A stretch of DNA of 50,667 bases from a bacterium BMS3Abin08 (GTDB lineage Bacteria > Nitrospirota > Thermodesulfovibrionia > Thermodesulfovibrionales > JdFR-85), in the NCBI GenBank assembly GCA_002897935.1, contig BDTA01000079.1:1-50667 (forward strand). The letters are read 5' to 3'. Positions 1 to 50,667 of the stretch are shown here, one piece after another. Made by a program: the position numbers and the translations under genes. Each line of letters starts with the position of its first letter. Position 1 is the first letter of the stretch. The notes beneath the pieces were generated by a model. The model was not told where the DNA came from. It did not search any database and was given only the letters and a program-made list of their open reading frames with translations.

Positions 1-2562
1 GGCACGTTATCATCAAAAGGTGAGCTTTACAAAATGGGCTTTACAACCGACATCGATGAGATAGATATTGTCTACGGCTCTGAATCCAAGCTCCTCAATG
101 CCATTGTCCAGGCGTGCAAGTCCGTACACCCCAAGGCAATCTTTGTCTACTCCACATGTGTGAGCGGCCTTATCGGAGAGGACCTGGATGCCGTCTGCAG
201 GAAGGCAGAGGAGCTTTGCGGCATAAAGGTGATACCCGTTAATGCGCCCGGTTTCGTCGGCCCTAAAAACCTCGGAAACAGGATAGCCGGAGAGGTCTTG
301 CTTGATTATGTAATAGGTACGGGCGAGCTTCCCCCTGATTACCCGGGAGAAGGGTTGTCTATAAACCTTATCGGCGAGTATAACATTGCAGGAGACCTGT
401 GGCTTGTCGAGCCTGTGCTTAAAGAGGCGGGCATAAAGGTCATGTCGAGGATTACAGGGGATGCAACATTTCAAGAGATAACATATGCCCACAGGGCTGA
501 TCTGAACGTGGTGGTCTGCAGCCGGGCTCTCGTGAATGTTGCCAAGGAGATGGAGAGGAAGTACGGGATACCTTATGTTGAGGTCTCCTTTTTTGGAAAG
601 ACCGAAATGGCAAAGGCGTTAAGAGGGGTTGGAAAACTTTTCAGCCGTTCAAATAGCTCAAATGGTTCCAACCGTTCCAGAGGTTTCAACCGTTCAAGTC
701 GTTTAAACGGTTGGGGTGATTTTTACATGGGACAGAAGATCGATGAAGTGATTGAAAGGGAAGAGACGAGGCTTGATGAAAAACTGAAAAAATACACTCA
801 TCTCCGGGGTAAGAGGGCGGTGCTGTATACCGGTGGGGTCAAGAGCTGGTCCCTTATTTCTGCCCTCCTTGATCTCGGAATAGAGATAGTTGCAGTGGGT
901 ACCAAGAAGAGCACTTTTGAGGATGAGGAGAAGATGAAGGCCATACTTGGCGCGGATGCCCCTCTTGTTGAGGATGTTACGCCGGCAAACCTGAGGAAGC
1001 TTATGAAGGACAGGGGGGCGGATATCCTTGTTGCAGGTGGCCGGAACCTCTATCTTGCGATGAAAGAAGGGTTCCCTTTTGTGGATGTGAATCAGGAGAG
1101 ACACACCGCCTATGCCGGATATGACGGGCTTATAAACCTTGCAGAGCAGATAAGCATCAGCATCAGGTTTTTCAATGGGAATGAGATTTGTGGGTCAGGA
1201 ATCAGCAGGCAAACTGTTTCTGATCCCTTGAAGACTAAAACCGACAGGGATGTGATGATAAACCCATTGAAACACTCCCAGTCCATAGGGGCTGCAATCG
1301 CCCTGCAGGGGATAGACAGGGCGCTTCCCGTCATTCACGGGGCGCAGGGCTGCAATTTCCTTGCAAAGGTGCTTATAACAAAACATTTCAGAGAGCCCAT
1401 TGCACTGATGAGCACAAAACTCTTTACCGAGGATGTTGTGATGGGTAGCGATGAAACCCTGACCAAGGTTGTGCAGGGGGTTATTGAAAAACAGCAACCG
1501 GACCTGAGAGGTGTCCTTACTTCAGGGCTTTCAGAGATCAAGGGCGATGATGTAGCGGGTGCAGTCAAGGAATTCAGGGTTCAGGGTTCAGGAGTCAGGA
1601 TTATCAATGTCTCTACCCCGGATTATGAAGGGGGGTTAGAGACGGGATATGCAAAGGCCGTAGAGGCGGTTATAGAGGCGGTGGCAAGGAATCAGGAATC
1701 AGGAGTCAGAAGTCAGGAGTCAGAAGTCAGAAGCCGGAAGTCGGGAGTAGAAGACAGTACAGGCTCTCTTGATTCCGGACTCTTGAGCAGGGACTGTAAA
1801 ATAAATGTCCTTGTTGGTTCACACCTGAGTCCTGCTGACTTTACAGATCTGCGTGAAATGATTGAATCCTTTGGCCTCAAACCGGTTATCCTGCCTGATC
1901 TTTCCGCACTTGACGGAAGCAGACAGGGGTTCTCAGCAATTGCCTCCGGTGGTACAAAGACCGGTGAGATAGAGACAATGGGCGATTCCGGGCTTACCAT
2001 AGCGATAGGCCTGAGCATGGAAGGACCGGCAATGGTTTTGAAAGAACGCTTCGGCATTGAATACAGGATATTTGAGAGTGTTTCCGGCCTTCGGGATATG
2101 GATGCATTCATGGAAACCCTTTCTGCAATAAGCGGCAGGCGGATGCCTCGGAGATATGAAAGACAGAGAAGGGTTTTGATTGATGGAATGAGGGATGCAC
2201 ATTTCTACTTCGGCGGCAAGGGGGTCTGTACGGCCCTGGAGCCAGACCTTTCGGTGCAACTTTCAAGGGTGCTTGGCGAGATGGGAGCTGAGGTTGATCT
2301 TTCGGTCGTTCCGTCCCGGGCTGCATCTATCGACGGAATTTATGCTAAGGATGTCCTTGTCGGCGACTTCTTTTCGATAGACGGGGAATTCGACCTTTTG
2401 ATTTCAAACTCTCATGCGGAGGATACGGCAAAGAGGCTCGGTGTGCCGCTGTATCAGATGGGATTTCCTGTGTATAAGGTCCTGGGAAACAATTCAAGGG
2501 TTACCATTGGGTATAGGGGAACGCTTATGATGATTAACGAGATGGCAAACTCGCTGCTTTAA
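1..2562 (+). CDS. nifEN: NifE-NifN fusion, nitrogenase FeMo-cofactor scaffold (5' end outside window)
   Basis: The frame is open from base 1, so the start lies upstream. Codons 1-390 match the C-terminal two thirds of NifE (GFTTDIDE, PGFVGPKNLGNR, GEYNIAGDLW, LYTGGVKSWS). From base 1255 (MINPLKHSQS, then HGAQGCNFLAKV and KHFREPIALMST) the same frame reads as a full-length NifN of about 430 residues with no stop or start signal between them. NifEN is the heterotetramer on which the NifB-cofactor matures to FeMo-co; here both subunits come as one chain. Three low-complexity tracts (around 644-713, 1571-1600, 1689-1757) are inserted in frame. It heads the visible part of the nif operon; nifHDK and nifB presumably lie upstream. 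The fusion could be an assembly error only if a stop had been lost, which seems unlikely given the long linker. Confidence 0.93.
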   Translation, partial: GTLSSKGELYKMGFTTDIDEIDIVYGSESKLLNAIVQACKSVHPKAIFVYSTCVSGLIGEDLDAVCRKAEELCGIKVIPVNAPGFVGPKNLGNRIAGEVLLDYVIGTGELPPDYPGEGLSINLIGEYNIAGDLWLVEPVLKEAGIKVMSRITGDATFQEITYAHRADLNVVVCSRALVNVAKEMERKYGIPYVEVSFFGKTEMAKALRGVGKLFSRSNSSNGSNRSRGFNRSSRLNGWGDFYMGQKIDEVIEREETRLDEKLKKYTHLRGKRAVLYTGGVKSWSLISALLDLGIEIVAVGTKKSTFEDEEKMKAILGADAPLVEDVTPANLRKLMKDRGADILVAGGRNLYLAMKEGFPFVDVNQERHTAYAGYDGLINLAEQISISIRFFNGNEICGSGISRQTVSDPLKTKTDRDVMINPLKHSQSIGAAIALQGIDRALPVIHGAQGCNFLAKVLITKHFREPIALMSTKLFTEDVVMGSDETLTKVVQGVIEKQQPDLRGVLTSGLSEIKGDDVAGAVKEFRVQGSGVRIINVSTPDYEGGLETGYAKAVEAVIEAVARNQESGVRSQESEVRSRKSGVEDSTGSLDSGLLSRDCKINVLVGSHLSPADFTDLREMIESFGLKPVILPDLSALDGSRQGFSAIASGGTKTGEIETMGDSGLTIAIGLSMEGPAMVLKERFGIEYRIFESVSGLRDMDAFMETLSAISGRRMPRRYERQRRVLIDGMRDAHFYFGGKGVCTALEPDLSVQLSRVLGEMGAEVDLSVVPSRAASIDGIYAKDVLVGDFFSIDGEFDLLISNSHAEDTAKRLGVPLYQMGFPVYKVLGNNSRVTIGYRGTLMMINEMANSLL
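644..713 (+). repeat. In-frame GTTCAA/GTTCCA-type simple repeat inside nifE part
   Basis: Degenerate tandem copies of a motif like CCGTTCAA and GGTTCCAA encode a Ser/Asn/Arg-rich stretch of about 24 residues. It sits where ordinary NifE runs straight from the SFFG block into the helix before LRGKR. Frame is preserved. Confidence 0.7.
1571..1600 (+). repeat. In-frame TTCAGGG/GTCAGGA repeat inside nifN part
   Basis: Three adjoining copies of a TTCAGGG / GTCAGGA unit encode FRVQGSGVR. The same unit family occurs again at 1689-1757, so this looks like simple-repeat expansion or insertion tolerated in a loop of NifN. Confidence 0.65.
1689..1757 (+). repeat. In-frame ATCAGGA/GTCAGAA tandem repeat inside nifN part
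   Basis: About eight copies of a 7-8 base unit (ATCAGGA, GTCAGAA, GTCAGGA) encode a charged, Ser/Glu/Arg-rich stretch between the first and second Rossmann-like halves of NifN, just before the INVLVG strand. The reading frame stays open through it. Confidence 0.75.
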
Positions 2563-2631
2563 GACTTCCAGGGACGCAGGCGAGTGCAGAATTCCGTGAC
2601 TCCCGTGGAAAGAGTAAGTCGGCATACTAAA

Positions 2632-2763
2632 TAGGGCCTGTGTATAAACTGCAGTTATTTGTCATTCCCGCAATCCCGAACGCTTTCGGGAGTCGGGAAT
2701 CCTTCTCAAAGAACGATTCCGGACAAGCCGGAATGACTAATGATAATTTATACACGGCCTCTA
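2632..2763. repeat. Dispersed palindromic element copy 1 (MITE-like)
   Basis: Begins TAGGGCCTGTGTATAAA and ends with the near-inverse of TAGAGGCCGTGTATAAA. The interior holds nested palindromes (CCCGAACGCTTTCGGG; ATTCCGGACAAGCCGGAAT). It fills the gap between nifEN and nifX. Related copies lie at 4570, 15170, 15541 and 19345. Confidence 0.8.
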
Positions 2764-2785
2764 AATAACTGAAGGAGGTGGAGTG

Positions 2786-3178
2786 ATGAAAGTAGCCTTT
2801 GCCACAACAGACGGCAAGAATGTGGATGAGCACTTCGGCAGATGCGGAATGTTTGCCATTTACGATGTTATGAAGGACGGCTATCAATTTGCAGAATTAA
2901 GAAAGTTCGCAGAGGGCAGAGATACTGCCATAGAAGAGACAAGAGAGATAAAGGATATTCATGAAGACAGGGTACAACGGAAGGTAGACAAGCTCGCTGA
3001 CTGCAAGATTATCTATATTACCGATATTGGCGGCCCCTCGGCAGCCAGGCTTTCCCGAAAGGGGATAATGCCTGTAAAGGTAAAAGAGGTGGTCTCTATC
3101 GAAGATGCCCTCACAAAATTGCTTGAAACATTCAGACAGTCACCCACTCCGTGGCTTAGAAGAGCGATGGAGGAATAA
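2786..3178 (+). CDS. nifX: NifX-family cofactor-binding protein
   Basis: 130-residue protein of the NifX/NafY/dinitrogenase iron-molybdenum cofactor-binding family: MKVAFATTDGKNVDEHFGRC at the N-terminus is the typical family opening, followed by ITDIGGPSAARLSRKGIMPV and a C-terminal helix ending TPWLRRAMEE. NifX carries NifB-co or VK-cluster to NifEN. The start chosen is ATG 2786, behind GGAGGTGGAG; a GTG one codon upstream overlaps the ribosome-binding site and is less likely. It follows nifEN, its functional partner, with one repeat element between them, and precedes nifI1 by 46 bases, so co-transcription is likely. Confidence 0.9.
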   Translation: MKVAFATTDGKNVDEHFGRCGMFAIYDVMKDGYQFAELRKFAEGRDTAIEETREIKDIHEDRVQRKVDKLADCKIIYITDIGGPSAARLSRKGIMPVKVKEVVSIEDALTKLLETFRQSPTPWLRRAMEE

Positions 3179-3224
3179 ACAAAACCGGCGGGTTTACAAA
3201 ATCATGTAAAGGAGGAAGAAAACG

Positions 3225-3542
3225 ATGAAGATGATCAGGGCTTTTATAAGGCCGGAAAAAGAACAGGAGGTAGTCCTTGCCCTTGAAGGTGCAGGATTTC
3301 CTTCACTGACAAAGATGCCTGTGTTTGGAAGGGGTAAACAGAAAGGGCTCCGGGTCGGTCCGATCTACTACGATGAGTTGCCCAAGACTCTCATAATGAT
3401 GGTTGTGGATGATCAGGACATCGACAAGGTGGTCCGGATAATACAGGATAAGGCAAAGACCGGATTTATCGGCGACGGCAAGATCTTTGTGAGCCCCGTC
3501 GAGTCCGCTTACACTGTAAGGACAGGTGAAACAGGACTATAA
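3225..3542 (+). CDS. nifI1: NifI1, PII-family regulator of nitrogenase
   Basis: 105-residue PII fold protein: starts MKMIRAFIRPEK, has the GRGKQKGL loop base, a short T-loop (RVGPIYYDELPKT), and the C-terminal signature GDGKIFVSPVESAYTVRTGE. The shortened T-loop and sequence follow NifI1 (GlnBA) rather than GlnB/GlnK. NifI1 forms a complex with NifI2 that binds dinitrogenase and blocks it when 2-oxoglutarate is low and ammonium is sufficient. RBS AAAGGAGG at 3208. It is 23 bases from nifI2. In the archaeal/clostridial arrangement nifI1-nifI2 sit between nifH and nifD; here they sit behind nifEN-nifX. Confidence 0.92.
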   Translation: MKMIRAFIRPEKEQEVVLALEGAGFPSLTKMPVFGRGKQKGLRVGPIYYDELPKTLIMMVVDDQDIDKVVRIIQDKAKTGFIGDGKIFVSPVESAYTVRTGETGL

Positions 3543-3565
3543 TCTAACTTAAGGAGGTCTGACAG

Positions 3566-3982
3566 ATGAAAGAGATTACGGCAATAATACGCAGATACAA
3601 GGTGCCTGAGACTAAGATGGTGCTCGACGAACTCGGCTACCCTTCCCTCTCTATTCAGAGTGTTGACGGAAGGGGCAGACAGAAGGGCGATATGTGCGCC
3701 GAGATGGATTCGGAGATGCCCGAGAGTTTTTGTGCGGGCGTCAAACTGACACCGACACCCTCTACATATGCCCTGGATCACACACTCCCGAAGGTCGCCC
3801 TCTATGTACCCAAGAAGCTCCTTACCATAGTGGTACCCGATGATGTGGTCACCAAGATAGTAAAGGAGATCATTAAGGTAAACAAGACCGGCAAACATGG
3901 AGATGGAAAGATATTTATTTCCCCACTGGAAGGGGCGACCAGGATCAGAACCGGTGAGAAAGACGGAGAGGCAATAGCATGA
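3566..3982 (+). CDS. nifI2: NifI2, PII-family regulator of nitrogenase
   Basis: 138-residue PII protein with the long NifI2 T-loop: DGRGRQKGD, then about 45 residues including FCAGVKLTPTPST and LPKVALYVPKKLLTIVVPDD, closing with GDGKIFISPLEGATRIRTGE. NifI2 partners NifI1 in post-translational nitrogenase switch-off; it carries the effector-binding and nitrogenase-contacting loop. RBS AAGGAGG at 3550. The pair is expected to act in the cytoplasm directly on NifDK. The separate glnK at 20778 would serve AmtB and general nitrogen sensing instead. Confidence 0.92.
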   Translation: MKEITAIIRRYKVPETKMVLDELGYPSLSIQSVDGRGRQKGDMCAEMDSEMPESFCAGVKLTPTPSTYALDHTLPKVALYVPKKLLTIVVPDDVVTKIVKEIIKVNKTGKHGDGKIFISPLEGATRIRTGEKDGEAIA

Positions 3983-4038
3983 TTGCCGGACAGGGGTGAA
4001 CATGAAACGATATCAGTACGGATTGTATCAAAACAGTT

Positions 4039-4064
4039 GTGAGGCAGGGCATTCGGCCCCTCAC
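4039..4064 (+). other. Stem-loop between nifI2 and ferredoxin gene
   Basis: GTGAG (4039-4043) pairs with CTCAC (4060-4064), and GGGC (4047-4050) pairs with GCCC (4056-4059), leaving a small bulge and a loop ATTCG. No T-run follows, so it is more likely an mRNA processing or stability hairpin than a terminator. Confidence 0.45.
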
Positions 4065-4143
4065 CTGGATTTTATATTCAGTACATTGATTAGCCGTTCG
4101 TGAAGGTCTGTGGCCTTAATCTATCAACATGAAAGGGGAAACT

Positions 4144-4425
4144 ATGAATAAGATCGTATCTTATACACGTGCCGGGAAGCCATGGGCTCCCCGGTTTATT
4201 GAATCAATCGACATAGAGAAGTGTCTTGGCTGTGGACGTTGCTATAAGGTCTGTGGAAGAGAGGTTCTTGAACTCATTGAGAAGCCCTTCGAGGAGGAAG
4301 AGGATGAGTTTGGTGATGATATGGGCAACAAGGTTATGAGTATCGTCAACCGGGAGAACTGTATCGGTTGCGAGGCCTGTGCAAAGGCCTGCACAAGGAA
4401 ATGCCATGTTCACATAGAATTATAG
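4144..4425 (+). CDS. Nif-specific ferredoxin III, 2[4Fe-4S]
   Basis: 93-residue ferredoxin of the nif-specific type III family: N-terminal PRFIESIDIEKC, first cluster motif CLGCGRCYKVCGREV, an acidic spacer (EEEEDEFGDD), second motif CIGCEACAKACTRKC. The spaced acidic linker between two Cys-rich halves is typical of this family, which donates electrons for nitrogenase or cofactor assembly. Start at ATG 4144 is preferred over an in-frame ATG at 4129 because AAAGGGG lies 6 bases upstream. Placed between nifI2 and hesA as in many nif operons. Confidence 0.9.
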   Translation: MNKIVSYTRAGKPWAPRFIESIDIEKCLGCGRCYKVCGREVLELIEKPFEEEEDEFGDDMGNKVMSIVNRENCIGCEACAKACTRKCHVHIEL

Positions 4426-4739
4426 TTGAGCTGTCAATGGGTTTTAGGGGTTGTTGCAAAGCACACTTTTGTAAGCCGTAAAACACTATTGTCTGTATAC
4501 TTGAACCTCTTCTCCGATCTTTTTTACAAAAAAACAAAGAGTTAACTCTTTGGCATATCAATTGCTATTTAGAGTCTGTGTATAAAGTCGAACAGTTGTC
4601 GTTATTCCGTCATTCCGGCTTGTCGGGAATCTAAGAGGAGTATGATTCCCGACGTAGCGGGAATGACAATTCAAACACGCCGGCATTACAAGATTGACAC
4701 GACAGTAGTTTTCCTGTCAGCTTGAAAGGAGGAATGCTT
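4426..4739. other. Intergenic stretch fdx-hesA, no gene seen
   Basis: 314 bases holding a degenerate copy of the dispersed element (4570-4686) and a short inverted repeat GACAG/CTGTC just before the hesA ribosome-binding site. I see no coding region and no clear sigma-54 or NifA site. Confidence 0.6.
4570..4686. repeat. Dispersed palindromic element copy 2 (right end degraded)
   Basis: Left terminus TAGAGTCTGTGTATAAA is intact; the interior has TCATTCCGGCTTGTCGGGAA and ATTCCCGACGTAGCGGGAAT; the right terminus no longer matches (ends near AACACGCCGGC). Confidence 0.75.
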
Positions 4740-5486
4740 ATGACCGCACTGACAGAGAGAGATAAGGAAAGATACAGGCGTCAGTTAATGCTGGATGGCT
4801 TCAGCCTTGAACATCAGGAGCGCCTTAAAGGGGCAACCGCCCTGGTAGCGGGTATAGGCGGGCTTGGCGGCACAGCCGCCCTGTATCTTGCGACAGCCGG
4901 CATTGGAAGACTTGTATTGGTCCATTCAGGAAACCTGACACCCTCCAACATGAACAGACAAATACTGATGGAAAACGCCTGGATTGGGAAAAGCCGTGTC
5001 GTACAGGCAAAAAAAACAATTGAAGGGATAAATCCCGATATCGATATAGAGATACATGATGAACGGATCAGTGATGATAACATCTCACGTCTTCTCGGCG
5101 GTGTGGACATCGCCCTTTCCACAAGACCAAACTTTTCAGAACGGAGGATTCTCAACAGCGAATGTGTCAAAAAAAATATCCCCATGACAGAGGCGGCAAT
5201 GAACGGAATGGAGGGGTACCTCTTTAACGTGGTCCCCCAAAGGACACCATGTCTTAACTGCCTGTTTCCGAATGATGATCCCGGGTGGGAGGAACTCGGG
5301 TTCCCTGTTCTTGGAGCGGTTTCAGGAACCCTCGGGTGCCTTATGGCAATAGAGGGCATCAAGTTATTGACCGGATACGGGAAACCCTTAATCTCTCAAA
5401 TGCTTCTGTTTAATACATTCGGTATGGATTTCAGAAAGGTGAATATCAGGAAAGATGACCACTGCACTATTTGTATTGAAAGGTAA
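4740..5486 (+). CDS. hesA: HesA/MoeB/ThiF-family adenylyltransferase in nif operon
   Basis: 248-residue E1-like enzyme: R(Y)RRQLMLDGF near the N-terminus, nucleotide-binding loop GIGGLGGTAALYLATAGIG (residues about 38-56), SNMNRQ arginine motif, and paired CxxC zinc ligands PCLNC and HCTIC near the C-terminus. Family members adenylate the C-terminal Gly-Gly of ubiquitin-like sulfur carriers; HesA copies in nif clusters are linked to molybdenum or Fe-S supply to nitrogenase. No carrier protein is seen next to it. ATG 4740 follows AAAGGAGG by 7 bases. The 3' end carries the ribosome-binding site of the next gene, so the two are translationally coupled. Confidence 0.85.
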   Translation: MTALTERDKERYRRQLMLDGFSLEHQERLKGATALVAGIGGLGGTAALYLATAGIGRLVLVHSGNLTPSNMNRQILMENAWIGKSRVVQAKKTIEGINPDIDIEIHDERISDDNISRLLGGVDIALSTRPNFSERRILNSECVKKNIPMTEAAMNGMEGYLFNVVPQRTPCLNCLFPNDDPGWEELGFPVLGAVSGTLGCLMAIEGIKLLTGYGKPLISQMLLFNTFGMDFRKVNIRKDDHCTICIER

Positions 5487-5493
5487 GTCACCT

Positions 5494-6804
5494 ATGACAA
5501 AGAAAACACGAAAATACGGATCGTCAATCAAACTCAATCTGCCGGACAGAAAGTGGCCCGATAACAGAATCAGTTCCGCCCCGGTATGGTGCAGCGTTGA
5601 CCTCAGAGACGGCAACCAGGCGCTACCTGCTCCCATGGGGGTTGATGAAAAAACCGGATTATTCAGGCTCCTCTGCGAGATAGGCTTTAAGGAAATAGAA
5701 GTGGGTTATCCCTCGTCGTCAGCGACGGAGTATAACTTTGTGCGCAACCTCATTGAGGAGGATCTTATCCCCGATGATATGACTATTCAGGTTATCACAC
5801 AGACAAGGCCCGACCTGATCAGAAGGACATTTAATGCCCTGGAAGGGGCAAAAAGGGCTATTATCAATTTTTACACACCGACATCACCTGCACAGAGAGA
5901 GTTCGTCCTCTCCAAGAACAGAAAAGAGATCATAGAAATGGCGGTCAAAGGGGCTGAATTAATAAGACTGGAGACGGAAAGACTGCAGGATACCGGTATC
6001 AGGCACCTTTTCTGTCCTGAGAGCTTTTCTTCAACCGAACCTGACTTTGCCCTTGAAATCTGTGAATCCGTCCTTGATGTACTGGAGCCGACTGTCGATA
6101 CAAAAGTAATCCTGAATCTGCCTGCCACAGTAGAGGTATCAATGCCGAATGTCTATGCCGACCTGATCGAGTGGTTCAGCAGAAACATAAAGCACCGGGA
6201 CAGGGTCATAATAGGCGTTCATACACATAATGACCGGGGCACTGCAGTGGCGGCAACTGAACTGGCACTCCTTGCAGGTGCCGACCGCGTTGAGGGCACG
6301 CTCTTCGGGATGGGAGAAAGGGCCGGCAATGCCGATCTCGTCACCCTTTCGCTGAACCTCTTTTCTCAGGGAGTGGATCCCTGCCTCGATCTGAGCAACC
6401 TCAACAGGATAAAGGGGGTCTTTGAACGCTGCAGCGGAGCCAGTGTTTATGAACGGCACCCCTATGCAGGAGAACTCGTATTTGCTAACTTTGCGGGGGC
6501 CCACCAGGATGCGATAAGAAAGGCCCTCAAGACGCCGTCCGGAGGCAAAAGTGATTCCTGGGATGTACCCTATATGTTGATAGATCCTTCAGATATAGGC
6601 CGCTCCGATGAACACCTGATACGGATCAACAGTCAGTCCGGCAAGGGCGGTATAGCATTTATTCTCGACAGGTATTGCAATATTACACTCCGGGACGATG
6701 ACTATGCTGAAATACGTGATATTATCAAAAAAATCTCCGAGGTCTCAAGGAAGGAGATCCCTCCTGAGACTATACAGGAGTTAGCTCTGGCCTTTTCTTC
6801 ATGA
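5494..6804 (+). CDS. Class II isopropylmalate synthase-like enzyme, probable homocitrate synthase
   Basis: 436 residues. The catalytic TIM barrel matches yeast-type LeuA: PVWCSVDLRDGNQAL (metal and substrate residues), IEVGYPSSSATEYNFV, ILNLPATVEVSMPNVYAD, HTHNDRGT (metal His pair), GERAGNADLVT, RHPYAGELVF, HQDAI, NSQSGKGG. Usual class II LeuA has about 550 residues; the C-terminal leucine-binding regulatory domain is absent, the protein stopping soon after the linker. Class II IPMS normally reads HPHNDRGT and GERTGNVD, so two active-site-near positions differ. Location at the end of the nif operon and the nitrogenase need for homocitrate suggest a NifV role (inference). An alternative is a leucine-insensitive IPMS. 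Start ATG 5494 uses AAAGG inside the hesA 3' end. Confidence 0.78.
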   Translation: MTKKTRKYGSSIKLNLPDRKWPDNRISSAPVWCSVDLRDGNQALPAPMGVDEKTGLFRLLCEIGFKEIEVGYPSSSATEYNFVRNLIEEDLIPDDMTIQVITQTRPDLIRRTFNALEGAKRAIINFYTPTSPAQREFVLSKNRKEIIEMAVKGAELIRLETERLQDTGIRHLFCPESFSSTEPDFALEICESVLDVLEPTVDTKVILNLPATVEVSMPNVYADLIEWFSRNIKHRDRVIIGVHTHNDRGTAVAATELALLAGADRVEGTLFGMGERAGNADLVTLSLNLFSQGVDPCLDLSNLNRIKGVFERCSGASVYERHPYAGELVFANFAGAHQDAIRKALKTPSGGKSDSWDVPYMLIDPSDIGRSDEHLIRINSQSGKGGIAFILDRYCNITLRDDDYAEIRDIIKKISEVSRKEIPPETIQELALAFSS

Positions 6805-6866
6805 GGCTGAACTGATTATGACGGCATGCTCCAATGCAGGGTTTGTGTTCGACAAACAGGAAAGAA

Positions 6867-8780
6867 TCAAAACAGCCCTCCCTGTTTATCTTTTTCTTTC
6901 CGCCGCTTTACCCTGTCGGGGATTATCCGCTCTTTTGTAAACCCTTGGGGGATCTCCCTGAGAAACGGCGAAGGCCCCTGGATAAGCCTCTGCCCGTATA
7001 AAAACCTCTCCCTGGCGTGGAGGATAAACAACTCGTCCTTTGCCCTTGTCATCGCCACATAAAAGAGTCTCCTCTCTTCTTCCATATCAACCTCTTTAAA
7101 CGTGTAGGGAACGAGGCCCCCTTCAACACCCGCAATGAATACGACCCTGAACTCGAGCCCCTTTGCCATATGCATGGTCATCAATGTCACTGCTTCGGCC
7201 CTTGGGTCAAAACCGTCTGCCGGAGTCATGATGCTGAGTTCGTCCATGAACCGCCTTATCCCTGAAGGTGGCTTTAACTCCCCGTATTCCGCAGCGAGGT
7301 CATTGAGAAAGCATAAAAAGCCCCCCGCCTTTTCACCGCGATCCTTCTTCAGACCCCCGGCATCAGGTATCTCCCTGAGGAGTTCATCGATAGGCAGGGT
7401 ATCCTTAAGCCCATGAAGCCTGTCTATCATTGAAACAAACTCACTCCCCTCCACCGGACCTTCCCTCATGGCCTCGTAAAGGCTAACCCCTTTATCCCTT
7501 GCATAGGCCCCTGCCTCCCTTAATACCCCCCTGTTCACACCGGATGGAGGCATAGCAGCAACCCGGTACAGGGCAAGGTCATCCCATGGACACATTATTA
7601 CCCTGAGCCATGAAAGCATACAGTTCAACCCCCTGCTTCCAACTGGATCTGTCCCGCCCACCACCTGGCAGGGAATTCCTGAATCCATAAAGACCCCTTC
7701 GATGGCCCCTGCCTGTGCATTTGTCCTGAAGATCACGGCAAAATCGGAAAAGCCGTAAGCATCGCCGGAAGGGGCCTCCCGGACCCCGGAACGGATCAAC
7801 TTATAGTGACTCGTGCCACCTATTCTCCGTTCTATCTCCCCCACTATAATCTCCCCTTCCGACTTTTCATCAGGGACGGAGATAACGGTAATAGGCACAC
7901 CATCCTCCCTGACGGAAACGACCTCTTTCTCCAGCCTCCGGATGTTATTCCTGATCATACTGCCGGAGGCATTCAGCACCGTTGCAGTTGAGCGGTAATT
8001 TTCGGTGAGGGTGATTCTCCTGACGCCCCTGAAATCATCCTCAAAGCGCAGGAAGTTAACAACATCCGCCCCCCTGAAGCCGTAAATTGCCTGATCGGGG
8101 TCACCTACGGCACATATATTCCCGTCACTGCCGGACAGGAGTCTGAAGAATTGACGCTGTGCCGGGTTTATGTCCTGATATTCATCCACAAGAATATACT
8201 TGAACTCCTCCCTGAACCGCTCAAGGGTATCACCGTCCCGAAGCAGGTCAAGGGGTTTGAGGATAAGGTCTTCAAAATCGAGGGCGGAGTTTTCACTGAG
8301 AGCGGTGTTGTATCTCTCATAAATCATTCTCAACTCATCCCCGGGGGTCTCAATGAGATTCTTGATCCTCGAGATACTCTCCGCTACCCTGTCCACGGGG
8401 GTTCTGCCCCTCCCGGATCCACCCTTCAGTATTCTCCGGAGAAGTTCCCTCTGGTCTTCCCTGTTGTATACGACAAATGGAAACGTAAGGGCTTCACTGA
8501 GAATTCTCAAGCCCAGGGAATGAACCGTGCCGATAAAGGGTCTCCTCTCACGCCTGCCCGGCGGAGCCTCCAGCCTCTCTCTCATCTCCCTTGCAGCACG
8601 GTTTGTGAATGTTACGGCCAGTATGTTTTCAGGCCTTATACCCTCATCAATCAGGTGCTCGATCCTGCGGACAATGGTCATTGTCTTTCCCGTCCCGGGC
8701 CCGGCAACAACAAGCAGAGGGCCCTCTGCGGTTAAGACCGCCTTGCGCTGTGCTTCGTTAAGGTTCCTGAATGTATCCAT
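6867..8780 (-). CDS. UvrD/PcrA-like superfamily 1 DNA helicase
   Basis: 637 residues. All SF1A motifs are present: I GPGTGKT, Ia FTNRAAREM, II VDEYQDINPAQ, III GDPDQAIYGFRGA, IV ENYRST, V TMHMAKGLEF, VI FYVAMTRAKD. A 3'-5' helicase acting in repair is expected. It is shorter than UvrD (about 720) and lacks the usual C-terminal tail; it ends instead in KDKQGGLF, matching the QxxL(F) pentapeptide that binds the bacterial sliding clamp. Start ATG 8780; an in-frame TTG lies two codons upstream; no clear Shine-Dalgarno. It is downstream of the EndoQ gene with 93 bases between them, on the same strand, so probably one operon for removal of deaminated bases. Confidence 0.88.
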   Translation of the reverse strand: MDTFRNLNEAQRKAVLTAEGPLLVVAGPGTGKTMTIVRRIEHLIDEGIRPENILAVTFTNRAAREMRERLEAPPGRRERRPFIGTVHSLGLRILSEALTFPFVVYNREDQRELLRRILKGGSGRGRTPVDRVAESISRIKNLIETPGDELRMIYERYNTALSENSALDFEDLILKPLDLLRDGDTLERFREEFKYILVDEYQDINPAQRQFFRLLSGSDGNICAVGDPDQAIYGFRGADVVNFLRFEDDFRGVRRITLTENYRSTATVLNASGSMIRNNIRRLEKEVVSVREDGVPITVISVPDEKSEGEIIVGEIERRIGGTSHYKLIRSGVREAPSGDAYGFSDFAVIFRTNAQAGAIEGVFMDSGIPCQVVGGTDPVGSRGLNCMLSWLRVIMCPWDDLALYRVAAMPPSGVNRGVLREAGAYARDKGVSLYEAMREGPVEGSEFVSMIDRLHGLKDTLPIDELLREIPDAGGLKKDRGEKAGGFLCFLNDLAAEYGELKPPSGIRRFMDELSIMTPADGFDPRAEAVTLMTMHMAKGLEFRVVFIAGVEGGLVPYTFKEVDMEEERRLFYVAMTRAKDELFILHARERFLYGQRLIQGPSPFLREIPQGFTKERIIPDRVKRRKEKDKQGGLF

Positions 8781-8873
8781 CTGCAAATAAAATCAACTAC
8801 CCGAATCAGGGGATAAGGAACAGACATATCCGGCAAGGGGGGGGGAACTCAATTAAACCGGTTGGCGGGTGCT

Positions 8874-10148
8874 TCAGAACAGCGCTGTCTGGCCCTTGAT
8901 CTCCTTCCTCTCCGCCTTCTCAAAGATCTTTATCCTGCCGAACTCACCGTCATAGCCCGGTACAATACTGATATCACCTGAACGCATCCTTGCAATGGCC
9001 TCCCTCAGGAGAGGAGATCCCCCGCGTTCGATATCATCAAGGGAGACATCCATAAGTATGTTGAATTCACTGCCGAACCTCTTTAAGAGGGCCATATATG
9101 CAGCTCTCACCCTTTTGCTGTTTGCCCCGACCTCCAATGTCTCGGCAAGCACCTCATGGAGGGGGATAATGGAATGGAAGCCCCGGGCGTCGGACGGCCT
9201 GAAGCCCTCTTCCCTGTCTGCAAGCAGTTCAACCCGGTGCATTACACCCACTGTAACCCCCTTCCCGCATACGGGACAGAGGTAATCATGCCTTATCGTC
9301 TCCTTTGGGGAGCAGATAACCCCACAAGCCCTGTGTCCGTCATAATGATACTTCCCCTCCTCAGGAAAAAACTCTATGGTTCCCGAAAACCCCCGCCCTG
9401 TCTTGAAAGCCTCCATTATGGATGCATAAGAGACTTCCGTATCAAGGATATTGGCCTCCCGTCCGATCTTGACCGGTGAGTGGGCATCGGAGTTGGAAAT
9501 CAGTGTTTTGCCGTCAAGGCCGGAGATCCTCCAGTTCATTGGGGGATCGGAGGAAAGCCCCGTCTCTACGGCATGGATATGTGGGGTCAGTTCCTCAAAG
9601 CACTCCTCAAGGGAGTCAAAGCCGGATACCGCTCCAAAGACTGAAAAATGGGGGGTCCAGGCATGGGCGGGCACAAGCACGACATCGGGGGATGCATCCA
9701 TAACCGTCTTAAGGAGTTCCTTTGCGTCGAGACCCAGTATGGGCCGCCCGTCGGCGGTCAGGTTTCCGATCCTGGACAAGGCGGCGTTTATCCTTGCTGC
9801 AACGCTGATGTCGGGGACAAAAACAATCGAGTGTATCTTCCTGGTCTTATCCCCCTTTTTGTAAATACAGCTTATCTCGGCGGAGAGAAGAAAAAACACC
9901 TCACCCATGCATGCCTGAGGTATCTCATCATCACTCTTAAAGGCACTCCGGAGGGTGTACAAACCGTTACCTTCGGGCTGAAGCTTCTCCCTGAGTTCAT
10001 CGAGCCACTCCGGGTGTGTAAAGTCACCTGTCCCTATAACGGTGATGCCCTTGTACTGAGCCCACTTCCATATCTTCTCGGGAGACATCTCCCTGCTGGT
10101 CGCCCGGGAATACCTCGAATGGATGTGCAGGTCTGCGGTGAAAGGCAT
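8874..10148 (-). CDS. endoQ: Endonuclease Q (PHP-domain deaminated-base endonuclease)
   Basis: 424 residues of the EndoQ family. PHP metal motifs: DLHIHSRYS (I), GTGDFTHP (II), VPAHAWTP (III), SNSDAHSP (IV). A zinc-ribbon-like Cys set follows (RACGVICS, then YLCPVCGKG) with the family block HRVELLADR. EndoQ nicks 5' of hypoxanthine, uracil, xanthine or abasic sites. The last five residues are QTALF, a sliding-clamp binding pentapeptide; archaeal EndoQ is known to work with PCNA. A TATAAT hexamer lies 5 bases upstream of the ATG with no ribosome-binding site, suggesting a leaderless mRNA. Operon partner is the UvrD-like helicase downstream. Confidence 0.9.
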   Translation of the reverse strand: MPFTADLHIHSRYSRATSREMSPEKIWKWAQYKGITVIGTGDFTHPEWLDELREKLQPEGNGLYTLRSAFKSDDEIPQACMGEVFFLLSAEISCIYKKGDKTRKIHSIVFVPDISVAARINAALSRIGNLTADGRPILGLDAKELLKTVMDASPDVVLVPAHAWTPHFSVFGAVSGFDSLEECFEELTPHIHAVETGLSSDPPMNWRISGLDGKTLISNSDAHSPVKIGREANILDTEVSYASIMEAFKTGRGFSGTIEFFPEEGKYHYDGHRACGVICSPKETIRHDYLCPVCGKGVTVGVMHRVELLADREEGFRPSDARGFHSIIPLHEVLAETLEVGANSKRVRAAYMALLKRFGSEFNILMDVSLDDIERGGSPLLREAIARMRSGDISIVPGYDGEFGRIKIFEKAERKEIKGQTALF

Positions 10149-10153
10149 GGAGG

Positions 10154-10159
10154 ATTATA
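10154..10159 (-). promoter_or_regulatory. Candidate -10 box of endoQ, leaderless arrangement
   Basis: On the minus strand TATAAT is followed by CCTCC and then the ATG of endoQ. Initiation 6-7 bases after the -10 box would place the 5' end at or one base from the start codon. No convincing -35 was seen. Confidence 0.5.
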
Positions 10160-10182
10160 ACATGAATAATGGAGTTTTTTAT

Positions 10183-10226
10183 GGGAGCAGGGACTCAATG
10201 CCCCGGGGCATTGAGTCCCTGCTCCC
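10183..10226. repeat. Perfect 44-bp palindrome between hcp and endoQ
   Basis: The 22-base arm starts GGGAGCAGGGACTCAATG and ends CCCC; the second arm is its exact reverse complement with no loop. A T-run lies 5' of it on the plus strand only, so it is not a canonical terminator for hcp, although a 22-bp stem could stop transcription or stabilise the hcp 3' end. Confidence 0.85.
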
Positions 10227-10274
10227 GAAGGAGTTTCTACGAGATGATACCTCCCTGCAGGAGGAGGGCTTTCA

Positions 10275-11939
10275 TTATGCTGCCCGCTCACACCTCTGCA
10301 CTGTTGCACCGAGTATTGCCTTGAGGTCCTCACAGGGTGTCGTAATCGGCTTGATGCCGAATGTATCCACAAGGATCTTCAATACATTGGGCGTGATAAA
10401 GGCGGGGAGTGTCGGACCAAGCCTGATATCCTTTATACCGAGGTGAAAGAGTGTTAGAAGTATAGCTACCGCCTTCTGTTCATACCAGGAGAGCACCATC
10501 GAAAGAGGCAGTTCATTCACTTCCACATTGAATGCCTTTGAAAGGGCAAGTGCTATCTGTATGGCGGAGTATGCGTCGTTACACTGACCGACGTCGAGGA
10601 GCCTGGGAATCCCGTTAATGTCTCCGAGATCCATATCAAAGAAGCGGAACTTTCCACATGCAAGCGTCAATACCACACAGTCATCGGGCACGCGTTCCAC
10701 AAACTCGGTGTAGTAGCTTCTCCCCGGCTTTGACCCGTCACAGCCGCCTACCAGGAAGAAGTGACTGATCTCCCTGTTCTTGACCGCCTCCACGACCTTG
10801 TCAGCCACGGACATCACGGCATTCCTTGCAAACCCTGTTGTGACATGCCTGTCCCCGCTGTCTTCGGTGAAGCCGGGCATTTCAAGGGCCTTCTCAACCA
10901 CGGGACTGAAATCCCCGTTGGATATATGAGGAATGCCGGGCCAGCTCACTACTCCGCTTGTAAAGAGATTCCCCTCATAGGAGTTAAGGGGCTTCTGTAT
11001 GCAGTTGGTGGTCATTACGATTGCTCCGGGGAACTCGGCAAACTCCTTCTGCTGGTTCTGCCACGCAGTGCCGTAATGTCCGTAAAAATGTCCGTACTTT
11101 TTCAGCCCGGGGTAACCGTGACAGGGAAGCATCTCACCGTGGGTGTACACATATATTCCTTTGCCCTCGGACTGCTTGAGAATCACCTCAAGGTCCTTGA
11201 GATCATGTCCTGAGACGAGTATCGCCTTGCCCTTTTTTGCTCCAAGGGGAACCCTCGTCGGTACGGGATGTCCGTAGCTCCCTGTGTTTGCCAGGTCAAG
11301 AAGTTCCATTACCCTGAGGTTAACCTCTCCCGCTTTCAGAACCATCTGAAGCCAGTCATCGAGGGGAATATCGCTTCTGTTCATGGCAGCAAGGCTTTCA
11401 TGGATGAATGCATAGACCGCATCATCCTCCTGTCCAAGGATCTGGGCGTGATCTGCATATGCAGCTATCCCCTTCATACCATAGAGAAGGATGTCCTGGA
11501 GTGACTGGACATCTGCTTCGACATCCGGGGCTCTCCTTGCCTGCTCAAGGGCTTCACCCTCTTTAATCAACCCCTGGAGGGTCTCTGAAGGCCTGAAAAC
11601 TGCCGGTTCCGGAGGATTACCCAGGGGGCGGCCTGCCTTGGCCTCAACCTTCTCCCTCATACCGTCCCTGAGTTGAACGGACCTATAGATCAGCTCTCCG
11701 AGCTTCTCGGCGCTGAAGTTAACATTTGTAAGGGTGGAAAACAGGGCTTCCACCGTAAAGACATTCACATCCCTGTCTGTAATCCCCAGCTTTCTCCCCT
11801 CAGATGCATAGTAAGACAAACCCTTAAGGGTACGGATGAGGAGATCCTGGAGCGCAGCCACCTCCGGCTTTTTTCCGCAGGTACCCGAAACGCTGCAGGC
11901 CCCGCCTTTACCAACCTGTTCACACTGATTACAAAACAT
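10275..11939 (-). CDS. hcp: Hybrid cluster protein / hydroxylamine reductase, class I
   Basis: 554 residues. N-terminal cysteines C3-x2-C6-x8-C15-x5-C21 (MFCNQCEQ ... ACSVSGTC) fit class I Hcp of strict anaerobes. Hybrid-cluster ligands are recognisable in VSGHDLKDLE, THGEMLPCHGYPGLKKY, MTTNCIQKP, LACGKFRF, LPLSMVLSWYEQKA. Hcp reduces NO to N2O or protects against nitrosative stress (hydroxylamine reduction was the earlier assignment). ATG 11939 follows AAGGAGG on the minus strand; an in-frame upstream start at 11987 lacks support. The gene is divergent from a Crp/Fnr regulator, with a TTGA-N6-TCAA site in the shared region, as in HcpR regulons. Confidence 0.95.
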   Translation of the reverse strand: MFCNQCEQVGKGGACSVSGTCGKKPEVAALQDLLIRTLKGLSYYASEGRKLGITDRDVNVFTVEALFSTLTNVNFSAEKLGELIYRSVQLRDGMREKVEAKAGRPLGNPPEPAVFRPSETLQGLIKEGEALEQARRAPDVEADVQSLQDILLYGMKGIAAYADHAQILGQEDDAVYAFIHESLAAMNRSDIPLDDWLQMVLKAGEVNLRVMELLDLANTGSYGHPVPTRVPLGAKKGKAILVSGHDLKDLEVILKQSEGKGIYVYTHGEMLPCHGYPGLKKYGHFYGHYGTAWQNQQKEFAEFPGAIVMTTNCIQKPLNSYEGNLFTSGVVSWPGIPHISNGDFSPVVEKALEMPGFTEDSGDRHVTTGFARNAVMSVADKVVEAVKNREISHFFLVGGCDGSKPGRSYYTEFVERVPDDCVVLTLACGKFRFFDMDLGDINGIPRLLDVGQCNDAYSAIQIALALSKAFNVEVNELPLSMVLSWYEQKAVAILLTLFHLGIKDIRLGPTLPAFITPNVLKILVDTFGIKPITTPCEDLKAILGATVQRCERAA

Positions 11940-12030
11940 ATGAAACCTCCTTGTAGTGATTTTATGGTATGGCCGATAGCCTTCCATGCACTTTTCGCTC
12001 TTATTCTAACGTTACTGTCCAGGTTTGTCC

Positions 12031-12044
12031 TTGACTTAGATCAA
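12031..12044. promoter_or_regulatory. Crp/Fnr-type operator TTGACTTAGATCAA
   Basis: An inverted TTGA-N6-TCAA repeat lies 92 bases upstream of hcp and 56 bases upstream of the divergent Crp/Fnr gene. It resembles FNR (TTGAT-N4-ATCAA) and HcpR (TTGACC-type) sites. An almost identical site is at 28435-28448. Confidence 0.65.
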
Positions 12045-12099
12045 CTAAAAGCTTTATTTTCAAATATGGCTGATATGCTTTTTTATTGATGGAGGGCTG

Positions 12100-12786
12100 A
12101 TGGACCTACAGAGGATTATTTCAGGCATCCCCATGTTTCGGGAATTGCCCGTGGAGCAGATTGAAGAAGTAGCAGACATTGCGGTGGAGCACTCCTACAG
12201 AAAGGGAAAGATTATATTTTCAGAGGGAGAGGCTGCCACGGGATTTTATGTTGTAATATCGGGGCTGGTGAAGATATTCAAAATCTCAGCCGACGGTAAA
12301 GAGCAGATCCTTCATCTTACGACTTCGGGGCAGCCCTTTGGGGAGGTACCGATGTTTTCAGGCACCAATTTCCCTGCAAATGCTGAAACAGTGGAGAAAA
12401 GCAGGGTTTTGTTCTTTCCCAGAGATCAGTTCCTTGAGCTGCTGAAACGAGACCCCAATCTCTCCATGAAACTCCTTGCCGACTTTTCACGGCGGCTCCG
12501 TTACCTGATCCGATTGATCGAGGAGTTATCCCTGAAGGAAGTCCCGGCAAGGCTATCTGCTTACCTCCTTTATCTGAGCGAAAAAAACGAAGACTCTGAC
12601 GACGTTCACCTGCCGGTAACAAAGGGACATCTTGCAGCCCTGCTCGGGACTATACCGGAAACGCTGTCACGGATCCTCAGCCGTATGAGCAGCCGGGGAC
12701 TGATCGAGGTCAGGGGAAGGAAGATCAGGCTTATTGACCGGCCGTCATTAGAGGAACTCTCGGCAGGTGGCAAGTCATTTCAGTAG
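12100..12786 (+). CDS. Crp/Fnr-family regulator, probable HcpR-type
   Basis: 228 residues: cyclic-nucleotide-binding fold at residues 10-125 (FSEGEAATGFYVVISGLVKIFK; LHLTTSGQPFGEVPMFSG) and C-terminal winged helix with recognition helix around TKGHLAALLGTIPETLSRILSRM. There is no N-terminal Cys cluster as in FNR, so an Fe-S O2 sensor is unlikely; heme- or ligand-binding HcpR/Dnr-like sensing of NO fits the divergent hcp neighbour (inference). A GGAGGG ribosome-binding site precedes ATG 12100. It probably regulates hcp and itself through the operator at 12031. Confidence 0.85.
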   Translation: MDLQRIISGIPMFRELPVEQIEEVADIAVEHSYRKGKIIFSEGEAATGFYVVISGLVKIFKISADGKEQILHLTTSGQPFGEVPMFSGTNFPANAETVEKSRVLFFPRDQFLELLKRDPNLSMKLLADFSRRLRYLIRLIEELSLKEVPARLSAYLLYLSEKNEDSDDVHLPVTKGHLAALLGTIPETLSRILSRMSSRGLIEVRGRKIRLIDRPSLEELSAGGKSFQ

Positions 12787-12872
12787 GGTTTAAATGAAAC
12801 TCCCCTCTTATTGAACTCCTCCGGCAAAATGGGCAATAATAGAGGCATCAAATTCTTGAGGGAGACACGATA

Positions 12873-13355
12873 ATGCTTGATTTAATAAGGAATATTGTAG
12901 GCGGCAGCAGGAGAGAGGCTGCTCCGCCGGATGAACAGGACAATTGTCTGAAGACCCGCATTGCCGCATGTGTTTTGCTCCTTGAGGCGGCAAATGCCGA
13001 CAGCATCTGCACTGAAAAGGAACTTGAATATGTCCTTGAAACCATGAAGTCCCGGTTCCGGATCTCCTCTGAAATTGCTGAGGAACTTGTTGCTCTGGCA
13101 AGAGAGGAACGCAAGGAGTCCGTTGAATTCTTCTGCTTTGGCCGGGAGATAAACGAAAACTCCTCAAAAGAGGAAAAGGTCCATATCATGGAGGCTGCCT
13201 GGCGTATCATTCTTGCCGACGGCAGGATCGAAAAGCACGAGGATTACTTTATCCGCAAACTAAGTGCTGTCCTCCTTCTCTCTCACAGAGATATGATCAA
13301 TGCAAAGCTGAGAGTCAGGGAGGAACTAAAAACCGGCAGTCTGCCCGGGAGATAG
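12873..13355 (+). CDS. TerB-like (tellurite resistance/DjlA N-domain) protein
   Basis: 160-residue, mainly helical cytosolic protein of the TerB superfamily: helices with CLKTRIAACVLLLEAANADS and ICTEKELEYVLETM, then IMEAAWRIILADGRIEKHED (Asp/Glu metal-binding pattern) and FIRKLSAVLLLSHRDM. TerB-fold proteins bind metal through acidic helices and are tied to stress responses; the specific role is unknown. RBS GAGGGAGA precedes ATG 12873. It is 86 bases from the Crp/Fnr gene and ends at a strong bidirectional terminator, so it could share that transcript. Confidence 0.78.
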   Translation: MLDLIRNIVGGSRREAAPPDEQDNCLKTRIAACVLLLEAANADSICTEKELEYVLETMKSRFRISSEIAEELVALAREERKESVEFFCFGREINENSSKEEKVHIMEAAWRIILADGRIEKHEDYFIRKLSAVLLLSHRDMINAKLRVREELKTGSLPGR

Positions 13356-13382
13356 CCCTGGGCCGGCCCTCCGGTTCCGGCA

Positions 13383-13415
13383 AAACAAAGGCAGGCATCT
13401 TGCCTGCCTTTGTTT
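13383..13415. terminator. Bidirectional intrinsic terminator (terB / hsp20)
   Basis: A perfect 15-bp stem (AAACAAAGGCAGGCA and its complement) with a TCT loop, flanked by A-rich and T-rich bases on the two sides. It separates the convergent terB and hsp20 operons. Confidence 0.85.
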
Positions 13416-13440
13416 GCTCATACCCCGGGAATGGCACCCG

Positions 13441-13935
13441 TTACTCCGTCAGGACCTCTATCTTTCTTGCCTCCCTGATGGCCTTTTCACTCTTGGGAAG
13501 CTCAACGGTCAGGATACCCTTCTTAAAGGTTGCCTTTACCCTGTCCTTATCCACCTCTGCAGGAAGGGGTATCGTTCTCTGAAAGAAACCATAGCTCCTC
13601 TCCGCGTAGTAGTAATCCTTCTGCCTGTCTTCCTTCTCCTCTTTCTTTTCACCCTTTATGGTAATCACATCGTCGTCCAGGATGACATCTACGTCCTTCT
13701 CGTCCATACCGGGCAGTTCTGCTGTCAGGCGATACTCATTGCCCTTCTCCGTAAGATCGACCTTGGGGGTGAATATATCCCTCTCAACCATCGGTGGTAC
13801 CGCAAAATCACTGAAGAACCTCTCAACGAACCTGTCCATCTCGTCAAAAGCACTCCTGAAGGGGTTCTCCACTCTCCTTACAGGCACCTCCTGGCCCCTT
13901 GAAAACCTCCGAGGAATAAGATCCCTGATAGACAT
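13441..13935 (-). CDS. Hsp20-family small heat-shock protein (third of three)
   Basis: 164 residues with an alpha-crystallin domain at about 50-164: YRLTAELPGMDEKDVDVIL, KGEKKEEKED, and the C-terminal FKKGILTVELPKSE. N-terminal arm RFSRGQEVPVRR. A holdase chaperone that binds unfolding proteins. The start ATG 13935 (MSIRDLIP) lies 8 bases after AGGAGG; the ATG at 13941 and the GTG before it are too close to the ribosome-binding site. Last gene of a three-gene operon ending at the terminator at 13383. Confidence 0.92.
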   Translation of the reverse strand: MSIRDLIPRRFSRGQEVPVRRVENPFRSAFDEMDRFVERFFSDFAVPPMVERDIFTPKVDLTEKGNEYRLTAELPGMDEKDVDVILDDDVITIKGEKKEEKEDRQKDYYYAERSYGFFQRTIPLPAEVDKDRVKATFKKGILTVELPKSEKAIREARKIEVLTE

Positions 13936-13985
13936 AGACATCACCTCCTGTCTTGAGATTCTTCACGGGGCAAAGCCCCTTTGTC

Positions 13986-14387
13986 TTATTCCGTCAGGAT
14001 ATCGATCTTTCTGGTCTTCACATTTTCCGACTTCGGTATCGTCAGTGCAAGAACACCATCCTTGTAAGTCGCCTTGATGTTGTTCCTGTCAATATCATCA
14101 TTAATCCTGAAGGCCCGCTGGTATGTCCCGGCGCCGGACTCGGCATGTATCCTTCTGAACTCTGAAGGGACCTCAACGGATATACTGCTACGGATTGTGA
14201 GCGTATCCTTCTCAAGGGTTATATCAATGGAGTCCTCAGAGGCAGCAGGCATATCAACAAAGAGGATGTAATGATCACCCTTTTCCAGGATATCCACATC
14301 GGGGATGATGGTCCCGCCGTTACCGCCCCTTTTTGCCTTCTGAATCTCTCCGCCTTTCTTCTCAATATCCTTTGTGACGACTGCCAT
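13986..14387 (-). CDS. Hsp20-family small heat-shock protein (second of three)
   Basis: 133 residues, alpha-crystallin domain from about residue 27: PDVDILEKGDHYILFVDMP, DTLTIRSSISVEVPSEFRR, YKDGVLALTIPKSE. The N-terminal arm is short and Lys/Gly-rich. Compared with its two neighbours the conserved A-x-LPG loop reads VDMPAASED, so it is a divergent paralogue that may mix with the others in oligomers (inference). RBS AAGGAGGTGG precedes ATG 14387. Confidence 0.92.
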   Translation of the reverse strand: MAVVTKDIEKKGGEIQKAKRGGNGGTIIPDVDILEKGDHYILFVDMPAASEDSIDITLEKDTLTIRSSISVEVPSEFRRIHAESGAGTYQRAFRINDDIDRNNIKATYKDGVLALTIPKSENVKTRKIDILTE

Positions 14388-14438
14388 AGTACCACCTCCT
14401 TAAAAACCTCAATCTCAGGGGAAGCCCCCGGTATGTTC

Positions 14439-14891
14439 TTATGATTCAAGGGCGATCTTTTTCGGCTTATCCTCCTCGGAACGGGGCAGTGTAATATAGA
14501 GAATCCCCTTTGAGTACCTCGCCTTCACTCTGTCGGCATCAGCATGGAAGGGAAGTTCAATGGTCCTTGAAAACTCACCAATCCAGCGCTCTCTCAGGTG
14601 ATACCGCTCATCTTTTTCAGGCTCGACACCTTTCCTCTTGCCCTTTATCGTCAGTGTACTGCCGGTAACGGTGATCTCCACGTCCTCTTTCTTCACCCCG
14701 GGCAGCTCAGCAGTAACCAATACACCGTCATGATTCTGGTATATGTCCATGCGGGGGTACCGGTACCCGGTTCTCAGGTCAAGGCCTGAAAAGATACTGT
14801 CCATTTCCCTGTTGAGACGACTCAGTTCATGCTCCATTCTGCTGAACTCATACCACGGATCAAATCTCCTTTCCAGTTCACTCTGCAACAT
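14439..14891 (-). CDS. Hsp20-family small heat-shock protein (first of three)
   Basis: 150 residues: N-terminal arm RRFDPWYEFSRMEHELSRL, alpha-crystallin domain with VLVTAELPGVKKEDVEI, STLTIKGKRKG, YSKGILYITLPRSEED. First gene of the operon, 51 bases before the second. RBS AGGAGGTGATGAATT before ATG 14891. A consensus sigma-54 promoter ends about 58 bases upstream of the start codon, unusual for a heat-shock gene. Confidence 0.93.
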   Translation of the reverse strand: MLQSELERRFDPWYEFSRMEHELSRLNREMDSIFSGLDLRTGYRYPRMDIYQNHDGVLVTAELPGVKKEDVEITVTGSTLTIKGKRKGVEPEKDERYHLRERWIGEFSRTIELPFHADADRVKARYSKGILYITLPRSEEDKPKKIALES

Positions 14892-14948
14892 AATTCATCA
14901 CCTCCTGAAATAGTTTTTTAATAGTTCTTCAACTCATTTTATTTAATA

Positions 14949-14963
14949 GCAATCGCTGTGCCA
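14949..14963 (-). promoter_or_regulatory. Sigma-54 (-24/-12) promoter of the hsp20 operon
   Basis: The minus strand reads C-TGGCAC-AGCGA-TTGC-TA, matching the sigma-54 consensus YTGGCACG-N4-TTGCW at nearly every position, including the invariant GG and GC spaced exactly. It points at the first hsp20 gene; transcription would start near 14936. A sigma-54 activator gene (15685-17115) is the next gene upstream. Confidence 0.8.
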
Positions 14964-15540
14964 GTTTTAAAAATCCTGAAAGTACGCCGAGTTAGCTAAA
15001 AGTACAAAAAAACAGGCTCACCCTGCAGGGTCAAAATGGCCTACCGGTTAAACCATAGGTTCGGCAAATGAGATAAGCAGACCCTGGCACAACCGTCAAA
15101 CTCATGGCAGGCCCTGAACCATGTGCTGAACTTGTTTGTTGTCATCCTGCACTTGTTTCAGGATCTAAATAGTGTCTGTGTATAAACTACAGTCATTAGT
15201 CATTCCCGCAATCCCGAACGCATTCGGGAGCGGGAGTCGGGAATCCTTCTTAAAGACAGATTCCGGACAAGCCGGAATGACAGAAAAACGACAACTGTTC
15301 GACTTTATATACAGGATCTATATAAACACAATATCTTGAAAATACGGGATTCTGAAATAATACTGAACCAAGTTCAGCACAGGATTCAGAATGACATCAT
15401 ATGTGTTTTCGGGGCTGTAATACACGCTTTCAAAGGAAGGAGTTCAAGCAACAATCCCATGAGTTCGGGATAGTATATCAGCAAAAAAGAAGGGGCGCCC
15501 CTGAGTTGCCAAAACGGCCCATAGGTCAATTTGGCCTAAT
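14964..15540. other. Intergenic stretch upstream of hsp20 operon, repeats only
   Basis: No gene seen. It contains a copy of the dispersed element (15170-15320) plus CCTGAACTTGTTTCAGG-like palindromes around 15123-15165 and 15360-15400. Two TCAA-NN-TGGCCTA sequences, TCAAAATGGCCTA near 15031 and TCAATTTGGCCTA near 15527, could be enhancer sites for a sigma-54 activator, but neither is symmetrical enough to be sure. Confidence 0.5.
15170..15320. repeat. Dispersed palindromic element copy 3
   Basis: Left end TAGTGTCTGTGTATAAA, right end complementary to TAGATCCTGTATATAAA; the interior contains the same CATTCCCGCAATCCCGAACG block as copy 1 and ATTCCGGACAAGCCGGAAT. Confidence 0.8.
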
Positions 15541-15687
15541 TAGAGTCTGTGTATAAAGTCAGTCTCTCTATCTGTCATTCCGGTAGTCCTTAAGCCGGAA
15601 TCTATTCTTTTCAATAAGCTCTGGATGCCCGATTACAGACTTCGGGCATGACAAAAACAAGTAACAGCAGTTTATACACAGACTCTA
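15541..15687. repeat. Dispersed palindromic element copy 4, perfect termini
   Basis: 147 bp bounded by exact 17-bp inverted repeats, TAGAGTCTGTGTATAAA and its complement. Interior palindromes: CCGGTAGTCCTTAAGCCGG and GCCCGATTACAGACTTCGGGC. The rightmost TAG (minus strand) is the stop codon of the sigma-54 activator gene. Confidence 0.88.
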
Positions 15688-17115
15688 AATAGAGTATTTG
15701 TTGAGTTTCCGCCTCAGGGTTCTCAGGCCAATTTTGAGTATCCCGGCAGCCTGAGTGCGATTTCCATTTGTATATTTAAGCGTCTCCCTGATCATTGTCT
15801 CCTCAACCTCTTCCATCGGGGTGCCGATGGGAATGAAAACTCCCGGCCTTTGATGGATGTTATAACGGGAGTTCAGGTCGAGGAGGGATGTCTCATCAAG
15901 GAAGGGAAGCACATCAATGGGGAGGATAATCTTCGTATCCCTTTCAAGGAGGGTGGCAATCCTGGCCATGAGGTTTCTCAGCTCCCTGACATTGCCACGC
16001 CACCTCATCTTCTGAAGAAGGTCTATAGTCCCTAATGACAGCGAGGGATAGGGGGAGCTAATACCCATCTCATAGAAAGACCTGTGGAGAAAGTGGAGCG
16101 AAAGCAGAGGAATATCCTCTATCCTTTTTCTGAGGGGAGGGAGGTGAATACGCAGGACATTCAGCCGGTAGAAGAGATCGTCCCGGAAAAGTCCTTCCCT
16201 GACCGATTTTATTAGATCTATTCTTGTGGCGGCAAGAATGCGCACATTAACAGCGGTTGGTCTCTCGCCTCCAAGGCGGTAGATTACACCTTCCTCAAGG
16301 ACCCTGAGGAGTTTTACCTGAAGCGAAAGGGGCATATCACCTATTTCATCAAGAAGGAGCGTACCGTTGTCAGCAAGTTCAAACTTGCCCCTGTGTGTCT
16401 TGTGTGCCCCTGTAAAGGCCCCTTTCTCATGTCCAAAGAGTTCCCCCTCCATAAGACTGTCAGGGATAGCACCGCAGTTTACGGCTACAAAGTTACCTTC
16501 CGCCCTCCGGCTTAATACATGGATAGCCCTTGCAACAATCTCCTTACCGGTGCCGGTCTCACCGGAGATAAGGACGGTCTGGTTTGATGCAGCGATCCGA
16601 GGAAGGTTCATAAGCACCTGCTTCATCTCGGGAGAGCGGAAGATAAGATAGGGTTTCAACTGCTCCACATATGGTTCAATTACAGCAAGGGAGTTGCTCT
16701 TCGGCCGGCTTTGCCCGAGGGCTGTCTCTATAGTCTGTGCAAACCTGTCCGGATCGAGGGGTTTAAAGAAGTAATCATCCGCTTCCGGTCCGATTAGGCT
16801 GAGTGCATCTTTGTACGTTACTCTATCAATGAGGAGGAAAAAGCTCCCGCCGGGGTTTGAGTCCCTGAAGCTCCTGATCAGGGCAGAGGTCTCCTGCCCT
16901 GTTGCCTCCATGTCGGCAAGAAAAACATCTACTTTTACCTCCTTAAAGACATCCTTCACCTTTGATATGTCACAGACGGAATAAACCGCTGCTCCGTAAG
17001 AGGCGAGGGTCTCCTGAAAGCTCCTCAGTAGCGCCTCGTTCCTGTCCACCAACAAAAAAGTGATGCCCTTCAGCGAGTTGCTGCCGGGGCCGCTCATCCC
17101 GTCATTCATTGCCAT
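15685..17115 (-). CDS. NtrC-type sigma-54 response regulator (REC-AAA+-Fis)
   Basis: 476 residues: receiver domain at about 15-135 (FLLVDRNEALL; phospho-acceptor Asp in VFLADMEATG; Lys in FFKPLD), AAA+ domain at 165-400 (Walker A GETGTGKE, sigma-54 contact loop GAFTGA, Walker B LLLDEIGD), C-terminal Fis-type helix (NGNRTQAAGILKIGLRTL). The receiver reads VDRNE where most have a DD/DE acidic pair, so metal binding may be altered. No kinase gene is adjacent, although kinase remnants exist at 34576. It lies upstream of the sigma-54-type hsp20 promoter, a plausible target. The stop codon falls inside a dispersed repeat. TATAAT-N5-ATG suggests leaderless expression. Confidence 0.92.
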   Translation of the reverse strand: MAMNDGMSGPGSNSLKGITFLLVDRNEALLRSFQETLASYGAAVYSVCDISKVKDVFKEVKVDVFLADMEATGQETSALIRSFRDSNPGGSFFLLIDRVTYKDALSLIGPEADDYFFKPLDPDRFAQTIETALGQSRPKSNSLAVIEPYVEQLKPYLIFRSPEMKQVLMNLPRIAASNQTVLISGETGTGKEIVARAIHVLSRRAEGNFVAVNCGAIPDSLMEGELFGHEKGAFTGAHKTHRGKFELADNGTLLLDEIGDMPLSLQVKLLRVLEEGVIYRLGGERPTAVNVRILAATRIDLIKSVREGLFRDDLFYRLNVLRIHLPPLRKRIEDIPLLSLHFLHRSFYEMGISSPYPSLSLGTIDLLQKMRWRGNVRELRNLMARIATLLERDTKIILPIDVLPFLDETSLLDLNSRYNIHQRPGVFIPIGTPMEEVEETMIRETLKYTNGNRTQAAGILKIGLRTLRRKLNKYSI

Positions 17116-17120
17116 TATAA

Positions 17121-17126
17121 ATTATA
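17121..17126 (-). promoter_or_regulatory. Candidate -10 box of sigma-54 regulator gene, leaderless arrangement
   Basis: On the minus strand TATAAT is followed by TTATA and then ATG at 17115, the same spacing as for endoQ and the gene at 21342. No Shine-Dalgarno sequence is present between them. Confidence 0.5.
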
Positions 17127-17539
17127 ATCCATTCGGGGGTTTCTTTATAAGAACGTACTACGACTGTAAACAGTTTCAGTGTATAAAGTGTCGTTATTCC
17201 GTCATTCCCCGAAAGCGTTCGGGGAATCGTTCAAGGCGCAAAGCACAGAGCGGTCGTTTTCCTGTCATTCCGGCTTGTCCGGAATCATTCTTTAAGAAAG
17301 GATTCCCGACTCCCGAATGCATTCGGGGCATCCGGAAGGCATCGAAACCACTGGATTCCGGCTTAATGACTGCCGGAATGACAGATAGAAAAATTCAGAA
17401 TGACATTGTATGCATTTTCAGGATTGTGATACAGAGCCGGTTCACTGTAATGACAACAACGCGATTGGAGAGAAAAGGGAGGATGTTAACCTGCTTTTTT
17501 ACTTCATACCGGGAGCAGCAGGCTTAACACTGAATGCGA
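17127..17539. repeat. Intergenic palindromic repeats between two activator genes
   Basis: Mostly degraded dispersed-element sequence: CAGTGTATAAAGTG near 17180, CCCCGAAAGCGTTCGGGG at 17208-17225, ATTCCGGCTTGTCCGGAAT and CCGAATGCATTCGG palindromes, and a final GGAATGACAG. No coding sequence is visible. Confidence 0.65.
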
Positions 17540-19057
17540 TCAAACGTTAATACCGTACTTCTTTATCCTGTATCCAAGCTGCCGGGGTGTAATCCCGAGG
17601 GTCCGGGCAGCACGGCTCTGGATGTAGTTGTTATCCATGAGTGCCTGGACAATACGCTCCCTTTCTATATTTTCAACCTCGGAACTGAGTGAACCATTCT
17701 TAAAGGCTCCGTTCTGACTTGGGGATCTCTTTTCTTCAACGAACATATTGAAAGGCAGGTCTGTTTTCTCGATCACAGGTTTCTCCGCCATTATAACAAG
17801 CCTTTCCAGCGTATTGGCCAGTTCACGAATATTACCGGGCCAGTAGTGCTTTTTCAGTAGTTCTCTTGCCTCAGGTGAAAGGAAAAGCGTTTTTTTATAT
17901 TTTCTGTTGAACAGATTCAGGTAGTGATCAGCCAGAACAGGAATATCCTCCTTCCTCTCCCTGAGAGAAGGCATCAAAATCGATACCACGTTGAGCCTCC
18001 AGTAGAGGTCCTCCCTGAAGGAACCCCTTCTCATCTCGTCAATGAGATTGCGGTTTGTGGCGGTAATTATTCTCACATCCACCCTTACAGGCTCTGAGGA
18101 ACCAAGCCGTTCAAAGACCCGCTCCTGAAGCACCCTCAGGAGTTTTGCCTGCACTGTAAGAGGCAACTCGCCTATCTCATCCAGGAACAGGGTTCCCCCC
18201 TTTGCACGTTCAAACCTTCCTATCCTCCGCTCGGTTGCACCTGTGAAGGCTCCCTTTTCTGCGCCGAAGAGTTCCATCTCCAGAAGGTTCTCCGGCAGGG
18301 CTGCACAGTTTACAGCCACAAAAGGTCCCTTTGCCCTCGGACTCTGGTAATGGATGGTCCGGGCAATAAGTTCCTTCCCTGTCCCACTCTCACCAAGAAG
18401 CAGCACAGTGGCATCAGTACCCGCCACCTTTGAAACCGCCTTCAGCACCGATTGAAACCTGTCGGACTCCCCGACGAGGTTAGGCAGGCTGAACCGCTCC
18501 TTCAGTTGGAGTCGCAGTTCCTGGCGTTCCTTCTCCACCTCCCGGTAACTCTTCCATAACCCTAAGAACTGGGCGATCAACGAGGAGACAATGCTTAAGA
18601 CCCTTATGTCATCATCAACGCTCCCGTGCTCTCCGGAGTAGATCCTGTCCACACTGATAACCCCAAGGACATCACCCTTGAGTTCTATCGGTATACAGAG
18701 AAAAGAGATCCCCTGTTTATCGGGCCGCGAGCCGGTTTTGTTCAAGAATTTCGGCTCATTACCGATATTGGGAACAAACATGGCTTTGCCGCTCTTGATA
18801 ACACGGCCCACTATCCCCTCGCCTATCTTGTATTTTCCCTTTCTTATCTCCTCGCGTGAAAGCCCATAGGCTGCCATTATCCTGAGTTCCCTTGATACGG
18901 GGTCAAGGAGATAAACACAGCCCCTCTGCATATCAAGGATTTTACTCAGGGTCTTCATTGCAGAGGGGATGTTTTCCTCCAGGTTAAAAGACTCCGTCAG
19001 CACCCTGCTTACCTCGAGAAGAGCTGTGAGTTCTTTATTATAGTTGTTTGTTTCCAT
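17540..19057 (-). CDS. nifA: NifA, GAF-domain sigma-54 activator of nif genes
   Basis: 505 residues: N-terminal GAF domain at about 25-165 ([47 protein letters not shown]), AAA+ domain at 195-430 ([24 protein letters not shown]), C-terminal Fis helix ([26 protein letters not shown]) as in NifA. The AAA+-HTH linker contains no cysteines, so the C-x4-C redox motif of O2-sensitive NifA is missing, and no nifL is adjacent. It presumably activates the nif operon at 1-6804 and perhaps glnK-amtB. RBS AAGGA precedes ATG 19057. Confidence 0.85.
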
Positions 19058-19095
19058 AAGTAAGTCCTTATAAAGGTCCTGCCTTATTTAATTAT

Positions 19096-19290
19096 GATGA
19101 ACTCGTAAAAAGTCCATAACTGTCACTCCTGAAATAAATTCAGGGCGGGCTCTGAACCATCTGTCCCGAAAGCTTACGGGATATCGTTTCAGGCTTGGCA
19201 AGGCGAATAGACTGCGTCTCCTAAGTCATTGATTTTATTAGATGTCCCGAACTTAATTCGGGATTCAGCATAACATATTGTGTTTTGCTA
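19096..19290. repeat. Composite palindromic repeat upstream of nifA
   Basis: Contains ACTCGTAAAAAGTCCATAA (also seen near 50525-50565), CCCGAAAGCTTACGGG, and CCCGAACTTAATTCGGG followed by ATTCAGCATAAC. No coding sequence is visible. Confidence 0.7.
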
Positions 19291-19344
19291 TTTCAGCCTT
19301 TTTACGAAACCTTCAGTTATAGTTACAGCCCGGCATAAATTGAT

Positions 19345-19464
19345 GTTTTACTCCTGTCATGCCCGAAGTCTGTAGTCGGGCATCCAGACGCCTTTAAAAA
19401 CACCGGATTCCGGCTTAAGGACTGCCGGAATGACAGGCAGACACAATGACTTTATAAACAGACT

Positions 19465-19467
<3 letters not shown>
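19345..19467. repeat. Dispersed palindromic element copy 5 at amtB 3' end
   Basis: The right terminus (minus strand TAGAGTCTGTTTATAAA) is nearly perfect; the interior has GCCCGAAGTCTGTAGTCGGGC and CCGGCTTAAGGACTGCCGG. The left boundary is uncertain. Its terminal TAG is the amtB stop codon. Confidence 0.75.
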
Positions 19468-21170
<1,703 letters not shown>

Positions 21171-21330
21171 TCACGCTATTATACTTACTCCCGACATTTT
21201 TGTCAATATGCATTCACGTCCGGAAATAGAGCCTGAACGGTTCCGGGGGTGTTAGGGGAGTGATTTATCTTGCATTATTTATTCTCCCGCACGGCCTCTC
21301 TTAAGAGACATTTCTGGAAGGTAAATCTTG

Positions 21331-21336
21331 TATAAT
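21331..21336 (+). promoter_or_regulatory. Candidate -10 box, leaderless arrangement
   Basis: TATAAT followed by TGGTT and ATG at 21342. It is the third gene in the window with TATAAT exactly five bases before ATG. No ribosome-binding site. Confidence 0.5.
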
Positions 21337-21341
21337 TGGTT

Positions 21342-21728
21342 ATGCATGAAAAGAAACCCCACACATTGCCCCCTTATATCATATACGGCTTTTTTATCCT
21401 CGGCCTCATATCGGCAATAGCCTTCAGGGCCATAATCCTGTTCCAGAAATTCGAACCGACTTGGGTCAGACCGGTCTGGTACATAGGGGCCATCGGGTAT
21501 CTCTTCTTCTTTCTCTACAGGTTTTCCATTACAAAGAAGCGTAAGCGGGCTATTGATCAGCACCGGTTAATTGAAAAAATAAGGGAGAATTCATGCCTTA
21601 CAAATGACGAGAGGGATGCGGTTGCTTATCTTCTCTCCTCCATTAAAAAATCCCTTGAGGATTTGAACTACTTCATTATTTTCATTCTGTCAATCGCTGC
21701 AATTGTCCTTGATCTGCTGTTGAGTTGA
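21342..21728 (+). CDS. Small membrane protein of unknown function, three TM helices
   Basis: 128 residues, not recognised. Hydrophobic helices at about 13-34 (YIIYGFFILGLISAIAFRAI), 46-60 (WYIGAIGYLFFFLY) and 106-126 (YFIIFILSIAAIVLDLLLS), with a positively charged middle segment (SITKKRKRAIDQH) on the cytosolic side and a helical stretch around LTNDERDAVAYLLSSIKKSLEDL. A TTG two codons upstream is an alternative start. It is alone on the plus strand, between divergent glnK and the dsr terminator. Confidence 0.72.
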   Translation: MHEKKPHTLPPYIIYGFFILGLISAIAFRAIILFQKFEPTWVRPVWYIGAIGYLFFFLYRFSITKKRKRAIDQHRLIEKIRENSCLTNDERDAVAYLLSSIKKSLEDLNYFIIFILSIAAIVLDLLLS

Positions 21729-21823
21729 TTCTCACCGGCCGGCAGCAGTCGACCAGGCAACCCTCATAGCTTTCCCGATGGAACGTATGCTGTATTTTTT
21801 ACCTGAAAGCCGTGGTTCGGCAT

Positions 21824-21860
21824 AAAAAAAGGCCCGCTGACATTATAATGTCAGCGGGCC
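21824..21860 (-). terminator. Terminator of the dsrMKJOP transcript
   Basis: A 30-base perfect palindrome (arm GGCCCGCTGACATTA) is followed on the minus strand by seven T residues, 20 bases past the dsrP stop codon. A strong intrinsic terminator. Confidence 0.9.
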
Positions 21861-21880
21861 TTACAACGAGAAAAAATATA

Positions 21881-23053
21881 TTAATGAATCGACTCGCCTG
21901 CTCCCTCCGCCTCTCTGACCGATACCACAATCTTATAAAGCAGGGTCAGAATAAAAAAGCCCGCAGCCCATACTGCCACGGAAATAAGTGTCTCGGGGAG
22001 AGTCGGCCAATACTCGGTAACCCTGTCGAAAGGATTCGGTATAAAACCACCAATCACCAGGCCAAACCCCTTGTCTATCCATAGCGAGATGAATACAGCC
22101 CCACATGCTATCGCCAGTGTTGTTTCATTCTTCCTGACACTTGGAAATACAAGCATCGCAAGGGCAAAAATAGCAAGTATTGCCGAAAACCACATCAGCG
22201 GAAGAAGCCTTCCGTGCCCATCAAGTCCTGCAAAGAGATACTCAAAGGAAAGCATATGTCCGGGAATGTTACTGTAAAAGGAGGTAAAGACCTCCAACAG
22301 GAAGAAAAAGACATTTGCATACATGGCGTAAGTAACGATCTTCCCTATTGCCTGGATGGCTTCTTCTCCCGGATCAAACTTTGTGAGCCTCTTAATCAGC
22401 AATGCAAGGATTATCAGCATTGCCGGACCTGAAGCAAAGGCGGATGCAAGAAACCGTGCGGCCATGATTGCCGTCAGCCAGAACTCTCTTCCGGGGAGCC
22501 CGGCGTATATAAAGGCCGTCACGGTATGAATACTGACGGCCCACGGGATGGAAAGATAAATCAAGGGCTTCACCCACCCGGGGGGCGGCACCTCTTTCCT
22601 GTCGGCCTCGAGGGTCGTCCACCCGATCACTATATTAAGGATAAGATAACCTGTCAGCACAACGGAATCCCAGAACAGCACGGATCTCGGGGTCGGATGG
22701 AGCAGCACATTGAAAATACGCATGGGCTGTCCCATATCGACAAAGATAAAGAGCAGGCACATGCTAACGGCGGCGACAGCGAGGAACTCGCCGAGGATCA
22801 CAATCTTACCAAACTTTTTATAGTTGTGAAGATAGTAAGGAATCACAATCATCACAGCCGATGCAGCTACCCCGACAAGGAAAGTAAACTGGGCGATATA
22901 AAAACCCCAGGAGACATCCCGGCTCATCCCGGTGATACCCAGGCCGTACTTCAGCTGCTTAAGATAAAAGAGGAAACCAACCCCCATTATTCCCAGGAGA
23001 AACAGCAACCACAACCAGTATTTAGGACGCCCTTCAAGTGCCTTCTCAAACAT
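21881..23053 (-). CDS. dsrP: DsrP, NrfD/PsrC-type membrane quinone-interacting subunit
   Basis: 390 residues with about ten membrane helices: YWLWLLFLLGIMGVGFLFYL, WGFYIAQFTFLVGVAASAVM, FLAVAAVSMCLLFIFVDMGQ and later ones up to LISVAVWAAGFFILTLLYKI. NrfD-like protein that passes electrons between the menaquinol pool and DsrO/DsrJ in the DsrMKJOP complex. ATG 23053 lies 8 bases after AGGAGG; a GTG start nine bases upstream overlaps the ribosome-binding site. It overlaps the dsrO 3' end by 8 bases and ends the operon at the terminator at 21824. Confidence 0.94.
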   Translation of the reverse strand: MFEKALEGRPKYWLWLLFLLGIMGVGFLFYLKQLKYGLGITGMSRDVSWGFYIAQFTFLVGVAASAVMIVIPYYLHNYKKFGKIVILGEFLAVAAVSMCLLFIFVDMGQPMRIFNVLLHPTPRSVLFWDSVVLTGYLILNIVIGWTTLEADRKEVPPPGWVKPLIYLSIPWAVSIHTVTAFIYAGLPGREFWLTAIMAARFLASAFASGPAMLIILALLIKRLTKFDPGEEAIQAIGKIVTYAMYANVFFFLLEVFTSFYSNIPGHMLSFEYLFAGLDGHGRLLPLMWFSAILAIFALAMLVFPSVRKNETTLAIACGAVFISLWIDKGFGLVIGGFIPNPFDRVTEYWPTLPETLISVAVWAAGFFILTLLYKIVVSVREAEGAGESIH

Positions 23054-23843
23054 TTTCCTCACCTCCTCCGATTATGTAAAACACGCTCGGTTGTGTTCCA
23101 AGTTGAGGCCTGCGCCGGATTGTATAGTGCTTGCTCAGGACCTTCCTGACCTCTGAACCGGGATCTGCAAGATCGCCGAATATCAGACCGCCGCCGGATT
23201 TCTCCACACACGCAGGCTTCAGCCCCTGGGCCAATCTCTCAACACAAAAGTTGCATTTCTCAACCACACCGATAGTCCTGGTGGGAAATTCAGGATTGAT
23301 CTTCTTAATGTACGGCCTCGGGTCAATCCAGTTAAAGCTCCTTGAACCATAGGGACAAGCCGCCATGCAGAACCTGCATCCGATACAGCGGTGGTAGTCC
23401 TGGGCAACTATACCGTCCGGCCTCTTGAATGTTGCCTGTGTAGGACATACACGCACACAGGGTGGGTTGTCACAGTGATTGCAGAAAAGGAGAAAAGGCT
23501 TATCCTCGATCCCTGCCGGGACGTATTTATTCATCTGCCCGATAAAGGCATGTTCAAACTCCTCTGTCCAGATCCACTTGACCTCATCCTTCTTGTTGCC
23601 GATATCAGGGACATTATGAGCCCAGCGGCATGCCCCGATCACCCTCCTGTAGTCCTCATCCGTCCTGAACTTGCTCAAATCGACAACCATCGCCCAGCGC
23701 TTTGCCACAAGGCCCTTGGGCTCGGGCAAAAAACCTGCAGCATCTACTGCCCTGTCTCTCAACACGAGGTTCATCCCGGCAACCCCTACACCAAGACCGG
23801 CAAGCCCTGCTATCTTGAGAAATTCTCTCCTGTCGATACTCAT
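23046..23843 (-). CDS. dsrO: DsrO, Tat-exported ferredoxin-like iron-sulfur subunit
   Basis: 265 residues. A twin-arginine signal (DRREFLKIAGLAGLG) precedes a periplasmic protein with several [4Fe-4S] motifs: CNHCDNPPCVRVCPTQATF, CIGCRFCMAACPYGSR, CNFCVERLAQGLKPAC. It passes electrons within DsrMKJOP on the periplasmic side. The ATGA overlap with the dsrJ stop indicates coupling. Length and cysteine layout fit the DsrO family. Confidence 0.94.
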   Translation of the reverse strand: MSIDRREFLKIAGLAGLGVGVAGMNLVLRDRAVDAAGFLPEPKGLVAKRWAMVVDLSKFRTDEDYRRVIGACRWAHNVPDIGNKKDEVKWIWTEEFEHAFIGQMNKYVPAGIEDKPFLLFCNHCDNPPCVRVCPTQATFKRPDGIVAQDYHRCIGCRFCMAACPYGSRSFNWIDPRPYIKKINPEFPTRTIGVVEKCNFCVERLAQGLKPACVEKSGGGLIFGDLADPGSEVRKVLSKHYTIRRRPQLGTQPSVFYIIGGGEENV

Positions 23844-24238
23844 TTATGGCCCTCCTCTTTCACAAAATGGCAGTCCCAGCAGTACGGATTAACTGCGGCA
23901 TACCCGTGGCACTCGTCACAGAACTTCTTCTTGTTTGAGTGGCACTTCAGACAGGTATTCTGAAGACTTATCGTATAGTGCTTGCCGCTGGAACTAACAT
24001 ATTCCCTCTTGCCATCACGAAGAGCTGAATCACGCCACTCGATAAGCAACTGCATGTGGTTTCTTCTCATGAAGTCCTTGGATTCCACACACTCCTTCTT
24101 CTCCAACTTCTGTATAACAGGCGTATTTAACTTTGGATCGGGTTTTGCGATTACCTTGCCTATATTACTGTAAAATGGATAGGTTGCAAAGGCCAGAAAA
24201 ATTATCAGACCAACAATTATTTTTCCACCATCATACAT
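23840..24238 (-). CDS. dsrJ: DsrJ, triheme c-type cytochrome
   Basis: 132 residues. One N-terminal membrane anchor (GGKIIVGLIIFLAFATYPFYS) and three heme-binding motifs near the C-terminus: CLKCH, CDECH, CWDCH. Periplasmic redox subunit of DsrMKJOP; one heme in the family has an unusual His/Cys ligation, and the single extra Cys at KKECVESKD is a candidate ligand. The start codon overlaps the dsrK stop by one base (TAATG). Confidence 0.95.
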   Translation of the reverse strand: MYDGGKIIVGLIIFLAFATYPFYSNIGKVIAKPDPKLNTPVIQKLEKKECVESKDFMRRNHMQLLIEWRDSALRDGKREYVSSSGKHYTISLQNTCLKCHSNKKKFCDECHGYAAVNPYCWDCHFVKEEGHK

Positions 24239-25866
24239 TATTCATCCTCCTCGATGTCTTCCTTCCCGGGAAGGGGTTCAAGCCTCAGATCCATCGTCCT
24301 CTCCTGCTCACCTTCCATCACAAGGGCATTCCCAAGAAGTTCATGAACGCCGCATACGTCCACCTCGGGGACCCAGTACTGCATCAGTGTGGGCAGGGCC
24401 GCCCTGTCTATCGCACAGATATTTGCAAGCATATTAACACCATACTTTTCATGAACATGCTTTACGGCATTGGCCCTGGGGAACCCGCCCCGCATCCTGA
24501 GTTCCATATTTTCACCGGCGTTCAGTCCGGCACCACTCCCGCAGCAGAAGGTCTTCTCCCTGATGGTATCCTCGTGCATCTCATAGAAGTGCTTACATGT
24601 ATTCTTTATGATATAACGCGGCTCCTCAAGGATACCCATTCCCCTTGAGGTGTTACATGAGTCATGGAGGGTAATCTTCAGGTGGTCGTTCCTGCTCGGG
24701 TCGAGCTTGAGCTTGCCGTGTCTCAGGATATCCGCCGTAAACTCGTCAATATGAACCATCTTGGTAGCGCTTGCATTCTCGAACCTTGTCCCCGTTATCG
24801 GCGAAATAGGCACTTCAAGGAAATCAGCAGGGCCATGCCAGGTGTCAAGATACTGGTGTACGAGCCTCCACATATGACCGCATTCACCACCGATTATGTA
24901 TTTAACTCCAAGCCTCTTCGCCTCTGCATAGATCTTGTAATGGAGCCTCTTCGCCATTTCATTGGATGTGAAGAAACCGAAGTTCCCCCCTTCCGAGGCA
25001 TAGGTGCTCCATGTATAGTCAAGCCCCAGTTCGTGGAAGAGCATAAGGTAGCCCAGACAGTTATAAACCCCGGGAAGACCAAACAGGTCACCGGAAGGAG
25101 TAACAAAGAGTATTTCCGCACCCTTCCTGTTGAATGTCGGCTCTATCTTGATCCCGGTAATCTCTTCTATATCATCAACCAACATCTCAATGTTGCTCTT
25201 GATGGTATGGGGCTCGAGCCCGAGATGATTGCCCTTCTGGTAACAATAGGCCACAGGTCCGGCAATCCAGTCGGTATTGCAGCCAAGGAGGTTAAACAAC
25301 TCCCTGCCCATCATTGTTATCTCTGCCTGGTCAATCCCATAAGGGCAAAAAACCGAACACCTTCTGCACTCCGTACATTGATAGTAATAGTACCACCACT
25401 CCTTAAAGACATCATAAGTAAGCTCCCTTGCTCCTGCATACTTACCTAATACCTTTCCTCCGGCAGTGAAGTACTTGCGATATACCGACCTCAGGAGTTC
25501 CGCCCTCAAAACGGGCATATTCTTGGGGTCACCTGAACCAATATAGAAATGACATTTATCAGCACAGGCCCCGCACCTTACACAGATATCCATAAACAAC
25601 TGGAAGGACCTGTACTTCTGAAGCCTGTCTTTCATGCCGTCAAGGACAATCTCCTTCCAGTTTTCCGGAAGCTTCCAGTCCTCATCCGCGGTTGCCCACT
25701 CCCTGGGATTCGGGAAGCCTACCGCCTCAAGATATTTCGGCCTTGTCCCATAGCAAAATGTCCCGGGTTTGAACTCAACCGGGGTCTCCATCCACTGTGT
25801 CTTGGGTGCGCTGTAATCTATCTTTGTAAGTTCCTCTGGTTTTGGTGTTTTTGTTGCCTTTGCCAT
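24238..25866 (-). CDS. dsrK: DsrK, HdrD-like catalytic iron-sulfur subunit
   Basis: 542 residues. Two [4Fe-4S] motifs in the N-terminal half (CVRCGACADKCHFYIG; CTECRRCSVFCPYGID) and CCG-type cysteine motifs in the C-terminal half (HDSCNTSRG; FCCGSGAG) as in heterodisulfide reductase HdrD. It is the proposed site where DsrC trisulfide or persulfide is reduced, facing the cytoplasm and fed by DsrM. Immediately follows dsrM (3 bases) and is coupled to dsrJ. Confidence 0.95.
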   Translation of the reverse strand: MAKATKTPKPEELTKIDYSAPKTQWMETPVEFKPGTFCYGTRPKYLEAVGFPNPREWATADEDWKLPENWKEIVLDGMKDRLQKYRSFQLFMDICVRCGACADKCHFYIGSGDPKNMPVLRAELLRSVYRKYFTAGGKVLGKYAGARELTYDVFKEWWYYYYQCTECRRCSVFCPYGIDQAEITMMGRELFNLLGCNTDWIAGPVAYCYQKGNHLGLEPHTIKSNIEMLVDDIEEITGIKIEPTFNRKGAEILFVTPSGDLFGLPGVYNCLGYLMLFHELGLDYTWSTYASEGGNFGFFTSNEMAKRLHYKIYAEAKRLGVKYIIGGECGHMWRLVHQYLDTWHGPADFLEVPISPITGTRFENASATKMVHIDEFTADILRHGKLKLDPSRNDHLKITLHDSCNTSRGMGILEEPRYIIKNTCKHFYEMHEDTIREKTFCCGSGAGLNAGENMELRMRGGFPRANAVKHVHEKYGVNMLANICAIDRAALPTLMQYWVPEVDVCGVHELLGNALVMEGEQERTMDLRLEPLPGKEDIEEDE

Positions 25867-25869
25867 AGA

Positions 25870-26907
25870 TTACTCCTTTCCCTCACTTTTTTCTTCTGTC
25901 TCTTTTGCTTCCTCCACCTCTTTTTCCACGGGTATCCCGGCAGAAATCATCTTCTCTCTGAACTCATCCTCGTACTCCTCGTATGTATGTACCTTAACGG
26001 GGTAGTTCCATGGATTTATATGCCTCTTCACACGGCTGTTATTAGAAAGGTTTCTTGTCGGGCTCAGAAAGATACCGCCAAGGTGCATGAGCTTACTGAA
26101 TGGGAAGTATGCAAAGAGAGTACTTATAAGAAAGATATGGACATAAAACATCGCACCAATCCCATCAGGAATAGTCGGCCTCAAAGTAGCAAGCCCCACC
26201 GTGAGTTCCTTTACCTTGATTACATCCACCTTGTAAAAATACCGCATCAGGACGCCGGTGGATGCTATGGCTGTTATAAGAAAAAGCGGGAAGTAGTCGG
26301 CGGGTAGGGATATGTATTTTACCTGGGGAACATAGAAACGCCTTATCAAGAGATACAGAACCGCCAGAAGCAATGTAACTCCGCTGATCAGCAGGTGGGG
26401 TGAACCAATCTGGAGGAAACCGTCAAAGGCATTAATGAGCTTTACAAATGCCGGGACGGGCTGGGTAAAAAGCCTCAGATGCCGTAAAATGACGATAAAT
26501 AAAGACCAGTGAAATACAATAGCGCCAAGCCATAGCCATTTTTCCCATCCGTAAGCCATCCTTGGCCCTTCATGGAGTTCACCTTTGAGGTTTCTGAATA
26601 ACGACCTGAAGAGCAAGACCTCAAGTGCCATCCTGGCAACAACGCCCGTGGTCCCTGCCGGGTTTTCGATTTTACTGTAATGAATCCAGGGAAGGGACTT
26701 CTGCTGTCCACAGGTGGTTGGTATATGGAAAGGAACAGGAACGCGGGCCCATTTAAGAATTTTTAAGACAAAACCGGTAAGAAATACAATAACCGCGGCA
26801 TAGGGAATTGCAACACCAAAGAGGGCCTGCAGGGGAAGCACCTCAACACCAACTAATGCAACAAGTATAAGCAATATAACAGCTATTAAGGAAACCAAAG
26901 CTCCCAT
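25870..26907 (-). CDS. dsrM: DsrM, NarI-like diheme cytochrome b
   Basis: 345 residues; an N-terminal hydrophobic helix pair (VSLIAVILLILVALVGVEVL; AVIVFLTGFVLKIL) and a NarI-like five-helix core with histidines in GAIVFHWSLFIVILRHLRLF and MFYVHIFLISTLF as heme b ligands. Ends in a soluble acidic tail rich in Glu/Lys. Takes electrons from menaquinol and hands them to DsrK. RBS GGAGG before ATG 26907. First of dsrMKJOP. Confidence 0.94.
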   Translation of the reverse strand: MGALVSLIAVILLILVALVGVEVLPLQALFGVAIPYAAVIVFLTGFVLKILKWARVPVPFHIPTTCGQQKSLPWIHYSKIENPAGTTGVVARMALEVLLFRSLFRNLKGELHEGPRMAYGWEKWLWLGAIVFHWSLFIVILRHLRLFTQPVPAFVKLINAFDGFLQIGSPHLLISGVTLLLAVLYLLIRRFYVPQVKYISLPADYFPLFLITAIASTGVLMRYFYKVDVIKVKELTVGLATLRPTIPDGIGAMFYVHIFLISTLFAYFPFSKLMHLGGIFLSPTRNLSNNSRVKRHINPWNYPVKVHTYEEYEDEFREKMISAGIPVEKEVEEAKETEEKSEGKE

Positions 26908-26944
26908 TTATACCTCCTTCAGTTAACTGGGGATATATCAAAAA

Positions 26945-27457
26945 TCATCCTGCACCTTTCATGCGCTTGTTTGCCTGTTCTACAAGTCTGTAAGTCCAGT
27001 TCCTCATCTCGTTGGCCTTGAGTTCATAGAGTTTTTCCCTGCACTGCATAAAGATGTCGAATGCCCTGCCTGCAAGTCTGTCAATATGCAAATCCAGCGA
27101 TAGCAGCTCCTCATAATGCCCTCCCTCTTTCAGGTCTTCTTGAAACTCATCCCTGATAACCTTCTTCAGGAGGAAGATAAAGGAAACAGCCTCTGAGGGA
27201 GCAAAATCCTGAACTGCCCTTACCCGTATAATCCTGTCCAGATAGGGGGCAATCTCATCGTCGGAGGATTCACCGAGAATCCCGTCTAAAACACCCTCCA
27301 AACCCTCTTTGATTGTCTGACCAACGGGATTGGAAAACCGGTTTTTCCGAGACTTCAGAAAAGCAACAGTTTCTGAGGGGTAACTCTCCAGTATACCGTC
27401 AAACCACACCTTCAGTATCCTGGACTTTCTTTTTAATAAATAATCCTTAATTTCCAT
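26945..27457 (-). CDS. RsbRD N-terminal-domain protein next to dsrM
   Basis: 170-residue helical protein: MEIKDYLLKRKSRILKVWFD, ILESYPSETVAFLKS and NPVGQTIKEGLEGVLDGIL match the RsbRD N-terminal sensory domain family, without the STAS domain of full RsbR co-antagonists. Proteins of this type often sit beside dsrMKJOP in sulfate reducers; the function is unknown, perhaps sensing or assembly. The ATG at 27457 gives the family's usual N-terminus; a TTG at 27481 is an alternative and neither has a clear ribosome-binding site. It lies between dsrC and dsrM in the same direction. Confidence 0.8.
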   Translation of the reverse strand: MEIKDYLLKRKSRILKVWFDGILESYPSETVAFLKSRKNRFSNPVGQTIKEGLEGVLDGILGESSDDEIAPYLDRIIRVRAVQDFAPSEAVSFIFLLKKVIRDEFQEDLKEGGHYEELLSLDLHIDRLAGRAFDIFMQCREKLYELKANEMRNWTYRLVEQANKRMKGAG

Positions 27458-27537
27458 TATGTGCAGGTTGAGAGAATCCAAACTGCGGGGTATTGGAGAA
27501 GATGCCTCCCCAACACCCCGTCATTAAAAAATCGCAA

Positions 27538-27873
27538 TTACACGCAGCCTGTCGGCTTTGGAAGACCTGCATATCTACAGGCCTGCTTAGCAGGACCATC
27601 GGGGAAGAGCTGATAGAGATACTTCGTGTTACCCTTCTCAGGCCCCATGTTCTTCTTGATCTCTTTTACGAGTATCTTGATCATGGGAGCAATCTGGTAT
27701 TTATTGTAATAGTCTCTCAGAAAATTGATGATATCCCAGTGCTCCTTGGTAAGCTCCTGGCCATCCTGCTGAGCCATGTAATTGGCAAGCCCTTCAGTCC
27801 AGTCATCAAGATTCTGGAGATACCCCTCCTCATCTACATCGATCTGTTTGCCTTCAAACTCAATAGTCGGCAT
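27538..27873 (-). CDS. dsrC: DsrC sulfur-carrier protein
   Basis: 111 residues: MPTIEFEGKQIDVDEEGYLQ start, WTEGLANYMAQQDG, YLYQLFPDGP, and the functional C-terminal arm QACRYAGLPKPTGCV with the two redox cysteines 10 residues apart and the penultimate Cys. True DsrC rather than TusE: it carries sulfite-derived sulfur as a trisulfide from DsrAB to DsrK. RBS AAGGAGG before ATG 27873. It has its own promoter region sharing a 45-bp block with dsrA. Confidence 0.97.
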   Translation of the reverse strand: MPTIEFEGKQIDVDEEGYLQNLDDWTEGLANYMAQQDGQELTKEHWDIINFLRDYYNKYQIAPMIKILVKEIKKNMGPEKGNTKYLYQLFPDGPAKQACRYAGLPKPTGCV

Positions 27874-27941
27874 CTCAAACCTCCTTGAATTTTAGATTTA
27901 TTGGGAAAATTCCCGGTATTAACATACTTCTTCAAGCTATA

Positions 27942-28013
27942 AACATTAATACAGATGACCCCTTTCGGTCAAATTAAAAAAAGTTATCTGCAGATTAACA
28001 TAGTTTATCAAAA
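27942..28013 (-). promoter_or_regulatory. Promoter/activator region of dsrC shared with dsrA
   Basis: Plus-strand bases 27969-28013 match 33548-33592 at 37 of 45 positions without gaps, including GGTCAAATTAAAAAAA and TTTATCAA. On the minus strand the block ends in TTGACC (-35-like), followed by a G-run and CTGTATTAATGTT with -10-like TATTAA 17 bases from TTGACC. Confidence 0.7.
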
Positions 28014-28028
28014 AAGAACCAGCCAAAA

Positions 28029-28415
28029 TCATCGATTTGGATTCAGAAGCTTGATGAAAATCAGCTTAACCGCCGCCCTTCCGTAAAAAAAATCCTCCCC
28101 GCCTGGAGTAACGGTATGGGAGCCCGGTTCATAACTGATTTCTCTCTGGTGGTAGTCAACGTCCTCTTCGATACTAAGGGCCTTCTCCCAGTCTCCGCCG
28201 CAGGCATAAGCAAGCGCATCTGCAAATATCTCCCCCATGTTTTTCCCGGTAAGGTCACAGCCGTAAACCGCACCGCACTCACAGGACCCACCGTAAAAAA
28301 AACCCGGTTCGGTTGAAATATCTCTGGGACGCTGAAAGACCTCTCCGCAAAACGGACATAATGGTTTGCGAAGAACGTCCTTGTCTTCTCTATTCTTTCT
28401 CCACCGCAAGGCCAC
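28029..28415 (-). CDS. Unknown small cysteine-rich protein in dsr locus
   Basis: 128 residues, family not recognised. An N-terminal zinc-ribbon-like pattern CPFCGEVFQ followed by GSCECGAVYGCD gives five cysteines in about 35 residues, then a helical stretch GEIFADALAYACGGDWEKAL and a C-terminal half with DYHQREISYEP and FFYGRAAVKLIFIKLL. Codon use resembles the neighbours. It lies between the HEAT/cobB block and dsrC, same strand, with a Crp/Fnr-type site just upstream of the start, so it is probably expressed with sulfur or anaerobic metabolism. Could be a DsrC- or siroheme-related accessory; that is inference. Confidence 0.7.
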   Translation of the reverse strand: MALRWRKNREDKDVLRKPLCPFCGEVFQRPRDISTEPGFFYGGSCECGAVYGCDLTGKNMGEIFADALAYACGGDWEKALSIEEDVDYHQREISYEPGSHTVTPGGEDFFYGRAAVKLIFIKLLNPNR

Positions 28416-28434
28416 TAAATTATATACCCTGTAT

Positions 28435-28448
28435 TTGATTTAAGTCAA
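28435..28448. promoter_or_regulatory. Crp/Fnr-type operator TTGATTTAAGTCAA
   Basis: TTGA-N6-TCAA site 20 bases before the start of the Cys-rich dsr-locus gene. Its reverse complement TTGACTTAAATCAA differs from the hcp operator TTGACTTAGATCAA at a single base, so the same regulator probably binds both. Its position near the start codon suggests repression or a very short leader. Confidence 0.6.
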
Positions 28449-28720
28449 ATCCTCAGGCAAGGGGTCATGGACCACCCCGGCCATTTCTGCTGATTCAGGC
28501 ACTCCGGACCTAGGGGACCCTCAAAGTTGTCACCCTGAACTCGTTTCATGGCCTCATGAGATGCTGAAACAAGTCCGGCATGATAATAACGACTTTATAA
28601 ACATACTTCGAGTAAATATACTGTATGGCAACAAGCATGGCAACCTGCTGTTGTCCCGGGGTATCGCCTATAATTTCAGGGGCGTTCTCTTTCAGAGAGG
28701 ACAGGGAATCCTCCCCTGGG
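28449..28720. repeat. Gap inside dsr locus with degraded dispersed repeat
   Basis: No gene seen. TGTCACCCTGAACTCGTTTC, a GAAACAAGTCCGGCATGATAA stretch and GACTTTATAAACATAC (28528-28610) belong to the repeat families found elsewhere in the window. The gap splits the locus into a dsrABD-cobB-HEAT part and a dsrC-dsrMKJOP part. Confidence 0.6.
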
Positions 28721-29398
28721 TCAATGCCGATCAGAATGGACCTTCAGGATCTCCTCTGCCAAATCGCGTATTGTGAAGTCCCGGAAATCTCCAGAGGCAT
28801 AGATTCTGACCGTTGCCTCATCTGAAAGGAGATCCGGCACCTCCTCCGGCACAGAGAGTGATACGGCGGCACTGAGACACTTCAGGGCAAAGAGCCCGTA
28901 TCCCCTTACGGCCGGATCACCCGAACGAAGGGCATCAACAACCAACCCCTCAACTTCCTCCTTATCCTCAATCAACCCCGGGTGCGCGCTTCCGATCCTG
29001 CAGAGGGCATGGAGGACACCTGTCTTAAATATCTCCTCCTCAAAGAACGGCGGTATCAGGAGAACAAGATCACTGAAGGCCCCGGGGCTTGCCCTGACAA
29101 TCTCGCCGATCATCTCGATAGCTGACCACCCAAGTCCCCCGGACTCCTCTGTAACAGACCACAGGAGCCTTCTAACAATATTCCGGCCCAGCTCATGGGA
29201 GTCCTCAAGCACTCCCGCCACAGCCGGGCCCATTGCCTCGATAGCCCTCCAGGTTAAAAGCGAATCCTTGTCATAACTCAGATTTATAAGGACACTTACT
29301 GTCCTTATATTTTCCTTGGCAAGGGTTGTAACGGTTGTTGTATCTCCCTTGGAAAGTGCACTTACCACCCTCCTTTTCAGTTGCCTGATACCGATCAC
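28721..29398 (-). CDS. HEAT-like repeat protein, GTG start, coupled to cobB/dsrN
   Basis: 225 residues of short helical repeats: DSLLTWRAIEAMGPAVAGVL, GLGWSAIEMIGEIVRASP, IFKTGVLHALCRIGSAHP, DPAVRGYGLFALKCLSAA, each with the helix-turn-helix spacing of HEAT/PBS-lyase repeats. It resembles small HEAT proteins found in sulfate reducers (DVU0298-like, from memory, not certain). GTG start overlaps the upstream TGA stop in GTGA, with AAGGGGAA before it, so it is made together with DsrN. A scaffold or assembly role is likely but unproven. Confidence 0.7.
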   Translation of the reverse strand: MIGIRQLKRRVVSALSKGDTTTVTTLAKENIRTVSVLINLSYDKDSLLTWRAIEAMGPAVAGVLEDSHELGRNIVRRLLWSVTEESGGLGWSAIEMIGEIVRASPGAFSDLVLLIPPFFEEEIFKTGVLHALCRIGSAHPGLIEDKEEVEGLVVDALRSGDPAVRGYGLFALKCLSAAVSLSVPEEVPDLLSDEATVRIYASGDFRDFTIRDLAEEILKVHSDRH

Positions 29399-30780
29399 TT
29401 CCCCTTTTTGTGCCTCTTGGCTGCATCAAGCAAGCCCGGGGCCCACTCAGGGCACCCAAGGGCATGAACGTGGGTGTAAGTGGCAAGGACATTCTTATAG
29501 ACAACACCATCCATCCCCCGCCCGATACCCTTGCCTTTTTTCATCCTGAAGACCATCCTCACGGGTTGATCATTCTCAGCCACTCCGGAGTAGTGAAACT
29601 CGTGGCCCTTCAGTACGGTTTCCACAGGATAATAGGGGTTATCCCCTGCAACCTCAAGCATGGTATAACCATGTGCTACGGGTCGTTTTTCTATCTTAAA
29701 GCTCAAGGGCAGCACGTCTGTCATTGGATATACATTACCATCGAGGATGATCTTCCTGCCCAGATACATCAGCCCGCCACATTCTGCATAGACAGGGAGA
29801 CCCCTCTCAACTTCCCCCTTTAAGGACTTCATTAATGCCCTGTTTGCAGAAAGCCCCGGTGCATTTGTTTCAGGAAACCCACCCCCTATGTACAGGGCAT
29901 CGAGACCGGAAAGCTCTTTCTCCTTCATGGCATCTATCAGCTTGATCCTTGCGCCGCCGGCCGTGAGGGCATCGAGGTTGTCGGGGTAATAAAACTGAAA
30001 TGCCATATCCTGGATTACACCAATGGTCAACCCCTCATCATCGGGCCGTCCATCACCGTACAGGGAGCCGGTTGGCGCTATACCTTCATCAACCCGTGCC
30101 ATCTCAAGCAGCCTGTCTACATCAACATGCTCTCTGACGATATCCCCGATCTTATCAATAGCGCTGCCAACATCCCTGTGCTCCTGATAAGGGGTGAGCC
30201 CCATGTGCCTCTCAGGCATAAGATCCTTTTCAATCCTGTGCAATGAACCAAGCACTTCAACAGATGTGTACCTCTCTATAGCCCCCCTTACAACCGTCTC
30301 ATGCCTTACACCACCGATATAATTAAGAACTACACCCATAACATTGAGAGCCCCGTCAAACCCTGTTATACCTTTTATTACTGCAGCAACGGTACGTGTT
30401 GCCTTTGTGCAGTCGACAACAAGAATGACAGGCGCTTTCAACATCTTTGCAAGCTCCGAGGTGCTGTAGGTGCCGGATACATCCATCCCGTCAAAAAGCC
30501 CCCGGTTGCCCTCTATTATGGAAATATCCGCCTGATGGGAATGAATCGCAAAGGAAAGGAGAATCTTTTCTTGGGGAATCAGGTAAGGATCGAGATTAAA
30601 GCAGTCCCTGCCGGAAGCGCAGGCCAGCCAGCCGGCATCTATGTAGTCGGGTCCCTTTTTGAACGTTGCAACCGTGAGACCCCTGTCCCTTACAGCCTTT
30701 GTTAATCCAATAGAAAGGGTGGTTTTACCAGAGCCCCCTTTCAGCCCTGCTATAACCACCCTTGGTATGTTATAAGTCAC
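29395..30780 (-). CDS. dsrN: DsrN / cobyrinate a,c-diamide synthase-like siroheme amidase
   Basis: 461 residues of the CobB/CbiA family: P-loop GLKGGSGKTTLS, FKKGPDYIDAGW, EGNRGLFDGMD, VVLNYIGGVRHE, and a C-terminal class I-like glutaminase domain with the nucleophile in YAECGGLMYLG and HEFHYSG. Within dsr operons this enzyme (DsrN) amidates siroheme to siro(heme)amide used by DsrAB. Classical cobyrinate amidation is the alternative, but no other cobalamin genes are near. 11 bases after dsrD, coupled to the HEAT gene. Confidence 0.88.
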   Translation of the reverse strand: MTYNIPRVVIAGLKGGSGKTTLSIGLTKAVRDRGLTVATFKKGPDYIDAGWLACASGRDCFNLDPYLIPQEKILLSFAIHSHQADISIIEGNRGLFDGMDVSGTYSTSELAKMLKAPVILVVDCTKATRTVAAVIKGITGFDGALNVMGVVLNYIGGVRHETVVRGAIERYTSVEVLGSLHRIEKDLMPERHMGLTPYQEHRDVGSAIDKIGDIVREHVDVDRLLEMARVDEGIAPTGSLYGDGRPDDEGLTIGVIQDMAFQFYYPDNLDALTAGGARIKLIDAMKEKELSGLDALYIGGGFPETNAPGLSANRALMKSLKGEVERGLPVYAECGGLMYLGRKIILDGNVYPMTDVLPLSFKIEKRPVAHGYTMLEVAGDNPYYPVETVLKGHEFHYSGVAENDQPVRMVFRMKKGKGIGRGMDGVVYKNVLATYTHVHALGCPEWAPGLLDAAKRHKKGK

Positions 30781-30791
30781 AAAAGTATCGG

Positions 30792-31010
30792 TTACTCCTT
30801 TGGTGGCAGTTCTACATAACTTCCGCCCTTATAGGAATATATCAGCGTACCGGCATCCATCAGTTCTCTCAGGGCAGCCTTTGCCTCGATCTTTTCAACC
30901 CCGTGATCCGCAGCTAACTTTTTAAAAAGATCACCGGGTTTGTATTTCTTCTTGCCCACTGATTTCTCTACCAGATCATAGATTATTTTCTTCAGTTCTT
31001 CTCTCTCCAT
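30792..31010 (-). CDS. dsrD: DsrD, winged-helix activator of DsrAB
   Basis: 72 residues: MEREELKKIIYDLVEKSVGK, YKPGDLFKKLAADHG, AALRELMDAGTLIYSYKGGS, the full DsrD winged-helix fold. DsrD is an allosteric activator that raises sulfite reduction by DsrAB and is a marker of the reductive (sulfate/sulfite-reducing or disproportionating) pathway. Placed directly after dsrB and before dsrN. RBS GAGAGGTA before ATG 31010. Confidence 0.95.
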   Translation of the reverse strand: MEREELKKIIYDLVEKSVGKKKYKPGDLFKKLAADHGVEKIEAKAALRELMDAGTLIYSYKGGSYVELPPKE

Positions 31011-31127
31011 TTTATACCTCTCTGTTGCTTAAGGATTAACGGTAAGGGCATTCCCCCATTCGGACAACAGCCCGTTGAAACTACGATAAATCCTGAAGAT
31101 CCGACCCGGCCTTACCATCAGGTTACT

Positions 31128-32201
31128 TTAATATTTAAAGGTTGCCGCCGTCCTCCATGTCTCACGTGCAAATGTAAAGTCATCGATATGCTGCATGGTA
31201 AAGGGCAGCCCGGTGAGCTTAAAGAACTTTTCCCATCCGATTCGCTCAATCCACTCACCAACTCTCTCATGCTTCCTTGCACCTGCCGCATATGTATCAA
31301 GCACCGTTTTAATAATCTCAACAACCTCCGGCCATCTCGGCGGATTATTTGGAAGCCACGGCACAGCCAGTTTTGAAAACTTAGGATTACTCCTTGAGTT
31401 GCTGACCTTACCGCCGACAACTATTGCCACCCCATCGTTTATGGCATCCGAAATGGGAAGGGCAGGGCAAACCGAATAACAGTTACCGCAGTACATACAC
31501 TTCTCTTCTTTAATCTTAACGCTTTTCACCTTGGGATCGGGGCTTATGGCATTTGTGGGACAGGAGGCAATAGTGGTAGGGATCTCACACATGTTTTTAA
31601 CCCTTTCGGCGTCAATCTTCGGTGGCTTTCTGTGTACTCCGACAAGTGCAATGTCAGAGCAATGCACCGCTCCACACATATTCGTACAACAGGCCACTGC
31701 CAGCCTCACCTTTGCCGGGAGTTCCTTTGTCGTAAAATACTCATGCAGCTCATCCATTATTGCCTTGACAAGCCCTGATGCATCGGTTGCCGCTGAATGA
31801 CAGTGTACCCAACCCTGTGTATGAACCACATTACTGATCCGGGGACCGATACCGCCGATCATGAATCCTTTGTCTTTCAACTCATTCACGAGAGATTCCA
31901 CCTTGCTTTCGTCATCGACCATGAATTCAACATTATGTCTTGTGGTGAACCTGAGATGACCATCACAGTGGTTATCGGCAATATCGCAGTAATCCTTGAT
32001 AGTATCCGTTGATAACAACCGCGGTGAGGCAACCCTCACGGTCCACAACTGGTCTCCGCTCTCGGCCACATGCACCATAACACCGGGGCTCTTAACTTCA
32101 TGGTATTTCCACTGTCCATAATTCTTCTTTATTACAGGCGGTAAAAAATCCTTGTAACTCGGTGGTCCAATGTCTGTCTGTCTCTGGGGTAATTCTGACA
32201 T
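31128..32201 (-). CDS. dsrB: Dissimilatory sulfite reductase beta subunit
   Basis: 357 residues. Siroheme/[4Fe-4S] ligand region [14 protein letters not shown]-terminal substrate-site arginines in [13 protein letters not shown] and [11 protein letters not shown], and a ferredoxin insert with [13 protein letters not shown]. Forms the alpha2beta2 enzyme with DsrA and reduces sulfite in the cytoplasm, loading DsrC. Full length for the family. RBS AAGGAGG before ATG 32201, 31 bases after dsrA. Confidence 0.97.
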
Positions 32202-32232
32202 TTTAATCCTCCTTATCTATAAGTTAGTCTGA

Positions 32233-33417
32233 TTATTTATTCAACTCATCTTCTTTCCAGAAATAGAAAGGATCTCTCCTGGGTTCTTTTACCATAATGG
32301 GATCCGGCTCAAGTTCTATTGCCTCGAGGAAGTCCCTCATTCCACGCCTCTCGATGAGTTCTCCTATTCTCTCCCTGTTCTTGCCATGCTCGTCCCACCA
32401 CTCCCAGATCTTATCCGTAAGATCCTTTAGCTCCTGGTAGGGCGACTCCATCTTCATAAAGGGAACGATAACCTGGCACAGCTGTGCGCCTCTCACAAAG
32501 GGTGCGTGACTACCGATAAGAATCGTGGCTCCTTTGTCATCACCCGGCCTGAGGGCCTTTGTCATCTTCGAGATGCAGTGCATGCAACGGCTACAGTCCT
32601 CGTTGTTTATTGAAATCTCCTTACCGTCGTAACTCATGCACTCAGTGGGGCACATATCAATAATCTCTGTTCGGATATCCATACCGGCATCCGCATAGTT
32701 CTTGATTTCGCCCTGGTCAATCTTGATGTCGTCTCTCCATGTACCGATAATAGAACAGTCGGAACGGGCAATAGATGCTACACAGTCAATAGCACATCCC
32801 GAAACCTTGAATTTGTATTTGTAGGGGAACATCGGCCTGTGCATCTCGTCCTGGTACGTCCTCGTAATATTATCCGTGAGCTCAAGGGTATCAATATTAG
32901 CCCACTCACACTTACCGGGACCCACGCAGCAACATGGTGTCCTGACCGCAGAACCTGAACCCCCCAGGTCCCAGCCCCTTGAAGAAAGCTCGGCAAAGAG
33001 TGGCTCAAGGCTCTCTGAATTTGTCCCGAGCAATACAAAGTCACCTGTTGAACCATGCATATTTGTAAGCCCGCTGCCGTATTTATCCCAGATATCACAT
33101 ACTTCCCTGAGGGCCTTTGAAGTGTAAAAAAATCCGGAAGGCTGGTTCACCCTTAGTGTATGGAAATGTGCTACACCTGGAAACTGATCCGGGATATCGG
33201 AGTACCTACCGATAACCCCGCCTCCATAGCCACGGACACCAACAATGCCTCCATGCTTCCAGTGGGTTATCTTCTCCTTATAGGAGAGTTCCAGCTGTCC
33301 AAGAAGGTCCTGAGCATACTCTGAATGCTCGGCCGCCCTCTTGATCTCCTTGACAAAGCTCGGGAATGCACCCTTCTCAAGCTCGTCAAGTATCGGCGTT
33401 TCATGTTTCATACTCAT
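32233..33417 (-). CDS. dsrA: Dissimilatory sulfite reductase alpha subunit
   Basis: 394 residues. [45 protein letters not shown], siroheme-cluster motif [14 protein letters not shown] with [14 protein letters not shown], and a ferredoxin domain [11 protein letters not shown]. Catalyses six-electron chemistry on sulfite with DsrB. RBS AGGAGG five bases before ATG 33417. First gene of the dsr transcript; its upstream region contains the block shared with dsrC. Confidence 0.97.
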
Positions 33418-33522
33418 AAAATCCTCCTCGCGTTAGATTTTCCTTAAAAATATTAAAACAGTAATATAGATCAACACACCTGACCCATAATCCACTTATA
33501 AAGAAAAAACAAACAGCACTAA

Positions 33523-33592
33523 AACCTTAAAACAGTTACCCCAAATTGGTCAAATTAAAAAAATTTATCAGCCAATCACCTTTGTTTATCAA
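33523..33592 (-). promoter_or_regulatory. Promoter/activator region of dsrA shared with dsrC
   Basis: Plus-strand bases 33548-33592 match 27969-28013 at 37 of 45 positions. On the minus strand TTGACC, a GGGG run and CTGTTTTAAGGTT follow, as at dsrC, with the -10-like TTTTAA two bases closer. It predicts an untranslated leader of about 100 bases. Confidence 0.7.
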
Positions 33593-33650
33593 TCCAGGGT
33601 TCCCGATATTCTACCCCGGGGGACGGAACAACCTTAACAAAAACAAGACA

Positions 33651-33727
33651 TGGCGCCCCCTAGAGGATTCGAACCTCTGACACCAGGATTAGGAATCCTG
33701 TGCTCTATCCTACTGAGCTAAGGGGGC
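33651..33727 (-). tRNA. tRNA-Arg (anticodon CCT)
   Basis: The minus strand gives a complete cloverleaf: acceptor GCCCCCT with AGGGGGC, D-arm GCTC/GAGC, anticodon stem CAGGA/TCCTG with loop TTCCTAA, T-arm AGAGG-TTCGAAT-CCTCT, discriminator G, and an encoded CCA end. The anticodon CCT reads AGG codons. Confidence 0.97.
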
Positions 33728-33782
33728 ATAAGCCGGTTGAAATCTACTGCTTATGAATGGCTGACGGGATTGTTGTCTTCAT

Positions 33783-34235
33783 TCAAGATGATAAACGAAG
33801 GGCCTTTCTTACGGCATCCTCAGCATCTGCAGCCTCTCTTACCTCTTCAATTTTCCAGGTCTCTATACCAACAACCTGCTTACCAAGCTGCAGAGCAAAG
33901 GCAATCTCCGAAAGCGTCCCGTATCCCCCGCCTATTGCTATAAGGACATCGGCAGTGCAAGATATGATAACATTCCTTCCCATCCCCAGTCCAGTAGCAA
34001 CAGGTATATCAATATACTCATTGGCATACCCCCTGTCCTCCTGTGGAAGGATACCAATTGTTACTCCGCCATGGTTTTTAGCACCCTTAGCGGCTGCCTC
34101 CATTACGCCTCCAAGGCCACCACACAACAGCAGGGATCCTGATTTCGCAATTTTCTCACCAACTGCTTCAGCTATCATAAGCATCCTGTCATCAACATCC
34201 CGCCCGCCAATCACTCCGATTACATGCTTATCCAA
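33783..34235 (-). CDS. LOG-like Rossmann-fold protein (TIGR00725 type)
   Basis: 150 residues: VIGVIGGRDVDDRM at the N-terminus, CGGLGGVMEAAAKGAK, the family block GMGRNVIISCTADVLIAIGGGYGTLSEIAFALQLGK. Related to the LOG/lysine-decarboxylase-like nucleotide-binding family; the bacterial function of this short subgroup is not settled (possible nucleotide phosphoribohydrolase). The start is TTG at 34235 with AGGAGG five bases upstream. It lies next to tRNA-Arg and before a stretch of broken genes. Confidence 0.82.
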   Translation of the reverse strand: MDKHVIGVIGGRDVDDRMLMIAEAVGEKIAKSGSLLLCGGLGGVMEAAAKGAKNHGGVTIGILPQEDRGYANEYIDIPVATGLGMGRNVIISCTADVLIAIGGGYGTLSEIAFALQLGKQVVGIETWKIEEVREAADAEDAVRKALRLSS

Positions 34236-34296
34236 GGAGACCTCCTCTGATGCCGGACACCCCGCTCACCGGGTAGGACAGTGAAGTGGGCTTCTG

Positions 34297-34575
34297 TTAT
34301 ACCTCGGGAAGGATGCCGAGGTTCTTCATCTTTGTCCTTAGTTGTTTCCTTGAAATCCCGAGCAAAGGGGGCATCTGGATCGTTATGACATTCAGCCTGT
34401 AATAAAGGTCCGATCTGAACTCCCCTTTTTCAACCGCCTCTTCTATGTTCCTGTTGGTAGCAGCAAGGACCCTTACATCGACACTTATCCTCTCCTTCCC
34501 CCCAAGCCTGAGAAACTCCTTTTCCTGGAGAAACCTGAGGAGTTTCTTCTGCATACTGAAATCAAGGTCCCCATC
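34297..34575 (-). pseudogene. Remnant of a sigma-54 response regulator
   Basis: [19 protein letters not shown] and [21 protein letters not shown] and [18 protein letters not shown] are the middle of an AAA+ sigma-54 activator domain, but the sequence jumps directly to the last residues of a Fis helix ([16 protein letters not shown]). The Walker A, GAFTGA loop and most of the C-terminus are deleted. Cannot be functional. Confidence 0.8.
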
Positions 34576-34917
34576 TCACCGAAGAAGACCGTGCAGAACC
34601 AATGTAAACTTACTCCCCTTATTATAAACACTTTCCACTTTTATATCACCCCCGTGCTCCTTTGCAATCTTCTTGGAGATTGCCAGACCAAGCCCGGTAC
34701 CCCGCGTCTTTGTTGTGTAGAAAGGATTAAAGATCTCCTCCAGATTCTCTTCCCTGATCCCTGTTCCATTGTCCTCCACGGAAAGCACCACCATTCCATC
34801 GGAGATCCCGGTCTTTATCAGTACACGCCCCTTCTCCCCCACCGCATCAAAGGAGTTGATGATGAGATTTATCAGTAGCTGCTTTATCTGGTTGTGATCC
34901 ATATCCACAACAGGCAC
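34576..34917 (-). pseudogene. Remnant of a sensor histidine kinase (HATPase domain)
   Basis: DHNQIKQLLINLIINSFDAV, VEDNGTGIREENLEEIFNPF, TTKTRGTGLGLAISKKIAKE and HGGDIKVES are the N, G1, F and G2 boxes of a histidine kinase ATPase domain. The dimerisation and sensor parts are missing upstream, and the 3' end runs in frame into the adjoining activator remnant, showing a deletion between the two genes of a former two-component system. Confidence 0.8.
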
Positions 34918-34979
34918 CCCGTTGGCAAGGGGTAAAGGGGAGATGAAAGGCGGTGTATTACAGTTACTGAAGATACTGA

Positions 34980-35522
34980 ATCATTGCAGGTTTACTTTTT
35001 ACAGCCTATTTTATTTTCAAGAAAGATACCCTCCTGATGCAGCTTGATCTCCTTTTTTCATTCCAGCGGCCGGGGTTGAAAATGTGGCAGGAGGGATACA
35101 TCTCTACGTTCCTCTATCAGAGCCATCCCTTCTTGCTTGTTCTTTCTTTTGTGGGAATTTATCAGGCCGTCAGGAAAAAAGACTTCAGGGTCCTGATCCC
35201 TTTATGGTTTTTTATTCTTGTAGTGGCTCTGAGCATTAAGAGGATAAGGTATATTATCCCCCTCTTACCCCTTTTCTCAATTTTGTCAGCATACGGCTTG
35301 TCCTTCCTGAAAAGGAGGGAGATACGGAGATATCTCGTCCTCTTGACGGTGACATCATCACTTGTTCTGCTTTATATTGCCTATATCCCCTTTTTAAAGG
35401 ATACAAGCATGGTGAACCTGAAAAGGGCCGGTGAGTTTCTTAATTCCACCGGGGCTGATTCCTGTGATGGGTCTCAGGCTTCATGGTTACAGTACCGCAG
35501 GCCACAGCCTCACGGGAGGTAG
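34980..35522 (+). pseudogene. Fragment of a GT39-type membrane glycosyltransferase
   Basis: Aligns along its length with about residues 285-440 of the intact protein at 38634: FQRPGLKMWQEGYISTFLYQ vs YQRPGLRRWGESFTSTFLFQ; IKRIRYIIPLLPLFSILSAY vs IKRIRYIIPLFPMLALMASY; LKRAGEFLNS vs LKNAGQFLNS. The N-terminal half and the last ~120 residues are absent and the frame ends soon after the homology. A decayed paralogue. Confidence 0.82.
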
Positions 35523-35636
35523 TGGACTTTTCAGATACATCCACCATCCTGGCCTTGGCCTCGCTATCTATGTGGGAAAGTTCGGACATTTCAGACTCTC
35601 ATTAATATGACACAGGTATTAAAGGGGCAAGGAGGG

Positions 35637-35685
35637 CAGCAAGAGCCCATTGCACTGCAAAGGGCTCTTGCTGTTAGAGTTTTTT
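35637..35685. terminator. Stem-loop with T-run at the rhodanese 3' end
   Basis: CAGCAAGAGCCC (35637-35648) pairs with GGGCTCTTGCTG (35662-35673), followed on the plus strand by TTTTTT at 35680. The stem also lies just past the minus-strand rhodanese stop, so it may act on both sides. Confidence 0.7.
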
Positions 35686-36628
35686 ATTTCGGGAATTTTG
35701 GGTATATGTTTGGCGGTACAATCGGGAGGTCGAGCCTGTTTGCATACTCCCTCATTGAACCATCGTAGTTCGATATGTGTTTATATCTCAGGAGTTCAGA
35801 CAACACAAACCAGCCAAGAGACGACCTTACGCCTGTGTTGCAGTATGCTATGACAGGTTTATTTCCTGTAACCCCAACCTTGGCAAATATTGCCTTTAAC
35901 TCAGCCTTGGACTTGAATGAGCCGTCCCTGTTGTTTGTCTCTTCAGGGCATGCTACATTTTTTGCTCCAGGAATGTGGCCGGTCCTTACCCACTTCTTTA
36001 TGCTATATTTTTTGCCCTTATAGTATGCAGCCGGGCGGCAATCAATAAAAATGCTTTTGCCAGTTGACAGTGCATAAAAAACATTTGGTGTAAGCTGGGC
36101 TCTTATCTTTGTGTTTGGTGGATATGATACATTGTAGTTTAATTTGGAAACGGAGGGAACTACTTTGGTCATTTCGCGTCTTTCTTTAATCCACTTACCC
36201 TTTGAGCCGTTCATTATGTGAAGGTTATTGACCTTCCAGAACTTGAGTGTCCAGTAAAAACGCGTTGCCTGGTCGATTTTACTAGCATAGATGATTATAT
36301 CTGTTTTTTTGGTCACGCCTAATTTCTTCATAACTGCCTTCACTTCAGTATAAGTCAGTATCATATGGTCAGACAATGGGTTAAATACCTCACTACCCCA
36401 TTTTATATGCACTGCACCTGGTATGTGACCCTTATCATAGCCTTTCTTGCTGACCTCTACCAGCCTTATCTCGGTTTGAGCAGGATTTCTGATGGTTTTC
36501 AGGTGCTTAGCTACGAAGTCCGTAGATACCACTACCCCTGAAAATTCTACTGCGTATACTGCCTGCGAGTAAACTGCTAAGGACATGAACAAAACAATGA
36601 CTAAGCTTGCTACTAATTTCTTTCTCAT
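35684..36628 (-). CDS. Exported double-rhodanese sulfurtransferase
   Basis: 314 residues. Signal peptide (KKLVASLVIVLFMSLAVYSQAVYA) then two rhodanese domains. The first (residues 30-160) has the CH2A-like YDKGHIPGAVHIKWG but the active-site loop reads ASKIDQATR with no Cys. The second has HIPGAKNVACPEETNN and the catalytic loop CNTGVRSS. The layout matches thiosulfate:cyanide/sulfur-carrier sulfurtransferases acting in the periplasm. RBS GGGAGGTAA before ATG 36628. Likely handles thiosulfate- or polysulfide-derived sulfane sulfur and fits the sulfur genes downstream. Confidence 0.9.
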   Translation of the reverse strand: MRKKLVASLVIVLFMSLAVYSQAVYAVEFSGVVVSTDFVAKHLKTIRNPAQTEIRLVEVSKKGYDKGHIPGAVHIKWGSEVFNPLSDHMILTYTEVKAVMKKLGVTKKTDIIIYASKIDQATRFYWTLKFWKVNNLHIMNGSKGKWIKERREMTKVVPSVSKLNYNVSYPPNTKIRAQLTPNVFYALSTGKSIFIDCRPAAYYKGKKYSIKKWVRTGHIPGAKNVACPEETNNRDGSFKSKAELKAIFAKVGVTGNKPVIAYCNTGVRSSLGWFVLSELLRYKHISNYDGSMREYANRLDLPIVPPNIYPKFPK

Positions 36629-36848
36629 AAGTTACCTCCCAAAACGTTCCCTCATAGAGGGAGTTCATAATCCAGGTTTTCAAGTGATAATACAACTACC
36701 TCAACTATTATTCCTTACCTCCTTTCTTTCATTATCCCGGCTAAGTGCCAGGATGTACTATAATTAAGTACTAAATACCCACGAACTACAGAATTGAGAA
36801 CGTAACTTAATATCTGGAGCCTCTTTAGAATTTGCTCTACTATAAATT

Positions 36849-36877
36849 GTATAAAACATACACTATACGTTTGTCAA
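36849..36877 (-). promoter_or_regulatory. Sigma-70-type promoter of the rhodanese gene
   Basis: Minus strand: TTGACA (36877-36872), 17-base spacer, TTATAC (36854-36849). It lies about 220 bases before the start codon. Palindromic GTAC/AGTACT sequences at 36755-36770 lie in the leader. Confidence 0.6.
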
Positions 36878-36928
36878 GGAAAATATTTAGAGGTGAGCAC
36901 TAAGCATGGTCCATGCACTCGGCAGGGT

Positions 36929-37120
36929 TTAGTCCTCATACTCATCCTTTCACTCATCTCCTGTACAGTAAACCCGTCACAGGTGAGAGGGAATTGACGC
37001 TTGTGTCCGAGTCTCAGGAGATCGAGATGGGGTGGGAAGCTGCACCGTCCCTTAACTGGGCATACGGGGGAGTTTCATGATCCGGCACTTAAACAATACC
37101 TTGAAGGAAGGGATCGATAA
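36929..37120 (+). pseudogene. Broken M48-family lipoprotein metallopeptidase (N-terminal remnant)
   Basis: Across shifting frames it reads LVLILILSLISCTVNP (lipobox LISC), VTGERELTLVSESQEIEMGW, then DPALKQYLEG, the opening of a LoiP/BepA-like M48 lipoprotein. At least two frameshifts and a stop interrupt it, and the HExxH catalytic part is gone. Confidence 0.65.
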
Positions 37121-37150
37121 AGGATTCTACTATAAATGAGGACGGCATTT

Positions 37151-37375
37151 ATGAAGTTTGATAAAACACTGACGTTAAAGGGCTTGTCGGCCGCAGGGCC
37201 AGTATAATCACGTTTAATACCCTTGAGCATATGCTCGAAGGAGAAAAACTCTGAGTGATAACAAATGACATTGCAATGAGAGAAAGCATTTCTTCAAACT
37301 GTGATGCGCTTGGGATATAAGCTGTTGGGAGCGAAAGAGGATGAAGGGATATTATCATTTATCATTCAGAAATAA
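37151..37375 (+). pseudogene. Broken TusA-like sulfur carrier
   Basis: Frame 1 gives MKFDKTLTLKGLSAAGPV then stops; a second frame continues FNTLEHMLEGEKL, a stop, VITNDIAMRESISSNCDALG; a third gives LGYKLLGAKEDEGILSFII and the true end. This is the complete TusA fold with the CPxP motif lost (SAAGPV), one in-frame stop and two frameshifts. It lies directly before the DsrF/H/E-like genes, so it was probably their original first gene. Confidence 0.72.
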
Positions 37376-37449
37376 ACGATTCCAGCAGACTGGAATGCCC
37401 TCCCCGGCATGCCCGTTGCCATATTCGGGGCAGCGGGCAATTTTTCTTT

Positions 37450-37478
37450 TTGACTTTATTGTAAAAATACTGTAACAT
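37450..37478 (+). promoter_or_regulatory. Candidate promoter of the DsrF/H/E-like genes
   Basis: TTGACT (37450-37455), 17-base spacer, TAACAT (37473-37478), 38 bases before the first start codon. TATACT at 37492 is an alternative -10 box. Confidence 0.45.
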
Positions 37479-37515
37479 TTATCTTGCATGATATACTGCA
37501 GTAAAGGAGGAACAA

Positions 37516-37788
37516 ATGGGGAAGAAAATTACCGTTCTTGTCAGGGACAGGCAGGGTGAGGCCTTGAGGATGGCTGTGGGTATTACCCTTCTCGATGATG
37601 TTATTGATGTATACGTGCTGGACAGAAAGGTGGAAGAGACAGAAGACAATACCATGAATATTGAAATGATGAAGGATCTGGATATGAAAGTCTACACAAA
37701 TTGCAAAGACAATGAGGGTTTGGAGTATCTCTCTACCGAGGAGATAGCACAGAAACTTCTTGGATACGATCATATACTGCCGTATTAA
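37516..37788 (+). CDS. DsrF/TusC-like small protein of the DsrEFH superfamily
   Basis: 90 residues: KKITVLVRDRQGEALRMAVG, TLLDDVIDVYVLDRKVEETE, MKDLDMKVYTNCKDNEGL and a C-terminal YDHILPY, the alpha/beta layout of DsrF/TusC proteins. Sequence similarity to TusC is distant. With the next two genes it forms an F-H-E-like set, known from sulfur relay (TusBCD) and sulfur oxidisers (DsrEFH). RBS AAAGGAGG before ATG 37516. Confidence 0.65.
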   Translation: MGKKITVLVRDRQGEALRMAVGITLLDDVIDVYVLDRKVEETEDNTMNIEMMKDLDMKVYTNCKDNEGLEYLSTEEIAQKLLGYDHILPY

Positions 37789-37956
37789 AAAGTTATAAAA
37801 GTTCACCGACGAGAACGCAGAGAGAACGAAATAAACAATAAACTAATAGAATTTGGTTTGAAAAAATATTATTTCTTATTTTAAAATCTCTGCGAACTCA
37901 GCGATCTCTGCGGTAGGCTGAATTATTTAAAAATTTAACTGAGAGAGGTGAATGCT

Positions 37957-38124
37957 ATGAAGATTTTGTACATTTTAAAACAGGACCCTGATGAAACATT
38001 AAATAAGATTATGGAAGAACACAAGAAGTCAAATGAGATTACAGTTGTGGACCTGAGAGAAAACAAAAACTATGATCAGATTGTTGATCTTATTACCTCC
38101 AGTGATAAGGTTATTCCCTGGTGA
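37957..38124 (+). CDS. DsrH/TusB-like small protein (55 aa)
   Basis: 55 residues: MKILYILKQDPDETLNKIME, EITVVDLRENKNYDQIVDLI and the end SSDKVIPW, which matches the C-terminal KV-x-x-W pattern of TusB/DsrH. No cysteine is present, although the DsrH active cysteine lies early in the canonical protein, so catalytic transfer is doubtful. GAGAGGTG ribosome-binding site before ATG 37957. It sits between the F-like and E-like genes. Confidence 0.65.
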   Translation: MKILYILKQDPDETLNKIMEEHKKSNEITVVDLRENKNYDQIVDLITSSDKVIPW

Positions 38125-38171
38125 TCTGTGGCTGAATAATTACAAATAAAAAACTCAGGAGGAGAGTAAAG

Positions 38172-38474
38172 ATGAAACTCGGAATATTGGTTAATACGGA
38201 TAAACAACTTGAAGACATTATAGGATTTACAAAGGCTGCCCTATCTAAAGGCCATGAGGTTATCATATTTGCCATGGATGAAGGGACAAAATTACTTGAA
38301 AATCCCTCTTGTATCGAGTTACATAACCTCCAGGGTGTTACAATGAGTTTTTGTGACCATAGCGCAAAGGGACTGGGGGTTAAGACTGAAGGGCTACCAG
38401 AGGGGATTGTCTGTGGCAGCCAGTATAATAACGCAGCCATGAGCCATGATGCCGACAAAATGATCGTTCTTTAG
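38172..38474 (+). CDS. DsrE/TusD-like sulfur-transfer protein
   Basis: 100 residues: KLGILVNTDKQLEDIIGFTK, SKGHEVIIFAMDEGTKLLEN, and the active-site region VTMSFCDHSAKGLGV where the Cys followed by a Ser-Ala-Lys helix matches the reactive Cys of DsrE/TusD. RBS AGGAGGAG before ATG 38172. Likely accepts persulfide sulfur from a TusA-type protein and passes it on; the nearby TusA at 41906 could serve since the adjacent tusA is broken. Confidence 0.75.
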   Translation: MKLGILVNTDKQLEDIIGFTKAALSKGHEVIIFAMDEGTKLLENPSCIELHNLQGVTMSFCDHSAKGLGVKTEGLPEGIVCGSQYNNAAMSHDADKMIVL

Positions 38475-38633
38475 AGTTGTTGAAAGTGGCAATTTGTGGT
38501 ACTGCCACAAGGAATTATCCGAAAGAAGCAGGAGTTGTTATTTTTTGATTGATAGGGAGGCATTTAATGCCTCCCTTGAAAACAGAATCAATCCTCCTTC
38601 CTTATTCCGGTTAGCATCAGAAACAATCGATAG

Positions 38634-40331
38634 ATGGATACCAGGCAATCCAACCTTAAAACTGTTGATTATCTACTGATAATCTCCTTACTCACCCTAT
38701 TTACACCCCTCGTGCTTTTTGTATATCGTTCTCTTGATGATAATAGGCTAACCAGTTGGAAATGGGTATTTGCCAACATGGATGCAGGCAGGATTTTTTT
38801 AATCCTTGTTCCCGGCATCATGCTTGCCTATCTGATATCCAGAATTTCTTTTTTTGAGCGCAACCCAACATTGCTTTTTCTCTCTTCTTTTGTGATTGCA
38901 GCCGCCTTCTGGAGAGAACCTGAAGTAATAGTGGATACTTCAAGATATTTTACTCAGGCCAAGCATCTGGAGATGTACGGAATCGGATATTTCATCAGTG
39001 AATGGGGAAAAGATATTGTGGTCTGGACCGACTTGCCACTTGTTCCTTTCCTGTACGGTCTTATCTTTAAGTTCCTTGGGGAATCCAGGCTTTACATCCA
39101 GATATTCACAACCCTTCTATATTCTCTGACCCTTGTACTCACATATATGATCGGGAAGACTCTCTGGGACGAAGATACAGGTTTTTATGCCGGGCTGCTC
39201 CTGTTAGGTATCCCCTACCTCTTTACCCAGGTGCCGCTTATGCTTGTTGATGTCCCTACGATGTTCTTCCTTACACTCTCGGTTTTTACCTTTATTAAAG
39301 CACTAAGTCAAGGCGGATTAAAGATGACGGCCATTTCGTCCGTTGCCCTGTTCCTTGCTTTTTTCTCCAAGTATTCAACATGGCTGATGCTTTCAGTCCT
39401 AACCGTAATATTTGTAGTTTACCTGAGAATGGATGCAAAAACGACCATCAAACGTGCCGGTGCAATTGCACTCGTATCCCTCTTTCTTATAGGGGTGGCA
39501 ATCATTTTTAAATATGATGTCATTTCAGAGCAGATCCGTCTTCTTATGAGCTATCAACGTCCCGGGCTCAGACGCTGGGGGGAGAGTTTTACTTCAACCT
39601 TTCTCTTTCAGATCCACCCATTTATTACTGTAGCAGCCTTATATTCCCTCTATGTCGCATTCAGAAAAAGGGATCTGAAATATATGATCGTAAGCTATCT
39701 GATCTTGCTTGTCGTTTTGTTTCAGATAAAGAGGATACGATACATTATACCTTTATTTCCGATGTTGGCATTAATGGCCTCGTATGGACTTAGGGAAATC
39801 AGGAGTAGAGACATTAGAAAATTCATTGTCTTTTGTATTATAACCTCCTCACTTGTGTTTGCCCTCTCTGCATACCTCCCCTTTTTGCAAAGGATAAGTA
39901 CAATAAACCTGAAAAATGCAGGTCAATTCCTGAATTCTCTTGACGTTGAGGATATCGAAGTATTCACCCTCCCTCAGAAACGATCCGTTGTCAACCCGGC
40001 AGCTGCCGTACCTGTTCTTGATCTCTTCACAGATAAGAGGATTTTATATGATTATAAAAAAAATATGAGGTTTGGACCTCGTCTATCGAAGAGAAGGCTC
40101 CAAAAATCATCCCTCAGGTTCACATGGGAATATAAAAACCCTGAATATTATACTGATAGTAATAAATATACAGGAAACAATATGGCTGTAGTGGTAATAT
40201 CGGATGACCCGGGCCAGCCCCTTCCGAACTATATTGAGGAGATGAAAAGAAAAGACCTTATCTCCAAAGTATTTAAAATCTCAACAGGGATATTTCGGTA
40301 TAGAACCATTGTAACGGTCTATTCCGAGTGA
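38634..40331 (+). CDS. GT39/ArnT-like membrane glycosyltransferase
   Basis: 565 residues with about eleven hydrophobic helices of a GT-C transferase: YLLIISLLTLFTPLVLFVYR, IFLILVPGIMLAYLISR, GKTLWDEDTGFYAGLLLLGI, LMLVDVPTMFFLTLSVFTFI, LIGVAIIFKYDV, and a soluble C-terminal domain from residue 440. The PMT_2/ArnT pattern of an acidic residue in the first periplasmic loop (EPEVIVDTSRYF) is present. It should move a sugar from a lipid carrier to a protein or lipid outside the membrane. The target is unknown. No clear ribosome-binding site at ATG 38634. A truncated paralogue lies at 34980. Confidence 0.8.
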   Translation: MDTRQSNLKTVDYLLIISLLTLFTPLVLFVYRSLDDNRLTSWKWVFANMDAGRIFLILVPGIMLAYLISRISFFERNPTLLFLSSFVIAAAFWREPEVIVDTSRYFTQAKHLEMYGIGYFISEWGKDIVVWTDLPLVPFLYGLIFKFLGESRLYIQIFTTLLYSLTLVLTYMIGKTLWDEDTGFYAGLLLLGIPYLFTQVPLMLVDVPTMFFLTLSVFTFIKALSQGGLKMTAISSVALFLAFFSKYSTWLMLSVLTVIFVVYLRMDAKTTIKRAGAIALVSLFLIGVAIIFKYDVISEQIRLLMSYQRPGLRRWGESFTSTFLFQIHPFITVAALYSLYVAFRKRDLKYMIVSYLILLVVLFQIKRIRYIIPLFPMLALMASYGLREIRSRDIRKFIVFCIITSSLVFALSAYLPFLQRISTINLKNAGQFLNSLDVEDIEVFTLPQKRSVVNPAAAVPVLDLFTDKRILYDYKKNMRFGPRLSKRRLQKSSLRFTWEYKNPEYYTDSNKYTGNNMAVVVISDDPGQPLPNYIEEMKRKDLISKVFKISTGIFRYRTIVTVYSE

Positions 40332-40530
40332 GGTGCATCTCTGTCCGGGTTAGGAGCTTGACTTTTTTTTAAAACATTAGGTAAATTGACTATAGCTCAT
40401 TTCTGGCTTGCTAAATTTTATGAAATTTTTTGAAAAGGGGGTGAAAATAATTTACTAACAGGCCGGCGAAGACTTCCGACAGGCAAAATTCAAAGGCTTT
40501 TGAAAGGCAAAAATTAAAGTATAGGAGAAG

Positions 40531-41877
40531 ATGACTATGGAAGAGAAAAGGAACGCAATCTGTGCCTTTATAGTCGCAGGCGTGCTCATCCTTATTAGTC
40601 TGTTGTATTACGAGGCAAATGTTTACTACATCTATCTTGTGGTATATATCTGGTTTGGTGTTGCTTATGGGTTGCTACTTCAGTATGGAAGATTCTGTTT
40701 TGCATCAGCATTCAGGGATTTGTTCGCAATAGGTGTCCCAAGAATGATTGTGGGTATCATCATTGCGATGACTGTCTTTTCCTTAGTGACTGCTTTACTG
40801 ACGGCCAACAAAATGGGCACCTTTCATCCAGGTCCATTAGGAATTCACGAGGTCATTGGGGGTTTCATCTTTGGTATAGGGATGGTCCTTGCTGGTGGAT
40901 GTGCCTCCGGGACATTGTATAAGACCGGCGAAGGGAATGGTACATCACTCCTTGCATTATTAGGGATAGTCTTTTCTCAGGCGATACTGGTGAATACGTC
41001 GTTATTTGACAAATTCCTTAAGGGCTATGCCTTCAAACTACCCACCATCACATTAGCTAAAACAAAGGTTATATCAGAAATGTTCCCTGGCAGTGCAAAA
41101 TATTTCGTGGGCAATTTCCTGATAAATACCGTAATACCCTCGATTCTCCTGATCCTGGTGGTTTATCTCTTCTGGTTCAGGAAGGGCTTTATGAAGAGAA
41201 GGATGAAAAAGAAAAAGACTGGTGGCAAGACACTCGGTGGTGAGTTTGCAGGCCTCTGGGGCCTGATGATGGCATCTAAAAGGACTTCTATCGCAGGGGT
41301 GCTTATCGGCATAGTTTCAGGCCTTCATGTATGGACAATGAAGGGGATGCAGGTCAAGTTTGGCGCCAGCAACTTTGGCTATCTTCTTACAAGAATGGGA
41401 CATGTTGCAGATGTATCAAGCAGGGGGACTGTCTTTGATCCGGGCTATTGGTATATTACCACTCAGGAGGCACAGGTTGGCGCATGGGTATTTGAGAAAT
41501 TGGGGTTTAACATGCGTCACAATGTATTCTTTGGTGTAATGAATGGTGTACCTGAACTCTGGCGTAATCCTGCACTCTGGATGTCTATTGGTATTATCGG
41601 TGGTTCCATGATGATGGCACTGTTAAATAAGGAGTTTGCCATAAAGCTGCCCAAGGGAGAGCTTATCGTATGGGGCCTTCTTGGCGGCATAGGCATGGGT
41701 ATAGGCGCAAGGGTGGCCCTTGGATGTAACATTGGCGCTTTCTTTATAAGGATAGCCGGTGGTGACCCTGGTGGCTGGTTGTTTGGGATCGGAATGGTTT
41801 TAGGTTCATATGTTTCTGTTAAGTTCTTTAACTGGTGGACAGCAAGGAAGATGGCAACAGAAATGGAGGCATTTTAA
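40531..41877 (+). CDS. YeeE/YedE-family thiosulfate transporter (TsuA-like)
   Basis: 448 residues, about ten membrane helices in two repeats. Family signatures: YGRFCFASAFRD near residue 50, GGCASGTLYKTGEGNG near 128, and ARVALGCNIGAFF near 400, which carry the conserved pore cysteines. TsuA-type proteins import thiosulfate. The gene is followed 28 bases later by a TusA-like gene, the typical TsuA-TsuB (YeeE-YeeD) pairing. RBS TAGGAG before ATG 40531 (an ATG two codons later is equally spaced). Upstream 200 bases contain short direct repeats but no recognised riboswitch. Confidence 0.88.
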   Translation: MTMEEKRNAICAFIVAGVLILISLLYYEANVYYIYLVVYIWFGVAYGLLLQYGRFCFASAFRDLFAIGVPRMIVGIIIAMTVFSLVTALLTANKMGTFHPGPLGIHEVIGGFIFGIGMVLAGGCASGTLYKTGEGNGTSLLALLGIVFSQAILVNTSLFDKFLKGYAFKLPTITLAKTKVISEMFPGSAKYFVGNFLINTVIPSILLILVVYLFWFRKGFMKRRMKKKKTGGKTLGGEFAGLWGLMMASKRTSIAGVLIGIVSGLHVWTMKGMQVKFGASNFGYLLTRMGHVADVSSRGTVFDPGYWYITTQEAQVGAWVFEKLGFNMRHNVFFGVMNGVPELWRNPALWMSIGIIGGSMMMALLNKEFAIKLPKGELIVWGLLGGIGMGIGARVALGCNIGAFFIRIAGGDPGGWLFGIGMVLGSYVSVKFFNWWTARKMATEMEAF

Positions 41878-41905
41878 TAATTAATCTAAAAGGAGGAATG
41901 TACAA

Positions 41906-42157
41906 ATGGCTATGAAGTTCGAGAAGAAAGGTGACGGAGGTTATCTGCTGGATATATGCGGTTATGTCTGTCCGCATCCCCAGATTTACACGAAACAGGC
42001 ACTTGGCAAGATTGAATCAGGTGACCATCTTGAGGTTGTCTTTGATAATCCGTCCTCTGCAGAGTCAATATCCCAGATGTGTGAGCAGAGGGGTGATGAG
42101 ATTATTGAGAAGAAACGTGAAGGTGGAAAGTTCACCTTTGTTATCGAAAAAGGATAA
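41906..42157 (+). CDS. tusA: TusA/YeeD-family sulfur carrier
   Basis: 83 residues: LLDICGYVCPHPQIYTKQAL contains the CPxP motif with the reactive Cys, then ESGDHLEVVFDNPSSAESIS and IEKKREGGKFTFVIEKG, the full beta-alpha-beta-alpha-beta-beta fold. In YeeE-YeeD pairs the TusA-like partner draws thiosulfate sulfur off the transporter. RBS AAAGGAGGAATG before ATG 41906. It may also feed DsrE at 38172, whose own tusA is broken. Confidence 0.92.
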   Translation: MAMKFEKKGDGGYLLDICGYVCPHPQIYTKQALGKIESGDHLEVVFDNPSSAESISQMCEQRGDEIIEKKREGGKFTFVIEKG

Positions 42158-42247
42158 TTTACTTGCAAATTATGCTTTTTAATTGAAATCCTGTGTTGAG
42201 GCAATGCCTCTTTAAATAAAATCCTTGAAAGTAAGGAGAAAGGGATT

Positions 42248-42553
42248 ATGATAAAAACTGACTTAGCAGTCATAATAATGATCACTATAGCGGCAATGGC
42301 ATTCCTTCTGGGTTATAGCCTCTCCCCGAGTGGTGCACCAGGTAAAAAAGCAGCGGTAGCAGCAGTTGGAGGCTACGGCGAGGGCGGAGGCTACGGCGAG
42401 GGCGGAGGTTATGGCGAGGGCGGAGGCTACGACGAAGGCGGAGGATACGGTAATGCCGGTGGTGATGATACCGGAGGATACGGTAATGCCGGTGATGATG
42501 ATACCGGAGGATACGGTAATGCCGGTGGTGATGATACCGGAGGCTACCGCTGA
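42248..42553 (+). CDS. Membrane-anchored Gly/Tyr/Asp repeat protein, unknown
   Basis: 101 residues, no family recognised. N-terminal anchor TDLAVIIMITIAAMAFLLGY, a short Lys/Ala linker, then four GGGYGE units (one reads GGGYDE) and three GGYGNAGGDDT units, ending GGYR. No cysteine. The acidic, aromatic, glycine-rich tail is presumably outside the membrane, unstructured, and could bind cations or a surface. RBS AAGGAG before ATG 42248. It lies between tusA and a universal stress protein gene, so it may be made with the thiosulfate system. Confidence 0.7.
   Translation: MIKTDLAVIIMITIAAMAFLLGYSLSPSGAPGKKAAVAAVGGYGEGGGYGEGGGYGEGGGYDEGGGYGNAGGDDTGGYGNAGDDDTGGYGNAGGDDTGGYR
42371..42547 (+). repeat. 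18-bp and 33-bp coding tandem repeats
   Basis: First block: about four units of GGAGGCTACGGCGAGGGC (18 bp). Second block: three 33-bp units of the form GGAGGATACGGTAATGCCGG followed by TGATGATACC. All unit lengths are multiples of three, so copy number can change without breaking the frame. Confidence 0.85.
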
Positions 42554-42584
42554 TAACCCGATAAAGATTTTCAGAGGAAGGGAT

Positions 42585-43043
42585 ATGAAGATATTAATTG
42601 CTGTTGACGAGAGCAAAGGGTCCAAGGCAATCATACCTGTTTGTACAAACGTACTGAAGTGTGTAATACCTGAGACTGTTATACTGGTGTATGTTGAGAA
42701 GTTGCAAGGATACTCCTTAATTGACAGGATGCTCGGAGAAGCAGAATTGTCAACATTAAAGGATAGCATTAAGGAGACAGATATACAGGAGGCTCTGGAC
42801 AGGAAGGGAAAAAAGATTTTAGAGTCCTATCAGAAGGCTTTCGAAGAGAAAGGCATCAAGGGAATAAAGACAGTTCTCAGGTCAGGCCATCCTGCTGATG
42901 AGATCCTTGAAACAGCCAAGGAAGAAGGTGTTGATATGATTATTATTGGTTCAAGAGGCAAAAGGGTATCGCATCTATTCATGGGAAGCGTCAGCAGGGA
43001 GGTGGCGGAAAGGGCAGAGGTTCCGGTTTTAATTGTAAAGTGA
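42585..43043 (+). CDS. Universal stress protein (UspA family)
   Basis: 152 residues: MKILIAVDESKGSKAI, VILVYVEKL, GHPADEILETAKEEGVDMII and the ATP-loop GSRGKRVSHLFMGSVSREV followed by EVPVLIV. Cytosolic nucleotide-binding stress protein. The start is ATG 42585 behind AGAGGAAGG; the same frame stays open upstream through the repeats of the previous gene, but that part reads as an artificial repeat peptide. Ends before a strong terminator. Confidence 0.88.
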   Translation: MKILIAVDESKGSKAIIPVCTNVLKCVIPETVILVYVEKLQGYSLIDRMLGEAELSTLKDSIKETDIQEALDRKGKKILESYQKAFEEKGIKGIKTVLRSGHPADEILETAKEEGVDMIIIGSRGKRVSHLFMGSVSREVAERAEVPVLIVK

Positions 43044-43147
43044 TGACCAGATCCTAACCCCGGGTTGTTAAGTTTAGGTAATTCTTAAAGGGTTCCTGTT
43101 CCCACTGACTATTGAGTAGAAGAAAACATACCAGAAAACGCTCAGTA

Positions 43148-43193
43148 AACCAGAAGGGCCACTGATCTAAATGGTGGCCCTTCTGGTTTTTGT
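43148..43193 (+). terminator. Intrinsic terminator after the universal stress protein gene
   Basis: ACCAGAAGGGCCAC pairs with GTGGCCCTTCTGGT across an 11-base loop, followed by TTTTTGTT. It closes the transcript that begins at or before the YeeE gene. Confidence 0.9.
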
Positions 43194-43281
43194 TATGAGG
43201 GAAGCCGTATAATGAAAACTCCCCGCCGCAGAGACGGCGGAGTATCGTTAGGTAGAGTTTATTAGATTTAAAAATCCCCCC

Positions 43282-43350
43282 TCGCCCCCCTTTTCCAAAG
43301 GGGGGCGATTATGAGGAAACCCCACAGCCCCGATATTTCGGGGTGGGGTA
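43282..43350. repeat. Two palindromic repeats in the gap before the FAD oxidoreductase
   Basis: TCGCCCCCCTTT / AAAGGGGGGCGA (43282-43308), a G/C-run repeat common in intergenic DNA of many genomes, and ACCCCACAGCCCCGA / TCGGGGTGGGGT (43319-43350). Together with the terminator they fill 43044-43447; nothing else is seen there. Confidence 0.7.
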
Positions 43351-43447
43351 TTAAAAAAGATAATAAAAAATAGGTATTCGATTGGATAGTAATAGTCAAA
43401 CTTTCCGACCAAAGGTCGGAGCTTTCGGCAAGGTGCATTGTAAAAGA

Positions 43448-44911
43448 ATGGATGTTTTACAGGGTAAAGTACATATTATAATTAATAACGGAGCACCTTA
43501 CAGTAAGGTGAAGCCTCCAAGGAAAATAGTAATCCTGGGGGCAGGACTTGCGGGGCTTTCAGCAGCCTATATTTTATCTAAAGCCGGCAGGAAGGTGATT
43601 GTCTTTGAGAGTGATTCTACCGTGGGAGGTTTATCAAAGACTGTGAACTGTCGAGGTTTTAGCTTCGATTTAGGAGGACACAGGTTTATTACCAGAAACA
43701 AGAAGATAGAACAATTCGTGATGGAGCTTCTGAATGGTGATTTTCTTGTGGTGCCTCGAAAGAGTAAGATCTATATGCTCAACAGATATTTTGATTATCC
43801 TCTGAGGCCAGCAAATGCTGTTCTTGGCTTAGGTCTGTCCACAACTCTGCAGATAATCTCAGATTATTGCAAGGAGAGGGTAAAAAATACTTTAAGACCA
43901 CCTGAGATTGTCTCACTTGAAGACTGGGTAATCAACCAGTTTGGCCGCAAGATGTTTGATATCTATTTCAAGGAATACAGCGAGAAAGTCTGGGGAATAG
44001 AATGCAGAAGGATAAGTAAGGAGTGGGTTGCACAGCGGATAAAAGGACTTTCTCTCTGGGCAGCGATTAAAAATGGCTTCTTTAAGTTTAGCGGAAAAGA
44101 AATAGATACTTTATCAGATAAATTTGTCTATCCTCCAATGGGGATCGGGCAGATTTCCGAAAAACTGAAAGAGCGAATAGAGGAGAGAGAAAACCCTGTA
44201 TTGACAAGTACAATGGCCATGCAGATAAATCATGAAGATTTTTGCATTAAGACTGTAGTTGCAAAGAACTGTGAACGCAGCTATGATGTCAAAGGCAGTG
44301 AATTTGTCTCCAGTATCCCCCTGACGAATCTTGTACAGCTGCTTAACCCTGCCGCCCCTGAGGATGTAGTTGAGGCATCCTCTCAACTAAAATATAGAGA
44401 CCTCATAATTGTGACGATTATGCTTAACCGCGAGAGGGTCACGGACCTCACATGGATGTATCTCCCAGAAGAGGAGATCCCTTTGGGAAGGATACACGAA
44501 CCAAAGAACTGGAGTCCAACAATGGCCCCTGAAGGGAAAACACATATTGTGGCTGAATACTTCTGTTTTAAGGGCGACAAAATATGGAACTCCTCTGATG
44601 AAGAACTTACATCTACTACAGTGGGGCATCTCGAAAAATTGGGTTTTACTAATAAAGACGAGGTCATCGACAGCTATGTATTAAGAGTCCCTAAGGCATA
44701 TCCCCTCTTTGAGATCGGATACAGAGAGCATTACAGCAAGATCTTAAGATACCTGCAGAACTTCAAAAACCTCCATATCATTGGCAGAAGCGGGATGTTC
44801 AGATATTATAATATGGACCATGCAATGGAGTCCGGAATTGAGGTGGCTGAGCATATCCTCAGAATGCCATTGTTAGAAGGAGAGAGGAATTCTCTGCTCA
44901 TAGGAGCATAA
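43448..44911 (+). CDS. FAD-dependent oxidoreductase, UDP-galactopyranose-mutase/amine-oxidase-like
   Basis: 487 residues. N-terminal dinucleotide-binding motif IVILGAGLAGLSAAYILSKA with ESDSTVGGLSKT, substrate-domain text LGGHRFITRNKKIEQF, VPRKSKIYMLNRYFDYPLRP, KEYSEKVWGIE, and C-terminal FAD motif NLHIIGRSGMFRYYNMDHAM. Found in sugar or lipid modification clusters; substrate unknown. The start is uncertain: ATG 43448 is used, but in-frame TTG 43382 or a later codon near PPRKIVI are possible, and no ribosome-binding site was seen. The next gene starts 3 bases after its stop. Confidence 0.85.
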   Translation: MDVLQGKVHIIINNGAPYSKVKPPRKIVILGAGLAGLSAAYILSKAGRKVIVFESDSTVGGLSKTVNCRGFSFDLGGHRFITRNKKIEQFVMELLNGDFLVVPRKSKIYMLNRYFDYPLRPANAVLGLGLSTTLQIISDYCKERVKNTLRPPEIVSLEDWVINQFGRKMFDIYFKEYSEKVWGIECRRISKEWVAQRIKGLSLWAAIKNGFFKFSGKEIDTLSDKFVYPPMGIGQISEKLKERIEERENPVLTSTMAMQINHEDFCIKTVVAKNCERSYDVKGSEFVSSIPLTNLVQLLNPAAPEDVVEASSQLKYRDLIIVTIMLNRERVTDLTWMYLPEEEIPLGRIHEPKNWSPTMAPEGKTHIVAEYFCFKGDKIWNSSDEELTSTTVGHLEKLGFTNKDEVIDSYVLRVPKAYPLFEIGYREHYSKILRYLQNFKNLHIIGRSGMFRYYNMDHAMESGIEVAEHILRMPLLEGERNSLLIGA

Positions 44912-44913
44912 AT

Positions 44914-46353
44914 ATGAAATGCGTCCTTATCATACCCTCCTGGGTGCCAGAGGATATCTTTCCTACCAAGACTGCAAGCTCTCAGATCAACTACTGGCAG
45001 CCCCTCGGAACCCTCTACGTTGCCGCCTCACTGTTGGAGGCAGGCCACGAGGTCAGGTTCTTAAATGGCGCATTCCTGAGCCATGATGAAATCATCGATG
45101 AGACGGAAAGATACAAGCCCGACTTTGCAGGTATCTATTCAACCACCTTTGGCTGGAGCATGGCAAAGAACACGGCCGGGGACATAAGGAGGCGAATGAA
45201 GGACGTCTTCATTGTAGCCGGTGGCCCCTATCCGATTGCATTGAAAGGCGGGTGTCTCGAGGACGCAAAATCGCTTGATGCCGTTGTGACCGGCGAGGGG
45301 GAGGCAACCCTGGTCGAACTCCTTGAAAGGCTCTCAAGGGGTATCCCGCTGAACGGTCTTAAGGGTCTGGCCTACCGGGAGGGAGATTTGGTAGTGGAGA
45401 ACCCGCCAAGACCCCTTATCGATGACCTTGACTCCCTGCCCTTCCCTGCAAGAGAACTCCTTGGAAAGTCAGACAGCTATATCCCCCCCCCGGCAACATA
45501 CCGGAGAAGGCCGGTTGCCGTGGTTATTTCATCGAGGGGATGCAACCGTAGGTGCATCTTCTGTTTTCAGATAGACCGGCAGAGGGCGAAGGGGATCAGA
45601 TACAGAAGCATCGATAATGTAATGAAAGAGATAGAACACTGTCTTAGGCAGGGATACCGGGAGATAAAGTTTATTGACGACACTCTTGCCGCCGATTACG
45701 GAAGGGCTCTGGAACTTGCAGAGGAGATCAGGAGAAGGGGGCTTGACTTCACCTGGTTTGCCTCTGCCTGTGTGCATCAGGTTGACAGGAGACTTCTTAA
45801 GGCTTTCAGGGACGCCGGCTGCTGGGCCATCCTTATGGGGGCTGAAAGTGGTGTGCAGAAAAACCTCAACACCCTCAGGAAGGGGATTACCCTTGAGCAG
45901 ATAAGGAGGGCCGTCAGGGATGCAAAGGATGTGGGGCTTAGGGTGTTCACACCTTTTTTGATAGGCATCCCCGGTGAGACCTATGAGGAGGCCCTTAAGA
46001 CCATCGATTTCGCCTGCGAACTCGACCCTGACATGGCAAACTTCCACTCACTTACACCGTTCCCCGGGACTGATCTCTTTGACAATCTTGAGAGATTCGG
46101 GACCGTTTCGGATGACCTGAAAGACTACACTTACCAGGGCGCCGCGTTCACCCCTTACACCATGGGGAGGGATGATATAAGAGAACTCCGGCAGATCGCC
46201 TTCCGGAGGTTTTACTCCAGACCGGGATTTCTGATCAGGAGGCTCCTTTCAATAAGGACACTCCATGACGTCGTCATATCCGCCAAGGGCCTGAAAGGCC
46301 TGTTATGGCTCTGGTTAAAGAGAGACCTTTTTCACCCTAATACCGGAAGATAA
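44914..46353 (+). CDS. B12-binding-domain radical SAM enzyme (BchE-like)
   Basis: 479 residues. N-terminal cobalamin-binding-type Rossmann domain (GTLYVAASLLEAGHEVRFLN; FIVAGGPYPIALKGG; AVVTGEGEATLVELLERL) and radical SAM core with the cluster motif GCNRRCIFCFQ (residues about 212-222), FIDDTLAADYGRALELAEEI, GAESGVQKNLNTLRKG and FLIGIPGETYEEALKT. No His ligand motif for base-off B12 was identified. Usual reactions are methylation or cyclisation of lipid or polyketide substrates. Coupled to the FAD enzyme upstream. Confidence 0.88.
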   Translation: MKCVLIIPSWVPEDIFPTKTASSQINYWQPLGTLYVAASLLEAGHEVRFLNGAFLSHDEIIDETERYKPDFAGIYSTTFGWSMAKNTAGDIRRRMKDVFIVAGGPYPIALKGGCLEDAKSLDAVVTGEGEATLVELLERLSRGIPLNGLKGLAYREGDLVVENPPRPLIDDLDSLPFPARELLGKSDSYIPPPATYRRRPVAVVISSRGCNRRCIFCFQIDRQRAKGIRYRSIDNVMKEIEHCLRQGYREIKFIDDTLAADYGRALELAEEIRRRGLDFTWFASACVHQVDRRLLKAFRDAGCWAILMGAESGVQKNLNTLRKGITLEQIRRAVRDAKDVGLRVFTPFLIGIPGETYEEALKTIDFACELDPDMANFHSLTPFPGTDLFDNLERFGTVSDDLKDYTYQGAAFTPYTMGRDDIRELRQIAFRRFYSRPGFLIRRLLSIRTLHDVVISAKGLKGLLWLWLKRDLFHPNTGR

Positions 46354-46381
46354 CCCTCACTTCTTATCGTTGGATTTGAAA

Positions 46382-47464
46382 TTAATCTCTACCGGAAGCT
46401 AAGGCCAGGTACTCCTTCAGGACCGCCGGGTACATCCGCATATTGAAAAGTATGTTCATCATCAGGTAACACTCGTGACTACAGAGACATCCGCCGCTTT
46501 TTATGAAACCCCTTACCCGTTTTGCTCGCTCCGATCTTATTATCTCCCTGATATCGCAATTGCAGTCCCTGATATTTCCAAGTTTTTGATTGAAGGCTTC
46601 ACAGGGAAAAACATCACCACCTTCCGTCATAACAAGGGTAAGCCGGCCGGCATAACAGGGCATGGTCCGTCTTTCTTTGGTCGCAATCTCGAAGATCAGC
46701 CGCCGCTGAAGAATGTCCTGTGCCGCCTTTAACCCCGCTCCCCTGAATCTGTAAACGCCTGCCTCCCCGGTCTTGAGGTTCTTTTCAAGGATCCTGATCA
46801 CCCTGAAGTACTCATCCATATCAACTTCATCGAGGCCCTGTCCCCTGATGAGGGATACGGTGTGTGTCTTGATACCGTCGAGGCTTTTTACATGTTCAAT
46901 AAGGGGTTCTAAAGAGCCCTGATTCCCTGAAGAAAACAGCGTATTTATTCCGAGTTCGAAGTTGCTGTAGCCGTCGAGAAGGCACCTCAGTTTTTCATAG
47001 GTTTCCATCACCTTTGCATAGGCTCCCTTGACTCCCCTCATCCTGTCATGGACACCCTCATCCCCGTCGAGAGAGAGCTTCACAACAACGGTGCTCTTGG
47101 GAGTCGATCTTAGAATTTCCTCGGTCCTCTCACTTATCGTCTCAGGCAGAAGGGCATTTGTTGAAAGCAGAATGATCGAAGGCCTGCATCTCTCATAAAA
47201 CACCCTTGTAATTTCCACTATATCCTCACGGAGGTAGACCTCTCCACCAGAGAAGGATAGCCAGAGGAGGCTGCCCAATGAGTCTGCCACGCGCCTGATT
47301 TCATCAAGGCCGAGTTCCGGAGAGGAGGTTTCTGTAACAGGGCCATTGAGATAAAAACAGAAGGGACACCTTGCATTACACCTCCTTGTAACAAAGAAGG
47401 TGAACTGAATCGGCCGTTTCTTCCATATTACCGATGGCAGATGTCTCAATGGTGTGTATTTCAT
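46382..47464 (-). CDS. Radical SAM/SPASM-domain enzyme
   Basis: 360 residues: radical SAM motif TRRCNARCPFCFYLNG (CxxxCxxC), GEVYLREDIVEITRVFY, a middle TIM-barrel region and a C-terminal SPASM-like Cys group (MPCYAGRLTLVMTEGGDVFPCEAF; DCNCDIREI; GGCLCSHECYLMMN). SPASM enzymes modify peptides or act as activating or mycofactocin-type factors. Convergent with the B12-radical SAM gene (28 bases apart) and divergent from nothing obvious; followed in the same direction by no other gene until the GT2 gene upstream of it. No peptide precursor was spotted. Confidence 0.87.
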   Translation of the reverse strand: MKYTPLRHLPSVIWKKRPIQFTFFVTRRCNARCPFCFYLNGPVTETSSPELGLDEIRRVADSLGSLLWLSFSGGEVYLREDIVEITRVFYERCRPSIILLSTNALLPETISERTEEILRSTPKSTVVVKLSLDGDEGVHDRMRGVKGAYAKVMETYEKLRCLLDGYSNFELGINTLFSSGNQGSLEPLIEHVKSLDGIKTHTVSLIRGQGLDEVDMDEYFRVIRILEKNLKTGEAGVYRFRGAGLKAAQDILQRRLIFEIATKERRTMPCYAGRLTLVMTEGGDVFPCEAFNQKLGNIRDCNCDIREIIRSERAKRVRGFIKSGGCLCSHECYLMMNILFNMRMYPAVLKEYLALASGRD

Positions 47465-47546
47465 AACTAAATCAACCGGTTCCTTAATAGTGGCTGTCTT
47501 AACCTGCTATTCCCAGCATATTGCCGGCTAAATCCCTCGACCTGGG

Positions 47547-48539
47547 TCATAGCCTCTTTCCGAGAAAGGGATAAAAGATAATCCCTCCCATGGAACCGAC
47601 GGCCACCGGCACCGGATACAGCAATGTGTAATAGAGAACGGACTTCAAAGCAAAAAAGATACCCCCTGCCTGATAGAACGCCCTTACAAGGTCCCTGCTC
47701 AGGAAACAGTTAACGGCAAAAAAGACCGGCACAAGAACGAAAAGCATGGAGGTCCCCAGAACAATTCCTGCAATGAGAACCATTATGGAGAGAACAAAGA
47801 AGAGAACGTTCGATTTCAGCTCATGGGATGCCGTCCCCGAGTCCCTCAGGAAATCCCTCCTCCTTAGGGAGTATATGCTCCAGTAGAAGGACTTCTTCAG
47901 GGCGTTCCTGAATGACGAAACAAGGTTGTAATCGAAGATATGCCGCACCTTTGTATCCGGTTGCATTATAAGGCTGCACCCCTTTGTCCTCGCCCTGTGG
48001 CTGAACTCAACATCCTCCAGGATCGGGAGGAAATCCTCTCTGAAGCCACCTATCAGGGAAAAGGTCTCCTTATGTAACGCCATCGCATGTGTAGGTATAT
48101 AGTCGGGCGTTTGAGGATGCCTTGTCTCTGAGTAGTTGATAAACACGGACTGGAAATCGCTGAAAAAACCCCTGTCATGGGAGAGTTCGGTATAGGTTCC
48201 ACCAATAACAAAGCCTGCACCCCTTTCCTTCAGGGCATTATATACCCTTGTCAGGGTATCGGGCTCAAGGATGCAGTCGGCATCGGTAAAGAAGATCAGC
48301 GGACCACGTGCAGCCCCTGCACCGCGGTTCCTTGCACTTGAGGCACCGGAATGTTTTTCAAGTCTTATCAGTCTGCATGGAAACCCCTCGATAACCTCGG
48401 CAGAGCCGTCATCAGAGCCGTCATCAACAACTATCACCTCATATCCGGTAAAGAGCTGCCTGAACACGGACTCAAGACATAACCCAATCGTTGAACTCCC
48501 GTTCCGGTTCGGTATCACTACTGACAGATCTATGTTCAT
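47547..48539 (-). CDS. Family 2 glycosyltransferase with C-terminal membrane helices
   Basis: 330 residues. GT2 domain: LSVVIPNRNGSSTIGLCLES, EVIVVDDGSDDGS, ARNRGAGAARGPLIFFTDAD (DxD-type motif TDADC), LIGGFREDFLPILEDVEFSH. Then two to three C-terminal helices (VLFFVLSIMVLIAGIVLGTS, LFVLVPVFFAVNCF, SVLYYTLLYPVPVAVGS). Membrane-linked sugar transferase. Same direction as the SPASM gene 82 bases downstream; the start ATG 48539 has a weak GGTGAG ribosome-binding site. Confidence 0.88.
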   Translation of the reverse strand: MNIDLSVVIPNRNGSSTIGLCLESVFRQLFTGYEVIVVDDGSDDGSAEVIEGFPCRLIRLEKHSGASSARNRGAGAARGPLIFFTDADCILEPDTLTRVYNALKERGAGFVIGGTYTELSHDRGFFSDFQSVFINYSETRHPQTPDYIPTHAMALHKETFSLIGGFREDFLPILEDVEFSHRARTKGCSLIMQPDTKVRHIFDYNLVSSFRNALKKSFYWSIYSLRRRDFLRDSGTASHELKSNVLFFVLSIMVLIAGIVLGTSMLFVLVPVFFAVNCFLSRDLVRAFYQAGGIFFALKSVLYYTLLYPVPVAVGSMGGIIFYPFLGKRL

Positions 48540-48771
48540 ATCTCACCTGCCGGTTTCTGATCCTTTATAAAAATTGCCTGATATCTTATAATTAATATGA
48601 ATATATGTTTGTTTTATGTTATTCTATTAAACCATATTTTCTCCAACTCAATGGTTCTTGAAACCTGTTCAGGTTCCTGAAACTTATTCACTCTTTAAAA
48701 AACGAAAACCCGGATGAACCGAAATCAGCAGATTACTTTCTCTTCAGCGCTTACTGTCCCTTGGAGGTTAA

Positions 48772-50100
48772 ATGAACGGATTGATTGAAAAGATAGCGCA
48801 TCTTGAGGAAAAACACGACAGGCTCGCCCCCGAGCTTGTAAAAAGCAGGAACATAAAACTGGGACTGCGTAACTCGGACGGCACCGGGGTGGTCGTAGGT
48901 ATCACAAGCAAGGGTCAGGTTAAGGGTTTTGAAAGAGACAAATGGGGGAAAAACCATCCCGTTCCGGGCAAGCTCTTCTACTGTGGTTACGACGTAGAGA
49001 CAATAGTCAGGAATATAGAGAAAGAGAAGATATTTGGATTTGAGGAGGTTATATACCTGCTGCTCACAGGCGAACTCCCCAGGAAAGCCGACCTCGACAG
49101 TTTTTCCGCTGCCCTTGCAGAACGCAGAGGGCTGCCCCAGCTTGCAAAAAAGATTATCAGGTACAATTCAGAAAACGATGACCAGATGGGAGCGCTTCAT
49201 ATTGCAGTGGCCTCCCTTCACAAATTTGACACCAACCCGAGGTCCACGAATATACGGGATGTCACCAGACAGTGTATCGATCTCATAGCCAAGGCCCCGA
49301 CCATTATCGCTTACAACTACTGTGTACTGCGCGGCGATGATGTATTCCCAAATTTTGTCGAGCCTGATCCCAACCTCAGCACAGCACAGAACTTCCTCTA
49401 TATGCTCAACGGTAAAGTGCCGGATGATTTTGTTGCACACCTTTTTGACCAGGCCATGGTACTTCATGCAGAACATGGAGGCGGAAACAACTCAACATTC
49501 ACGGTAAGGACTGTTTCGTCAAGCCTCACTGATACCTACATGGCAATATGTGCAGGGATTGCCTCTCTGTCGGGACACCTTCATGGTGGAGCCAACGAAG
49601 CGGTTATGCGGATGATGGAGGACATAAAGAGAAACGTAAGGGACTGGCGGGACGACCAGGAGATTTACGCCTACCTGGAAATGATCCTCGATAAAAAGGC
49701 AGGTGACGGATCAGGTAAGATTTACGGGATTGGACATGCAGTTTACACCATTTCAGATCCCAGAGAGAAAATCCTGAAGGAGAAGGCCCGCTCATTCGCA
49801 GAGATGAAAGGGAGGCTTGACGAATTCGAGCTTTACAACAAGGTCTCGGAGCTTGCCGTAAAGCTCGTAAGAAGGAAAAAGGGCAAGAGAGCATGTCCCA
49901 ATGTTGACTTTTATTCAGGTTTTGTCTATGACATGATGGGTATCCCCGGAGAACTCTATACCCCGATATTTGCAATGTCACGAGTGGCAGGGTGGTCGGC
50001 ACACAGGATAGAGGAAATTATCCAGGGTAAGCTTATCCGGCCGGCCTATATTTCCTCCCTGAAGGAGACAAGAGATTATATCCCTCTCTCACAGAGGTGA
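48772..50100 (+). CDS. gltA: Citrate synthase
   Basis: 442 residues. Active-site motifs: LHAEHGGGNNSTF (His near residue 235), GHLHGGANEAVMRMM, GIGHAVYTISDPREK (second His) and NVDFYSGFVYDMMG (catalytic Asp). The N-rich GGGNNSTF loop is the form seen in clostridial/deltaproteobacterial citrate synthases. Condenses acetyl-CoA and oxaloacetate; in some anaerobes such enzymes run in the cleavage direction. GGAGG ribosome-binding site before ATG 48772. It stands alone in the plus direction, after 230 bases of A/T-rich DNA upstream. Confidence 0.93.
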   Translation: MNGLIEKIAHLEEKHDRLAPELVKSRNIKLGLRNSDGTGVVVGITSKGQVKGFERDKWGKNHPVPGKLFYCGYDVETIVRNIEKEKIFGFEEVIYLLLTGELPRKADLDSFSAALAERRGLPQLAKKIIRYNSENDDQMGALHIAVASLHKFDTNPRSTNIRDVTRQCIDLIAKAPTIIAYNYCVLRGDDVFPNFVEPDPNLSTAQNFLYMLNGKVPDDFVAHLFDQAMVLHAEHGGGNNSTFTVRTVSSSLTDTYMAICAGIASLSGHLHGGANEAVMRMMEDIKRNVRDWRDDQEIYAYLEMILDKKAGDGSGKIYGIGHAVYTISDPREKILKEKARSFAEMKGRLDEFELYNKVSELAVKLVRRKKGKRACPNVDFYSGFVYDMMGIPGELYTPIFAMSRVAGWSAHRIEEIIQGKLIRPAYISSLKETRDYIPLSQR

Positions 50101-50131
50101 TCCAGACGCTGAAAATTCAACAGAGGATCTT

Positions 50132-50365
50132 CTGAGAGGTATAAGCATCAGGAAAAGATTATTTACCGCATCACTCGGGCTCCTGTTCTTTGTCGTTTCA
50201 CTCGCCAAGGAGGTCATACTTCCCGATGAGTCAAAAGCGTGGCATGAAATCGGATTAATTCTCTATTGTGCCGGAGCGGTTATCCTCTTCCTATACCTGA
50301 TATTTTTGATAAAGCTTCAAACAGACCGGAAGGGTGAAAAAAACAGGGGGGGCTTCAGGAATTGA
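50132..50365 (+). CDS. Small membrane protein downstream of citrate synthase, start uncertain
   Basis: 77 codons from a CTG at 50132: LRGISIRKRLFTASLGLLFF, VVSLAKEVILPDESKAWHEI, GLILYCAGAVILFLYLIFLI, KLQTDRKGEKNRGG. Two membrane helices flank a short loop. No ATG, GTG or TTG precedes the reading frame at a suitable distance, so either CTG is used, the frame is a remnant, or it is read through from the citrate synthase end. No family was recognised. Confidence 0.4.
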   Translation: MRGISIRKRLFTASLGLLFFVVSLAKEVILPDESKAWHEIGLILYCAGAVILFLYLIFLIKLQTDRKGEKNRGGFRN

Positions 50366-50492
50366 GTATAAACCTTACCAGTTCAAACCTCTCCCGCAGG
50401 GACAGGTCAAAATAGACGGCGCTCTCCATGAGAATGCTCACTACCTCTTTCATTCTCTCCGAAGCTGTATCTTTCCTCGGTGATGTCTTCAT
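50355..50492 (-). CDS. Small unidentified protein (45 aa), tentative
   Basis: 45 residues: MKTSPRKDTASERMKEVVSI, LMESAVYFDLSLRERFELVR and FILNS. An amphipathic helical pair with normal codon use, overlapping the convergent neighbour by 11 bases. A weak GAGAG lies before ATG 50492. Could be a real short protein; a comparative search would settle it. Confidence 0.4.
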   Translation of the reverse strand: MKTSPRKDTASERMKEVVSILMESAVYFDLSLRERFELVRFILNS

Positions 50493-50517
50493 AACTCTCA
50501 CACCTGCTCAGGACAAT

Positions 50518-50660
50518 AGACTTTTTACGAGTCCATAACCTTGATGCACTCGTAAAAAGTCCTGATTGTCACCCTGAACTTGTTTCAGGGTCTCATAACT
50601 TCTTGATTTATATAGATTTCCCGAACTTGATTCGGGATTCAGAATGACAGAATAGGGTAT
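50518..50660. repeat. Composite palindromic repeat at window end
   Basis: Contains GACTTTTTACGAGT with its complement ACTCGTAAAAAGTC, CCTGAACTTGTTTCAGG, and CCCGAACTTGATTCGGG followed by ATTCAGAATGACAG. It resembles 19096-19290, confirming a dispersed family. Confidence 0.75.
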
Positions 50661-50667
50661 TTCTGAT

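Follow-up and report, generated by a model that had tools for sequence, protein, structure and literature searches.

Endonuclease Q and a UvrD-like helicase with clamp-binding-type tails are neighbours or fusion partners in diverse bacteria and may act in clamp-guided DNA repair

Endonuclease Q (EndoQ) nicks DNA 5' of dU, dI, xanthine or an AP site, as described for the archaeal enzymes and for that of Bacillus pumilus (PMC8307549, PMC6202378). A review limits the family to Euryarchaea and a few bacteria and proposes, for archaea, that the nick is followed by a helicase step, the helicase remaining unnamed (PMC8438529). The closest described system is the archaeal EndoQ-PCNA couple of the Thermococcales, in which, according to the main text of PMC4858679, PCNA stimulates EndoQ via a C-terminal PIP box and binds it with a KD of 55 nM, an interaction that is abolished by deletion of the box. 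The word 'helicase' is absent from that main text. It also describes that bacterial EndoQ homologues, among them that of B. subtilis, carry a beta-clamp consensus in their C-terminal region; as this dates from 2016, the EndoQ tail alone is not new. The locus described here resembles the archaeal system in that a C-terminal clamp tag follows a conserved core and in that the catalytic residues are conserved, and differs in that the clamp is the beta clamp instead of PCNA. The beta clamp is a dimer with two pockets that can hold two partners at once, and its published binding motif is QL[S/D]LF (PMC13254535).

In methylation-independent mismatch repair, a clamp-linked nick made by MutL is followed by UvrD, which unwinds towards the mismatch, and how the helicase is given its direction at the nick is a standing question in this clamp-dependent process (PMC8744996). 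The arrangement that we propose below would be alike in its order of nicking and unwinding towards the lesion. It is unlike mismatch repair in that EndoQ is lesion sensor and nickase in one unrelated enzyme, and in that nickase and helicase each carry a clamp motif and are often fused. RecB is likewise a UvrD-superfamily helicase-nuclease with a clamp-binding motif; its motif (QVEMEF), however, is internal in the nuclease domain, and the pathway is a different one (PMC13254535).

The window, i.e. the whole stretch of 50,667 nucleotides analysed here, corresponds to contig 79 in the draft genome (2.6 Mb) of a member of the phylum Nitrospirota. A first-pass annotation had reported an EndoQ that ends in QTALF next to a helicase that ends in QGGLF, and both ORFs and both tails were found again at the same coordinates (Table 1). 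The EndoQ C-terminus reads ERKEIKGQTALF up to the stop codon, the last residues being KGQTALF, and that of the helicase reads RRKEKDKQGGLF, the last residues being KQGGLF. The helicase start codon is a TTG, and an in-frame ATG lies two codons further in, at 8780. The genes share a strand and are spaced by 87 bp, a gap in which a search for a consensus terminator found none, and they plausibly form a single operon; their counterparts in many relatives directly adjoin or even overlap each other.

Table 1. Features of the EndoQ-helicase locus, in positions of the window.
Feature	Position	Strand	Remarks
EndoQ, endonuclease Q family	8874-10148	minus	424 aa; PDB sequence matches and aligned catalytic residues
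EndoQ C-terminal QTALF clamp-binding-type motif	8877-8891	minus	same position bears motif in most homologues
EndoQ-linked SF1A UvrD-like helicase	6867-8786	minus	639 aa from TTG; Pfam, motifs and model
Helicase C-terminal QGGLF clamp-binding-type motif	6870-6884	minus	near-invariant in linked helicases; predicted disordered
Gap between EndoQ stop and helicase TTG, 87 bp	8787-8873	minus	search found no consensus terminator
Perfect palindrome, 44 bp	10183-10226	none	35 bp upstream of EndoQ start; single genomic copy

Homology over the whole enzyme, together with its catalytic and base-pocket residues, identifies the upstream protein as an endonuclease Q. It matches the PDB sequence of PfuEndoQ (5zb8) over residues 4-417 (phmmer E=1.1e-46) as well as those of 7k30-7k33, and the QTALF tail sits just past this aligned core. 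E91, H106 and H162 align to E76, H84 and H139, the Zn-binding catalytic residues of the Pfu enzyme, and G197, S199, D221 and H223 to its G169, S171, D193 and H195, of which G169 and S171 belong to the base pocket (Zn and base-pocket residues as reported in PMC8307549). E91, H106, H162, G197 and S199 are invariant in 14 homologues. The closest named relative of the window copy (77%) comes from a Nitrospirae MAG (L172). Pfam has no model for EndoQ and gives no match to this part, which also stays under the TIGR00375 cut-off of NCBIfam, in the window as in two EndoQ-helicase fusions (L217, L191), so that such fusions may be annotated only as 'UvrD helicase'. These labels may explain why the pairing was missed.

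The downstream protein matches the Pfam families UvrD-helicase (4.5e-69) and UvrD_C (4.4e-44) and has a complete set of SF1A motifs (GPGTGKT, DEYQD, GDPDQAIYGFRG, NYRST, AKGLEF, LFYVAMTRA); judged by alignment, the active-site residues are intact in both enzymes. Its AlphaFold2 model (mean pLDDT 84.8, pTM 0.84) is nearest to UvrD/PcrA structures, with TM scores to DNA-bound UvrD, PcrA and Rep of mostly about 0.77-0.86, and by analogy with these relatives its polarity is expected to be 3'-to-5'. Nevertheless, a canonical PcrA/UvrD identity is ruled out by the score, which at 457 bits stays far below the NCBIfam PcrA/UvrD equivalog cut-off of 911, and by a separate position in the helicase tree (SH-aLRT 99, see below). 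Moreover, PcrA and UvrD end in a different conserved C-terminal domain that lacks QxxLF, whereas the linked clade ends in a disordered QxxLF tail; in the window helicase the last nine residues (631-639, including QGGLF) are predicted to be disordered (pLDDT < 50). Unlike UvrD, PcrA and Rep, many linked forms are also short. This applies to many Nitrospirota examples (e.g. L039, L073, L106) of about 520-560 aa without most of the 2B region, which the window helicase retains, and the reduction may bear on autoinhibition or strand opening.

The anti-phage system Gabija consists of a nuclease coupled to a UvrD helicase. It is improbable, in our estimate, that the pair works in a Gabija-like manner, with EndoQ nicking phage DNA rich in uracil or hypoxanthine and a helicase of the GajB type helping to destroy it. 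The helicase does match the PADLOC models for GajB and RTasHel, but every UvrD-like protein can be expected to do so, the resemblance to PcrA is closer, and for the EndoQ part PADLOC yields no match. An antiviral role has been suggested in a review for the Bacillus EndoQ (PMC8307549); a search of 50,697 phage records found no EndoQ. The sliding-clamp tag suggests, in contrast, a tether to host replication or repair, and the neighbours of the window pair are metabolic genes, a regulator and heat-shock proteins. A Gabija-type system in the strict sense was rejected, since no GajA-like OLD nuclease lies beside the helicase: its partner is EndoQ, upstream of which is a hydroxylamine reductase gene.

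How unusual the two tails are was assessed in the whole genome, using the DNA pattern CAR-N6-YTN-TTY-TRR and inspection of the matching regions. Among the 71 matches in 2.6 Mb, the only ORFs longer than 64 aa that end in QxxLF are EndoQ and its neighbour, the helicase; all others are at most 64 aa long. The twin tails on adjacent genes are more than chance. Both satisfy Q1, L/M4 and F/L5 of the clamp-binding consensus Q-phi-x-[L/M][F/L] and stand at the C-termini. The aliphatic residue (L/I/V/A) that the revised consensus has at position 2 is replaced by T in QTALF and by G in QGGLF, because of which clamp binding by the window tails is perhaps weak. Probably the tails dock their enzymes on the sliding clamp.

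The first-pass annotation had suggested a survey of bacterial EndoQ neighbourhoods and C-termini. In the present analysis the window EndoQ was used as query against 198 genomes of its own phylum (90 with a match), 249 genomes of the phylum of Moorella and 247 of that of Desulfonema, and an alignment of 14 EndoQ homologues was scanned against 84,980 species genomes. After removal of duplicates this yielded 179 distinct EndoQ loci with context. In 29 of these a UvrD-like helicase lies immediately downstream on the same strand, 54 encode natural EndoQ-UvrD fusions of about 1050-1240 aa, and 96 have no helicase in reach. The fusions come from at least 10 phyla, including Thermodesulfobacteriota, Myxococcota, Bacillota, Gemmatimonadota, Chloroflexota, Elusimicrobiota, Fibrobacterota, Planctomycetota, Bacteroidota, Balneolota and the window's own, and outside Nitrospirota no other arrangement is as common among the loci from the species-genome scan. 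The pairing of EndoQ with this helicase is conserved.

In trees from quick searches with SH-aLRT as the only support measure, fused, adjacent and unlinked helicases cluster in a single clade (SH-aLRT 99) that is distinct from PcrA/UvrD/Rep-like paralogues. In the EndoQ tree, whose root on the long branch of the Bacillus-type EndoQs is uncertain, split forms enclose the fusions, and adjacent pairs branch just outside the latter. The simplest reading of these trees is that the genes were first neighbours, that they fused later and that a few fusions were secondarily split. Since the fusions are nested in split forms and the helicases form a single clade, the window pair can be regarded as the split form of a protein that is fused elsewhere. 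In one locus (L074, G130:C14), a 112-aa ORF (5212-5550) just after EndoQ corresponds to the C-terminal end of a linked helicase only; it ends in QIGLF and resembles the remnant of a helicase gene that has decayed or lost its frame.

We then scored the relaxed motif Qxx[LIMF][FLIY] immediately behind the EndoQ core (DGxYG plus at most 40 residues). Of the adjacent EndoQs 28/29 carry it, of the fused ones 48/54 and of the solo ones 63/94, a difference between linked (76/83) and solo proteins that has a Fisher p of 8e-5 if shared ancestry is ignored, the counts being from related sequences. On the helicase side, 26 of 27 adjacent proteins carry the C-terminal motif, the exception being a frame-broken copy, and so do 49 of 50 complete fusions, 44 of which have both the motif at the EndoQ end and that at the C-terminus. 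Q635 and L638 are invariant, and F639 is nearly so, in an alignment of 20 linked helicases. Similarly, Q1045 is invariant across the aligned fusions, and conservation reaches at least 90% at L1048, F1049, Q418 and F422, as it does at catalytic residues, even though the linkers around these positions are poorly conserved. Unlinked members of the helicase clade end in QxxLF as well, but none of 28 sampled PcrA/UvrD/Rep-like paralogues has the tail; two proteins first labelled as paralogues, L355 (QKSLF) and L356 (QGRLF), belong inside the EndoQ-linked clade on the tree. The first-pass annotation had held that tails not conserved in orthologues would speak against its idea. In fact both tails are conserved, persist on fusion and are absent from paralogues. 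Contrary to our prediction that fusion to a helicase would cost EndoQ its internal tail, 48 of 54 fusions retain it, and we now read the tags as belonging one to each enzyme instead of one to each polypeptide.

These counts also bear on the question of whether the tails are clamp motifs at all. That they arose by chance or are a general C-terminal signal, for another partner or for stability, is in our view highly unlikely. Consistent with such an origin, the window tails deviate at position 2, and the relaxed pattern occurs within the last 8 residues of 14 of 769 other ORFs of at least 250 aa from EndoQ loci. The strict QxxLF, however, is found near the C-terminus of none of the same 769 ORFs, and shuffling the last 30 residues gives less than one strict match per set (<=0.12). 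The retention of the motif at an internal position in the fusions argues against a purely C-terminal signal, and the fusions themselves end in the canonical QL[S/D]LF: their terminal motif is mostly QL[S/D/E]LF, with the position preferences Q-L-[SKEDR]-L-F and L at position 2 in 35 of 49 tails, and its consensus QL[S/D/E/K]LF agrees with the published clamp motif (PMC13254535). The distant Bacillus-type EndoQs (L326-L335), at about 30% identity, terminate directly behind the core, with a tail in 0 of 10 and no helicase next door, in contrast to the beta-clamp consensus that the main text of PMC4858679 describes for B. subtilis.

On the clamp side, the genome has a single dnaN, in the order dnaA-dnaN-gyrB. 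The pocket residues L155, T172, G174-L177, P242, Y244, V247, S345 and V360-R365 of DnaN are identical to those of E. coli, and R246 and I317 differ. A model of a fusion (pLDDT 86.7, pTM 0.58) predicts each enzyme with confidence as a domain of its own; between the two runs a disordered linker (418-452), which starts at the internal motif, and disorder is predicted for the terminal motif as well. No fixed geometry between the enzymes is predicted, which suits tethering.

Taken together, the pairing, the fusions, the helicase clade, both motifs, intact active sites and a conserved DnaN pocket lead us to consider it reasonably likely that EndoQ and the linked helicase form a clamp-tethered excision repair pathway for deaminated bases, for which we infer that the tails bind DnaN, that the helicase is active with the expected polarity, and that the steps follow the order given below. 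EndoQ, tethered to the beta clamp by its QxxLF, would locate uracil, hypoxanthine, xanthine or an abasic site and nick 5' of the lesion, leaving a 3'-OH. The helicase would be tethered by its own tag, either to the same dimer, whose two pockets are identical, or to a neighbouring clamp. Because the nick is 5' of the lesion, a helicase of 3'-to-5' polarity can reach the damage only by moving along the intact strand. It would therefore enter on the unbroken strand at the nick, head towards the lesion 3' of the nick and displace the damaged strand as a 5' flap, which by analogy would be the geometry of UvrD in 5'-directed mismatch repair. The 3'-OH of the nick would be the proper place for clamp and polymerase: the clamp would then be freed there for polymerase, a 5' nuclease would trim the flap and ligase would seal the strand.

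Several observations speak against this pathway or limit it. The motif is missing from 31 of 94 solo EndoQs, and many EndoQs have no helicase nearby, which argues that the helicase is not obligatory; strand displacement by polymerase alone could repair the EndoQ nick. Since genes for a UDG-superfamily enzyme and for EndoV are present in the genome too, EndoQ and the helicase are not the sole route for these lesions, and a role of the pair as replacement for uracil-DNA glycosylase is ruled out. The first-pass annotation had taken the shared tags as the sign of a clamp-coordinated pair. This holds as far as the tails are conserved and pairing and fusions recur in at least 10 phyla. The tags are not, however, a strictly paired device, because the 63 tailed solo EndoQs keep theirs without a neighbouring helicase. 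The same solo loci, the tails on clade helicases unlinked from EndoQ, and some EndoQ-bearing genomes that have canonical-scoring helicases only would all fit two enzymes that bind the clamp independently, EndoQ surveying replicated DNA and the helicase serving as a clamp-recruited accessory motor that, for instance, removes roadblocks or RecA, with a linkage that reflects co-regulation or shared location instead of one pathway. We regard this as unlikely, since fusions that keep both motifs in at least 10 phyla are hard to explain without a joint substrate. Moreover, all but one of the own-phylum genomes with a high-scoring linked-type helicase also matched EndoQ. The exception (G194, of the same genus code as G040, 95% complete) has a linked-type helicase of 48% identity and no EndoQ match, which reflects either loss or a draft gap.

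What appears to be new, from the sequence comparisons, is a helicase clade with its own tag, its pairing and fusion with EndoQ, and the retention of both motifs. We found no description of EndoQ with a UvrD partner, of a PHP-UvrD fusion or of a dual motif in the openly accessible literature, which does not prove its absence. The clamp-tagged pair and the dual-tag fusions point to an undescribed clamp-guided DNA repair machine. The conserved, often fused helicase puts a name to the enzyme that would act after the EndoQ nick, and makes the clamp-tethered pathway testable in bacteria. As the clamp dimer has two pockets, the two motifs of an EndoQ-helicase unit could fill both. More tentatively, then, the unit could possibly be a widespread excision-repair nickase-helicase with one motif per enzyme, of which a single fused molecule or a pair occupies both pockets of one beta-clamp dimer. 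If so, filling both pockets would keep the clamp in place at the nick, fix the direction in which the strands are unwound and bar polymerase until the damaged strand has been lifted off; a protein with two motifs on a clamp with two pockets would be a concrete means of giving a helicase direction at a nick.

Two features flank the pair. The palindrome upstream of EndoQ (Table 1) has 22-bp arms without a loop and lies between the hydroxylamine reductase gene (hcp) and EndoQ; terminator of hcp or regulator are its candidate roles. On the other side, at 4129-6804 on the plus strand and convergent with the helicase, are genes for a nif-specific ferredoxin III, a MoeB/ThiF-like E1 enzyme and a LeuA-type 2-isopropylmalate synthase, which are possibly part of a nitrogen-fixation cluster.
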